Of a stretch of DNA of 48,837 nucleotides, positions 1 to 48,837 are shown in pieces (position 1 is the first letter of the stretch; each line of letters opens with the position of its first letter). The translations under genes and the position numbers were made by a program. Origin of the DNA: Promethearchaeota archaeon (lineage in GTDB: Archaea; Asgardarchaeota; Lokiarchaeia; Sigyniarchaeales; Sigyniarchaeaceae); contig JAFGBX010000057.1 in the NCBI GenBank assembly GCA_016932935.1, positions 1 through 48,837 on the forward strand. Reading direction: 5' to 3'. The notes below the pieces were generated by a model. That model did not search any database, was not told the DNA's origin, and saw nothing but the letters and a program-made list of their open reading frames with translations.

Positions 1-336
1 CACCTTGCCCGCGTTGGACTCGAGCTCCTCGACCCAGTTCGCCAGGTGGTCGAAGGACTCGCGGTTCGTGACGTCGAAGACGAGGAGGGCGCCCATCGCG
101 CCGCGGTAATACAACGGGCGCACAAAGGAAAACCTCTCTTGACCCCCCGTGTCCCAGATTTGGAGCTTGGCACGCTTCCCGGCGACTTCGAGCAGCTTGA
201 CGGAGAAGTCCACGCCGACGGTCATCTTGTAGGATTCCTGGAAGTATCCTTGCGAGAACCGGACGGTCAACGCGGTCTTTCCCGCCCCACCATCACCTAA
301 CACGATGCACTTGAAGAGAAAATCGTATTCCTCCAT
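1..336 (-). CDS. Rab/Ras-like small GTPase (3' part missing)
   Basis: The ORF track does not list this gene because it runs off the left edge; I translated the minus strand from an ATG at 336. The 112 visible residues show the G1 loop GDGGAGKT near the N-terminus, a switch I threonine, and the G3 motif WDTGGQERF with the catalytic glutamine kept, followed by a Rab-like YYRGAMGALLVFDV stretch. NKxD and SAK would lie outside the window. The family binds and hydrolyses GTP and acts as a regulatory switch, in eukaryotes mostly at membranes. The frame stays open upstream, with an in-frame ATG at 381 and a GTG at 393, so a short N-terminal extension is possible; I chose 336 because family members start just before the first beta strand. 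Family call secure; partner and process unknown. Confidence 0.9.
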   Translation of the reverse strand, partial: MEEYDFLFKCIVLGDGGAGKTALTVRFSQGYFQESYKMTVGVDFSVKLLEVAGKRAKLQIWDTGGQERFSFVRPLYYRGAMGALLVFDVTNRESFDHLANWVEELESNAGKV

Positions 337-808
337 TGTCTTGCGCCGATCTCGTTCTTGTTGGATGGCCCTTGGTGGCATCGATGCGGCCACCGCGCCA
401 CGCGCCCGGCCTCGGCCCTGGATGGCGAGCACCCCGGCGATCCCAGCGGCGATCGGGAACCCACGGCTACAGACGATGTCCCAAGAACACCCGTTCTTGG
501 GTCTAGACTTGCACGTTATACATATTAATATTAATTATACGGCTCGATAGCGGCGTTTAGGCGAGGGAACCTTTCTTGCCGGGGCCGGCGGCCCCGCGAA
601 CCCCGGCACGGGGGCCGGGGGGCAACGAAACCGATGGAGAAGGGGAGACATGACGACCCCGGGGGTCTGTTCGTCACCACGCCCGAGATCGCGCGGCCAA
701 CGGGCGCCGCCCGCTCCGGCTCGCGCCCGCCCTGGAGGACGGGCGTTCGGCCTGGGCGCCGCCGGCGGGCGACGCATGGATTTAACCTCCGGAGGCGAAC
801 GCGGATCC
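337..808. promoter_or_regulatory. Divergent intergenic region with AT-rich promoter island
   Basis: About 470 bases without a convincing gene lie between the minus-strand GTPase and the plus-strand DUF998 gene. The stretch at about 509-545 (cacgttatacatattaata and following) is strikingly AT-rich against GC-rich flanks and could serve as TATA element for either direction. If used for the GTPase it would give a leader of about 150 nt. The 650-775 part is open in the plus strand, but its third codon positions are not GC-biased as in real genes here, so I treat it as non-coding. Confidence 0.5.
480..501. repeat. Perfect 9-bp inverted repeat (hairpin)
   Basis: CCCAAGAAC and GTTCTTGGG flank a 4-nt loop (accc), giving a perfect 9-bp stem next to the AT-rich promoter island. 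It has no poly-T tail. It could be an operator, or a leader hairpin if the GTPase transcript starts at the island. Function is inference only. Confidence 0.5.
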
Positions 809-1600
809 ATGGACGGATCCACCATGCCCGTGCTGCGCCGCGCGCTCAGGGGGGACTTCACCGAACGCACCCTGCGCGCCTTCCTCGCGGCCGTCCTGGT
901 CGCCATCGCCGCGCTGCTCACCATTTCCTGGATGCTCTACGAGGCACACAACCCCGGCGACCCGTACAACATCCTCGCACACCAGATCTCGCACCTCGGC
1001 AACCCGAAGCGGAACCCGCACGGCTTCATCCTGTTCTCGGCCGCGCTCTGGGTGCTGGCTATCGCCGCCGTCCCGCTGCTGCGGTTCTACCGCCGCGCGC
1101 TCCCGCTGCTCCGCGCGCGGGTCACGGGGGTCTTCACCGCCTTCTTCGCCCTGGGCATCCCCGGCACGGCGCTGGTCGGCTTCTTGCCGTCGTCGCTCGA
1201 CTCGAAGGCGCACCTCGTCGCCGCGGCCCTCGCGTTCGGCGGCATCGGCCTCGCGTTCTTCCTCTCCGGGTTCGGCATCCTCACGAGCAAGCTCCGGAAC
1301 CGGAACGGGGCGATATCCCCCGCCCTCGCCATCCCCTTCGCCGCGTTCATCGGCTTCGTCGCCTTCGGCTTCGCGGTGGTGGGATACACGGCCGCGGCGG
1401 GCATCTTCGACGACGTCGAGGGCACGTGGCTCTCGTTCTCGCTGTGGGAATGGCTGCTGCTCGGCGCGGTGTGCGCCATGTGCGCCGCGACGGGACTCCC
1501 GCTCGTTCGGGTCGCGGCCGCTGCGCCCGGGCAATCTAGTGGAAAGGAAACGGGCACGCCCCCCGCGCCACCGGCCGGCCCCGCCCGGCCCAATTCCTGA
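809..1600 (+). CDS. DUF998-like integral membrane protein
   Basis: The protein has about six hydrophobic segments and the motif HQISHLGN just after the first membrane segment, which matches the HxSxLG signature of the DUF998 family of membrane proteins of unknown function. I chose ATG 809 because a GGAGG lies upstream (791-795, spacing somewhat long) and the hydrophobic part begins soon after; ATG 776 is an alternative. The track's ATG at 650 adds an Ala/Pro/Arg-rich segment with codon use unlike the rest and is probably not translated. The C-terminal tail (after about 240 residues) is Pro/Ala-rich and overlaps another small open frame. No neighbour suggests a process. Confidence 0.65.
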   Translation: MDGSTMPVLRRALRGDFTERTLRAFLAAVLVAIAALLTISWMLYEAHNPGDPYNILAHQISHLGNPKRNPHGFILFSAALWVLAIAAVPLLRFYRRALPLLRARVTGVFTAFFALGIPGTALVGFLPSSLDSKAHLVAAALAFGGIGLAFFLSGFGILTSKLRNRNGAISPALAIPFAAFIGFVAFGFAVVGYTAAAGIFDDVEGTWLSFSLWEWLLLGAVCAMCAATGLPLVRVAAAAPGQSSGKETGTPPAPPAGPARPNS

Positions 1601-1730
1601 CCCGCCACGCGACGCGGAGACCGTCGTCGGCAGGGTCAAGGGCGCGCCCGTCCCCGACCTGCTGTGCGAGGCGTGCGCGGCCAAGTACGGCGTCGAGGTC
1701 GTCGGGTACAAACGGATCTTGTCCGATTAG
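1539..1730 (+). CDS. Small ORF or gene remnant with CxxC motif
   Basis: The second half of this 63-codon frame (about 1610-1730) has nearly all third positions G or C, as in real genes of this window, and encodes a plausible peptide with CEAC. The first half overlaps the 3' end of the DUF998 gene and looks like a shadow. There is no good start codon near the coding-like part; the only in-frame start is GTG 1539. It may be a tiny protein or the 3' stub of a lost gene. Not recognised; low confidence. Confidence 0.3.
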   Translation: MERKRARPPRHRPAPPGPIPDPPRDAETVVGRVKGAPVPDLLCEACAAKYGVEVVGYKRILSD

Positions 1731-1774
1731 CGAGAACGAGCCGGGCGCGGGCACGCCCGGGCACGCCCGGGCGG

Positions 1775-3565
1775 TCATGGCTCCCCGGGGGCCGGCTTGC
1801 TGGCGATGGCGAGGTGGAGGCGGAGGCGCCTGGCGACGAGGGGCGCGTCCAGGTCGTCGTCGATCACGCGGACGTGCAGGACGCGGGGGGCGCCCTTGCC
1901 GCCACTCGTCGGCCTCCCCGTCACGACGAACCCGCCAGGCTTGTCGTCGATCGCGGCGACCCGGCCGAACGGGATGACCGTGCGCCGCTCGCCGTCGTGG
2001 ACGACCATCGAATCCCGGGAGACTAGGACCATGGCGGGGCGCCAGCCGTCGCCCGCGCCCGCACGGGTCTCCGCGTCGAACGCGAAGTTCACGGGGCCCG
2101 GCGCCCCCCCCGCTTCCCTGGCGGCCGCCGATGCCGCGAGCTGGGACGGCACCGGGGCGAGCAGCGCCCGCAGCGGCGCGGGCCGGGCGGCGCGCGGGAC
2201 GCGGCGGGAGGCCCCGAGGAGGCGGCGCTCGTCGTCGTCGAGCCGGGCCTCGCACTTCTCGCACAGCCGGCCCGCCGGCACGGCATCGGGCGCGCCGCGA
2301 GGCGGGACGGTGCAGCCAGGGCAGCCGGCCCGCGCCCGCCTGGCCGCCGCCGCGGCCGCCCACCTCTTCCTGGCCGCGGGCAGTCGCCGCCGTGCCACGG
2401 CGATGGCCAGCACCCCGGCCGCGACGGCGGCGGGGATGCCCACGGCGAGGGCGATGGTGTTCGCCATGCGGCTGGCCGGGTTGTCGCCCGGGTCGAGCGG
2501 GTCGGTGCCGCCGTGCACCTCCTCCAGGTCGCTCGCCCCGTCGCCGTCCGTGTCGGCGCTGGTCGGGTCGGTGCCGTGGAGGAAGACCTCGTGGTAGTCG
2601 CCGAGGCCGTCGCCGTCCGTGTCGGCGCTGTGCGGGCTCGTGCCGTGCACGTGCGCCTCGTCGTAGTCGCTGAGCGTGTCGTTGTCCGAGTCCAGCCACT
2701 GCGCCTCGATGGCCGTTACGTTGATCTGAGCCACGTGCCACCCATCAATATTGGAATAATAAGTGGCGAGGACACAATCTCGATCGAATTCTTGAAGGCC
2801 AGCTATACTCCGAATCTGAGATTCTGCCCAGGTCACGTTCCATAGGATCTGCCCCTCGCCATCCATCTTGATCAAGAATGCACGATAATCGATGGGCGGG
2901 GGCTGAGCATTGACCCCCGAGAGTAGGATAGTTTCCATAGTAGTGACGATGATACTTCGCTGTGTATCTTCATCGGGGAACGGTATGGTCTCGTGCCATT
3001 GCCTGGTGCCGTTGGCGTACCAGCGGGAAACCAGCACATCCTGCCACGTGCTGGAATGGGCGAGGGAATATAAGCACGACGCGCTCGCGGTGGCCGGAGC
3101 GTTTTCGACGTATTCCTGGACGTCCCAGTTGTACGTGTCGGCGACCCGCGCGGACAGGAGGTCACCGCCCGGCCCCCACCGCGTGATGGCAGTGTAGGGC
3201 AACGAGCCGTGGAAATGGCAGCCGTAGAAGTAGACGTCGCCGCCGGGGGTGAGCGTCATGGCCTTGCCGTATTCGGCATAGCTGATCGGATTGGTGACGC
3301 CCCACGTGCGGTTCCAGAGCTGCGTGCCGTCGGGCGCCCACTTGACGAGGAGCATATCGCTCATGGCGCCCATGGCGGGCACCGTGCTGCCGCACGTGTA
3401 GACGTTGCCCGCCGGGTCGCACACGACGCCGGTGCCCTCGTCGTCCCTCGATGCGTGGTCGTGGGGGCCCCACGTGCGGCTCCACAGCAGCGTGCCGTTG
3501 GCCGCGTACTTGAGCAGGAACAGGTCGTCGTCGCCGGCGCCGAAGCTGTCGGTCTTGCCGCACAC
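1775..3565 (-). pseudogene. N-terminally truncated beta-propeller surface protein with Ca-binding repeats and membrane anchor
   Basis: From the N-terminus the product has about five beta-propeller-type repeats (pattern W-NGT-LW-RTWG ... D-AGNVY-CG), then three Asp-rich repeats of the type DTDGDGLGDYHEVFLHGTDP like thrombospondin type-3 calcium-binding repeats (about residues 300-370), one transmembrane helix (about 378-400), and an inside part with CPGC and CEKC cysteine pairs and a C-terminal beta-rich domain. Such proteins are normally exported, but there is no signal peptide: the frame opens in the middle of a propeller repeat (VPSGN-AYVCG), the only nearby start is GTG 3565, and a TAG lies at 3605-3607. 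The 5' part of the gene therefore appears lost. A tandem 15-bp duplication sits exactly at the break. It could still be translated as a non-exported fragment; I favour a truncated gene. Confidence 0.7.
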
Positions 3566-3570
3566 GTACG

Positions 3571-3600
3571 CGTTCCCGCTGGGAACGTTCCCGCTGGGAA
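3571..3600. repeat. Tandem duplication of a 15-bp near-palindrome
   Basis: The unit cgttcccgctgggaa occurs twice head to tail and a further cg follows. Each unit is nearly self-complementary around its centre. Read in the frame of the adjacent propeller protein it gives VPSGN twice, a fragment of the D-P-S-G-N-V-Y repeat signature. It marks the truncated 5' end of that gene. Confidence 0.75.
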
Positions 3601-3673
3601 CGCGCTATCATAGCCGTGCCGTTCTTGCCCGGCGCAAAAAGCCGCTCTTGCCCCGTTCGCGTGCTAGGCACTG

Positions 3674-4066
3674 TCAGTCCCGGCCCGTGCCCCCGCCGTC
3701 CTCGTCGTCCTCGTCGCCGGCGGGCTTGAACTTCTTCAAGATGTCCGCGGTGAGGGGGAAGTCCTTGTCCTCGACGACCTCCCACGTCCCGGCCTTCCCG
3801 AGCGAGAGCTGGAGCTTGCCGTTCCATTCCTTGACCCAGCCGTCCTTGATCTCGATGACCCGGTAGACGTTCTTCCCCATGGTCATGACGTCCTTGCCGA
3901 AGGCGGAGTACTCGACGGCACCGGTCTCGTCGCCGACGACGAAGGTGCAGACCGACAGCTGGTATCCCTTCTTCGACTGGACCTTCCGAGACTGCCCCTG
4001 GGCGCACACGCGCACGCGCAGGCTCGCGTTCGCGTTGGGGGCGAGATCCTTGACTTTCATCGACAT
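3674..4066 (-). CDS. OB-fold ssDNA-binding protein (RPA/SOSS-B-like)
   Basis: A 130-residue protein: one OB fold (about residues 3-105) and an acidic Asp/Glu-Gly tail (about 113-130). The order KVKDLxPN, RVRVxxQGxxRKVxSKKG, CTFVVGDETGAVEYSAFG and LQLSLGKxGTW matches single-OB ssDNA-binding proteins of archaea and the eukaryotic hSSB1/SOSS-B1 group, in which the GDETG-SAFG region forms central strands of the barrel. The acidic tail resembles protein-recruiting tails of SSBs. It would coat single-stranded DNA in replication and repair. An ATG at 4060 is an alternative start two codons later. It sits between the second small GTPase and the broken propeller gene on the same strand. Confidence 0.8.
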   Translation of the reverse strand: MSMKVKDLAPNANASLRVRVCAQGQSRKVQSKKGYQLSVCTFVVGDETGAVEYSAFGKDVMTMGKNVYRVIEIKDGWVKEWNGKLQLSLGKAGTWEVVEDKDFPLTADILKKFKPAGDEDDEDGGGTGRD

Positions 4067-4144
4067 GGTGTGTAGCCTCCGTGGACGGGCGATGGTGGGA
4101 CTGCGAGAGCGCGGCCGGGCAAGGTCGCGGGCGGACTAGGCCGC

Positions 4145-4693
4145 TCACGTGCTGGCCGAGAGCATCCGCGAGACGAGGTCGGCGAAGACCGTCTCCACGT
4201 TCTCCCCGGTCTTCGACGATATCTCGTGGTAGGAGGTGATGCCGTGCTTGTTCATGAACGCGTCGATCGTCCCTTTCTCGACCGGGCGCGCGTCGCCCTT
4301 GCAAAGGTCTTTCTTGGTACCGGCGAGCACGACGGGGATCGGCTGCTTCCTCCCGAGCCGGTCGCCCTCGCCCGTGTTGGCTCGGACGATCTCCATCCAA
4401 GCATCGAGGTCCTTGAAGCTCTCGGGCGAGCTGAGGTCGTAGAGGAGGATCGCGCCCGACGAGCCGATGCAGAACGGGCCGAGCAGCGTCCGGAAGCGCT
4501 CCTCGCCGGCGAAGTCCCAGAGCTGGAGCCGGATCGCGCCTTGCTCCTTCGTCTGGACGTCCTTGATCGCGAACGCGACGCCGATGGTGCTCTTCGTCTC
4601 CATGAACCGGTTCTCGGTGAACCGCAAGACGAGGCAGGTCTTGCCGACGCCGCCCTCACCGCAGATCACGACCTTGAATTTGACTTGCAGCAT
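4145..4693 (-). CDS. Small GTPase of the Ras/Rab superfamily
   Basis: A complete 182-residue GTPase. Motifs: G1 GEGGVGKT (12-19), switch I threonine near residue 36, G3 WDFAGEERF (59-67), G4 TKKD (126-129) and G5 SSKTG (159-163). Two positions differ from the Ras consensus: the catalytic Gln of WDTAGQE is Glu (AGEE), and G4 has Thr for Asn. TKxD is tolerated in several GTPases; the Gln to Glu change suggests slow intrinsic hydrolysis or dependence on a partner. There is no C-terminal prenylation cysteine. A TATA box lies 33 nt upstream of the ATG, implying a leaderless or very short leader mRNA. Most like Asgard Rab/Arf-like GTPases; no partner evident in the neighbourhood. Confidence 0.9.
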   Translation of the reverse strand: MLQVKFKVVICGEGGVGKTCLVLRFTENRFMETKSTIGVAFAIKDVQTKEQGAIRLQLWDFAGEERFRTLLGPFCIGSSGAILLYDLSSPESFKDLDAWMEIVRANTGEGDRLGRKQPIPVVLAGTKKDLCKGDARPVEKGTIDAFMNKHGITSYHEISSKTGENVETVFADLVSRMLSAST

Positions 4694-4721
4694 TATTCTC
4701 GGCTTATTCTATGGTATGTTC

Positions 4722-4730
4722 TATATATAT
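4722..4730 (-). promoter_or_regulatory. TATA box for the small GTPase gene
   Basis: The run tatatatat is centred 33 nt before the ATG of the GTPase (4693). Archaeal TATA boxes sit about 26 nt before the transcript start, so transcription should begin a few bases before the start codon. Confidence 0.6.
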
Positions 4731-4761
4731 CGATTTTTATTCTTGGTTAATTCGAATAGTA

Positions 4762-4992
4762 TCAATGTGATATGAGTAATGCTACAATCGAGGTATAAAT
4801 ATCAATGCGATGCGTTGGTAGCATGTATTGATCAGATAGATCACAATATACAGTCAAAGTGTCTCTTAGAGCACCTCCTTGGTAATCGATCGTGATGGGT
4901 AAGAGATCGTTTACGACGTCCCCGAACTTGACTTTCGTGAACACGGGTAATTGTGGTTTATGGGTAATGGGCTCGACAACTCGCGCCGTGGA
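4762..4992 (-). other. Possible gene remnant in a 404-bp intergenic region
   Basis: Between the GTPase (ends of start codon 4693) and the GIFT gene (5098) there is no confident gene. The minus strand is open and gives a peptide of about 75 residues that looks protein-like (for example FGDVVNDLLPITIDYQGG), but base composition is more AT-rich than real genes here and no ATG, GTG or TTG stands at its beginning. The very large track ORF 4762-7140 that contains it is otherwise the shadow of the GIFT and leuB genes. A decayed fragment is possible; chance is also possible. Confidence 0.2.
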
Positions 4993-5097
4993 TGCTAGGA
5001 CAATGCCACGGATGCCTAATAAAGTAAGCCGCGAGAACCTTATTAAATTCATACGCAATCGTAACAGATAACGACAACGAGTGGCGAAAAGAGAACC

Positions 5098-6648
5098 ATG
5101 CAATTTCACATCGGCTTTGACGAGTCGCACAAGGAGCGCGGGAAGCTCGGCAGCAACTACCGCACGCTCCGCCAGATCCTCGAGGGCGAGGGCTTCGGCT
5201 GCTGGGAGTACTCGTCGTTTCCCATCACGCGACAGTCCCTCCAGAACTACGACATCCTGGTCTTCGCGTGCACGGACTCCAGCAAGTATTCCGCCGAGGA
5301 GATCGAGGCGGTAGCCACATGGGTCAAGGAGGACGGGGGCGGGCTGCTCCTGCTCTCCCACGCGGGCGGCGACCGGGGGCGGCGCACGAACATGACCGAG
5401 CTGGCCACCCAGTTCGGCATGATCTTCGAGAACGACCAGGTCCTGGACGACATGAACAACTACGGCATCGACAACATGCCGAACATCAGGGCCTTCCCGA
5501 CCCCCCACCCCATCGTCGAGGGGCTCACGTCGATCTGCTACCGCGCCGGCTGCAGCGTGTCGATCGTGGGCATGTCGCAGTCGATCGCGCTCACCAACCC
5601 GAGCTCGAACCCCGGCAACGTCACGATCATCGCCGCGGCGGAACCAGGCGAGGGCAAGGCCGTCTGCATCGGATCGTACGAGATCTTCCGCGACGAGATC
5701 AACGGCGGGATCTCCAACCCCGCGTCGCATGCCCAACTGGCCAAGAACATCTTCGCGTGGCTCGTGACCCCCCGGCGGGTTATGCTGCGCGAGGGCGGGG
5801 CGGTACCGGCCTCTAACCCTGGCGGTGGCACGCCGCCCGCCAGCTCGGGGTCGTTCGACCCCTACGGGGTGATGAAACCGCAATCTGGTGGTCCAGCAGC
5901 GGATCACGGCGGGAAACTCGTCCAGATCACGTCGATCCACGATCTCTTCACCGAGATGCAGAACATCGTCAAGGACATCGACGTGATCCGGGCCCGGGTC
6001 ATGAACGTCTTCGGCGTCGTCTCTGCCCTCGACAGCGGGGAGGGTGGCGGGGCCGCGGCGCCACCGGCGGCCGCCCCCGCCCCGGCGCCCGCGAAGAAGG
6101 GGGCGGGAGCGGCAGGCAAGAAGGGCGAGGACGTCGCCGCGGGGCCGCCCCCGAGCAAGGACGACCTGCTGGCCATGATCGCGGGCATGAAGGGGAAGAA
6201 GAAGGAGCCGGAAGCCGGCCAGCGCCCCGAGGGCGCCCCGGCGGCGCCGGGCGGGGCCTCGATGTCCAACCTGCTCTCCGAGCTCAAGAGCGAGGCTAAG
6301 AAGAGGGACGTCAACCCCGACGACCTGAAGGCCCTGGAAGTCTCGCAGCCCGGCCTCGGGAAGGTCGCCGACGACAAGGAAGCCGCAGTGATCGCGCCCG
6401 CGCCAAAGGAGTACGAGATCACCTCCACCGACAAGCGCAAGAGCAAGGCAGACCTCGAGGACGAGATCGACAAGCTCGAGGCCAAGATCAAGTCGTCGGA
6501 GAACCTCAAGGCGTTCGTCGACAAGCAGTTCAAGGACGGCAAGAAGAGCGAGGAGGACCACCAGAAGGAGGCCGGCCGCTTGCTGTCGGACATCGAGCTG
6601 GCGAAGTCCAAGGTCGAGGCCTACAAGCGGCTCGCCGCCTCGAAGTAG
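5098..6648 (+). CDS. GIFT (IFT52/GldG-like) domain protein with C-terminal coiled coil
   Basis: Residues 1-235 form an alpha/beta domain: an FDESHKERG opening, YDILVFACTDSSKYSAEEI, a VKEDGGGLLLLSHAGGD loop, then VIGSYE/FRDE. This pattern resembles the GIFT domain of GldG and intraflagellar-transport protein IFT52 and other class I glutamine-amidotransferase-like folds; I see no catalytic Cys-His-Glu triad, so a binding role is likelier than hydrolysis. After a Gly/Pro linker come a helical segment (SIHDLFTEMQNIVKDI, about 278-310), an Ala/Pro-rich low-complexity linker (about 315-395), and a charged coiled coil (about 455-516). No signal peptide or membrane segment. The ATG at 5098 begins exactly at the first predicted strand. 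Homology to IFT52 is suggested by pattern only and needs a profile search. Confidence 0.6.
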   Translation: MQFHIGFDESHKERGKLGSNYRTLRQILEGEGFGCWEYSSFPITRQSLQNYDILVFACTDSSKYSAEEIEAVATWVKEDGGGLLLLSHAGGDRGRRTNMTELATQFGMIFENDQVLDDMNNYGIDNMPNIRAFPTPHPIVEGLTSICYRAGCSVSIVGMSQSIALTNPSSNPGNVTIIAAAEPGEGKAVCIGSYEIFRDEINGGISNPASHAQLAKNIFAWLVTPRRVMLREGGAVPASNPGGGTPPASSGSFDPYGVMKPQSGGPAADHGGKLVQITSIHDLFTEMQNIVKDIDVIRARVMNVFGVVSALDSGEGGGAAAPPAAAPAPAPAKKGAGAAGKKGEDVAAGPPPSKDDLLAMIAGMKGKKKEPEAGQRPEGAPAAPGGASMSNLLSELKSEAKKRDVNPDDLKALEVSQPGLGKVADDKEAAVIAPAPKEYEITSTDKRKSKADLEDEIDKLEAKIKSSENLKAFVDKQFKDGKKSEEDHQKEAGRLLSDIELAKSKVEAYKRLAASK

Positions 6649-6703
6649 TCGCGCCCCATCCCCAGGATTTTTGTACCACCTACCTTTTCTCTCCTCGATT
6701 CCC

Positions 6704-7792
6704 ATGGCAGGCAAGGGCGGTAGGATAGCGAGGGTCGCGGTTGTCGAGGGTGACGGGATCGGGCCCGAGGTCGTCCGGGAGGGCAAGAAGGTCCTCACGA
6801 CGATCGCGGCTTGCACGCCGTTCCAGGTGGAGTTCCACGACGCACCCGCTGGCGGGGGGGTGTACAAGCGGACGGGCTCGTCCTTGCCCGAGAGCTCGTT
6901 GAAAACCATGGAAGCATCGGACGCCATCCTGTTCGGCGCGATCGGGCTGCCCGACCTCCCCCAGGGCACCGCCGAGATCGCCATCCTCAAGATGCGGCAA
7001 CACTTCGACCAGTACGTCAACTTGCGCCCCGTGAAGCTGTTCGACTCGCTCCGGGACGTGTGCCCGTTGAAGGACAGGTTCATCGGGCCTGGCATCGACA
7101 TGATCATCGTCCGGGAGAACACGGAGGGCTTGTATGCCAAGATCGGCGGCCAGATCCATGGCGACGCCGCCGCGAACCTGATGCTCTACACGAAGGTAGG
7201 CGTGGACCGGATCCTCGAGTACGCGTTCGAGCTCGCCAAGGCCGATCCCGCCCATGCCAAGGTCACGTCCGTCGACAAAGCCAACATCCTCGCGTGCTCG
7301 CAGATGTGGCGCCAGCGCTTCCACGAGATCGCGAAGCATTACCCTGACATCGAGACGGAGGATTTCTACGTCGACGCGTTCTGCCAGTGGCTCATCAGGA
7401 AGCCGTACGAGTGCAAGGTGGTCGTGACGGAGAACATGTTCGGCGACATCGTGTCCGACGAGGCGGCCTACCTGCTTGGCTCGCTGGGCATGGCCCCGAG
7501 CGGGAACATCAACCCGAAGGGCATCTCGATGTACGAGCCGATCCACGGCAGCGCACCGGACATCGCCGGCAAGGGCATCGCCAACCCGATCGGCGCGATC
7601 CTCGCGGTGAAGATAATGCTATCCGAGTCCTTCAAGGAAAACGCCATTGCCAAGGCTGTCGGGGATGCGGTCGAGGCCGCCCTGCTCAAGGGGCGGACGC
7701 AAGACATCGCCAAGGATGGCATGCCCACGCTCAGCACGTCGGAGATGGGGGACCTGGTCGCCGGCGAGCTGAGGGCGGCCTTGAAGAAATAG
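6704..7792 (+). CDS. leuB: 3-isopropylmalate dehydrogenase (beta-decarboxylating dehydrogenase family)
   Basis: Catalyses NAD-dependent oxidative decarboxylation of 3-isopropylmalate in leucine biosynthesis. Visible signatures: GDGIGPEV near the N-terminus, LRPVKLF, VRENTEGLY, a catalytic-site K in VDKANIL, the metal-binding NMFGDIVSDEAAYLLGSLG, and the coenzyme loop YEPIHGSAPDIAGKGIANP. The ENTEGLY form is shared with archaeal LeuB and with homoisocitrate or isocitrate dehydrogenases, so the substrate is not fully fixed; the HGSAPDIAGKGIANP loop favours LeuB. I start at ATG 6704 (MAGKGGRIARVAVV) rather than the track's 6671, since family members begin right before the first strand. leuC and leuD lie 22 kb away. 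It converges on icd with 23 bp between stops. Confidence 0.85.
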   Translation: MAGKGGRIARVAVVEGDGIGPEVVREGKKVLTTIAACTPFQVEFHDAPAGGGVYKRTGSSLPESSLKTMEASDAILFGAIGLPDLPQGTAEIAILKMRQHFDQYVNLRPVKLFDSLRDVCPLKDRFIGPGIDMIIVRENTEGLYAKIGGQIHGDAAANLMLYTKVGVDRILEYAFELAKADPAHAKVTSVDKANILACSQMWRQRFHEIAKHYPDIETEDFYVDAFCQWLIRKPYECKVVVTENMFGDIVSDEAAYLLGSLGMAPSGNINPKGISMYEPIHGSAPDIAGKGIANPIGAILAVKIMLSESFKENAIAKAVGDAVEAALLKGRTQDIAKDGMPTLSTSEMGDLVAGELRAALKK

Positions 7793-7815
7793 GGATCCAG
7801 GCGCGTTTCCCTTTC

Positions 7816-9060
<1,245 letters not shown>

Positions 9061-9159
9061 GTCGCTTCACGGCTCTCGTGATCGGTGCTGCGAGCGACGG
9101 AATGAATCCACGTTAAAAAGGAGCGGGTATAGCGTGGAGCGAGGGCCGGACGGGCGCGC

Positions 9160-9537
9160 TCACTCCTTGACGAGGACGCCGTTGATCACGCCGACCTGGC
9201 CGGGGCGGCTCGTGACCCGCACCTTGCCGAGCTCTGTCTTGAGGAGGGCGTTCCGGGTGATGACCTTCCGCCGGTTCAGATCCTTGTTCGAGGGGTTCTC
9301 GAGCACGTCCTGGATCTTCACGTACTTGGTCGTGGCACCGTCGGTCACGTTGACCATCTGCTCGTGGTAGAGCTTGTTCTTGATGTTGCCCCCGCGGACT
9401 CGCTGGCGCTTGACCGAGCGCTCGCCCATCGTGGTCTCGATCGGGTAGCGCCCCATCTCCCGCTTGTGTTTCTTCTGGTTCCGGTGCCTCCGGCCCCCGG
9501 AAGGCTTCAGCTTCGAATTTTTCTGCCATTGTGGCAC
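9160..9537 (-). CDS. rps8e: 30S ribosomal protein S8e
   Basis: A 125-residue archaeal/eukaryotic small-subunit ribosomal protein absent from bacteria. The N-terminus VPQWQKNSKLKPSGGRRH and the KKHKREMGR, RVRGGNIKNKLY and C-terminal KVRVTSRPGQVGVINGVLV segments are typical of S8e. The start is a GTG at 9537; the nearby ATG at 9529 is out of frame. It is short and basic, without extensions. Good phylogenetic marker for placing this organism. Confidence 0.95.
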   Translation of the reverse strand: MPQWQKNSKLKPSGGRRHRNQKKHKREMGRYPIETTMGERSVKRQRVRGGNIKNKLYHEQMVNVTDGATTKYVKIQDVLENPSNKDLNRRKVITRNALLKTELGKVRVTSRPGQVGVINGVLVKE

Positions 9538-9619
9538 GGTTCATCACGTGAAGGATAGGACATGCTCTCTAATGCGTCGACTAATAAAATGCTCTTTGGT
9601 CGTCCCGCGAAGGTTTTGG

Positions 9620-10240
9620 CTACTTCTTCGGCCGCGCGGGGGCGCCCGGCTTGCGCGCGAGCATCGCGCCCACGAGGCGCGCGGGCTTGAAGGCCTCAGG
9701 ATCGCCTTCCGGTTGGCCGTTCCACGACCGCGCGAAGGCACGCGCCTCGCCGATCTCGGCGAGGGCCAGCCGCCCGGTCTCCTTGACCTTGGCCGGGTTC
9801 ACGAACCCGCCTTGGCCGATTCCAGGGCAGGAGGTCGCCGCGAACCGCGCCACCGAGATTTCGGGGCCTTCCCCCGCGGGCTTGAACGAGAATGGGAAGG
9901 TCTGGCAGATGCGGGGGCGGGCCGGGTACGCCGAACACGTGTCGCCCGCGAGGAACGTGCACTCGCCCGTGGAGCGCTTGAGCAGCCCCAGGTACGCCGG
10001 GCCCCTGTGCGTCTTGAGCGCCGGGAACACCATGCGCTCCTGGACGTCTTCCTGGCTCTGGCCCTCCCCTGGCTCGACCTGGTAGAAGCCCAGCACCTTG
10101 AGCATCCCCGCCACGTCGGCCTTCAAGTGCCTGGCGAGCACCCGCACGTCCCTCGGCGTGACGTTCACGATGAGGCCTGGGTACTTGCAGCAAGCCCCAC
10201 ATTTCGTGCAATGGAAGCGGAAATTTGCCAAGGACGACAT
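9620..10240 (-). CDS. YkgJ-like cysteine-cluster protein
   Basis: A soluble 206-residue protein with an N-terminal CTKCGACCKYPG cluster, a central CTFLAGDTCSAYPARPRICQTFPF cluster and a further cysteine in TSCPGIG. This cysteine arrangement defines the YkgJ family (former UPF0153), thought to bind zinc or an iron-sulfur cluster; the biochemical role is poorly known, and related FliB proteins methylate lysines of flagellin. The C-terminal third is Ala/Arg/Pro-rich. Two copies of a 10-bp palindrome sit between its TATA-like region and its ATG, suggesting dedicated transcriptional control. Confidence 0.75.
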   Translation of the reverse strand: MSSLANFRFHCTKCGACCKYPGLIVNVTPRDVRVLARHLKADVAGMLKVLGFYQVEPGEGQSQEDVQERMVFPALKTHRGPAYLGLLKRSTGECTFLAGDTCSAYPARPRICQTFPFSFKPAGEGPEISVARFAATSCPGIGQGGFVNPAKVKETGRLALAEIGEARAFARSWNGQPEGDPEAFKPARLVGAMLARKPGAPARPKK

Positions 10241-10242
10241 TG

Positions 10243-10281
10243 GATGATCATCTATTGAGAGGACGCCACGAGATGATCATC
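10243..10281 (-). promoter_or_regulatory. Duplicated palindromic operator candidate (2 x GATGATCATC)
   Basis: Two perfect copies of the palindrome GATGATCATC stand at 10243-10252 and 10272-10281, 29 bp apart, the first only 2 bp upstream of the ATG of the cysteine-cluster gene. On the minus strand a TATA-like TTTATTGA lies just upstream at about 10288-10295, so the sites would cover the transcript start, the usual place for an archaeal repressor. The regulator is not identified. Confidence 0.5.
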
Positions 10282-10346
10282 CTTCGAGATTCAATAAAGT
10301 TTTTTGAAGGCGCGCCGATCTATAGGTACAGAAGCACTCTACTCGT

Positions 10347-10454
10347 AGCGGGGTAGGGTAGCCTGGACACCGAATCCTCCGAGGATCTCTGGCCACAAAT
10401 CCCGCAGGGCTCATAACCCTGAGATCAGTTGTTCAAATCAACTCCCCGCTACCA
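10347..10454 (+). tRNA. Initiator tRNA-Met (CAT) with a non-canonical D-arm intron
   Basis: The ends AGCGGGG and CCCCGCT pair as acceptor stem, followed by A73 and an encoded CCA. The anticodon arm is CAGGG-CTCATAA-CCCTG (three G-C pairs next to the loop) and the T arm AGTTG-TTCAAAT-CAACT. The A1-U72 pair plus the GGG/CCC anticodon stem identify the archaeal initiator. The gene is 108 nt, whereas an archaeal initiator with CCA is about 78, and the excess of about 30 nt lies in the D-loop between about 10366 and 10397, containing the hairpin ATCCT-CCG-AGGAT. I read it as an intron removed by the splicing endonuclease; exact splice sites are not determined. A TATA-like tctatagg lies about 25 nt upstream. 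Confidence 0.85.
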
Positions 10455-10526
10455 TTTCCTTTTTCGCACCTTTTTCCTGCCTCTTCAGCGGGTTGGAGTA
10501 CTTTTCGCTCTAGCAGAAACAACATA

Positions 10527-10705
10527 TTGCGCTCACATTCGACAATTTACGAATCACTCCAAGTGTGGGGAAATAAAGGTGGAAAGCAAATCAACAAGGT
10601 GTTATTCGATGGTGGTGCATCCCACTCGGTCATCCGCGAGGACGTGGGCAAAGATATCTGCGACATCGTGCCGTTTAAGGATAAGGATGGAGAAAAGGCG
10701 CGGAA
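10527..10705 (+). pseudogene. Retropepsin-like aspartic protease fragment
   Basis: The plus frame opening at TTG 10527 encodes NKVLFDGGASHSVIREDVG, which resembles the active-site region of retroviral-type aspartic proteases (hydrophobic-D-T/S-GA-S-x-S-x-I), here with DGGA. A full domain is about 110-120 residues, but the similarity stops after about 55 codons and the rest of the frame is the antisense of the next gene. Codons such as GGT, AAT, AAA and GAT are far more frequent than in neighbouring genes. This looks like the 5' end of a gene that was lost or acquired and decayed, directly behind a tRNA gene. Confidence 0.4.
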
Positions 10706-10707
10706 CA

Positions 10708-11130
10708 TCAGCCGAACTGCATGGCCTTCCCGCACTCGGAGCACGACTCACCGCGCTCGGACTTCGTGATGGCGCACCGGATGCAGTAGAACGTGGCGCA
10801 GCCTGGGCAGACGTAGGTGGTCGCCTTGACGGGCTCCTTGCACGAGGCGCACGGCAGCTCCCACGTTCGCTCGCAGCCCGGGCACTCGAAGCGGGGCGGT
10901 TTCGCCCCCGCGATGCGGGCCTCGCTTCCTTCGGGCCAGATGGGTTCGCCGCACTTGTAGCACGGCTCCTTGCGCTCGGACTTCATGATGGCGCACCGGA
11001 TGCAGTAGATCGCAGCGCATTCCGGGCAAACGAACGCGGCCGCCTTGATCGCCCCCTTGCAGTGGGCGCACGACAGCTGCCACTTGGCCTTGCAGCTGGG
11101 GCACCCGACGACGAGCGGTTCCTGTTCCAT
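10708..11130 (-). CDS. Protein of two tandem zinc modules
   Basis: A 140-residue cysteine-rich protein made of an internal duplication. Each half has the order CPxCxxxWxLxCAxCK-(4)-A-(3)-VCPxCAxxYCIRCAIxKSERxExCxxCG. The repeats are about 65 residues and nearly identical in the YCIRCAI-KSER core. The spacing suggests cross-braced or ribbon-type zinc sites, four CxxC knuckles per half. I start at ATG 11130 (MEQEPLVVGCPSC), not the track's 11184, because the conserved part begins there. It could mediate protein-protein or nucleic acid contacts; no catalytic residues are visible. It is not a canonical RING because the Cys/His order does not fit. Confidence 0.7.
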   Translation of the reverse strand: MEQEPLVVGCPSCKAKWQLSCAHCKGAIKAAAFVCPECAAIYCIRCAIMKSERKEPCYKCGEPIWPEGSEARIAGAKPPRFECPGCERTWELPCASCKEPVKATTYVCPGCATFYCIRCAITKSERGESCSECGKAMQFG

Positions 11131-11232
11131 GATCCAACCATGGTGGCCATCATCTATGAACGGATCTACACCGAACGCGGTCATCGAGTGGCGGTTCCAC
11201 CTGGTATTTATGCGCGTCCTTCGTTCCTATCG

Positions 11233-12042
11233 ATGTGGATCCATCGGTGCGTGGTGCATGCTGATATGGGCACGAAGGACGACGACGCGTTCCGCGCGCT
11301 CTGCGACGAGGCCGAACGGAACCCGTCGATCATCGGGATGTTCCTCGGTGGCTCGCGCGGGAAGGGCCGGCCCACCCCGCATTCCGACTACGATGTGTAC
11401 GTCGTCGTGAAGGACGGGCTGGCAGCGGAGGTAGAGGCATCCTTGAGGGGCGAGTCGTCGCCCTTCCACGAGTTCAGCAAGGGGAACGACGTCATCGTGC
11501 TGGACGCCGCCGGCTTGAAGATTTACCCGCCGTGGGGCCACGGGGATGACATGGCGTACGATTACTTGCGGCTGAAGGCTTTAATCGACAAGTCGGGTAT
11601 TGTTCAAGGAATCCTCGATGAGAAGGCGAAAATGCACTTGAACGCCGATATTTTAAACGCGAAGATCGACGCGTACGTCAACTTCTTCTACAGGTCGCTG
11701 AAATGCGTCCGTGACGGCTACCTGCTCGGGGCGAGGCTCGAGGCGAACATCTCGATGGGCATCCTCATCGACCTGCTCTTCGCGTTCCACGACAGACCTT
11801 CTCCCTATGGCAAATACCTGGAATGGGAACTCGAAGCCTTCCCGCTGGAGAAGCTCCCCATCCAGATCAGCGACCTGTTGATCAACGTGAAGAAAGTCTG
11901 GGACAGCGCGGACGTCGATGCCCAGCGGTACTTGTTCGGCGTCGTGGAGCGGATGTCCCGCGACGCGGGCCTCCACGCCCAGATCGATAGCTGGGGCGAG
12001 GAGCCGCTGCGGTTCATGCGTGACTTCGAGTTCGGCTTATAG
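11233..12042 (+). CDS. Nucleotidyltransferase-fold protein
   Basis: The N-terminal domain has the polymerase-beta-type nucleotidyltransferase signature GGSRGKGRPTPHSDYDVYVVV (G-S-x-x-x-G...S-D-x-D), with a third acidic position likely in NDVIVLDAAG. The C-terminal two thirds are helical, as in aminoglycoside or kanamycin nucleotidyltransferase-like proteins. The substrate is unknown. The track's frame begins at 10429 inside the tRNA, which cannot be coding. I place the start at ATG 11233, about 26 nt after a TATA-like tggtattta; ATG 11266 (MGTKDDD) is equally plausible. A T6 run follows the stop. Confidence 0.7.
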   Translation: MWIHRCVVHADMGTKDDDAFRALCDEAERNPSIIGMFLGGSRGKGRPTPHSDYDVYVVVKDGLAAEVEASLRGESSPFHEFSKGNDVIVLDAAGLKIYPPWGHGDDMAYDYLRLKALIDKSGIVQGILDEKAKMHLNADILNAKIDAYVNFFYRSLKCVRDGYLLGARLEANISMGILIDLLFAFHDRPSPYGKYLEWELEAFPLEKLPIQISDLLINVKKVWDSADVDAQRYLFGVVERMSRDAGLHAQIDSWGEEPLRFMRDFEFGL

Positions 12043-12061
12043 CTGCCAGCTGCCTTTTTTA
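12042..12061 (+). terminator. Poly-T terminator after the nucleotidyltransferase gene
   Basis: The stop codon is followed by gctgccagctgcc and a run of six T (12055-12060). T-runs end transcription in archaea. The next gene begins 26 bp later. Confidence 0.5.
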
Positions 12062-12086
12062 GGGCACGCGCCCCTGGTTGTCCCAT

Positions 12087-12635
12087 ATGCCCGTGCTGCG
12101 TGATGGAACGCCCTACGAGATTCGCCAGGTGCAGGTCTCGGACTACGAGGGCGGCCGATACGAGCGCATCCACGAATGGCTCGGCGAGGTGGACGAGTTC
12201 CTCTTCATCGAGTTCGACCCGGGCGATCTCGAGAGGAACCGCAAGTCCTGGATCGAACAGGTGAGGGACCAGGGAGACACGAGCCACATCATCATCGCGG
12301 CGTTCTTGAACGGGGAGATCATCGGCCAGGCAAACTTGGGACTCAGCAGGGAGGGCCATCACAGGGCCAGGAACACGGGGGGATGGGGAGTGAGCGTCAA
12401 GAAGGCCTACCACAACCAGGGCGTCGGCTACCAGTTGCTGCTCGAGATCGAGCGCGTCGCGAGGCGCCTTGGCCTGCACAAGCTCGAGGCGAGCGTGGTG
12501 GAACGCAACGAGCCGGCAAAGGCGCTCTACTTGCGAAAGCTGGGGTACCAGGTCGAAGGCCGGCTCCGGGAACACTTCATCCTCGACGGCGGCGAGTATG
12601 CCGACGAGCTCAACATCGGGAAGATCCTCGACTAG
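12087..12635 (+). CDS. GNAT-family N-acetyltransferase (RimJ/RimL-like)
   Basis: A 182-residue acetyl-CoA-dependent acetyltransferase. The core strand-loop-helix is present: GGWGVSVKKAYHNQGVGYQLL, where NQGVGYQ is the R/Q-x-x-G-x-G/A acetyl-CoA loop, then LHKLEASVVERNEPAKALYLRKLGY, the typical C-terminal segment of RimJ/RimL-type enzymes. The acceptor could be a protein N-terminus, an amino acid or a polyamine. I use ATG 12087; the track begins three codons earlier with TTG. It is followed within 18 bp by the sulfatase, so the two may be co-transcribed. Confidence 0.85.
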   Translation: MPVLRDGTPYEIRQVQVSDYEGGRYERIHEWLGEVDEFLFIEFDPGDLERNRKSWIEQVRDQGDTSHIIIAAFLNGEIIGQANLGLSREGHHRARNTGGWGVSVKKAYHNQGVGYQLLLEIERVARRLGLHKLEASVVERNEPAKALYLRKLGYQVEGRLREHFILDGGEYADELNIGKILD

Positions 12636-12653
12636 CGACCTACTTGATCGACC

Positions 12654-13997
12654 ATGGAACGGCGCTTGAACGTCATCATCCTCCACGCGGACCAGCTCCG
12701 GGCGCAAGCACTCGGCTATGCCGGCGACCCGAACGCGAGGACGCCGCGCCTGGACGCACTCGCCCGCGAGAGCGCGAATCTCTCGAACGCCGTCTCTTGC
12801 TGCCCGCTCTGCAGCCCGGCGCGGGCGAGCTTGCTCACGGGGCAGTACCCGCTCTCCCACCGCGTGATCGTCAACGACGTCCACCTCGGCACCGGCGCCC
12901 CGTCGATCGCCCGCGCCTTCAAGGACGCGGGATACGACACGGGATACATCGGCAAGTGGCACCTCGACGGGACCGGGGGCCGTTCCGCCTTCATCCCGAG
13001 GGAGCGGCGGCAAGACTTCGATTATTGGTCGGTTCTGGAATGCACCCATGATTATTTTAAGTCCAAGTACTGGGGCAACGATGACGAGCTGCACGAGTGG
13101 AAGGGATACGACGCGATCGCGCAGTCGAGGGCCGCGCAAGGATACATCAAGGCGAGGACGAGCGATCCGAACCCGTTTTTCCTCGTCGTGTCGTGGGGCC
13201 CCCCGCACGATCCTTACAAGGCGGTTCCCTGGCGCTACAAGCGGGGGTTCCCGCCCCGCCGCATCGAGCTCAGGCCCAACGTGCCGGCTGACGCCCGGAG
13301 CCGGGCCCGCAACGACTCGTCGGGATATTATGCACACGTCTCGGCGCTGGACGACTGCTGTGGCATGGTCCTCGACGCGGTCAAGGTTGCTGGCATCGAG
13401 GACCGCACCATCGTCGTGTTCACGGCGGATCACGGCGACATGCTCGGTTCCCACGGGTTCCGCGGGAAGCAGGCCCCCTGGGACGAGTCGATCCGGATCC
13501 CGCTCCTGGTCAAGGACCCACGGATTCCGGGCTGTAAGGGAAGGACGATCGAGCAGCCGGTTAACGTCCCGGACATCATGCCCACGCTGCTTTCTATGTG
13601 CGGTGTTGCCATCCCGGGCTCGGTCGAGGGCCGCGACTTCTCGGGAGTGGTACGGGGAGACGACGATGCTCAAGATGAGGCGGCGCTATTCGCTTCCTAC
13701 AGCCCGATATGCAACTGGCACGAGACCGGGAGGGAATACCGGGGCATCCGCACCATGCGATACACCTACGTCCGTTCCCTCCAGGGACCATGGCTCCTCT
13801 ACGATAACAGCACCGACCCGTTCCAACTGGACAACCTGATCGGGAGGACTCGGTTCGTGGACGTCCAGGTCGAGCTGGATGCGCGCCTCGACGCCGCGTT
13901 GAGGAGGACGGGGGACGACTTCCGCCCTCGAACCGAGTACCTGGAACGATTCGGGTATCGCGTGGGGCCGGACGGGGCCGTGCCCTACAAGAATTGA
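12654..13997 (+). CDS. Sulfatase (alkaline-phosphatase superfamily)
   Basis: A 447-residue enzyme predicted to cleave sulfate esters. The active-site signature CSPARASLLTGQYP fits C-x-P-x-R-x(4)-T-G, in which the cysteine is converted to formylglycine. Metal ligands are visible at HADQ near the N-terminus and in FTADHGDMLGSHG near residue 265; GYDTGYIGKWHLDG and WGPPHDPY are also typical. There is no signal peptide, so it should act inside the cell. No formylglycine-generating enzyme or anaerobic sulfatase maturase is seen in the window. Likely co-transcribed with the acetyltransferase upstream. Confidence 0.9.
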   Translation: MERRLNVIILHADQLRAQALGYAGDPNARTPRLDALARESANLSNAVSCCPLCSPARASLLTGQYPLSHRVIVNDVHLGTGAPSIARAFKDAGYDTGYIGKWHLDGTGGRSAFIPRERRQDFDYWSVLECTHDYFKSKYWGNDDELHEWKGYDAIAQSRAAQGYIKARTSDPNPFFLVVSWGPPHDPYKAVPWRYKRGFPPRRIELRPNVPADARSRARNDSSGYYAHVSALDDCCGMVLDAVKVAGIEDRTIVVFTADHGDMLGSHGFRGKQAPWDESIRIPLLVKDPRIPGCKGRTIEQPVNVPDIMPTLLSMCGVAIPGSVEGRDFSGVVRGDDDAQDEAALFASYSPICNWHETGREYRGIRTMRYTYVRSLQGPWLLYDNSTDPFQLDNLIGRTRFVDVQVELDARLDAALRRTGDDFRPRTEYLERFGYRVGPDGAVPYKN

Positions 13998-14046
13998 TCG
14001 CCAGGGTGGCGGCCCGTCCCATCTGGCTGATGAGGAAGAGTAACGC

Positions 14047-14874
14047 CTACTTGAAGATGCGCTCGTACAGCGCCTCGACGACGCCGTCCCTTTGCTTCAA
14101 CACGAGCTCTGGATCCTCGGACACGAGTATCACGCTCACGATGACCTTGTGGAGGTAGGCCGTGGTCACGAACCGGATCGGCTGGCTGAAGACACCCTTG
14201 AACTGCTCCTCCACGTCGGAGAAGGCTTTCTTCGTGCGTTCCGGGTCGGCCTTGGGCAACTCGATGCTGAACGCGTACCGCGTGATCTCCCGCTGGACGA
14301 GCTCGTCCTTGAAGTTTCGCGGCCCCCTCATGATCCCCTCGTGCTCGTGGACGGGCAAGGAGAAGTTCGCGATCTTGGAATTGATGATGGCCTGGTTGGA
14401 GATGAAATAGTGGCCGCCGGATCGGAGCCTCAGTTTCGTGTGGTTGAGGCTTATCTCGTCGACGATGCCCTCATATTCGTTGATCCGAACGAGGTCTCCG
14501 ACGTTGAACGGGCGCGTGAGGATGATGTAAATGCCAGCGACGAAGTTCTGGACGACCGTGGTGGCGGAGAGCGCGAACACGGTTCCGATCGCCGTGCTGA
14601 TGATGAGGGCGACCTCGACCGGGATGCCACCGGGGATCAAGTTCCAAGACATGGAGATGAAGGTGCTGAACACCACCAGCACGACGATCAACCGCACGAC
14701 AAACCGGACGCCGTTGACGACGTTGGGGGACAGCTTGAACCGGCTGACGAACCGCTTGAGGAAGAACACGACGACCTTGTAGGCGACGAACACGACGAGC
14801 AAAACTCCTACGAAGACCGACCACCACAAGAGGTACGAGAAGAACGCCTCGGGGCCCGCTTGGTTCACCGCCAT
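14047..14874 (-). CDS. MscS-family mechanosensitive channel (second of a pair)
   Basis: A 275-residue channel protein: three to four membrane helices (about residues 12-125), then the pore-lining and beta-domain signature FALSATTVVQNFVAGIYIILTRPFNVGDLVRI and VDEISLNHTKLRLRSGGHYFISN, matching the MscS core. It releases solutes on osmotic downshift. The true start is ATG 14874; the longer track frame (15048) runs antisense-free through the upstream gene in another frame and is not real. The ATG shares its A with the TGA of the upstream paralogue, implying translational coupling. Confidence 0.9.
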   Translation of the reverse strand: MAVNQAGPEAFFSYLLWWSVFVGVLLVVFVAYKVVVFFLKRFVSRFKLSPNVVNGVRFVVRLIVVLVVFSTFISMSWNLIPGGIPVEVALIISTAIGTVFALSATTVVQNFVAGIYIILTRPFNVGDLVRINEYEGIVDEISLNHTKLRLRSGGHYFISNQAIINSKIANFSLPVHEHEGIMRGPRNFKDELVQREITRYAFSIELPKADPERTKKAFSDVEEQFKGVFSQPIRFVTTAYLHKVIVSVILVSEDPELVLKQRDGVVEALYERIFK

Positions 14875-15725
14875 CACGCCGACCCGCCTCCTGGCTTGTT
14901 GATCGCGAGCCAGATGTCGTCCAGGAACTTGTCCATGTTCTCTTGGATTGCCTTCATGGTGTCCGCCGTGACGATCACTCGTACTCGCACCCGCCACCCG
15001 ATCGCCGCGACGAAAAACCGCGGGACGTAGCCGAAGATTGCCGTCCACTTCTTCCCCACCGACTCGAGTAGCCCTTCCATCTTCGCCGCGGGGATCGACA
15101 GCTCCTCCTCGATGAAGAACCGGTAGCGGACGACGTTGTCCTCTTGGAGGATGTTCATGTTGCGGGGCTTGCCCCCCGCCTTGTATTCCCTGGGAACCTT
15201 GTACACCTGCATGTTCTCGTTCATGGCCACCTTGTTGGGGATCATGGTCGTGACGCCGGTCGTCGCGTCGCGTATCTTTGAGTAGTTCAGCCCGATCTCG
15301 ATCACGAACCCTTCCAACGAGCCCATCTGGATGTAGTCGCCGACCTGGTACGGGCGCGAGGCGATGAGGTACATGCCAGCAACGAAGTTGCCGATGGCGA
15401 TTGCGCTGGAAAAACCGATGGTCGTGGAGAAGATGGTGATGAAGTTCAGCGACGTGCTGGGGTTGATGAGGCCGAAGTAGTTAAGGAACACGAACAAGAT
15501 GATGAACGCCGAGATGATGCGGATCGTGTACATGATCCCGTTGATCGCGTCCTTCGGCGCGTTCTTCCTCTTGCCCAGCTTTCGTTTCACGATGCGCCCG
15601 AGTATGGATTGAACCAGCCAGATGATCAGGATGATCCCGACGCCAATAACCGCGTTTATGAGGAACGCGACGATCTCGAATTGAAAAAGCACGATCCATC
15701 GACCTTGAAAACGGGAACCACCCAT
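14874..15725 (-). CDS. MscS-family mechanosensitive channel (first of a pair)
   Basis: A paralogue of the gene behind it: membrane helices at about residues 12-35, 58-80 and 88-115, then SSAIAIGNFVAGMYLIASRPYQVGDYIQM and VIEIGLNYSKIRDATTGVTTMIPN, the MscS pore and beta domain. The two proteins are clearly divergent, so they may form channels of different gating or a hetero-oligomer. I choose ATG 15725, because the TTG used by the track (15767) lies inside the probable TATA region (ttattatt on the minus strand, about 15766-15773), whose transcript start would fall near 15742. Confidence 0.88.
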   Translation of the reverse strand: MGGSRFQGRWIVLFQFEIVAFLINAVIGVGIILIIWLVQSILGRIVKRKLGKRKNAPKDAINGIMYTIRIISAFIILFVFLNYFGLINPSTSLNFITIFSTTIGFSSAIAIGNFVAGMYLIASRPYQVGDYIQMGSLEGFVIEIGLNYSKIRDATTGVTTMIPNKVAMNENMQVYKVPREYKAGGKPRNMNILQEDNVVRYRFFIEEELSIPAAKMEGLLESVGKKWTAIFGYVPRFFVAAIGWRVRVRVIVTADTMKAIQENMDKFLDDIWLAINKPGGGSA

Positions 15726-15951
15726 CCAAATGGAAGCGGAACCCAGAATATCTTCTCGGCCAATCAATAATAAACCTTTCCCTTGTAGGCCAGCGATGGT
15801 TTGCAGTGGAACGCGCCGTGGGAGAGGATGAGGTCGGATGGGGATGGAGGCGCCTCATAAAGGGGAGGGGATGGATGACTCGCCCTGGATCATCGCATCC
15901 GGTTCCGGATATCTCACCGGGGCTTAAGGCTCCATCCCCGTTGGTGGGTTA

Positions 15952-16836
15952 TCACTTCTTGATGTTGCAGGCCCAGCAAGAGGGGTTCTTGGTCTTCTCG
16001 ATGAACGTGAACGCGTTTTTCGTCCCGTCGTACCGGAGCTCCTTGCCGTAGACGGGGGGCCCGACGTTCTCGTTCCACGTGCCGTCCTTCTTGTACTGGT
16101 CGAGGCCCAGCAGGATCTTCACGATCTGCTGGGCTTGCAGCGCCCCGATGATCGAGGTCGTCGTGATGATGTTGGCCATCTTCATCTCCGTGAAGCCGTC
16201 CTCCTTGGCGATCTCCTGCCCCGTGCACGAGAACTTCTTGAACATGTTATCGAGATCCTGCGAGGACATGCTGCACTGGATGCACGGGCAGTCCTTCACT
16301 TGCGGAACCACGCAGAAGATGCTGCCGAACCACCCGTCGATGCCCGAGTCGACGAACGGGATGTCGTAGTAGTACGAGAACGAGTTGAGCTGGAGGCGGG
16401 CCTCCATGTTGTCGAGGCAAGACGCGGTCGCGTCGCACTCCTTGTAGACGTCCTCCTTCACGTCCTCGATCTTGCCGACGATGGGCACGATCTGCGTGCG
16501 TCCGAACTCCATAGCGTTCCTCGCGACGATCTCCGCCTTCAGCCGCTTCTGCTCGACGTCTGCCTCCTTGAAGAAGACGCACCGGTTCAAGTTGGACCGG
16601 TCGACCGTGTCATAGTCGACGAGGTAGATCTTTCCGAGGCCCATCAGCACTAGGTTCTTCACGAGCTCGTTGCCGGTCGCGCCGGCGCCCACGATGAGCA
16701 CCGTGCTGGCCCGAATCTTCTCCTGGTCCCACCCCTTGAGGCGCTTCTGGCGGTCGAACAGATCCTGGTTGATGCTCTCGACCCCGAGGATCCCGATGTC
16801 GTCCACGGCATCCCCGTTTTGCTTGGTTTCGCCCAT
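15952..16836 (-). CDS. E1-like ubiquitin-activating enzyme (ThiF/UBA fold)
   Basis: A 294-residue adenylating enzyme that would activate the C-terminus of a ubiquitin-like protein with ATP. The nucleotide loop is GAGATGNE (50-57), followed by LVDYDTVDRSNLNRCVFF (73-89), which resembles eukaryotic UBA2/UBA3 and archaeal ubiquitin E1. Zinc ligands are C185/C188 (CIQC) and C287/C290 (CWAC). The candidate catalytic cysteine is C204 in FSCTGQE, at the place where UBA5 and MoeB-type enzymes carry theirs. It ends the cluster longin-GTPase, JAMM protease, E1 (34 bp behind the protease gene). It could alternatively serve a sulfur carrier for tRNA thiolation, since an Ncs6 gene lies 4 kb away. No ubiquitin or E2 is in the window. 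Confidence 0.88.
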   Translation of the reverse strand: MGETKQNGDAVDDIGILGVESINQDLFDRQKRLKGWDQEKIRASTVLIVGAGATGNELVKNLVLMGLGKIYLVDYDTVDRSNLNRCVFFKEADVEQKRLKAEIVARNAMEFGRTQIVPIVGKIEDVKEDVYKECDATASCLDNMEARLQLNSFSYYYDIPFVDSGIDGWFGSIFCVVPQVKDCPCIQCSMSSQDLDNMFKKFSCTGQEIAKEDGFTEMKMANIITTTSIIGALQAQQIVKILLGLDQYKKDGTWNENVGPPVYGKELRYDGTKNAFTFIEKTKNPSCWACNIKK

Positions 16837-16870
16837 GGCACCGCCCCGCGCGGCTCGTGATGCTACCGGT

Positions 16871-17350
16871 TCATTTCTTCTCCCGCAAGACCGCGTAGCT
16901 CACGTAGTGGTAGTGCTTCTCGTCGTCAATCTTGAAGAAAGCCCTCTCGTTCCGGATGGGATCGACCACCAGGGCCACGTGGAACCCCTTGTTGAACATC
17001 TCCATAGTCTTGATGTCGACCGAGCTCAGGAACACGCCGAGGTTCGGGTGGCTGTGCCACCAGCCGACGATGATGGAACCCGGGTGTTCCTTTTCCTTCA
17101 TGACCGACATCTCGCCGACGGCGCCGTCGATCACCTGGGTGAAGATGGCGGATCCCTCTATCAGCGCGGAGAACAAGAAGCCGTTGATCAGGACGTACTC
17201 CTTCCCCTTGTGCTTGTAGGCGTTGCCGACGAGCATTCCGATGATCTCGTACTTGTTGTTCTTGCACCGCTGCTCGATCTCGTCGAGGATGCGTTTCTGG
17301 ATGTAGACGTCGTGCACGTAATCGTTTTTATCCTTGTCTTCATCTGCCAT
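16871..17350 (-). CDS. JAMM/MPN+ metalloprotease (Rpn11-like deubiquitinase)
   Basis: A 159-residue MPN domain with an intact catalytic JAMM motif: E35 (YEIIGMLVG), H99-x-H101 (WHSHPN), S109 and D112 in the exact spacing HxH-x7-S-xx-D. These residues bind the zinc and water that cleave isopeptide bonds between ubiquitin-like modifiers and targets, or process modifier precursors. The WWHSHPNLGVFLSSVD form is nearer to eukaryotic Rpn11/CSN5 than to bacterial JAB proteins. It lies 11 bp behind the longin-GTPase and 34 bp before the E1, so it belongs to the same transcription unit. Confidence 0.9.
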   Translation of the reverse strand: MADEDKDKNDYVHDVYIQKRILDEIEQRCKNNKYEIIGMLVGNAYKHKGKEYVLINGFLFSALIEGSAIFTQVIDGAVGEMSVMKEKEHPGSIIVGWWHSHPNLGVFLSSVDIKTMEMFNKGFHVALVVDPIRNERAFFKIDDEKHYHYVSYAVLREKK

Positions 17351-17361
17351 CCGGGATCACT

Positions 17362-18273
17362 TCACTGGGGCGGCTCTGCTGCTGGTGTCTCGGTTTCGGA
17401 CACCTGGGATGAGAAGATGTTCGACAGCATCTGGCCGATCAGCGCGAAGAACTTGCCCTTGGCCTCGGAGTCGATGGACGAGAACCCGTATGTCTTCAAT
17501 ACCAAGTTCTTCTCGATCATCTCAGGTTCGAGCGCAACGTCTTTCATGTCTTGCATGTTCGCCAGCACGACCAACCGCCCTTTGCGGACGTTCGCCTTGA
17601 GCTTGTCGACGAACTTCCTCGTGCGGCTCACGTTGGACACCCCCGAGCTCACGACGAGGATGACGATGTCCGCAGACTTGAGCAGGTCGACATGAAGCCG
17701 GATCTCGTTGACCAGCGGCTCCAGCGTGAACTTGAAGAGGTCCATCTGCTTCACGTTCTGGATGCCCTCGACCGAGACCGACTTCTTGAAGATCTCGTTG
17801 TCGTTCTCGTCCAGGGAGAGGATGCCCTCGCCGGGGAAGAAGTCGAACAGGGTGGACTTGCCGACGCCTGGCTCGCCAACGATGACGATCTTGAGCGGCA
17901 AGGCGATCATCTCGTCGATGATCTCGTCGAACGGGCGGAAGATGGTGACGTTCCCGTTCCAGTTCTTGATCTGGTCCGCGAACATGCGGTGGAACTCGTT
18001 CTTGACCTTCTCGATGCGGCCCTGCACCTCCTCCTCCAGGTCGTCCTTGTCACAGCAGAAGACGAAGAGCATGTCACCCTCGCCGACTGAATATATGAAG
18101 CGGATGTCTTGCATGACGAGGCTCTCGATCTTACCACCCTTCACCTCGGAGCTGAAGGACGCCAGTGCGGTGAGGAAGCCGGAGATCAGGTCCTGGTCGA
18201 CTTTCTTGTCACCGTACTGCCTGGAGTACATCAAAAGGCCGCCCGTGCCTATGACCATAAAATTGCGTATCAT
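17362..18273 (-). CDS. Longin-domain / degenerate GTPase fusion
   Basis: The N-terminal ~125 residues (MIRNFMVIGTGGLLMYSRQY ... GDMLFVFCCDKDD ... long helix) have the strand-strand-helix order of longin/roadblock-type domains found in vesicle-trafficking proteins. From residue 128 a GTPase-like domain begins with P-loop GEPGVGKST (133-141). The DxxG motif is not clear, and NKxD is replaced by NMQD (239-242), so nucleotide specificity is uncertain. The C-terminus is a Pro/Glu-rich tail. It is the first gene of the operon with the JAMM protease (11 bp) and E1. Longin-GTPase fusions are a recurring Asgard feature; a membrane or scaffold role for the modification enzymes is only an inference. Confidence 0.7.
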   Translation of the reverse strand: MIRNFMVIGTGGLLMYSRQYGDKKVDQDLISGFLTALASFSSEVKGGKIESLVMQDIRFIYSVGEGDMLFVFCCDKDDLEEEVQGRIEKVKNEFHRMFADQIKNWNGNVTIFRPFDEIIDEMIALPLKIVIVGEPGVGKSTLFDFFPGEGILSLDENDNEIFKKSVSVEGIQNVKQMDLFKFTLEPLVNEIRLHVDLLKSADIVILVVSSGVSNVSRTRKFVDKLKANVRKGRLVVLANMQDMKDVALEPEMIEKNLVLKTYGFSSIDSEAKGKFFALIGQMLSNIFSSQVSETETPAAEPPQ

Positions 18274-18385
18274 GGAGCATCAGTTGGATTCGATCATCGA
18301 AATCTTCGTCGATCAATTGCCACGCATCAGCGCTCGCAAACTATTTCTCACATACATCCTAACACATGTCTGAGGCAATAACTTT

Positions 18386-18406
18386 CTTGGTTTGCCAAGA
18401 TATAAG
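18386..18406 (+). promoter_or_regulatory. TATA box with adjacent hairpin, promoter of the 18433 gene
   Basis: The hairpin CTTGG-tttg-CCAAG (18386-18399) directly precedes the TATA box gatataag (18399-18406). The TATA centre is about 30 nt before ATG 18433, implying a leaderless transcript. The inverted repeat covers the BRE position, a place where a regulator could act. Confidence 0.55.
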
Positions 18407-18432
18407 ATCACCCCGCGCAGCACGTGATCCCC

Positions 18433-19071
18433 ATGAAGACCCAGAGGGTGCAGAGCGAGCTGTCGAGCATCATCGACGGCCTGGTGGATGCGAAAGGATG
18501 GCTCCGAGCCGGGATACCCACGGCGGAAGCACAGTTGACTGAACGCGATCCCGTTTCGAAGGACTTACTCAAAGCACACGAGAGGTTCAAGAAACTGCTC
18601 GTCGAGCTGGACCTGATCGTCCCGGACACCCAGCCGACGGGCACGATCGGGGAGGCCATTGACGTGAAGGTCGACCCCGGGCAGTTCCTCGTGGTCACGT
18701 GCCGGAACGCGTTGAAGGAGAGGGTCGACGAGTTCCCGAACCTCGTCCTCGATCAGGTCACCACCGGGGGCCCGTTGGAGGCCCGGTATTTCAAGGACAT
18801 CAACCCGAGCATTCCAGACGCGGCCCTGGCGAACATCGAAAGGAAGGTAGAGAAGGCCTTCAGCCAACTGCTGAAGAAAGCGCAAGACAAGGACGTGATC
18901 GTCTTGCTGGGGATCGCCGGCGACAAGACGGACGCGCTACTCTTCAAGTCGGAGCAGCTCGTCGCTGCGAGGTCGGGCAAGCCCGTGCTCGCTGTGGAGG
19001 TGGACTCCATGCAAGGGCTGTCGGAAAGCGAGTTGATAGCGCGTCTCTCGGGGGCGAAACCGCCGCGTTGA
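18433..19071 (+). CDS. Hypothetical protein, about 212 residues
   Basis: I do not recognise this family. The protein is soluble, with an N-terminal helical region (residues 1-50, including AHERFKKLLVELDLIVPD near 48-66), a central alpha/beta part (LVVTCRNALKERVDEFPNLVLDQV), and a C-terminal segment DKDVIVLLGIAGDKTDALLFKSE followed by GKPVLAVEVDS that looks like a Rossmann-type strand-helix-strand. No nucleotide motif is evident. I prefer ATG 18433 over the track's GTG 18424 because of the TATA spacing. Its TGA overlaps the TTG start of the next gene (TTGA), so the two are translationally coupled and probably work together. Confidence 0.65.
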   Translation: MKTQRVQSELSSIIDGLVDAKGWLRAGIPTAEAQLTERDPVSKDLLKAHERFKKLLVELDLIVPDTQPTGTIGEAIDVKVDPGQFLVVTCRNALKERVDEFPNLVLDQVTTGGPLEARYFKDINPSIPDAALANIERKVEKAFSQLLKKAQDKDVIVLLGIAGDKTDALLFKSEQLVAARSGKPVLAVEVDSMQGLSESELIARLSGAKPPR

Positions 19072-19460
19072 ACGTCGCCGACCTCAAGGTGCTGCTCACC
19101 CAGAACGTCGGCCTCCAGGTCGACGACCACGGCACCTTCATCACGAGCGTGTGGAAGATCAGCGACAAGGTGCAGAAGCAGATCGTCTTCTTCCCAGACG
19201 ACGAGACCAAGCTGGTCTATGTCTCGATCCGGTTCGAGGAGCGCTGCGACGACCCGGGGTTCCTGGCCGCGCTGCTGCGGGAGAACCTCAAGCTCTCGGT
19301 CGTGAAGTTCTGCATGGACAAGGACGGGCGCTTCATGGCACTCGCCGAGCTGCCGGACGACTTCGTGAGCGACGACCTGATCCGGAGGGCGCTCTATGGC
19401 CTCTACACGGCGGCCGGGCGCTTCCAAGAGCTGCTTGCCGCCGCGACCGGGGCGCGGTGA
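19068..19460 (+). CDS. YbjN / secretion-chaperone-like small protein
   Basis: The track lists only a longer frame (18699) that is a shadow of the previous gene in its first third. The real start is probably TTG 19068, overlapping the previous stop by four bases. The 130-residue product, with DDHGTFITSVWKISDKVQKQIVFFPDDETKLVYVSIRF, then a helix and KFCMDKDGRFMALAELPDDFVSDDLIRRALYGLY, has the strand pattern and C-terminal helix of YbjN or type III secretion chaperone-like folds. Those bind proteins rather than catalyse. Function here unknown; coupling ties it to the upstream hypothetical protein. Confidence 0.6.
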   Translation: MNVADLKVLLTQNVGLQVDDHGTFITSVWKISDKVQKQIVFFPDDETKLVYVSIRFEERCDDPGFLAALLRENLKLSVVKFCMDKDGRFMALAELPDDFVSDDLIRRALYGLYTAAGRFQELLAAATGAR

Positions 19461-19497
19461 CCGCCCCGAAGCGACCCGACATGCCGAGGCGCCGGCC

Positions 19498-20805
19498 ATG
19501 CTGCGAGCCACGTATTACCTGGAGACCCACGGGTGCACGCTCAACTCGAGCGACTCGGAGCTGATCGCGGGGATCCTGCACGGCGCGGGGATCGACGAGG
19601 TCGGATCCCCTGGCGATGCGGACTTCATCATCCTCAACACGTGTGGCGTGAAGACGGCCACGGAGCAGAAGATCCTCCACCGGATCCGCCAGTACGCCCG
19701 GCTCGATGGGAGGATCCTGGTGATCGCGGGTTGCTTGCCGCTCATCCTCAAGGATGACCTCGGGGCGCTCATGCGGCTCGCGCCCGGCTTCGGCGCGATG
19801 GTCGGCCCGAGGAACTACCACGAGCTCTCGGGCGTCATCGATGCCCTCCGGGGGGGGACCCGCAACATCGTCAGGATCGACGGGGCATCGCTCGGTGCCA
19901 AGGAGCGCCTCGAACCGCGCCGCCCGCATGGCCACGTGGCGATACTACCTATCGCCGAGGGGTGTACGGGGGCGTGCACGTACTGCTGCACCAGGTTCGC
20001 CCGCGGTTCCCTCGACTGCTACAACGCATCGCACCTCGTCGACAAGTTCTCCAGGTACGTCGTCGCGGGGGCGAGGGAGGTGTTCCTCACGGCCGAGGAC
20101 TGCTCCGCGTACCTGGACCCGGCCGAGGGCGTGACCTTGCCCGGCCTGGTTGACCGGCTCCTCGAGAAACCCGGCGGGTACCACTTGCGCATCGGCATGA
20201 TGAACCCGGGGACGCTCCTTCGCGTGCACGAGCACCTCGTCCGGGCGATGCGGGATCCACGCGTGTTCGCGTTCGCCCACGTGCCCGTGCAGTCTGGCTC
20301 GGACCGCGTCTTGAGGGCAATGAACCGGACGTACTCGGTCGCCGACTTCACGGGGATGATCGACGCGTTCAAGGCGGCCATCCCCGGCATCACGATCGCC
20401 ACGGACGTCATCTGTGGCTTCCCGGGGGAGACGGACGGGGACTTCCAGCAGACCGTCGACCTCTTGCTCCGCATCCGCCCCGACGTCGTCAACATATCCA
20501 AGTACGGCCACAGGCCCGGCACGGCCGCGTCCAAGCTCAAGCAAATCGACTCGGGCACGGTCAAGGCGCGCACGCGCGAGCTCACGGCCGCCCACGAGCG
20601 GGTCACGATGCGCAACAACGAGGAATGGGTGGGCTGGGAGGGGGAAGCGATCATCGAGGAATACAACGAGAAGAACGGGAACTGGCTCGCCAGGAACCGG
20701 TTCTACAAGCCCATCATCGTGGGGAGGGGGATCCTCGGCGGAACCGTGCGGGTCGAGATAACGGGCGCCGCCCCGCATCACCTCATCGGGAAGGTCACGT
20801 GCTAG
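19498..20805 (+). CDS. tRNA t6A37 methylthiotransferase (e-MtaB / CDKAL1-like)
   Basis: A 435-residue radical-SAM enzyme that adds a methylthio group to t6A37 of tRNAs reading ANN codons. Domains in order: UPF0004 (1-110) with YLETHGCTLNSSDSE, NTCGVKTATEQ and AGCLP supplying three cluster cysteines; radical SAM (140-370) with GCTGACTYCCTRFARG, the CxxxCxxC motif; a C-terminal TRAM domain (about 375-435). The VKTATEQKI form and CTYC fit the archaeal/eukaryotic MtaB branch rather than bacterial MiaB. I start at ATG 19498 (MLRATYYLETHGC). It converges with and overlaps the Ncs6 gene by 11 bp, placing two tRNA-modification genes tail to tail. Confidence 0.92.
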   Translation: MLRATYYLETHGCTLNSSDSELIAGILHGAGIDEVGSPGDADFIILNTCGVKTATEQKILHRIRQYARLDGRILVIAGCLPLILKDDLGALMRLAPGFGAMVGPRNYHELSGVIDALRGGTRNIVRIDGASLGAKERLEPRRPHGHVAILPIAEGCTGACTYCCTRFARGSLDCYNASHLVDKFSRYVVAGAREVFLTAEDCSAYLDPAEGVTLPGLVDRLLEKPGGYHLRIGMMNPGTLLRVHEHLVRAMRDPRVFAFAHVPVQSGSDRVLRAMNRTYSVADFTGMIDAFKAAIPGITIATDVICGFPGETDGDFQQTVDLLLRIRPDVVNISKYGHRPGTAASKLKQIDSGTVKARTRELTAAHERVTMRNNEEWVGWEGEAIIEEYNEKNGNWLARNRFYKPIIVGRGILGGTVRVEITGAAPHHLIGKVTC

Positions 20806-21889
20806 TTCCTCGGTGCCGATCGAGGAAGCCATCCATGGCGCGGCGATAATCCTTCCCACATAGCTCGTCCAGGTAGAAACACGCCATGCACCGCTCGAGC
20901 GCCTTGCTCTTCGGGGCGCCGCAGCGGGGGCACGCCGAGATCGTCCCGGGCACGACGGGTCTCGACAGCAGCGGGAAGACCTCGTCGAGGAACTTCTTGA
21001 TGTTGAAGAGGGTGCCCGGGTGGCCTGCCTCGAGGCCGTTTAAGATGCCCTGGGCCTCGGCGCGGAAGACGTTCTCCCGTGCGTGGGGGCACGCGTTCTC
21101 CTGGAACTCCCCGCCGACGTAATACAGGTACAAGACGACGTCATGTTGGGGCAGGTCTTGCAGGGGCTTGATCTTCTTCACGAACGGCGAGGCGTCGTCC
21201 TCCATGGCGGCGGATGCCGCGTGTCCCATGCGGTTCACGTCGCCCTTGAACAGGTTGATCAGGAACGTCTCGGCCTCGTCGTTCAAGTTGTGGCCCATGG
21301 CGAGCTTCGTGGCTTGCAGGCCGGCAGCGAGGTCGTTGAGCACCCGGCGGCGCAACACGCCGCATATCGAACACGGCTTGCCAACGACCTTCATGGCGTT
21401 CTTGAGCTGGCCGCCTCGGCGGCCGTCGCCCTCGCACATGGATCGCAAGGTCGCCGGGTCGGCGGCGGCCGAGACCATCTCGTCGAGCGAAAGCCCGAAC
21501 TCCTTCTTGAAGGAGAACACGACTTGCTCGATGCCCAGCTCCTTGCAAACCTCCGACGCGATGCGGAGGCTCTCGTCCCGATAGCCCGCGATGCCCTCGT
21601 CGACCGTGATCGCGACGGGCGCACGCCCGCGCTTCGCTTGCTGGGCGAGCAGCTGCCCGTGCACCGACGTCACGGCGCGGAGCATGACCGTGCTGTCCTT
21701 CCCGCCCGACACGGCGAACGCGACCTTGTCGTCCGGCCCCGCCATCTTGCACCGGGACATGGCCCGCCGCACCCTGTCCTCGATCTCCTTCAAGAAGCAC
21801 GCCTTGCACACCTTCTCGCCGGAATGGATCCGCTCCATGACGGGGCGGTTTTTCTTGCACCGGACGCATACCGGCGATTCGTGTGTCAT
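20795..21889 (-). CDS. tRNA 2-thiolation enzyme, Ncs6/TtuA/CTU1 family
   Basis: A PP-loop ATPase of 364 residues that adenylates U34 (or U54) of tRNA for 2-thiolation. It has an N-terminal zinc pair CVRCKK ... CKAC, PP-loop FAVSGGKDST, a cysteine motif CSICGVLRR for the Fe-S cluster or persulfide chemistry, MGHNLNDEAETFL, and a C-terminal zinc site CPRC ... CMAC. The start is ATG 21889. In archaea and eukaryotes sulfur comes from a ubiquitin-like carrier activated by an E1-like enzyme, so the E1 gene at 16 kb could be a partner; that link is inference. Confidence 0.9.
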   Translation of the reverse strand: MTHESPVCVRCKKNRPVMERIHSGEKVCKACFLKEIEDRVRRAMSRCKMAGPDDKVAFAVSGGKDSTVMLRAVTSVHGQLLAQQAKRGRAPVAITVDEGIAGYRDESLRIASEVCKELGIEQVVFSFKKEFGLSLDEMVSAAADPATLRSMCEGDGRRGGQLKNAMKVVGKPCSICGVLRRRVLNDLAAGLQATKLAMGHNLNDEAETFLINLFKGDVNRMGHAASAAMEDDASPFVKKIKPLQDLPQHDVVLYLYYVGGEFQENACPHARENVFRAEAQGILNGLEAGHPGTLFNIKKFLDEVFPLLSRPVVPGTISACPRCGAPKSKALERCMACFYLDELCGKDYRRAMDGFLDRHRGTST

Positions 21890-21937
21890 TGCGCGGGCAC
21901 CAAGCAAGGGGAGGTGGTACCGGGGTGCTCCCGACGG

Positions 21938-23509
21938 TCACCCGAAGGGCATCGTGAAGCCCAACGTGATGCCCGACACGATGAAGTTCAAGAGGATGAC
22001 CACGAGCGAAACCACGCGTATCACGTTCATGATCACCCGCTTCTTGCCCTCCGTCGCGTCGACCTCGGCCGTGTACTCGACCTCGACCTCCCTGCCGGCG
22101 AGGTCACGTTCGCAGAGCTCGAAGGTCACGTGGTCTATCTTGCCATCGCCGTCCGAGTCCGCGACCTGGTAGTCGTGGTGTTCCGCGAGCTCCTCGACGG
22201 CCCCGTCCGGGTCTTCACGCCCGGGGAGTAACACGACGCTTAGCACGCCCTCGATGTTGACCGGGCGCAGCTCGCACGTCTTTTCGCCCTTCGAGAGCAA
22301 GAACCGCTCCTTGATGTCCTTTTTCTCCTTCCGGGGCTTGATGAAGTGGTTGATGACCTCGTAGACGCACTTGTCCCCGTCGAAGATCGGGAGGGGCATC
22401 ATGTTGAATATCGTCACGCTGAGTGCTATCTGGAAGAGCCAGAAGAGTTCCGCGTACAAGGTGTTCGGGGCGTTGGGGCCGAGCCAGCTGCCAAGCCAGT
22501 CCCGTGGCGGCCACCACCAACCCCCGGAACGGATGCCCATGTAGGCGATGGACTGGTTGTACCCCGGCGGGGGCGGGCCGGTGTTTGCGAGGACGTGGAT
22601 GTACTCGTTGTTTCGTAGAATGAGTAGGTCTAGCGTATCGTTTTGTGTCGCGATCTCGGTCAAGTAATACGTGAGGTCCAAGTCTATGTCCGCCATGCGC
22701 GTCCCGTTGATCTCGAACACCACGTCACCGGCAAACAGGACGCCTTCGTTGTGTCCACCCTCGCTCGCTGTGAGAACGCTGTGGATCGTCAACCCCGGTG
22801 CACTCCAGGATAACGAAACCACGCTCGTGAAGTTCACCAGGAGCACGAGCGCGATGCCCGCGAGGATGGCGTTGGAAAAGGAACCGGCTGCGGCTAGCCG
22901 GGTCTTTTGCCAGCCCGTGAACTTGCCGCGCTTGTATGCCTTCTCGTCGACCTCGACGAACGCGCCGAACCCGATGATGAAGAACATGCCCATCCCGAGC
23001 ACTCCAGTCGACTTGACGGGGATGCCGTCCGCGTTGGCTGAGATGGCGTGGGCGAACTCGTGAACCGTGAGTACGAAAAGGATCGGGATGATGAGGTATA
23101 GGAAGGTGTTGAAGTCGATCGTGAGCCCCGGCACGATCGGCGTGACCTGGGACGATGGGTCGGGGTTCTCGATGTGCGTCAGCAGGGTCACCAGGTTCGA
23201 GATGAACCACCAGAAGCCGTACACGGTGAACGCGAACGACACGAAGATGCCGGCGGTGAAGATGAGCTTCCACGTGCGGGGCGACTTCCTGGCGATCTTG
23301 CCCAGCAGCCGGTTGAGCCGCGTCGTCTTCAGCATCGCGAGGAAGGGGAAGAAGACAGAGAGTGCCTTCGACTTCTTGAGGCGACCGAGGATGACGACGA
23401 GGGCGGCAATGGCCGCCCAGAAAACGACCGCGATGATGAAGAACGGGTTCGTCACGAGGTTGAAGAGAAAAGCGGCGATGTCGTTCTCTGTCTGGAAAAT
23501 GGCGGCCAC
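21938..23509 (-). CDS. Site-2-protease-like membrane metalloprotease (M50)
   Basis: A 523-residue intramembrane protease. After two N-terminal membrane helices comes the zinc motif HEFAHA in a third helix (around residue 165), then a PDZ-like soluble part (about 240-320; GVLFAGDVVFEINGTRM) and the second signature NMMPLPIFDGDK (NxxPxxxxDG) supplying the zinc-binding aspartate. The C-terminal region has an Asp-rich loop DSDGDGKIDHVTFEL and a last membrane helix. It would cleave membrane-anchored substrates in regulated proteolysis. Start GTG 23509 is used since no ATG is nearby; a T-rich TATA-like element lies about 40 nt upstream. Confidence 0.88.
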   Translation of the reverse strand: MAAIFQTENDIAAFLFNLVTNPFFIIAVVFWAAIAALVVILGRLKKSKALSVFFPFLAMLKTTRLNRLLGKIARKSPRTWKLIFTAGIFVSFAFTVYGFWWFISNLVTLLTHIENPDPSSQVTPIVPGLTIDFNTFLYLIIPILFVLTVHEFAHAISANADGIPVKSTGVLGMGMFFIIGFGAFVEVDEKAYKRGKFTGWQKTRLAAAGSFSNAILAGIALVLLVNFTSVVSLSWSAPGLTIHSVLTASEGGHNEGVLFAGDVVFEINGTRMADIDLDLTYYLTEIATQNDTLDLLILRNNEYIHVLANTGPPPPGYNQSIAYMGIRSGGWWWPPRDWLGSWLGPNAPNTLYAELFWLFQIALSVTIFNMMPLPIFDGDKCVYEVINHFIKPRKEKKDIKERFLLSKGEKTCELRPVNIEGVLSVVLLPGREDPDGAVEELAEHHDYQVADSDGDGKIDHVTFELCERDLAGREVEVEYTAEVDATEGKKRVIMNVIRVVSLVVILLNFIVSGITLGFTMPFG

Positions 23510-23642
23510 CTCTATCGGTTCGATCCTACCGGATGTGAAGGTCTCGCAAAAAATAAAGGTGCAAACTCTCGACCATATGTGTTATATGGATAAGATACCA
23601 GGATTTAAACCAGGTCATCGCATTGTTAGCGAGGAAGCACGC

Positions 23643-23978
23643 ATGCTCGACGAAACGGAACTCTACGAGATGGCAGTCCCAGGGAAGTTCATCGGCAAGG
23701 AGATCATAGACGCGGAAGCCAGGCGCATCGGCCTCTGCCACTCGATCAAGCTCAAGGCCGGGCTGGACAAGAAGGGGGTCTTGCACTCGGAGCTGTTCGT
23801 CGTCATCAAGGGCCTGGACATCGAGTTCGACGTCCGGTTCGACGACGTCGAGAAGATCGGGAACGTGATCAAGCTGAAGATACCCACCCGGCAAGCGGAC
23901 GAGCTGCAAGTGAAGGACGCGATCCGCATCCAAGAGGATATCGCAGCAGAGATCAGGGCACGTGCTTCGAAAATATAG
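23643..23978 (+). CDS. PRC-barrel domain protein
   Basis: The track frame begins far upstream as antisense of the protease gene; the real gene starts near ATG 23643, preceded by a gaggaa ribosome-binding site at a spacing of about 7 nt (ATG 23586 is the alternative). The 111-residue product, VPGKFIGKEIIDAEARRIGLCHSI ... ELFVVIKGLDIEFDVRFDDVEKIGNVIKLK, matches the PRC-barrel, a small beta-barrel found in photosynthetic reaction centres, RimM, and archaeal proteins including CdvA. A short C-terminal helix follows. The function of stand-alone archaeal PRC-barrels is mostly unknown. Confidence 0.75.
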   Translation: MLDETELYEMAVPGKFIGKEIIDAEARRIGLCHSIKLKAGLDKKGVLHSELFVVIKGLDIEFDVRFDDVEKIGNVIKLKIPTRQADELQVKDAIRIQEDIAAEIRARASKI

Positions 23979-23999
23979 GTAGGAAAGGAGATCACTCGT

Positions 24000-25103
24000 T
24001 TATGAAGCGTTTTGCCTGACCACGTCGACCACGCGCTTCAATAGCAGCTGCGCGAGTTCGGGTGGTGCCCACGAGCTCAGCCCGCAGTCGGGGCCGACGT
24101 AAGGGAGGTTATCCACTCCGTAGTGCCCGATCGCCTTCTCGAGCGCCGCCCGGATCTTCTCCTCGCTGTCGACCAGGAGGAGCTGATCCTCGTAGCCCGT
24201 GCCGACGGCGCGTCCCTCCTCGATCATCTTGCCGATGATGGCGTTATAGTTCGTCCGGCAGATCCCCACCCGCATCTTCTTGCGGTGCTGCTCGATGAGC
24301 TTCCGGTCGATCGTGTTCGTCGGATCCGAGGCGAACTCGCACGTGAGCACGTCGATGTTCTTGGCCTGTAGCGGTAGGTGCGCGTCCGCGAGAGAATGCA
24401 GGTGGATCTGCGTGTCCACGTCGTCGGGGAGGCCAGCGAGGGCGATGTCGAGGCTCGAGACGAGGTCGGCCTCGTCGACGTTGAAAAGGTCGATGAAACC
24501 AAGGGATGGCTCGTCGATGGCAACGATCTTGGTCTTGATGCGCGGGCTGTTGAGGATCGAATTCCTCGCGAACGCGTTGACCGTCCTCGCGAAGTTGTCG
24601 AGGATCTCCTTGTAGACCGTGAACCCCATCTCGCTGTGCACGTACAGCTCGATCGGCCCCGTGATGCAGATCTTGAGCTGGATCTGGTTCCTGGACGCGG
24701 AGAACTCCGGGATGGCTAATTTTTCCACGGGCGTGCTCTCGACGAAGTGCTGCAGGATCGGCACCTCGGGAACGATGGCCTTTCCCTCGTCGATCAAGTA
24801 AGGGGCCACGTCGCTCGTCGGGGAAGGGTAGGCCGCCAGTGGCCTGAAGAACTGCCCGTACATGCTGAAGTGCTGGGGGTAGTTGACGATATCGAGCCCC
24901 GTCTGCAGCTTCTTCTGGAAGCTGTACACGATCGGGTCGTAGACCGCGTTCTTCAGGCCCCGATGCTCTAGCAGGACGGAAGCATCCCCGCCGCTTTCGA
25001 CCAGACTATCGTATGCCTTGAGGTAGTACTGGTCGAACGCGTCCCGCTTGCCTTCGACCAGCGGGAAGCTGCCCACGTCGTCCACGAGGATTTTCCGTGC
25101 CAT
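24000..25103 (-). CDS. Cobalamin-independent methionine synthase, core (archaeal) type
   Basis: Transfers a methyl group to homocysteine to make methionine. At 367 residues it matches the C-terminal catalytic barrel of MetE only, the short archaeal form that uses a methylated corrinoid protein or tetrahydropterin rather than polyglutamyl folate. Motifs: DDVGSFPL at the start, KICITGPIELY, IDEPSLGFID, the zinc histidine in IHLHSLAD, a candidate zinc cysteine in VLTCEFASDP, and VGPDCGLSSW near the C-terminus with the last zinc cysteine. A bipartite start is excluded as ATG 25103 is followed directly by the conserved core. Confidence 0.88.
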   Translation of the reverse strand: MARKILVDDVGSFPLVEGKRDAFDQYYLKAYDSLVESGGDASVLLEHRGLKNAVYDPIVYSFQKKLQTGLDIVNYPQHFSMYGQFFRPLAAYPSPTSDVAPYLIDEGKAIVPEVPILQHFVESTPVEKLAIPEFSASRNQIQLKICITGPIELYVHSEMGFTVYKEILDNFARTVNAFARNSILNSPRIKTKIVAIDEPSLGFIDLFNVDEADLVSSLDIALAGLPDDVDTQIHLHSLADAHLPLQAKNIDVLTCEFASDPTNTIDRKLIEQHRKKMRVGICRTNYNAIIGKMIEEGRAVGTGYEDQLLLVDSEEKIRAALEKAIGHYGVDNLPYVGPDCGLSSWAPPELAQLLLKRVVDVVRQNAS

Positions 25104-25239
25104 GAATTATAAACCGCGCGCTGGCATTTCAACCTTGTGCATCGGGGAGAAGAGATAAAAACTGCCCGCAAGGTATAAGTCCTCGTTCCGCCACCTCGAC
25201 CAATAGAAACGAGATGAAACGGTTAAGGAGGGGATCTTG

Positions 25240-26934
25240 ATGGTCGAACTCACCGCCATCGCGCGTATGGTGCTCGAAGACCGGTACTTGCTGAAGAACG
25301 AGAGAGGAGAGGTCATGGAAACGTTCGAGGACATGACCGAACGCGTTTCGACGAGCGTGTGCGAGGCGGAGATGAAGCGCATGTCGCCGGGGGAGTTTGC
25401 ATCGTGCAAGGGAGAAGTAAGCGACATAATGGCGAACCTGGATTTCCTTCCCAACTCGCCGACCTTGATGAACGCGGGCACCACCATGGGCCAGCTCTCG
25501 GCTTGCTTCGTGCTCCCGGTCCACGACTCGATAGAGGGCATCTTCGACGCCGTCAAGAACATGGCCCAGATCCACAAGAGCGGTGGCGGGACGGGCTTCT
25601 CGTTCTCCGAGCTGCGGCCGAAGGGCGACCTCATCCACTCGACCATGGGCTCCTCCTCTGGGCCGCTGTCGTTTATGAACGTGTTCGACGCCACCACGAA
25701 TGCCATCACCCAGGGCGGGCGGCGTCGCGGGGCGAACATGGGGATCCTCGACGTGAACCACCCGGACGTGGAGGAGTTCATCGAGGCAAAGGCCAAGGGC
25801 GACATCCTCAAGAACTTCAACCTGTCCGTCGCGGTCACCGACGAGTTCATGGGGGCAGTGAGTGACAACCTGGACTTCCCGCTGCTCAACCCGCGCACGC
25901 TCAAGGTCGTCCGCAAGGTCCCGGCGGCCGCATTGTTCGACAAGATCGCCCGGTCAGCATGGCGAACGGGCGACCCGGGGCTGGTCTTCATCGACGAGGT
26001 CAACCGGAAGAACCCTACCCCGCAGCTCGGCTTGATACGCAGCACCAATCCATGCGGCGAGGTACCGCTCTACTCGTTCGAGTCGTGCAACCTGGGCTCG
26101 ATCAACCTCGCGAATGTCGCCGACGGGGCCGAGTTAAACTGGGAAAAGCTGCGGACGCTCGTGCGCGCGGGAGTCCGGTTCCTGGACAACGTGATCGACG
26201 CGAACAAGTACCCCCTGGCCGACATCGACATGGCGACGAAGGCGAACCGGAAGATCGGACTCGGTATTATGGGGTTCGCCGACGCGCTCATCCTATTGGG
26301 GATCAAGTACAACGACAAAAAGGCCCTCGACGTGGCGGGTAAGGTTATGAAATTCATCCAGGACGAGGCGGACGCCACCTCTTCCCAGCTCGGCATCGAG
26401 CGCGGCTCGTTCCCCAACTTTGTCCATTCCATCTTTAACGGACTGGTCCCGGCAATGAGGAACGCGACCCGCACCGCCATCGCGCCCACCGGCACGATCA
26501 GCCTCATCGCGGGCACCTCGAGCGGCATCGAGCCCATCTTCTCGGTGTACCACAAGCGCGACATCGCCGGGCGGGGACTGGTGGATTACTTCCATCCCTT
26601 GTTCCTGCGTCAAATTGCAGATCGCGGTCTCGACGTGGAAAAGATAAAGCAATCGGTCGTCAAGAAAGGCAGCATCGACGTGCCAGGGGTTCCTGACGAT
26701 TTAAAGCAGCGCTACATCACGGCCTTCGACATTGACCCGGACTGGCACATCACCATCCAGGCGACGTTCCAGCAGCACGTCGACAACTCGGTCAGCAAGA
26801 CCATCAACCTGCCGGAGTCCGCAACCGTCGAGGACGTGAAGCGCTGTTTCGTGCGGGCGCACGAGCTGCGGACGAAGGGCATCACGGTGTACCGCTACAA
26901 CTCGGCCGCGAGCCAGGTCTTGAACCTCGAGTGA
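25240..26934 (+). CDS. Adenosylcobalamin-dependent ribonucleotide reductase (class II), short form
   Basis: Makes deoxyribonucleotides with a B12-generated thiyl radical. Visible: LPNSPTLMNAGTTMGQLSACF (first active-site cysteine), KSGGGTGFSFSELRP, GRRRGANMGIL, NPCGEVPLYSFESCNLGSINLA (thiyl cysteine in NPCGE and the second redox cysteine), and APTGTISLIAGTSSGIEPIF. Start ATG 25240 has a strong ggagggg ribosome-binding site 6 nt upstream. The protein lacks an N-terminal ATP-cone and ends at YNSAASQVLNLE, where family members usually continue with a cysteine-rich tail (CPxCG and CxxC) that re-reduces the active site. A T7 run follows the stop, so the gene truly ends here. Confidence 0.92.
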   Translation: MVELTAIARMVLEDRYLLKNERGEVMETFEDMTERVSTSVCEAEMKRMSPGEFASCKGEVSDIMANLDFLPNSPTLMNAGTTMGQLSACFVLPVHDSIEGIFDAVKNMAQIHKSGGGTGFSFSELRPKGDLIHSTMGSSSGPLSFMNVFDATTNAITQGGRRRGANMGILDVNHPDVEEFIEAKAKGDILKNFNLSVAVTDEFMGAVSDNLDFPLLNPRTLKVVRKVPAAALFDKIARSAWRTGDPGLVFIDEVNRKNPTPQLGLIRSTNPCGEVPLYSFESCNLGSINLANVADGAELNWEKLRTLVRAGVRFLDNVIDANKYPLADIDMATKANRKIGLGIMGFADALILLGIKYNDKKALDVAGKVMKFIQDEADATSSQLGIERGSFPNFVHSIFNGLVPAMRNATRTAIAPTGTISLIAGTSSGIEPIFSVYHKRDIAGRGLVDYFHPLFLRQIADRGLDVEKIKQSVVKKGSIDVPGVPDDLKQRYITAFDIDPDWHITIQATFQQHVDNSVSKTINLPESATVEDVKRCFVRAHELRTKGITVYRYNSAASQVLNLE

Positions 26935-26948
26935 TGGTCTTTTTTTAT
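26935..26948 (+). terminator. Poly-T terminator after ribonucleotide reductase
   Basis: A run of seven T (26940-26946) begins 5 bp behind the stop codon with no strong stem before it, the usual archaeal terminator form. Confidence 0.55.
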
Positions 26949-26994
26949 CCCGGAGGCTAGGAAAACAAGTGTGACATGATCGGGTCGAGACCAC

Positions 26995-27819
26995 ATGCTG
27001 TCCCAGTTCACCCCGGAAGAGGCCATCTGGTTCGCGCTCCTTGCAACCCTCTTCACCTACGGCGTTACTGCACTCGGCGCCGGCCTCGTCGTCTTTTTCA
27101 AGGCCATCAACAAGCGGGCGCTCGCGCTCATGCTCGGGTTCGCGGCTGGCGTCATGATCGCGGCGAGCTTCTGGTCGCTGCTGGCGCCGTCCATCTCGCT
27201 CGCCGAGGCGGCAGCCGCGACGACCGGCGTGCCGTGTTGGCTCCCGGCACTGGCTGGTTTCCTCGGCGGGGTGGCGTTCTTGTGGCTGCTCGACAAAATC
27301 ATCCCGCACTTGCACCGTGACATGCCCATAGAGAGGGCGGAAGGCATTAAAACCTCGAAGGATCGCAGCACGCTGCTCGTCCTCGCGATCACGATACACA
27401 ACATCCCGGAGGGGCTTGCCGTCGGCGTCGCGTTCGGGGCGATCGCCGCGGGGGTGCCGGAAGCCACGCTCGGCGGCGCCGTCGCCGTCGCGATCGGCAT
27501 CGGGATCCAGAACTTCCCCGAGGGCACGGCGGTGTCGGTTCCACTCCGTCAGCAGGGGATGTCGCTGGGTAAGAGCTTCCTCTACGGCCAGCTCTCGGGC
27601 ATCGTCGAGCCGATCGCCGGCGTCGTGGGCGCGCTCGCGGTGATCGCCATGCAGCACATACTCCCCTACGCACTCGCCTTCGCGGCGGGTGCGATGATCT
27701 TCGTGGTCGCAGAGGAGCTGATCCCCGAGCCCGTCCTGGAAGGGAACACGCACCTGGCGACGCTCGGCCTGGTGGCCGGCTTCGCGGTCATGATGGTGCT
27801 CGACGTGGCGCTTTCGTAG
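26995..27819 (+). CDS. ZIP-family metal transporter
   Basis: A 274-residue membrane protein with eight predicted helices that would import zinc or another divalent metal. The metal-binding helices carry [12 protein letters not shown] (TM4) and [12 protein letters not shown] (TM5), plus EELIPE in a later helix, all signatures of the GufA-like ZIP group; the first position of the second motif is Q where many ZIPs have H or N. A short polar loop with HLHRDMPIE between helices 3 and 4 matches the usual His-containing loop. The gene follows the reductase terminator by about 50 bp and probably has its own promoter. Confidence 0.9.
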
Positions 27820-27944
27820 CATCGTGCGATGCGACCGATGGCTGAAGAGTATAAGATCGGGCTAGGCGAAAAACCACGTAACCGCGTCGGAAAAGAAGAG
27901 TAAAGCTTAAAATTACCATTCCTCATTGGGGTGATGGGTAGTTT

Positions 27945-27953
27945 TTTTATACG
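27945..27953 (+). promoter_or_regulatory. TATA box of the longin-like/winged-helix gene
   Basis: The T-rich tttttatac element stands about 65 nt before ATG 28017, leaving a leader of about 35-40 nt in an otherwise AT-rich intergenic stretch. Confidence 0.45.
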
Positions 27954-28016
27954 GAACGCGTAAAACACCGATCAAGTAGTACTCTTCTATCCTATGCATT
28001 CTTCAGGGACGATCCT

Positions 28017-29306
28017 ATGACGGCGGGCATTTGCGTCGGCACCTGGGACGACGCGATCGGATTGAAAGTTCACGCCGAATACCCCAATGCATTCAGGAAA
28101 GAAAATAGGATCCAGGATTCCCAACTCTTGAACATCTTCAACGAGCGGATCGTTCACGACGTCTCCGGATTCGCCGTTTATGAAGACGCATCCTTCCAAA
28201 TCGCCACGTATTACACCCCCCTCTCCACCGGCGAGGAATATGAAGACGAGGGGGAGGAGAAAGCGGCCGGGCATGGCATCGTCTTCCTGTTCCTGGACAA
28301 GGAGAAAAAGGTCGAGTCGATAAAGGAGCAGTTCATAGAGTTCTCCATCTTCATACTCAAGCTCATTAACAACAACGACTTCCCGGAACTGTTTTTCAAC
28401 ATCATCGACAACTTCTCGTTCCTGGAACCGCTCACGGACGAGCAGCGGGTCGCGGCCCTCTACAACAGCGACGCGCGCGGCTTCATCCTGCAGAAACTCG
28501 CCGAGCGGCCGTGCTCCCGCAACGAGCTGGAGGTCTGGCTCAGGCAAGAGTACGACATCGCGGCCATTGACCTCCAGGGCCTGCTCGTGCCGTTCTTCAA
28601 GATGGGGATCGTCAAGCAGTCCTACGAGGCCTCCAAAGGGAGGAAGCGAAAGGAGCTGTTCTACTTCCTCGTCAAGGACGTCTACTTGTTCCGCATCCCG
28701 CCGAAGCGGATCATCGACGCCGTGAAGAGGGGAAAGATCGATCTCCTGGACGGCGGCTATTACGACGAGGTGAAGGATTTCTTCGAGGAATACGAGCTCA
28801 CGCCCGGCGAGATCAACAAGCTCGGCATCCTCCTCGCCATTCCCAACCTCTACAAGATCGTGACCATGCTCCGCGAGGATGCGTTCGAGTTGGACGAGCT
28901 GCGCATCGACTTCCTCGACCAGTTCAACTACATGCCGTCGAACTTCGCCTACCTGCTGAAGCTGCTCGAGAAGAGCGACATCGTCAAGATCTACAAGAGG
29001 GGGGCCGGGAACAAGAAGGTCATCGTGCTCAAGTCGGACATCCAGTTCCAGTTCTTCTTCCCCGAGTACCTCGTCGACAACATCCGCAAGGCGTGGCGCG
29101 AGGGGGTGATCGACAAGGGCATCGCGCTGAAGCACCTCACGCTGCTGCGGGACGAGTACCTCGAGAACTTCATGAAGCTCAACGGTAACGGCAAGCATAA
29201 GCCCCGGCTGTCCCTTGAAGCTGCCCTCGGTGAGAGCGACGAGGGGATGGTGGGGAGGATCAACATATTGAGGAAGATGGAGCTGCTCCTAAGACTACCT
29301 TTATGA
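28017..29306 (+). CDS. Longin-like N-domain plus winged-helix repeats, unknown function
   Basis: Not a family I can name. Residues 1-125 (GICVGTWDDAIGLKVHAEYP, FQIATYYTPL, GHGIVFLFLDKEKKVESIKEQF and a helix) follow the pattern of longin-like or roadblock-like domains of Asgard archaea. Residues about 145-225 form a winged helix (FILQKLAERPCSRNELEVWL ... KELFYFLV), and about 255-345 a second one (GILLAIPNLYKIVTMLREDA ... NKKVIVLKSD), followed by a helical tail. There are no cysteines arranged for metal and no membrane segment. It could be a transcription regulator or a GTPase-regulatory scaffold; winged helices also occur in ESCRT-II. Start ATG 28017 suits the TATA position. Confidence 0.5.
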   Translation: MTAGICVGTWDDAIGLKVHAEYPNAFRKENRIQDSQLLNIFNERIVHDVSGFAVYEDASFQIATYYTPLSTGEEYEDEGEEKAAGHGIVFLFLDKEKKVESIKEQFIEFSIFILKLINNNDFPELFFNIIDNFSFLEPLTDEQRVAALYNSDARGFILQKLAERPCSRNELEVWLRQEYDIAAIDLQGLLVPFFKMGIVKQSYEASKGRKRKELFYFLVKDVYLFRIPPKRIIDAVKRGKIDLLDGGYYDEVKDFFEEYELTPGEINKLGILLAIPNLYKIVTMLREDAFELDELRIDFLDQFNYMPSNFAYLLKLLEKSDIVKIYKRGAGNKKVIVLKSDIQFQFFFPEYLVDNIRKAWREGVIDKGIALKHLTLLRDEYLENFMKLNGNGKHKPRLSLEAALGESDEGMVGRINILRKMELLLRLPL

Positions 29307-29315
29307 GGCTGGCCA

Positions 29316-29831
29316 TTACTCCCCTCGCTTCGATAGCGCCCTTGCGAAGGGCACCAGACCGCCGATCCCGATGATCTCTTGCAGGAACGGTGGCATCTTC
29401 TGGATTTCAAACCGCCTCCCAGCGGACGCGTCCTCTATGAACCCGCCGTCCGCGTCCAACCTCAGTGCGTGGCCGTTTTTCACGCACTCGAAGAACCCCG
29501 GATCCTTGCACTCGAAGATCGCGAGGCCCGTGTTGATGGCGTTCCTGAAGAATATGCGGGCATAGCTCGGCGCGACGACGGCCTTGATGCCCGCATGCTT
29601 GATGGCGATGGGAGCGTGCTCGCGACTCGACCCGCAGCCCATGTTCGAGCCAGTGACCAGGATGTCGGCGGCGAGCGCTTTCTTGTTCTCCAGGAAGTCC
29701 TTGTCCAGATCCTCCATGCAATGGATCGCGAGCTGGTCGGGGTCGCTCGTGCTCAAGTAACGCGCCGGGATGATCTCGTCCGTGTTGATGTTGTCCCGGT
29801 CGTAGACGATGGCCTTTCCCTCGATGATCAT
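29316..29831 (-). CDS. leuD: 3-isopropylmalate dehydratase small subunit
   Basis: The small, substrate-recognising swivel subunit (171 residues). Motifs: YDRDNINTDEIIPARYL, VTGSNMGCGSSREHAPIAIKHAGI, and the YARIFFRNAINTG segment typical of archaeal LeuD/HacB. The track hides it in the tail of a longer shadow frame; the real start is ATG 29831, which overlaps the stop of leuC by four bases (ATGA). The YLST loop that separates isopropylmalate from homoaconitate substrates reads ARYLSTSDP, compatible with isopropylmalate; it cannot be decided by eye. Confidence 0.9.
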   Translation of the reverse strand: MIIEGKAIVYDRDNINTDEIIPARYLSTSDPDQLAIHCMEDLDKDFLENKKALAADILVTGSNMGCGSSREHAPIAIKHAGIKAVVAPSYARIFFRNAINTGLAIFECKDPGFFECVKNGHALRLDADGGFIEDASAGRRFEIQKMPPFLQEIIGIGGLVPFARALSKRGE

Positions 29832-31123
29832 TGCTTTCTCGCCACCTTGGTCGTTGTTTCGAGGTCGTCCGGGGAGCAGATGTATCCTTTCACGGCTGTT
29901 GCCGCTGCGATCGCCGGGCTCGCAAGATAGATTTCGGACGACGTGTCGCCCATCCTCCCGATGAAATTCCTGTTGGTCGTGGACACGGCCCGCTCGCCCT
30001 TGGCCAGGATCCCGCTGTGGCCGCCGAGGCATGGCCCGCAAGTTGGCGTCGTCACGGCACAATTCGCGCCGACGAGCGTCTCGAACAGCCCTTCCTTGAT
30101 GGCTTCGAGAGAGACTCGCTGCGTGCCGGGCAGCACGACACAACGAACGCCTTCGTGCACCTTCCGACCCTTCATGATCCCCGCCGCGACGCGGAGATCC
30201 TCGATCCTGCCGTTCGTGCAGCTGCCGATCACGACCTGGTCGACCGGGATCCTCATGGCGGAGACCTCGCTGATGGGCTTGGCGTTCGACGGGAGGTGCG
30301 GGAACGAGACTTGCGGCTCCAGGTGGCTGCAGTCGACCTCGATCGTGTCCGAGTACACGGCGTCGGGGTCGCTCTTGTACACCTTGTATTCTCGGGAGAC
30401 GCGCCCCTTGATGTATTCCTCGGTCTTCTTGTCCGGATTCATTATTCCAGCTTTTCCCCCGGCCTCGATCGCCATGTTGCACATGGTGAACCGGCCGGCC
30501 ATGTCGAGCGCGTCGATGGTTGGCCCCGTGAACTCCATCGCCTTGTAGTTGGCACCTTCGACCCCGATCTCGCCTATCGTGTGCAAGATCAGGTCCTTGC
30601 CCGAGACCCACGGGCGCAGCTCGCCCGAGTAAACGAACTTGATCGTCTCCGGAACCTTGAGCCACGCCTTGCCGAGCGCGAAGGCGACCCCGAGATCCGT
30701 GCTGCCCATCCCGGTGGCAAACGCGCCGAGCGCGCCGTAGGTGCACGTGTGCGAGTCAGCGCCGACGACCAGGTCGCCGGGTGCCACGATGCCCTGTTCC
30801 GGGAGCAGGCAGTGCTCGATGCCGACCGTGCCCGTGTCCCAGAAATGGACGATCTTGTGCTTCCTCGCGAACTCGCGGACGAACTTGCTCTGGTTCGCGC
30901 TGGCGATGTCCTTGTTCGGCGTGAAATGGTCGAGCACGAGCGCGATCTTGTTCTCGTCGAAGACCTTGCCCGTGCCGACCTGTTCGAACGTCTTGATGGC
31001 CAGGGGAGCCGTGATGTCGTTCGCCAGCGCGACGTCCACGCTGGCGAGCACGAACTCGCCCGGGCCGATCGACGTCCTACCGCACTTGGCAGCAAGGATC
31101 TGTTCGGCGATCGTCATTCCCAT
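29828..31123 (-). CDS. leuC: 3-isopropylmalate dehydratase large subunit
   Basis: The 4Fe-4S aconitase-type subunit (431 residues) that isomerises 2- to 3-isopropylmalate. Cluster cysteines lie in VVIGSCTNGRI and CGPCLGGHSG; other signatures are DHFTPNKDIAS, GADSHTCTYGALG and the FATGMGSTDLGVA loop. The length and motif set match archaeal LeuC/HacA rather than the longer bacterial form. leuD follows with an ATGA overlap. Together with leuB at 7 kb, this covers the second and third steps of leucine formation; isopropylmalate synthase is not in the window. An AT-rich region of about 200 bp upstream probably carries the promoter. Confidence 0.9.
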   Translation of the reverse strand: MGMTIAEQILAAKCGRTSIGPGEFVLASVDVALANDITAPLAIKTFEQVGTGKVFDENKIALVLDHFTPNKDIASANQSKFVREFARKHKIVHFWDTGTVGIEHCLLPEQGIVAPGDLVVGADSHTCTYGALGAFATGMGSTDLGVAFALGKAWLKVPETIKFVYSGELRPWVSGKDLILHTIGEIGVEGANYKAMEFTGPTIDALDMAGRFTMCNMAIEAGGKAGIMNPDKKTEEYIKGRVSREYKVYKSDPDAVYSDTIEVDCSHLEPQVSFPHLPSNAKPISEVSAMRIPVDQVVIGSCTNGRIEDLRVAAGIMKGRKVHEGVRCVVLPGTQRVSLEAIKEGLFETLVGANCAVTTPTCGPCLGGHSGILAKGERAVSTTNRNFIGRMGDTSSEIYLASPAIAAATAVKGYICSPDDLETTTKVARKQ

Positions 31124-31336
31124 CTAATCATCACCAGCAGAAAGGATTGTATGATGGCTGATAGTATTCAATATATCCAAACTAATCAACATTAAACATA
31201 TCAGATTAGCGCCGGTCATGGCCGGCCCGCCTCCTCGTTGTATGGGTCGTCTTCACGAGCCAGCAATGCAAGTTGAAGGACGGGCAAGTAGGTTTTCCGA
31301 AAACGAGTTTATACTTGAAATCGAGATTAACCGCGG

Positions 31337-32133
31337 CTAGTCATCCGTCTCGTAATCCTCGCCGCCAGCGAAGGTGCGCTGCAGCTCCGCGTAGAGGGTG
31401 TCGAGCCCGTTGAGCGACTTGGACGAGACGGGCAGGAGCGACGAGATGCTTCCCAGCTCGTTGAACATTTGTGCCATCTGGGCCGCCTTCTCGCGTTCCA
31501 ACCCCTCGGTGCGAGCCTCGATGGCATCCGTGAGCCGGAAGAAGTCCTCCGACCACTCGACGATCTCGTCGACCCTCGCCTCGCCGATGCTGTCGGCCTT
31601 TGCGAGGAGGTTGAGGTGCGGGAGGAAGAACCGGTATTCCACGGCGCTCGACAGCAGCAGCGTGCTGATGAAGCCGGAGGGCTCGCCGCAGAGGCCGGGC
31701 TCGAAGAGGAAGCAGATGGCGCTCTTGCTCTTGCCGCCCGCGAGTCCCTTGCAGATGCGCGGCCCCGCCACCCGGAAGGAGAAGAGCTCGATCTGGCCAG
31801 GGGTGTCGACGAGCACGTAGTCCGCCCGCGTTTGACTTACTTCATCCTTGATCGCGTTCAAGTGCGTGACGATCAGGTCGGTCGCCGCGACCAGGGCACC
31901 GTTCGGGCCGAGATTGTAGTCCTCCATTATCTTGTCGTAGTTAACGTAGTCCCTGACGTCGACGTCTGGCGCGTAGGGGAGCCAACGGGCTCCTGGGTCG
32001 AGGTTCACGCATGCGACGCTCAACTCGCTGCTCGCGTTCTTGATCCAGTCCGCGAGGGCGTGCGTGAGCGTGGTCTTGCCACTACCAGCTGGGCCGATGA
32101 AGTAGATGAAGTAGATGGGATCCGTCCCCCCAT
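31337..32133 (-). CDS. GPN-loop GTPase with apparent frameshift at the start
   Basis: The track begins at TTG 32023, but the same frame runs upstream through IYFIGPAGSGKTTLTHALAD, the P-loop, up to a TAA at 32153-32155. Other motifs are VNLDPGA, the GPN loop (LGPNGALV), DTPGQIELF, and LAKADSI in the G4 position. Family members act as dimers in RNA polymerase assembly in eukaryotes. Between stop and P-loop there is no ATG, GTG or TTG in frame. An ATG at 32133 followed by five G is one base out of frame; one more G would give MGGTDPIYFIYFIGPAGSGKT, a perfect N-terminus. A homopolymer error or a genuine 1-nt deletion is likely. Confidence 0.8.
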
Positions 32134-32288
32134 TCGATTGGATGGTGATCGATTATGAGCCCTCTTAGAAATAGGTTTTACGTGGCCGTGCGACCTTGTA
32201 GAAGCTCGACCGGGGGATTTCGGGCGGAATACTTCGTCCAAAACGCGGAACGGATGGTGATGGATGGCGGGAGAGTGGGTAAAATGAG

Positions 32289-32363
32289 CGGGCGTGGCAG
32301 GACTTGAACCTGCGGAGGCCGCGTCCGCAACGCGGTGCCCTATCCATGCTAGACGACACGCCC
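32289..32363 (-). tRNA. tRNA-Arg (GCG)
   Basis: On the minus strand the 75-nt sequence folds with acceptor stem GGGCGTG/CACGCCC, discriminator G, anticodon arm CCGCG-TTGCGGA-CGCGG with anticodon GCG (reads CGC and probably CGT), and T arm GCAGG-TTCAAGT-CCTGC. No intron. The 3' CCA is not encoded. Confidence 0.93.
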
Positions 32364-32540
32364 AGTGGTTTCGCATCTTCGTTTTATGAAATCTCTCGAT
32401 GATCTCGCTGCGATCTACCCATTCAGCCCGAGATCGACGCGTTTTCGAGCCGCAATTGCCAATGGGTGACCATTCATACAAGTGCAACCCCGTTTAAAAC
32501 GGTTTTTCTTATGCTCCGAGAACAATACAACTTGCGACCG

Positions 32541-33389
32541 ATGGCAAGCCTCGACTGGATCGATGCGGCGGCGATCTGGCTGCCGGCACACAAGTATCGA
32601 CTCGACCACCTGCTCCGCGACCCGATCGAGAGCTGTCCGGCGTTCACGCTCGCGTTACTCGGTCTTCCACTGGACCAGTTCGTGTTCTGGGAGCGGCCTG
32701 GGCCGGCGCGCATCCGCGGGTGGGCCATCACCCACGGCACGCTGGACGCGCGCTCGTGGAACATCCTCCGGGGCGACGAGGTCTGCTTCGAGGCATACTT
32801 GCGGAATCTGAGTCCAACGGAGAGCCAGGCATTCGAGTACGTCCGGGAGGAGGAGCGCTCCCACTATGCAAGGTACCTCGACGTGGAGCCCGTGCCATTT
32901 GCCTACCGATACGAGATCACGCGTGGCGCGTTCGTTGCCCGATCGATGGATCCGACCTGGCTCAAGGCTCAGGAGACTTGCAAGGTGCAAGCCTTCGAAC
33001 CGGGACGCGCGCACGATTGGTTCGAGTTCCAGGGATACCCCGCGCAAGAACGCGCGTTCTCGGTCTACCCGAGGTTGGACGGCTCGTGGCTTACAGTCGA
33101 TGGCAAGATCGTCGCGTCCGTGCACGACGGGCTCTCGATGCTGCCATTCAAAGTCCCGGAGGCGTTCATCAGCGGCATCAAGGTGGCGGAGAGCGCCCGG
33201 GGAAAGGGGGCCTGCAAGGCGCTGCTCAACGCGTTCCTCGACCGGCTGTTCCACTCGGGCAAGCTGCGAGCAGGCCTGTTCGTCGACGTTCACAACGAGC
33301 CGGCAAAGCGCTGCTATGAGCGCGTGGGCTTCATAAAGAAACAGTTGTATTACAAGGTAGAACTCGAACCGGTGAAATCTTCGAGTTGA
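32541..33389 (+). CDS. GNAT acetyltransferase-like protein with long N-domain
   Basis: The C-terminal ~80 residues hold the GNAT core: ISGIKVAESARGKGACKALLNAF, where ARGKGACK is the acetyl-CoA loop (R-G-x-G), then GLFVDVHNEPAKRCYERVGF. The N-terminal ~200 residues have strands consistent with a degenerate first GNAT half, as in double-GNAT proteins such as GCN5-related two-domain enzymes. The substrate is unknown. Starts at 32511 (MLREQY) and 32541 (MASLDW) are both possible; a TATA-like gtttaaaac at about 32488 favours 32541. The 3' end overlaps the opposite-strand HAD gene by about 40 bp. Confidence 0.75.
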   Translation: MASLDWIDAAAIWLPAHKYRLDHLLRDPIESCPAFTLALLGLPLDQFVFWERPGPARIRGWAITHGTLDARSWNILRGDEVCFEAYLRNLSPTESQAFEYVREEERSHYARYLDVEPVPFAYRYEITRGAFVARSMDPTWLKAQETCKVQAFEPGRAHDWFEFQGYPAQERAFSVYPRLDGSWLTVDGKIVASVHDGLSMLPFKVPEAFISGIKVAESARGKGACKALLNAFLDRLFHSGKLRAGLFVDVHNEPAKRCYERVGFIKKQLYYKVELEPVKSSS

Positions 33390-33856
33390 GTGACCACCCG
33401 CGACCGCAGGTACTTCTCGTGAAGCGCTAGCCAGTCTTCGGGCTGCCGGACGACGACGGCATCGAAGCCGGCCTTCCCGGCCCTTGCCACCACGTCCGCG
33501 TTGTCGTCGATCACGATGGTCTGGTGGCCGGGATGCTGCCTCGAAAGCGCCCGGGCCTCGTCGACCTTAAACCGCAGGTAGTTCTCCCATGTCCAACGCC
33601 CGTGGCGGGATTGGAAATAGACGACGGAGCTTGCATCGACGAAGTCGTGTTCGCGAAGCCACTTGTCGGTCACTGCCTTGAGCTGTTCGTCCATCCGCCC
33701 CGTGACGTAGAAAATCGTGGATCCGGACTGCTTGAACGCCTCCAACGTCTCCCGCGCGTTCCCCATGGGGAGAACTGTCGGCACCCGGGCGATGTCGAAC
33801 CTTTGCCCCATCGTGTTGATAGTCCCGTCCATGTCCACGAGCAAGAGGTACTTCAT
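33350..33856 (-). CDS. HAD-superfamily phosphatase
   Basis: A 168-residue minimal HAD fold. Motif I is LLVDMDGTIN with both catalytic aspartates, motif II is the threonine in FYVTGRMDE, and motif III/IV is IVIDDNADVVARAGKAG. It lacks a large cap domain, similar to the polynucleotide-kinase phosphatase or acid-phosphatase class. The substrate is unknown. I start at ATG 33856 (MKYLLLVDMDG); ATG 33871 is the alternative. A TATA-like cttttaag at about 33884-33891 fits a short leader. The long N-terminal part in the track (to 34030) is antisense-like and not typical coding. Confidence 0.8.
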   Translation of the reverse strand: MKYLLLVDMDGTINTMGQRFDIARVPTVLPMGNARETLEAFKQSGSTIFYVTGRMDEQLKAVTDKWLREHDFVDASSVVYFQSRHGRWTWENYLRFKVDEARALSRQHPGHQTIVIDDNADVVARAGKAGFDAVVVRQPEDWLALHEKYLRSRVVTQLEDFTGSSSTL

Positions 33857-33956
33857 TTTCACGCTATTCATGAAACCGGCCCTTAAAAGAATCGAGGTTT
33901 TAGCAGCAAAGCGAGCACGGGCGATCACGCGCGGGGGAATGCGCGGTCGGGGCACC

Positions 33957-36086
33957 TCACGACGCGTTTCTATCGAGCCTGTTGAGAAGATCCTCGATCT
34001 CAGCAACTTGCTTCGCGTTCTTCCCAGCATTCGCTGCCTGCAACGCCCGTTTTAAATATGTAACGGCCACATCGTGGTCACCCATGTTCACGTGCAAGAC
34101 GCCGAGCTGCTTCAAGTCGAAGGCGATGCTCTCCGGAAATCCGAGCTCCTGGTCGATGCTCAGCGCCCGATCATAGCACCCGAATGCCGCCTTCCACAGC
34201 CCCAACTTCGAGTAGCAGTTCCCGAGGTAGTCGAGGACGTGGGTTATGCCTTGCTCGTACTGCGTGAAGGCCTCGTCCCTCGGCCCGAGCTTATCCCCCG
34301 TTTCGATGGTTTTCTTCAGGAACGGGACGGCCTTTTCGAAGTCTCCTCGCTCGTAATGCACCATCGCTATGTTGTCCGCCTCCTGGTAGACGGCGGACAG
34401 ATCCCCGAGCAGCTCGCTAACCTTGAGGGCTTCCGTGAACGCTTCGAGGGCCTCCGGAGTACGATCTTGCCCCTCGAGCAGTCTCCCCTTGTTGTGGAGG
34501 AGGGCCGCCCTCGCGGACATGTTGCCGAGCTGTGCCTCTAGGCGCAACGCCTTCTCATAGGCGTCGAGCGCCTTGTCTGGTGCCTTGGTCTCCTGGAACA
34601 CGATGCCAAGCCGGTTCAAGCACGATGCCTGGCCGGCAAGGTTGTTTCGCTTCACGTTCAAGCGATAGGCACGCTCGTAACACTGCATCGCGTCTTCCAG
34701 TTGGAAGTTCGCGCGGTACCAGTCGCCGATCAATGCATGGACGTGGCTGGCCTCGTCGACGAGACCGTTTCCTTCCGCGACCGCGAGCGCCTCGTCGAGG
34801 TACCGCCTCGCCTCGGTATATTCCTCGCGCGCGAGGCCTATCTCCCCCAGCGACCAGGAAAAGAAACTGGTGAACCGGGGACTCTTGTTTTTCCTTGCAA
34901 GTACGAGGCCATTCGTAGCACACCGCTCGGCCGACTTGACGTCGCCCATTGCGTTGTAGCAGTCCCACGCGAGCGTCCATTTCTGCAGGTCGTCGACCGA
35001 ACTATACATGTCCCGCACCAACCGCATAGATTCAACGGATCGCTCGTCTGTCGACACCACCTGGGGTTGCTCCCCCTTGCCGGGCACGGCTGGAATTGGG
35101 ACGTCGGGAAACCATTCTTCCCACAAGGACGATATGAACTCCCCGGAGTCCACGTCGATGCGAGCCACGTCAACGTCCTTCGAGCCGAGTTCGAGGAGGA
35201 GCTCGTCCGCGGGTATCCGTTCGGGTTGCACCCGCGCCACACCAGTTCCAGCGCCATCATCACCGGCCCGGGCGGTCTTGAAGACACGAGGCGCGAGCCC
35301 GCCGATGTGGTTGATCCAGGTGATTTTGCCGATGTTCCCTATCTCACGCAACGTGGGTATGATGTCGAACGCATCGGCGCCTGAATATCCAAGAACCACG
35401 ATGTGCCGGCCACGGGTGAGGTGAACCATCGCGGGCCGCTTGTACGGTTCGATGGCGAAAAGCTTCCCGTCGGCCCTATCCTTCGCGAGGGCGGTGAGGG
35501 TGGTCACGATCGACGACCCCGTGTCCTTGCCCGTGATGACGTTCCGCTTGGATCCGTGCAACTTGTAGACGGGTATGCGCCCGGCTTCGAGCAAGCGCGC
35601 GGGATCTGCCCAGCGCTCGAAGTCCTGCCGCGTGATGACGGGCACCACCTGTTGCCTCTGGGAGGCCACCTTCCCCATCGCGATCTCGAGCAAGTAGTCG
35701 AAATTGGTGGTCATGACGAGGTGTGGCTTGGTTCCCGTGACCGCTCGAGCGATGAAAAAGTGCAACGCGTTCGGCTCGATAGCGGAGTCGAAGAGGGAGA
35801 AAAAAGCGAGCTGGGGGTCGATGTCCGCTTGAAAGAACTCTACCAGCATCTCGTAGTGGAGGTCTTGCAGGTCCATGACGCCTTGCCTCTCTGCTTGAGG
35901 GACGCAAGCATCGATCAAGACGTTCATCAGCGCCCTTGCCGATGGGATGCAGGACGGAGGGTTCATGGAAACCCCCGCTCCAATTAAAAACGTGGTTGGA
36001 TCCCCAACGTCGACGCGTTCGTGGATGGAATCGGCGACGCCCACCCAGGTGGTTGGATTTGCTTCTCCCTCTACACCAGCATTCAT
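33957..36086 (-). CDS. SIR2-like domain fused to TPR array (defence-type architecture)
   Basis: A 709-residue protein. The N-terminal 300 residues are SIR2-like: TFLIGAGVSMNPPS (33-45) for the dinucleotide, VMTTNFDYLLE (124-134) with the catalytic-site asparagine of this family, VYKLHGSK (173-180) with the conserved histidine, and VVLGYSGAD (230-238). These match the SIR2_2 type used as NAD-degrading effectors in anti-phage systems rather than protein deacetylases, since the zinc cysteines of sirtuins are missing. A linker (about 300-360) follows, and then about eight TPR units to the C-terminus, some of the NLAGQASCLNRLGIVFQE kind found in sensor proteins. No neighbouring defence gene is seen; a role in stress sensing or immunity is inference. 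Confidence 0.8.
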   Translation of the reverse strand: MNAGVEGEANPTTWVGVADSIHERVDVGDPTTFLIGAGVSMNPPSCIPSARALMNVLIDACVPQAERQGVMDLQDLHYEMLVEFFQADIDPQLAFFSLFDSAIEPNALHFFIARAVTGTKPHLVMTTNFDYLLEIAMGKVASQRQQVVPVITRQDFERWADPARLLEAGRIPVYKLHGSKRNVITGKDTGSSIVTTLTALAKDRADGKLFAIEPYKRPAMVHLTRGRHIVVLGYSGADAFDIIPTLREIGNIGKITWINHIGGLAPRVFKTARAGDDGAGTGVARVQPERIPADELLLELGSKDVDVARIDVDSGEFISSLWEEWFPDVPIPAVPGKGEQPQVVSTDERSVESMRLVRDMYSSVDDLQKWTLAWDCYNAMGDVKSAERCATNGLVLARKNKSPRFTSFFSWSLGEIGLAREEYTEARRYLDEALAVAEGNGLVDEASHVHALIGDWYRANFQLEDAMQCYERAYRLNVKRNNLAGQASCLNRLGIVFQETKAPDKALDAYEKALRLEAQLGNMSARAALLHNKGRLLEGQDRTPEALEAFTEALKVSELLGDLSAVYQEADNIAMVHYERGDFEKAVPFLKKTIETGDKLGPRDEAFTQYEQGITHVLDYLGNCYSKLGLWKAAFGCYDRALSIDQELGFPESIAFDLKQLGVLHVNMGDHDVAVTYLKRALQAANAGKNAKQVAEIEDLLNRLDRNAS

Positions 36087-36190
36087 AGGAGGATCTGGGC
36101 CGGCCGACTATTAATAAGAATCTAGCCGTTGTCCCCCTCCCTACCTTCGAAGGCACCCCGCTCGGTGCCGAGGCGGGCGAATTCGGTTCG

Positions 36191-37402
36191 CTATTCCGAA
36201 CGGTACTTGAACACCCGGCCGCGGCTCCTCACGATCACGGCATTCCCGGCGCCTGGCGCTGCCTTTTCGACGCGGCCGATCACCTTGGCCGAGATGCCGA
36301 GCCGCCGTGCGGCCGAGATGACCTCCTCCGCGAAGGACGGGACGCACATGACCTCCAGGCGGTGGCCCATGTTGAAGACCTTGTACATCTCGTCCCATGC
36401 CACCTTCCCCGCGCTCTGGATCATCGCGAACACGGGCGGCACCTCGAACAAGTCATCCTTCACGTAAGAAACGCCCGATCCGAACCTCCCGCATTTCGTC
36501 ATGCCGCCGCCGGTCGCGTGGACGAGGCCGTGGATCGACGACTTCAACTCCTTCGCCGTCGCGAACTTGGACAGCAAGTCCTTGACCACGGGGAGGTAGG
36601 TGCGCGTCGGCGACAGCAACGCCTTCCCGACGGCAACCGAGGTGCCGGGCACGGCGTCGTCGACGTGGTACGGGCCGGCGTAGGCCAGATCCTTGTCCAC
36701 GGCGGGATCGACGATCTCGGGGTACTTGGCCACATAGTCGCGGTGCAGCACGGCGTGGCGGGCCATGGTGATGCCGTTCGAAGAGATGCCGCTGTTCTCC
36801 TCTCGCTCGTAGGAAGCCTTGCCCGTGCTGGCGATGCCGACGATCGCGTCGCCCGGCACGACGCTCGACGTCTCGATGATCGCGTCCCGGGGGCCGCGCG
36901 CCATCACGGTCGAGTCGACCACGACCGTCCGCACGAGGTCGCCGACGTCGGCGGTCTCGCCACCGCAGAGGTACATGGCGATGCCGAGCTTCCCCATGGC
37001 GTCGACGAATTCCTGGTACCCGTCGATGACCGCGGCGATGACCTCGCCGGGGACGAGCAACTTGTTCCGGCCGATCGTGTTCGAGATAGTAAAATTAGAT
37101 ACCAGGCCCGTGCAAGCGATGTCGTCCACGTTCATGACCAGCGCGTCCTGGGCGATGCCCTTGAACGCGTTTACGTCTCCACGTTCCTTCCACCACAAGT
37201 ACGCGAGGATGCTTTTCGTGCCCGCGCCGTCCGCGTGGAAGATGAGGCATTTCGAGTCGTCACCGGTCATAATGTCGGGGATGACCTTGCAGAACGCGGA
37301 GGGAAACAGCCCCTTGTCGACCGCCTTGATGGCCGCGTGCACGTCCTCCTTCTGCGAGGAAACGCCGAGGTTCGCATAGGTCATCGCTTTCTTTTTCCCC
37401 AT
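36191..37402 (-). CDS. purM: Phosphoribosylformylglycinamidine cyclo-ligase (AIR synthase) family
   Basis: ATP-dependent ring closure to aminoimidazole ribonucleotide in purine synthesis. Motifs: IFHADGAGTKSILAYL, DALVMNVDDIACTG, YLCGGETADVGDLV, and GLVHATGGGMTKCGRF, which line the FGAM and ATP sites of the PurM fold. At 403 residues it is longer than E. coli PurM (about 345). A PurM-related paralogue with another substrate is conceivable, but adjacency to purB (19 bp) on the same strand supports purine synthesis. Confidence 0.88.
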   Translation of the reverse strand: MGKKKAMTYANLGVSSQKEDVHAAIKAVDKGLFPSAFCKVIPDIMTGDDSKCLIFHADGAGTKSILAYLWWKERGDVNAFKGIAQDALVMNVDDIACTGLVSNFTISNTIGRNKLLVPGEVIAAVIDGYQEFVDAMGKLGIAMYLCGGETADVGDLVRTVVVDSTVMARGPRDAIIETSSVVPGDAIVGIASTGKASYEREENSGISSNGITMARHAVLHRDYVAKYPEIVDPAVDKDLAYAGPYHVDDAVPGTSVAVGKALLSPTRTYLPVVKDLLSKFATAKELKSSIHGLVHATGGGMTKCGRFGSGVSYVKDDLFEVPPVFAMIQSAGKVAWDEMYKVFNMGHRLEVMCVPSFAEEVISAARRLGISAKVIGRVEKAAPGAGNAVIVRSRGRVFKYRSE

Positions 37403-37421
37403 GTTCCCATCCCTGAAAGTC

Positions 37422-38777
37422 TCATTTCAGCCATCTTTTTTTAACGACGTCGATGACGCCTTGCACGAGCTCGGGGGCCAGGCCGATATAATTGCCGGGA
37501 TCGAGGATGCGTTCGAGTTCCTTGGCTGGGATCTTCCCCTTAATGCGAACGTCGTCCTCGACTCCCTCGCGGTACGTGATGCCCTCGTCGCGGCACCGGA
37601 TCGCCACCTGTCGCAGCACCTCGTGGGCGTCCTGCCGGCCCATCCCGAGCTTGACGAGCTCGACCATGACCCCCTCGGACATGATGGCGCCCCTCGTGAG
37701 GTCGAGGTTGCGCTTGACGTTGGCCTCGTTCACTTCGAGCCCCTTCATGATGGACGTGAATTGCGCGAGCATGTAGTCGAGGAGGATGAAGTTCTCGGGC
37801 AGCAGGATGCGCTCGACCGACGAGTTCGTGAGGTCGCGCTCGTGCTCGATAAGGGCGTTGTCCTCCAGCATGGGCATGACGTGCGACGCGATGACGCGGT
37901 ACACGCCGCAGAGCCGCTCGCTCTTGTGCGGGTTGCGCTTGGACGCCATGGTGGAGGAGCCGACTTGTTCCTTCTCGAAGGGCTCGAACAGCTCGGCGAT
38001 CTCGCTCCGCTGGAGGTCGCGTATCTCCTTGGCAACCTTGGCGATCGTGCTCCCGACGAGCGCTGTCCAGTATATCACCTCCGCGTACCGGTCGCGGTGT
38101 ACGACCTGGGTAGAGATCGCGTTTGGCCGGATGCCCAGCGATTCCATGACGAGGGCCTGGACCTTCAGGCCGTTCTTGCCGTGGCTCGCGAAGGTACCGA
38201 CGGCGCCGCCGAACTTGCCGACCGCGTCCCGGACCTTGATGTCCTGCAACCGGTCGAGGTGGCGGGAGAACTCGTCAGCCCAGTTCGCGAATTTCATTCC
38301 AAAGGTCGTCGGGATCGCGTGCTGCCCGTGCGTGCGACCGACGCAGACGAGGTTCTTGTACTTCGCCGCGTGACCGACGAGAATCTTCAATAAGTCGATG
38401 ATGTGCTTCTCCAGGAGAGTGAACGCGTCTTTCAAGATGATAGCCCACGCCGTGTCGACGATATCGTAACTTGTGGCCCCCAGGTGGATATATTTCGCCG
38501 CTTCTGGGGCACATTGCTCCGAGAAGCCCCGAACCATGGCCATGACATCGTGGTGTATTTCTGCCTCGATGGCCTGGACGCGTTCCAGCTTCACGGTCTT
38601 GGTGTTCCCCTTTTTTTCCACGTCGGCCACGATCTCGGCAGGCACGGTTCCGAGCTTTGCATGGGCCTTGACGAGCGCGACTTCCACGTCGAGCCATTTT
38701 TGCAGCTTGTATTCCTCGGTAAACAAGGCGTACATTTCCTTGGTGCGGTACCTCCCTTCGATGGCGGACACGTGCAT
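37422..38777 (-). CDS. purB: Adenylosuccinate lyase
   Basis: Cleaves SAICAR and adenylosuccinate in purine synthesis. It belongs to the fumarase/aspartase superfamily: HLGATSYDIVDTAWA, GRTHGQHAIPTTFG (catalytic histidine), and the flexible catalytic loop VGSSTMASKRNPHKSE. 451 residues from ATG 38777 (MHVSAIEGRYRTKEM); the 11 extra residues in the track begin with a weaker ATG and no family similarity. It is followed 19 bp later by purM, forming a two-gene purine operon. Confidence 0.95.
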   Translation of the reverse strand: MHVSAIEGRYRTKEMYALFTEEYKLQKWLDVEVALVKAHAKLGTVPAEIVADVEKKGNTKTVKLERVQAIEAEIHHDVMAMVRGFSEQCAPEAAKYIHLGATSYDIVDTAWAIILKDAFTLLEKHIIDLLKILVGHAAKYKNLVCVGRTHGQHAIPTTFGMKFANWADEFSRHLDRLQDIKVRDAVGKFGGAVGTFASHGKNGLKVQALVMESLGIRPNAISTQVVHRDRYAEVIYWTALVGSTIAKVAKEIRDLQRSEIAELFEPFEKEQVGSSTMASKRNPHKSERLCGVYRVIASHVMPMLEDNALIEHERDLTNSSVERILLPENFILLDYMLAQFTSIMKGLEVNEANVKRNLDLTRGAIMSEGVMVELVKLGMGRQDAHEVLRQVAIRCRDEGITYREGVEDDVRIKGKIPAKELERILDPGNYIGLAPELVQGVIDVVKKRWLK

Positions 38778-38847
38778 GATCCCAGTACCTCGTTCGCGTG
38801 AAGAGTTCAAGCGAAAAGAATTAAAGCGTTGCTATTAAGCACGCTGC

Positions 38848-39849
38848 CTAGAACTCGAGCTCCTTCAAGATGAGGTTCAGCTCGCCCTTCTCGGCGTCTT
38901 GAGCCTTGAGCATCTCGTCCTGGTCGATCTCTTGCAGGAACGACTCGAACCCCTCGTAGGTACCGCCACTGACCTCTTGCACGAGGAACTCGGGCAGCGT
39001 TATCAAGTAGAAGCAGATCGGGCACCGGAACACGTGGTCGATGCCGATGTTCGACTGGTCGGCCCAGCTCACGAGGCACGTGTCGTGGAACGCCGTCTTG
39101 CAAGCCGGGCAGCGCACGAGCGCGTCCGTCCCGCCGATCGGCGAGGTCGGCTTGAAGCACACGGTGCACTTCATGTCGGGCGTGATCACGTCGACGGGCT
39201 CGAGCGGCGCGGCGAGTTGCTCGAAGAACGCCTTGTGCTCGGGATCCATCTTGTAGTCCGGTTTCTTGTCCCACGTCCCCACCTTTATCTCGAGCTTGGT
39301 CTCCGCCGCCTCGCGCAGCATGGTCTGGAACTCCTCGAACGTCGTGGCAGAGAGTAGTTTCCCGCCTTGCGAGATGTTGATCATGTTCTGGATCAGGACA
39401 TTGTCAGGGTCGTCGTAATAACCCAGCACGATCACGTCGAGGAACACGGGCATGGGCCGAACCTTGTCGATAAGGTCGTTCACGAGGAAGTCCTTCGTGA
39501 TCTCGGGGACGGAGCCGTCCTTGATGACGAGGATCCGGAAGTACTTGCCAGACACGAGCTTGTATATGTCGAGGATGAAGGTCAGGGCAAGGAAAAGGCC
39601 GCTCTCGAAGCTCGGGTTCACGATCTGTTCCTTTTCCCGCTTCAAGAGCGCGAGGAGCTGTTCCCACTTGAACGTGAAGTCCTCCACGTACATGGGGCCC
39701 TTGTCGGTGAAGAACACGAGGTTGAACCGGTCGCTGGGATCCAGCGACGACTTGAGCTTGAAGAAGTCCTCCATGGCCTTGACGATTGCATCCATCGACG
39801 TGAAGTTCGAGTCGACCGCCAGAAATACGAGCGTGTCTTCGCTAGGCAT
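38848..39849 (-). CDS. vWA-like protein with C4HC3 zinc module (paralogue 1)
   Basis: Residues 1-185 form a von Willebrand A fold: LVFLAVDSNFTSMDAIVKAM, RFNLVFFTDKG, LVSGKYFRILVIKDGS and LDVIVLGYYDDPD. The MIDAS motif DxSxS is degraded to DSNFT, so metal-dependent ligand binding may be lost. At about 225-290 lies a C4HC3 zinc module: CTVC-(x15)-CPAC-(x4)-H-x2-C-(x18)-CPIC, the PHD or RING-variant order. An acidic helical tail follows. The same order of domains appears in the protein at 46-47 kb, and a vWA plus C4-type zinc arrangement occurs in Ssl1/p44 of TFIIH. E3 ligase activity is possible but unproven. Confidence 0.7.
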   Translation of the reverse strand: MPSEDTLVFLAVDSNFTSMDAIVKAMEDFFKLKSSLDPSDRFNLVFFTDKGPMYVEDFTFKWEQLLALLKREKEQIVNPSFESGLFLALTFILDIYKLVSGKYFRILVIKDGSVPEITKDFLVNDLIDKVRPMPVFLDVIVLGYYDDPDNVLIQNMINISQGGKLLSATTFEEFQTMLREAAETKLEIKVGTWDKKPDYKMDPEHKAFFEQLAAPLEPVDVITPDMKCTVCFKPTSPIGGTDALVRCPACKTAFHDTCLVSWADQSNIGIDHVFRCPICFYLITLPEFLVQEVSGGTYEGFESFLQEIDQDEMLKAQDAEKGELNLILKELEF

Positions 39850-39940
39850 AGATTCACCGATCCGGGTCGAGTATTCTACTCTCGCACTCGATCAAACGGG
39901 AACTCGGGTGGAAAAATCTTCCGCTTATCCGACTCGATCG

Positions 39941-39948
39941 ATTATATC
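39941..39948 (+). promoter_or_regulatory. TATA box for the acyl-CoA synthetase gene
   Basis: attatatc is centred 27 nt before ATG 39971, predicting transcription start at the start codon itself. Confidence 0.6.
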
Positions 39949-39970
39949 TCACGGCGACAATGATCTGACC

Positions 39971-41461
39971 ATGGCGACCGTAGAGGCCGAGAAGGAACTC
40001 CAGTCGTTCCTGGCCGTTTTGCAGAAGAAGACGAGGGGTGTCGCGATATTCGGAGAAAGCGAGAAGAGGGGCTTCTATTGGGTGAAGAGTCTCGTCGGGA
40101 TCGGTTACAGCGGCGCGATTATCCCGATCAACCCGAACCTCGTCTCCGCCGCTGGCATCCCTTGCTATCCCACCCTCGATGCTGTTCCGGGGAGCTTCCC
40201 CGTGGACTACGCGATCATCGCAGTGTCGAAAAAATACGTGATCGATTGCTTGAAGCAATGCATCAAGCACAAGGTGAAGGTCGCCACGATCTTCACTTCG
40301 GGATACTCTGAAGATGATCCCGTCAGGGGCAGGAAGGACGAGCAGGAGATCCTCGACCTCCTTCAGGAGGGATACAAACAGACCGGCCACCGGCTACGGG
40401 TACTCGGGCCGAATTGCATGGGGGTCTACTTCCCCCGCAACCAGCTCGCCTTTCGTTCGGACATGGAGATCGAGTCGGGCAACGTGGGGATCATCTCGCA
40501 GTCGGGCGGCCTCGCCATCAACATCGTCCTCAAGGGGAAGCTGACCGGCATCAAGTTCTCGAAGGTCGTGTCGATCGGCAACTCCATCGATTTGAAGCCC
40601 GACGAGATCGTCCGCCTCATGGCCATGGACGATGAAACCCGGATCATCGGTGCCTACTTCGAGTCGTTCGGGAGGACGATGGAGGAGAGCCGCCGCCTGT
40701 TCGACGCCGTCAAGGAAACGGCCAAGAAGAAGCCGGTCATCATCTGGCGCGGCGGCCGGAGCGAGCGGGGTTCAATCGCCGCGTCGAGCCACACGGGCGC
40801 CCTGAAGACCAGCAGCCAGATGTGGGAAGCTTTCATCAAGCAATCGGGTGTGATCGCGGTCACGTGCTTCGAAGAATTTATGGACACGCTGGAAGCCTTC
40901 CAGTTCTTGAACAACAAGTATCCTGGGAAACGCATTGGCCTCATCTCGATCTCTGGCGGCTCAGCGGTCACCGCGACAGACGAGATCATCGACGCGGGCC
41001 TCGAGATACCCCCGCTCGAGAAGGAGAGCCAGAAGGCGATCCTGAACCTCGCCGTCGCCGACGTCGGCGTGAGCACCAAGAACCCCGTGGACCTCGGGAA
41101 CTCGTACTTCGGGTTCTCGATCATCGAGAAAACGGTCGAGATAATGCTCGGCGACCCGAACGTCGACATCCTCTTGTTCGAGATATCCACGCACTACATC
41201 TACAACGCGACGGTCATGTCCATGAAGGAATTCCCCGAGATATACTTCGAGAACGCCATCAAGACGGTCAAGCACGCCCGGCGCAGCACCAAGAAGCCCG
41301 TGTTCATTATCATGCCCGAGGTGGCCTACGAGGCGGAGACGATAAACAACCGCCAGGTGTTCTTGAAGAACAACACGCCGGTCTTCCCGAACGTGCGAAG
41401 GGCAGTAACGGCCTTGAGGAACGTGGGACGGTTCGCGGAGTGGGGCGGGAAGCGGCCGTGA
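39971..41461 (+). CDS. ADP-forming acyl-CoA synthetase, alpha-type subunit
   Basis: A 496-residue CoA-ligase of the succinyl-CoA-synthetase superfamily: an N-terminal CoA-binding Rossmann domain (GVAIFGESEKRGFYWVKSL; IVPINPN), two flavodoxin-like ligase domains with LGPNCMGVYFP, GIISQSGGLAINI, the phosphohistidine region AASSHTGALKT, and GLISISGGSAVTATDEI. These enzymes make ATP from ADP while releasing an acid from its CoA thioester, important in peptide and sugar fermentation. The ATP-grasp (beta) part is absent here and not in the window, so it must be encoded elsewhere. The track's longer frame (39452) is antisense to the vWA gene; ATG 39971 fits the TATA box. Confidence 0.88.
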   Translation: MATVEAEKELQSFLAVLQKKTRGVAIFGESEKRGFYWVKSLVGIGYSGAIIPINPNLVSAAGIPCYPTLDAVPGSFPVDYAIIAVSKKYVIDCLKQCIKHKVKVATIFTSGYSEDDPVRGRKDEQEILDLLQEGYKQTGHRLRVLGPNCMGVYFPRNQLAFRSDMEIESGNVGIISQSGGLAINIVLKGKLTGIKFSKVVSIGNSIDLKPDEIVRLMAMDDETRIIGAYFESFGRTMEESRRLFDAVKETAKKKPVIIWRGGRSERGSIAASSHTGALKTSSQMWEAFIKQSGVIAVTCFEEFMDTLEAFQFLNNKYPGKRIGLISISGGSAVTATDEIIDAGLEIPPLEKESQKAILNLAVADVGVSTKNPVDLGNSYFGFSIIEKTVEIMLGDPNVDILLFEISTHYIYNATVMSMKEFPEIYFENAIKTVKHARRSTKKPVFIIMPEVAYEAETINNRQVFLKNNTPVFPNVRRAVTALRNVGRFAEWGGKRP

Positions 41462-41527
41462 CGCATCGAACCGACCCGGAAAAGGGAGAGAGCGCGTGGG
41501 CGATGAGGGCCCTGCCAGATGTTCACT

Positions 41528-43240
41528 TCAACGCTTCTTCTTGAACAGCACGATGCCGAGCACGCCGATTATCCCGAAGACGACGACCCACGAGACGAGG
41601 ATCCAGGGCTGGTACGGGACGTCCGTGACGACCTCGATCGACACCGACGTGGCGGCGCCGTAAAGGGAGAATGCTTGCGCCTTGAAGAGGCCGTGGGAGC
41701 GCACCTCTACGGTGAAGTTCCCCTCGGGAAGGTTATTGAAGGTAACGGTGCCGGAAGAGTCGGTGATTTTTACCGGTTGAAGGCTGGTCTCGTTCAAGGA
41801 CATCAGCGGGCCGAACCGGATGCCGTGGAAGAACAAGGTCACTTCTGCGCCCTTTAATTTGTTACGTACCGCGTCCCGAATTGACAATTCGGCGCGGTAA
41901 GGTGCGTTGTAGTCGAACGACGCCTCGACGGGCGTGCTCGCCTTCTGGATGCGCCCGATGACGACCTTGGTGCCGTTGCCCTTCGTCACCTCCCTTTCCA
42001 AGATTGGGTCGTAGTACTTGTAGGTGTTGTTGGAAATCGATATCGAGCTCGTGGGCGCGACCGCCCCCGTCGCCTGGGACTTGGTTGAAAAGGAGATGTC
42101 CCTCGCGACGTACTCGACCCTCTGGAACAAGAGGGTGCTGGGCCCGGAGATGACGCTTAGCCTGTACTTCCTCGTGCGCGTGTCCAGGCGGGATGCGACC
42201 CCGTCGCTGTGCCAGTTGCCGGCGGTCTGCTCGACGAAGCCGATGGTCGCGCTGCAGTTGAACTCCACCTTGAACTCCGTGCCGTTGGCGTTCAGGTCCA
42301 CTGTGCCGGTCTTCGGTATCCTCCATCCGAGGCCGGCCGTGAAGTCGGGGGTCGCCATCTGCGTGGTCTTGTTGTAGAAACGGAAGTTGCCCGTATACTC
42401 GCTGTCGGCGGGCAGGTAGTGGAAGGTGATGTTGACGCCAGCCGGCCCGGTGACCTTGAACGTTAGCGTCAGGTTGGCACTGCGGGTGGACGCGCTCCCA
42501 TCGACCCGGAAGTTCTCCCCGGCCTTCGTCTCCATCGCCGTCGGCGAGAAGGTGAAGGAAACCGGGATCGTGTAGTTCACCTCGAACAAGAAGGAGGCAC
42601 CCACATAGATGTTGGTGGACTCGAACACCTCCACGGCATGGCTGATGTTGAACTCGAAGAAATGCTTTTTATATTGGAACCGGGTCACGTTGGGGTAGAC
42701 CGTTCCATAGAACGGGGCGTTGAAGATGCTGTAATCATATGCAAACGTCGTTTCATTCGTGGCGCATTTGATCTTAATGGACTTTACATTCGTTTCAATG
42801 GTTTGGTTCACTAACGATGCGTTTATCGACGGGGTGTTCAACCGGACGGTGTAATTAGACCCACCCACGACTTGAGTGCAGTTTATCGAGAACCGGTCTG
42901 TATATTTCAAGACCATATTCGGCCGAAGGTTGGTGGCGTTGACGGACGACACCTTGTCGAACGTCGTGTTCTTCCACGCCGCCGCGACGCCGGCAACGCC
43001 CACGAGGTCGACCGATGCTCTGGGTGCCTCCGACGTGTCGATGAAGAGCCTCGTGTGGTTGACCTCGTTCCAGTCGGGCACGGAGGCGGCCTCGCTCGTC
43101 ACCGGCATCGTGCCTCGTTCATACCCCGTGGATGGCTTCCCCCCCGTCCCCTCCTGCGACAATCCTGCAATGCCCGCGATGACGCTCGTGGTGACGAGGA
43201 CCGCCAAGAGAACCCCGGAGAGCGCTCGTTGCATCTTCAT
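41528..43240 (-). CDS. Large cell-surface protein with C-terminal membrane anchor
   Basis: A 570-residue exported protein: signal peptide MKMQRALSGVLLAVLVTTS (from ATG 43240; the track's 18 extra residues are not typical), then a beta-rich ectodomain with many N-glycosylation sequons (N-x-S/T, for example NVTRF, NISH, NLTLT, NKTT), and a C-terminal helix ILVSWVVVFGIIGVLGIVLF followed by KKKR. Near the C-terminus an Ig-like segment LKGAEVTLFFHG ... TVTFNNLPEGNFTVEV resembles carboxypeptidase-regulatory-like or SpaA-type domains. It could be an S-layer-associated or adhesin protein. No enzyme motif seen. Confidence 0.75.
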   Translation of the reverse strand: MKMQRALSGVLLAVLVTTSVIAGIAGLSQEGTGGKPSTGYERGTMPVTSEAASVPDWNEVNHTRLFIDTSEAPRASVDLVGVAGVAAAWKNTTFDKVSSVNATNLRPNMVLKYTDRFSINCTQVVGGSNYTVRLNTPSINASLVNQTIETNVKSIKIKCATNETTFAYDYSIFNAPFYGTVYPNVTRFQYKKHFFEFNISHAVEVFESTNIYVGASFLFEVNYTIPVSFTFSPTAMETKAGENFRVDGSASTRSANLTLTFKVTGPAGVNITFHYLPADSEYTGNFRFYNKTTQMATPDFTAGLGWRIPKTGTVDLNANGTEFKVEFNCSATIGFVEQTAGNWHSDGVASRLDTRTRKYRLSVISGPSTLLFQRVEYVARDISFSTKSQATGAVAPTSSISISNNTYKYYDPILEREVTKGNGTKVVIGRIQKASTPVEASFDYNAPYRAELSIRDAVRNKLKGAEVTLFFHGIRFGPLMSLNETSLQPVKITDSSGTVTFNNLPEGNFTVEVRSHGLFKAQAFSLYGAATSVSIEVVTDVPYQPWILVSWVVVFGIIGVLGIVLFKKKR

Positions 43241-43299
43241 AGCGATGAACCTAGATTGCCCCGTTGGATAGGCATTATGGTACAATGATTGCACGGGTC

Positions 43300-43322
43300 A
43301 AAAAAGAACCCTCCAAAAAAAA
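43300..43322 (-). terminator. Poly-T terminator after methionyl-tRNA synthetase
   Basis: On the minus strand two T-runs, eight T (43315-43322) then six T (43300-43305), follow the stop of the synthetase gene at 43365. They also lie in the promoter region of the surface-protein gene. Confidence 0.55.
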
Positions 43323-43364
43323 GGATGGGGGGCGGTTCGCTGGGCAACCGGCCGCGCGGCGAGT

Positions 43365-45251
43365 TCAGCGTATCTGGTTGCCGGGCTTGACGTCCTTGTC
43401 TGGCTGCAAGAGGATGGGCTCGTCGTCGACGTCTACCGCCAGGAGCATACCTTGCGACACGACGCCGTGTAGCTTCTTCGGCGCCAGGTTGGCGACGACG
43501 ATGATGTTGCGCCCCTCGAGGTCTTTAGGCTTGTATTGCTTGCCGATGCCCGCGACGATGGTGCGCTTCTCGACGCCGAGGTCCACTTCGAGCTGCACGA
43601 GCTTCTTGGAGTCTGCGAACGGGATCGCCGAGACGATCTTAGCGGAACGCAGGTCGACCTTCATGAAGTCGTCGAAGGTGACCTCCGGCTTGACGGGTTG
43701 TAGCTTTTCATCCGACATTGTCATCATCTCCTTCTTCGTGAAGAGGATTAAACTTTTCGCTGCGAGGCTGCCCCCCCTCGCCATCCCGTTCTCGTTCCGC
43801 CAGGTGGCCTGGGCGACCGTGCGGTGCGCGGCGAGCACGCCGAACGCGTCGAGCACTTGCGCGCACGTGCCGGGCATGACGGGCTGCAACCAGATCATGA
43901 CGATGCGGAGGCCCTCCAGCAGCGCGAACAGGACGCCCGCGAGGGCCTCCATCTGCTTCGCCTTGAACAGCTCCCACGGCTTCGCCTCCGTAATGCACTT
44001 GTTCATGTACCGCAGCAGCTCCCACAGCGTCTTCAAGGCCCTCGAGAAGTCGAAGTCCGCATAGGCCCGGCGGACCTGGTCGAGCGCCTTGAATCGCGGC
44101 TCGAATTCCCCCTCGTCTTTCGATGGCTTCTCAGGCACGGGAACCCGCCCGTCGAAGTACTTCTGCACGAGCACGATGACGCGATTGACCAGGTTCCCGA
44201 GGTCGTCCGCGAGCTCCGTGTTGAGCACGTTGACGAGTTCCCTTTCGGAGAAGTCGTTGTCCTGCCCGAACTGTGCCTTGCTGAACAGGTAGTACCGGAA
44301 CGCGTCGAGACCGTACTTCGCCTTCATCTCCAGCGGACGCACGACGTTCCCGAGCGCCTTCCCCATCTTCTGGCCGTCGACCGTCCAGAACCCGTGGGCG
44401 AACACCTTCCGGGGCAGCGGGAGCCCGGCCGACATAAGCATGGCGGGCCAGTACACCATGTGGAATTTAGTGATGTCCTTGCCGATCAAGTGCACGTCCG
44501 CGGGCCAAAATTTCTTGTACTTCTCCCCCGGGTAGCCGAGCGCAGAGATGTAGTTGGAGAGCGCGTCGATCCACACGTACATCACCTGTCCGGGATCCCC
44601 AGGGATGGGGATGCCCCACTTCAGGTTCGCCCTGGACACGCTCAGATCCTCCAGGTCCTGGAGGACGTTGAGGATCTCCTGCTTCCTAAAGGCTGGTGAG
44701 ATGAAATCGGGATTGTTTTCGTAGAAATCGAGCAGCTGTTGCTTGTACTTCGTGAGCTTGAAGAAATAATTTTCCTCTCGCTGGTGTTCTGGCTTTTTCT
44801 TGTGAAACGGGCACATGCCGTCGACGAGCTCTGATTCCTTGAGGGCCTTCTCGCATTCAACGCAATACAAGCTGTCATACGAGCCCAGGTAGATGTCGCC
44901 GGCCTCCTTCATCTTCTCGAAGATGGCCTTGCAGAACTCCACGTGGGACTCGTCGGTCGTCCGGACGAAGTGGTCGTTGGTGATGCCGAGCTCCGCCCAC
45001 GCGTGCTTGTACGTCTCGACCACCTTGTCCACGAACGCCTTCGGATCCATACCCGCCTCCTTCGCCGCATTCTCGAGCTTCTGGCCGTGCTCGTCCGTCC
45101 CTGTCAGGAAAAAGACGTCATGGCCGAGCAGCCGGTAGAACCGGGCGACGATGTCCGCTGCGGTCGTGGTGTAGGCGGAGCCGACATGGGGCGAGTCGTT
45201 TACGTAGTAGATCGGCGTCGTGACGTAGAACTTGGGCTTGGCTTTTGCCAT
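43365..45251 (-). CDS. metG: Methionyl-tRNA synthetase, bacterial-like, with C-terminal tRNA-binding domain
   Basis: Charges tRNA-Met. A 628-residue class I synthetase: FYVTTPIYYVNDSPHVGSAYTTTAADI, FFLTGTDEHGQK, a short zinc/connective region with CVEC ... CPFHK, WIDALSNYISALGYPG, KDITKFHMVYWPAML, and QKMGKALGNVV in the KMSKS position. A Trbp111/EMAP-type OB domain sits at the C-terminus (about 525-628; FMKVDLRSAKIVSA). The opening and insertion pattern are those of bacterial MetRS rather than the archaeal/eukaryotic type, suggesting transfer. The HIGH motif reads HVGS: the second histidine, important for ATP binding, is serine. KMSKS reads KMGKA. Overall fold is otherwise intact. Confidence 0.9.
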   Translation of the reverse strand: MAKAKPKFYVTTPIYYVNDSPHVGSAYTTTAADIVARFYRLLGHDVFFLTGTDEHGQKLENAAKEAGMDPKAFVDKVVETYKHAWAELGITNDHFVRTTDESHVEFCKAIFEKMKEAGDIYLGSYDSLYCVECEKALKESELVDGMCPFHKKKPEHQREENYFFKLTKYKQQLLDFYENNPDFISPAFRKQEILNVLQDLEDLSVSRANLKWGIPIPGDPGQVMYVWIDALSNYISALGYPGEKYKKFWPADVHLIGKDITKFHMVYWPAMLMSAGLPLPRKVFAHGFWTVDGQKMGKALGNVVRPLEMKAKYGLDAFRYYLFSKAQFGQDNDFSERELVNVLNTELADDLGNLVNRVIVLVQKYFDGRVPVPEKPSKDEGEFEPRFKALDQVRRAYADFDFSRALKTLWELLRYMNKCITEAKPWELFKAKQMEALAGVLFALLEGLRIVMIWLQPVMPGTCAQVLDAFGVLAAHRTVAQATWRNENGMARGGSLAAKSLILFTKKEMMTMSDEKLQPVKPEVTFDDFMKVDLRSAKIVSAIPFADSKKLVQLEVDLGVEKRTIVAGIGKQYKPKDLEGRNIIVVANLAPKKLHGVVSQGMLLAVDVDDEPILLQPDKDVKPGNQIR

Positions 45252-45282
45252 GTTGCTTTCCCGGGCGGTTTGTCGGTGGTCC

Positions 45283-45450
45283 TTCTACGAGGCGGATAGG
45301 GAGCCGGTTCAACAAGAAGCTTTCGATGCCGGCCCCTACACCTTCAAGGTCGGCACGGCCGACTGGGAATCCCGCACGGTGTACTCGGAGGTCGGTACCG
45401 ACTACGTGGACGCGACGGGCACGTACACGAGGAACCTGGTCCTAACCTTT
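45283..45450 (+). pseudogene. Coding-like fragment without a gene
   Basis: Between the synthetase start (45251) and the next stop (45442) the plus frame encodes about 55 residues such as GPYTFKVGTADWESRTVYSE with almost every third codon base G or C, the signature of real genes here. There is no start codon nearby and the frame runs into antisense of the next gene. It resembles the middle of a beta-rich extracellular domain. I read it as a remnant of a lost gene; low certainty. Confidence 0.35.
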
Positions 45451-45849
45451 CCTCCACCGGTCCAATTCGGTCTGCTTTGCTTTCTCGGCATGCTCGAGAA
45501 GAACCTTGTACTGCGGAAAGCTCTCTGTGAACTCGATGGTCTTGATCTCGGCGCCCGCCTTCACCTTCACGAAACAGACGGGGAATATCGACTTTCGCTT
45601 CGTGAAGACGCCGAAAACGGCTAGGCTCTTCCCTTTCTGAAGGAGGTCTTCAAGTTGGTACGTGTCGATCTCCGTCCGCTTGAAGATGGCCTCGCGCTTG
45701 ATCTCCTCGTCCGCCTCCGACTTGTTTCGCGCCAGCACCACGATCAGGTTCCCGGAAGCTTGTTTCTTGATGCTCCCTACCGTGCCTAGAAAGCTCGTCA
45801 AGAATGGCTTCCTATCCGCCCCTGTGAAATATTTTTCCTCGTAGAGCAT
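45442..45849 (-). CDS. Hypothetical protein, 135 residues
   Basis: Not recognised. The sequence has GNLIVVLARNKSEADEEIKREAIFKRTEIDTYQLEDLLQKGKSLAVFGVFTKRKSIFPVCFVKV, alternating strands and basic helices, then an amphipathic helix LLEHAEKAKQTELDRW. There is no signal peptide or cysteine motif. The start is ATG 45849; the track's first codon is a TTG just before. It is read away from the vWA-zinc gene 95 bp upstream on the same strand. Confidence 0.6.
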   Translation of the reverse strand: MLYEEKYFTGADRKPFLTSFLGTVGSIKKQASGNLIVVLARNKSEADEEIKREAIFKRTEIDTYQLEDLLQKGKSLAVFGVFTKRKSIFPVCFVKVKAGAEIKTIEFTESFPQYKVLLEHAEKAKQTELDRWRKG

Positions 45850-45947
45850 CAAGAATGCATTACCCCTTGGCCCTAAAAAACATAGCGGGGTTAATAAGCA
45901 CGAGCGCCGCGCTTCCGACGAAAACCGCCCGGGCTATAGCCCGTTCA

Positions 45948-47147
45948 CTAGCCAGTGACCTCCCGGACGTTGCTGACCTTCTTCCCGCAAATCCGGCAGC
46001 CCCCGTATTTCTGGTCGATCTCCTTCACGCAAGGCTTGTGGTAATACGTGCCGCAACTCTCGCACTGGTAGACGTCGTATTCGCCCAAGAATATGTTCCG
46101 GCAGTTCCCACAGCTGCCATCAATGTCCGGGATGTCTTCCCTGGGGATCGGGTTGAAGCGGGTAACGCCAGCGGCACCTTGTCCCTTCTTCACCGCGCCA
46201 ACAGTGGATCCCTTCAACAGCGCCGCGCCCGAGTTCTTGATGAGGAAGTAGCAGAACGGGCAGCGGAACACGTCCTCCCGGGCGTCGGGGGAGTTCCGCG
46301 CCCACTGGATCGTGCAGCCGATGTGCATCGGGCGCCCGCATGACGGGCAATAGCGCATGGTGGCATAGGCGGGCCGCCCCTGTGCCTCCGACTTGTAGCA
46401 GATGTTGCACTTTGTCTTTTGCGGGTTGGCGATCATCTCTTGTATCTCGTTCAAGTTGGGGCGACGCAGCTCGACCGCGATCTCCGCGAGCAGCGGCGCC
46501 GTCCGGGCCTTTTCCTGGGCTTCCGTGTACCCAGCAGCGTCGTTCAAGTCCTTCTTCGACGAGAGACCGACGATCGCCTTGTAGTACGCGTTCTCGTTGC
46601 TGAAATAGGCGAAGTCGCCGCCCGTGATCGAGGCGATGTTCTTCATGACCGAGAAGGTCACTCCCCGGTTCGGGCCCCCCGCGACGAGGCAGTCGATGAA
46701 GATGCCGAGGCCCTTGGCAGCGTTCGCGAGCTTGATTATCTGGTTGGTCATGGGCCCCAAGCGGTCGTCCGAGAACAGGAGGATGCGCACGACCTTCCCG
46801 CCGATCTTCCGCATCTCGCCAGCTATGAGTTGGATCGCCAGCGCCATGCCCTCGGCGATGTCTGAACCCCCACCTGCCTCGACGGCCTTCAGCGCCAGGG
46901 TGATCTGGCTCGCACTCGAGGAGAACTCGCTCAGCTTCCTGGTCTTGGAACCGAAGGTGACGAGGCAGATCCGGTCGTTCGCGTCGATCTCGAACTTCTT
47001 CTTGATCATCTCTGCCGTCGCCCGAACCGTCACGGCGAACCGGGACGGCGGGAAGTCGGCGCGGAGCATCGACCGCGACGAGTCGATGAGGACGATGACG
47101 TCCTCTATGAGAAGGCCGGGCATCGTGGTCTCTTGTACGGAAGTCAT
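45948..47147 (-). CDS. vWA protein with two C4HC3 zinc modules (Rpn10/Ssl1-like, paralogue 2)
   Basis: Residues about 12-195 form a vWA fold with intact MIDAS: VIVLIDSSRSMLRADFPPSRF, close to the opening of eukaryotic Ssl1/p44 and Rpn10, then LVTFGSKTRKLSEF, GGSDIAEGMALAIQLI and VVRILLFSDDR. After a helix, module one is CNIC-(x15)-CPSC-(x4)-H-x2-C-(x18)-CPFC, the same as in the protein at 38.8 kb, and module two is CGNC-(x12)-CESC-(x4)-H-x2-C-(x10)-CRIC. Cross-braced zinc modules with such spacing are of PHD/RING type. The likely role is binding of a partner such as a modified protein. Start ATG 47147 (track adds a TTG). Confidence 0.72.
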   Translation of the reverse strand: MTSVQETTMPGLLIEDVIVLIDSSRSMLRADFPPSRFAVTVRATAEMIKKKFEIDANDRICLVTFGSKTRKLSEFSSSASQITLALKAVEAGGGSDIAEGMALAIQLIAGEMRKIGGKVVRILLFSDDRLGPMTNQIIKLANAAKGLGIFIDCLVAGGPNRGVTFSVMKNIASITGGDFAYFSNENAYYKAIVGLSSKKDLNDAAGYTEAQEKARTAPLLAEIAVELRRPNLNEIQEMIANPQKTKCNICYKSEAQGRPAYATMRYCPSCGRPMHIGCTIQWARNSPDAREDVFRCPFCYFLIKNSGAALLKGSTVGAVKKGQGAAGVTRFNPIPREDIPDIDGSCGNCRNIFLGEYDVYQCESCGTYYHKPCVKEIDQKYGGCRICGKKVSNVREVTG

Positions 47148-47196
47148 CAAAGCCTTAAAAAAACATGGTGCCGGGGAAAAGAAGGGGGAGGCGCAT

Positions 47197-48357
47197 TCAG
47201 ATGCTGACCCACGTTCCCCTCTCGGCGCTTTCGAGTACCGCGTCCAGCACCTTGTTGTTGTAGACGCCGTCCTCGAAGCTCGGGGAGACGGGCCCGTCCT
47301 CCTCGATCGCCTTGAAGAACTCGAAGACCTCGTGGGTGAAGGTGTGCTCGTAGCCGATGATGTGCCCCGACGGCCACCAGATCCCGCCGTACGGGTGGGC
47401 GTTCTCCGTCACGTTGATCGTCTTGAAGCCTTGCGCGAACTTGGGATCCTCCTCCGAGAAGAACTCCAGCTCGTTCATGCGCTCGAGGTTGAACACGACA
47501 GAGCCCTTGCTACCGTTGATCTCTATGCGGTTGAAGTTCCTGCGACCCTTGGCAAACCGGGTGGCCTCGAACGTGCCGAGAGCGCCGTTCTCGAACCGTG
47601 CCATGAAGATGGCCGCGTCCTCCACTGTCACCTTTCCGAGCTTGGAGGCATCTCCCTTCGCCGCGCCGAGGTCGCCCGCGGCGCCCTGGATGGGCCGCTC
47701 CTTGATGAAGGTCTCGACCATCCCGCAAACCGAGCCCACCTTCCCGACCAGGAAGGCGCTGAGGTCGAGGATGTGGGCGTTCAGGTCGCCGTGGGGGCCG
47801 GAACCGGCGACGTCCTTCTGCAATCGCCACACGAGCGGGAACTTGGGATCCATGATCCAGTCCTGCAGGTAGGTGGCCCGGTAATGGTAGATCTTGCCGA
47901 TGAGGCCGTCGTCGATCATTTTCTTCGCGAGCCGGATGGCGGGCACGCGTCGATAATTGAACGCGACCATCGCCTTCACGCCAGCCTTCTTGACTGCCAG
48001 GGCCATCTCTTCTGCATCGTGTGCATTCATAGCAAGCGGTTTCTCGCAGATGATGTGCTTCCCCGCCTCGGCAGCCTTGATGCAAGGCTCCTTGTGGACG
48101 TTGTTCGGGCCACAGTTCACGAACACGTCGATGTCCTTCCGCTTTATCATCTCCTCCCAGCTGGTCATAGTTTCCTCCCAGCCGAGCTGGGCCTTTGCTT
48201 TCTTCAAGTCAGCCTCGTGGCGGCCACAGATGACCTTCAATACGGGAACCGCGGGTGGCGGGAAGAAGAAATGGGGCATCTGACGAAGGGCGTTCGAATG
48301 TGCCTTTCCCATAAACGCGTATCCCAGCATGCCGACGTTCAGTTTTCTCGCTTCCAT
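47197..48357 (-). CDS. Gfo/Idh/MocA-family oxidoreductase
   Basis: A 386-residue NAD(P)-dependent sugar or inositol dehydrogenase. The Rossmann part has LNVGMLGYAFMGKAHSNAL in the nucleotide-binding position, DVFVNCGPNNVHKE, and the family signature ICEKPLAMNAHDAEEM, with K of EKP as catalytic residue. The second domain contains SGPHGDLNAHILDLSAFLVG, with the D and H of the catalytic set. The substrate may be inositol or a derivative, given similarity to myo-inositol 2-dehydrogenases, but cannot be fixed. I start at ATG 48357 (MEARKLNVGML), 11 residues downstream of the track. Confidence 0.88.
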   Translation of the reverse strand: MEARKLNVGMLGYAFMGKAHSNALRQMPHFFFPPPAVPVLKVICGRHEADLKKAKAQLGWEETMTSWEEMIKRKDIDVFVNCGPNNVHKEPCIKAAEAGKHIICEKPLAMNAHDAEEMALAVKKAGVKAMVAFNYRRVPAIRLAKKMIDDGLIGKIYHYRATYLQDWIMDPKFPLVWRLQKDVAGSGPHGDLNAHILDLSAFLVGKVGSVCGMVETFIKERPIQGAAGDLGAAKGDASKLGKVTVEDAAIFMARFENGALGTFEATRFAKGRRNFNRIEINGSKGSVVFNLERMNELEFFSEEDPKFAQGFKTINVTENAHPYGGIWWPSGHIIGYEHTFTHEVFEFFKAIEEDGPVSPSFEDGVYNNKVLDAVLESAERGTWVSI

Positions 48358-48412
48358 CAATACATTCCTCGTCCAAGCTGTTGATAGCAACTGTACCCGA
48401 CTATGTTTATTA

Positions 48413-48420
48413 CTTTATAC
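48413..48420 (+). promoter_or_regulatory. TATA-like element before the MIT-domain gene
   Basis: ctttatac lies in an AT-rich stretch between divergent genes and about 50 nt before ATG 48468; transcription would start near 48443. The same stretch, read the other way, may serve the oxidoreductase. Confidence 0.45.
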
Positions 48421-48467
48421 TTCTATTCCCTAAGTGATACAACGTGAAGATGGATCGGTGAACCCGG

Positions 48468-48837
48468 ATGTCGAGCACGCAATCCCCCTTGAAGATGTTC
48501 AACGAGTTGCTCGCAAAGGAGATAGAGCGGGCCAACGCATACGAGAAATCCGGCCAAATGGAGCAAGCCAAGAAGCAATGGCTCGACATCATCGAGTATT
48601 GCCGCCTGTTCGCCAAGAAAACGGCGGAATTAAAGCCCGCGGTGGTGCAGATGATACTCCAGAAGGCGGACAAGCTGCTCGACCGCGTCCGCGCCATCGA
48701 ATCGAAGTTAGGCGGTTCAGTCTCGTACCACGTGGAGCCGAGCGGCAACAAGCTGCTCCCCGCCGACGATACCCCGGCGATCGTCGATGAAGAGGCCGCG
48801 GGGGGATCCCGGCAGGCCAGCTCGGGTGCTTCGGGGC
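48468..48837 (+). CDS. MIT-domain protein, probable N-terminus of a Vps4-type ESCRT ATPase (truncated)
   Basis: Translated by hand; the track misses it because the frame is open at the window end. The first ~80 residues form a three-helix MIT domain: FNELLAKEIERANAYEKSGQ (helix 1), MEQAKKQWLDIIEYCRLFAKKT (helix 2) and VVQMILQKADKLLDRVRAIES (helix 3), like the N-terminus of Vps4/CdvC, where MIT grips the tails of ESCRT-III filaments. A Gly/Ser/Pro-rich linker follows, as in Vps4 before the AAA ATPase domain, which would lie beyond 48837. Other MIT proteins (spastin, calpain types) are possible. Start ATG 48468 has a ggtga ribosome-binding site 7-8 nt upstream. Confidence 0.75.
   Translation, partial: MSSTQSPLKMFNELLAKEIERANAYEKSGQMEQAKKQWLDIIEYCRLFAKKTAELKPAVVQMILQKADKLLDRVRAIESKLGGSVSYHVEPSGNKLLPADDTPAIVDEEAAGGSRQASSGASG

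Follow-up and report, generated by a model that had tools for sequence, protein, structure and literature searches.

A three-gene archaeal operon predicted to serve a second, dedicated ubiquitin-like conjugation system with a GTPase-like partner

The window analyzed here, a stretch of 48,837 nucleotides from a Sigynarchaeota genome, contains three adjoining genes that very probably encode the enzymatic core (an E1 and a JAMM protease) and a GTPase partner (LG) of a dedicated conjugation system for a ubiquitin-like protein (Ubl). These genes appear to form half of a second tagging system, all five genes of which adjoin in Lokiarchaeia. The genome (Sigynarchaeota, an order of Lokiarchaeia; 5.1 Mb in 476 contigs, 82% complete) also harbors the canonical ubiquitin cluster on another contig, C29, including the C-terminal part of an E1, an E2, an Rpn11-like JAMM protease, and a transmembrane (TM) RING protein, with a vWA-Ubl fusion opposite; therefore, the window operon represents an additional system. 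The earlier note on this DNA had proposed either a split ubiquitin locus or a dedicated modifier system, and both descriptions were right, in that the unit is distinct from the C29 cluster and, within this family, its partners lie on other contigs. A split remnant of the canonical ubiquitin operon was rejected, because the canonical operon was located on C29.

The three genes and all of their features given below lie on the minus strand, in the order LG (303 aa, 17362-18273), JAMM (159 aa, 16871-17350), and E1 (294 aa, 15952-16836), with intergenic distances of 11 and 34 bp; the open reading frames are real and match the co-directional arrangement and gaps described earlier. LG was assigned as a longin-like domain joined to a Ras/Arf-like G domain from its reading frame, fold, and conserved position, the second gene as a JAMM/MPN+ metalloprotease from the Pfam JAB match and invariant catalytic residues, and the third as a single-domain E1 of ThiF fold from Pfam, alignment A3, and the tree. 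The Pfam matches were ThiF for the E1 (2.6e-45), JAB for the JAMM protease (6.7e-10), and a weak P-loop GTPase match for LG. The unit contains no RING gene, and an HMM search detected no Ubl or E2 relatives within the window or the first loci of its own genome. A few kb from the unit, Pfam identified a radical-SAM methylthiotransferase-like gene (19396-20805) and a PP-loop gene (ATP_bind_3, TtuA/Ncs6-like; 20795-21907).

The E1 contains a GAGATGNE nucleotide-binding loop of the GxGxxGNE type (residues 50-57, 16666-16689), an SNLNR motif, a first Zn knuckle (C185-x2-C188, 16273-16284), a second Zn knuckle (C287-x2-C290, 15967-15978), and a candidate catalytic cysteine, C204, in an SCTG motif (16225-16227). 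Alignment A3 showed conservation of the loop, an Asp, and C204; C204 was invariant in 19 operon E1s, and SCTG was present in 40 of the 54 E1s of the wider clade. The adenylation loop, zinc ligands, and candidate cysteine named in the earlier note are all present and conserved, with motif residues invariant over 18-19 homologues and variable positions confined to the nucleotide loop. An adenylation site combined with a candidate catalytic cysteine suggests an enzyme of the ubiquitin type. The protein has no separate catalytic-Cys domain, no C-terminal ubiquitin-fold domain (UFD), and no rhodanese domain, and it terminates four residues past the second Zn knuckle. UBA5 likewise lacks both a Cys half-domain and a ubiquitin-fold domain, and this minimal E1 can nevertheless feed an E2 (PMC12355090). 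Similar to UBA5-UFM1 and other single-adenylation-domain E1s, the window E1 is minimal and E2-paired, and its cysteine is expected in the crossover loop (PMC12355090). In contrast to UBA5, it lacks the C-terminal UIS/UBS extension. UBA5 was not its best match, no homology of the unit's system to UFM1/UFC1 was seen, and its closest named relatives are the E1s of Ca. Sigynarchaeum springense (91% identity) and another Sigynarchaeota MAG (82%).

The JAMM protease carries the HxH-x7-S-x2-D motif as HSHPNLGVFLSSVD (residues 99-112, 17015-17056), in agreement with the perfect protease motif reported previously, and its catalytic glutamate is E35. Residues E35, H99, H101, S109, and D112 were invariant in the alignment and in catalytic-residue checks over 18-19 homologues. 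Among solved structures, the protease is closest to an archaeal Rpn11-like protein (E 2e-15), and it is predicted to process the Ubl precursor and to deconjugate the mature Ubl. The deep branches of the JAMM tree were unresolved.

LG is predicted to consist of a longin fold followed by a G domain with a P-loop and an NxxD motif, as in Asgard longin-GTPase fusions. Residues 1-123 (17905-18273) adopt a longin-like b-b-a-b-b-b-a-a topology in the AF2 model (mean pLDDT 79), and Fuz_longin_1 or Longin Pfam matches occurred in some members (Fuz_longin_1 in 6 of 26, best E 0.003, a weak sequence signal). Every match among the best 50 of a Foldseek search with the whole LG model contained a G domain, and thus the longin assignment draws on the topology and the weak Pfam matches. 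The G domain (residues 126-293, 17395-17898) matched Rab, Arl1, and MglA structures (TMt about 0.55-0.68, Foldseek vs PDB), with Arl5 as the best sequence match (E 3.6e-5). Its P-loop, GEPGVGKS (residues 133-140, 17854-17877), follows a GExGVGK[S/T] pattern conserved in 26 LG sequences, and its G4-like motif, NMQD (residues 239-242, 17548-17559), belongs to a family pattern ANxQD in which A238, N239, Q241, and D242 are invariant. DxxG, the GTP-hydrolysis motif (G3) of switch II, is absent from the window LG and is not conserved anywhere in LG alignment A5, a detail that had been overlooked before. LG may therefore lack a working GTP-switch function, and GTP binding with little hydrolysis is predicted for it. 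The GTPase half of the longin-GTPase fusion proposed in the earlier note is borne out by Foldseek and the P-loop, and the longin half by model topology with a weak sequence signal; the supposed trafficking-type protein does occupy the first position of the unit, and any trafficking function is putative, in a protein whose G domain lacks DxxG. A longin and Arf/Rag-like G domain architecture is known in MK-D1, in which small GTPase genes do not, as a rule, share operons with genes for roadblock, longin, or TRAPPC3 proteins (PMC10933270). LG shares this architecture with the Asgard longin- and roadblock-GTPase fusions (PMC10933270) but belongs to a subfamily without DxxG, and the literature searched contained no link of such fusions to a conjugation system.

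The partners missing from the window were found in the neighborhoods of LG homologues. In Lokiarchaeia (21 loci), the LG-JAMM-E1 order continues into an E2 gene and a convergent Ubl gene, both of which are present at all 21 E1 loci. The Ubl is a beta-grasp protein of 84-91 aa that ends in V[VI]GG plus 0-4 residues, with GG invariant, and its model best matched SUMO2, ubiquitin, and NEDD8 (Foldseek, TMt 0.74-0.86 for single domains). The E2 matches Pfam UQ_con, and its HPN and catalytic Cys are invariant in alignment A2; the active-site region reads HPNIHP...GTGYICLN in the Loki proteins and HPNIDPYETGYICLN in the Sigynarchaeota proteins (L096 and L097). Ubiquitin and E2 had been described as absent from the unit, and in Sigynarchaeota both indeed lie on other contigs. 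The genome-wide search for a GG-ending beta-grasp protein suggested at the time yielded an orthologous Ubl on contig C399 (22082-22330, E 1e-41; ending in RVVGGAC), with sister copies in genomes G001 and G004. The Ubls on C74, C405, and C392 were set aside as partners because C399 encodes the ortholog of the Ubl linked to the clusters. The corresponding search for an E2 found no dedicated ortholog in the window assembly; within the window's family, E2 orthologs were detected only in G001 and G004, on other contigs (E about 1e-60). The G002 contig terminates inside the gene preceding the E2, a gene for which the window assembly yielded no close ortholog, so the absence of the E2 is consistent with an incomplete assembly and would be explained most simply by a sequencing gap. 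No Ubl was detectable in G002, despite the presence of LG-JAMM-E1.

The arrangement is conserved well beyond the window. At 22 of the 24 loci with readable upstream sequence, JAMM is immediately preceded by LG, the exceptions being L077, in which LG is at the far side, and L098. This order recurs while LG identity ranges from about 31 to 91%, which argues against chance, and the unlinked genes that the earlier note would have counted against its model were not observed. Across 117 Asgard genomes, the components occur together almost all-or-none: E1 and Ubl were both present in 24 genomes, one alone in four, and neither in 89, and for E1 and the specific LG subfamily these counts were 25, two, and 90 (Fisher p about 2e-20 or lower, with p-values that ignore phylogeny). 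The dedicated E2 was found in 23 of the 26 genomes with the E1. Within genus g9, the components are present in G013, G017, G052, and G069, and most other members lack all of them.

These components suggest a cycle of five steps. Presence, order, motifs, co-occurrence, clade membership, and predicted folds were established directly; the first three steps and the fifth are proposed by homology with characterized systems, and the fourth from gene pairing and fold. First, JAMM would trim the short tail after the GG of the Ubl precursor (VVGG-AC). The E1, probably a homodimer similar to MoeB and UBA5, would then adenylate the GG, and the Ubl would be loaded onto C204. In the third step, the Ubl would be handed to the E2 cysteine, and in the fourth, the E2 would conjugate it to targets at or near LG, with either the nucleotide state of LG recruiting the cascade or LG itself serving as the main target. 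Finally, JAMM would take the Ubl off again.

The role of LG within this conjugation system admits more than one reading. Ubl paralogues adjoin G-domain paralogues without a longin domain in G017, G034, G047 (twice), and G066, and this pairing suggests a direct Ubl-GTPase relation, with the GTPase probably acting as either target or recruiter for its cognate Ubl. The version in which the Ubl marks LG, as substrate or receptor, and LG does not regulate the enzymes has somewhat less than an even chance. The paralogues pair one-to-one with no E1, E2, or JAMM nearby, which favors this role, as does the end of one LG paralogue, DDDIIIIVD, which is similar to the conserved acidic-hydrophobic C-terminal tail of the E2, DDDIIIIDD; in a scan of 1,976 frames, this tail occurred at 19 E2 C-termini and nowhere else, and we take it to resemble a SUMO-interaction motif. 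On the other hand, the gene pairing fits a target, a recruiter, or an effector alike, and the paired paralogues lack the longin domain. The longin-GTPase fold predicted for LG also hints at a possible membrane setting for the system.

The canonical archaeal operon of Caldiarchaeum and Asgard archaea comprises Ub, E1, E2, an srfp RING protein, and Rpn11, and JAMM cleavage of the Ub precursor as well as a working E1/E2/E3 cascade have been demonstrated for the Caldiarchaeum relatives (PMC5654768, PMC6043591). The Lokiarchaeal unit resembles this operon in combining a short-tailed GG precursor, E1, E2, and an Rpn11-like JAMM protease in one neighborhood, but differs in its E1 without a catalytic-Cys domain and UFD, the lack of a RING gene, the placement of E1 and E2 in separate clades, and the addition of LG. 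In trees obtained by quick searches, with SH-aLRT values as the sole support measure, the operon E1s formed one clade (97) within a larger clade (97) of Thermoplasmatota, Micrarchaeota, Hermodarchaeota, and Planctomycetota, which was split from MoeB/ThiF/Uba4 (100) and also lay outside the canonical Asgard E1s; the E2 tree exhibited the same split from canonical Asgard E2s (98). It is quite unlikely that the window genes are a spare enzyme set for canonical Asgard ubiquitin, i.e., a paralogous E1 and JAMM acting with the ubiquitins of C29 or C74. Several other Ubls and E1s and one canonical E2 are encoded in the genome and could cooperate with them, but the separate E1 and E2 clades oppose this explanation, as do a dedicated Ubl and E2 that travel with the E1 almost all-or-none and are joined to it in 21 Loki loci.

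A sulfur-carrier or tRNA-thiolation function of the Uba4-Urm1 or UbaA-SAMP type, in which the E1 would generate a Ubl thiocarboxylate, JAMM would trim the Ubl, and protein modification would be secondary, is very unlikely. In its single-domain build and its Zn knuckles, the E1 resembles UbaA/MoeB, and the PP-loop and radical-SAM genes lie nearby in the window; however, these neighbors (clusters 15 and 16) occur at four loci, all within the window's family, and are absent from the Loki clusters. Furthermore, the E1 has no rhodanese domain and is accompanied by a dedicated E2, and we know of no sulfur-carrier system with an E2. The grouping with MoeB/ThiF named earlier as a refuting outcome did not occur, and a biosynthetic E1 of that type is rejected by both the fully supported split and the accompanying E2. 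Anti-phage defense of the Bil, Bub, or CBASS kind is highly improbable and was rejected: the component list (Ubl, E1, E2, and JAMM) is similar and the distribution within genera is patchy, but the PADLOC matches to E1-E2 and JAB models were weak and generic (best 39-41 bits), with none for Ubl or E2, the E1, E2, and JAMM are separate genes rather than an E1-E2 or E1-JAMM fusion of the Bil/Bub type, no recognized effector or defense neighbors occurred at the loci read, and the genes are dispersed in Sigynarchaeota, unlike defense islands.

The nearest E1 and E2 relatives of the dedicated conjugation system occur in clusters of Methanomassiliicoccales/Thermoplasmata and Micrarchaeota that also include JAMM, mostly carry an SNLNRC signature, and encode a Ubl ending in DP[ET]GG. 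The Thermoplasmatota relatives have the order E1-Ubl(..DPEGG)-E2-JAMM, and the Micrarchaeota have a looser set with a Ubl ending in DPTGG; unlike the Loki clusters, both lack LG and differ in gene order. A third archaeal cluster type, which PMC5654768 assigns to its supplement, may partly cover this non-Asgard lineage, and the literature searched contained no paper tying Methanomassiliicoccales to such a system. A distinct archaeal Ubl lineage is a real possibility. More tentatively, and with the odds slightly against it, the system may represent a third archaeal kind beside SAMP/Urm1 and the canonical operon, with a UBA5-like E1 and its own Ubl, E2, and JAMM, common to Thermoplasmatota, Micrarchaeota, and Asgard archaea, and coupled in Loki- and Sigynarchaeota to a longin-GTPase that is either modified by the Ubl or gates conjugation at membranes. 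The under-described E1-Ubl-E2-JAMM lineage extends to methanogens, and Methanomassiliicoccales may offer workable hosts.

Asgard archaea are relatives of the ancestor of eukaryotes, and eukaryotes possess several parallel Ubl systems that they use to control small GTPases and membrane traffic. The archaeal genome examined here encodes both a canonical ubiquitin operon and a further, independent Ubl cascade, of which a longin-GTPase is a constant component. The adjacency of the five genes in related Lokiarchaeia, with the Ubl of the window genome encoded on a separate contig, suggests that archaea already had a connection between protein tagging and small GTPases; on the more tentative reading given above, this GTPase-ubiquitin link would be older than eukaryotes. 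Whether parallel Ubl pathways preceded eukaryotes and whether Ubl conjugation is tied to archaeal small GTPases thus become testable questions.

Many Loki clusters have genes for multi-TM C4C4 RING-like proteins as neighbors, beside the unit and not inside it. These neighbors may bear on the membrane tie but are not specific to the system, and as members of a large multi-copy family they are doubtful candidates for a dedicated E3. Seven loci encode an LG fusion of 868-882 aa that includes a TPR-like region and a nitrilase domain, and one of these fusions (L058) directly adjoins a Ubl gene.

The genome of the window also contained a canonical Asgard ubiquitin operon (E1-E2-Rpn11-TM-RING; contig C29, locus L003), which is separate from the window operon. 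A vWA-domain protein encoded opposite the canonical operon ended in a ubiquitin-like domain (..PASTAGGISIAS). Contig C282 carried an 822-aa ORF with two ThiF domains (L006:2-2470, + strand, open at the 5' end); the first domain lacked a SNLNRQ-type motif, SNLSRQ and REHCV were located in the second, and orthologues of the first were found within long open frames (732-892 aa) in genomes G001, G002, and G004 of the same family. This ORF encodes a UBA1-like fused E1, and its C-terminal tail may be a ubiquitin-fold domain. Furthermore, a 630-aa protein on contig C99 (L004:1880-3769, - strand) combined UBC/RWD-like domains with a C-terminal RING-like cysteine-rich region.

Outside Asgard, E1-Ubl-E2-JAMM clusters were identified in Methanomassiliicoccales, Thermoplasmata, and Micrarchaeota (loci L135-L183), in which the ubiquitin-like protein (Ubl) terminated in DPEGG or DPTGG. 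In Hermodarchaeota (L186-L189), an E1 of a related clade was adjacent to or overlapped a JAMM gene, and no E2 was found with the profile used. A JAMM-E1 pair on a contig labelled Bathyarchaeota (L113, WJJB01000249.1) encoded an E1 with 68% identity to that of the window; this contig probably belongs to a mislabelled Sigynarchaeota-like MAG.

The E2s of the Loki clusters (LG>JAMM>E1>E2 with a convergent Ubl; LG, longin-like domain plus G domain) possessed a conserved acidic-hydrophobic C-terminal tail, DDxIIIIDD (e.g., L057:6065-6628), which we take to be SUMO-interaction-motif-like, and a tail of this kind was shared by one LG paralogue (L062:10904-11851). Other LG proteins were part of longer fusions, which also included a TPR-like region and a nitrilase (carbon-nitrogen hydrolase) domain that seems to carry Glu-Lys-Cys residues (868-882 aa; L058:114-2756, L060:7573-10221, L063:8831-11437, L064:8668-11310, L059:10151-12766, L061:7721-10336, and L092:820-3441). 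In genome G065, a 542-aa protein (L104:8911-10539, + strand) comprised two tandem Ubl domains, ending in ..ARVVGG and ..AFQKGG, followed by a long domain with no Pfam match; it resembles a Ubl fusion for which processing would be required.

Up to three copies of a multi-TM protein with a C-terminal eight-cysteine RING-like domain (cl1) adjoined Loki clusters (L058, L059, L061, L063, L070, L074, and others), and these proteins formed a large family in the genomes that carry such clusters. Directly downstream of the window's E1, on the same (-) strand, were two overlapping genes for MscS-type mechanosensitive channels (14047-15767).
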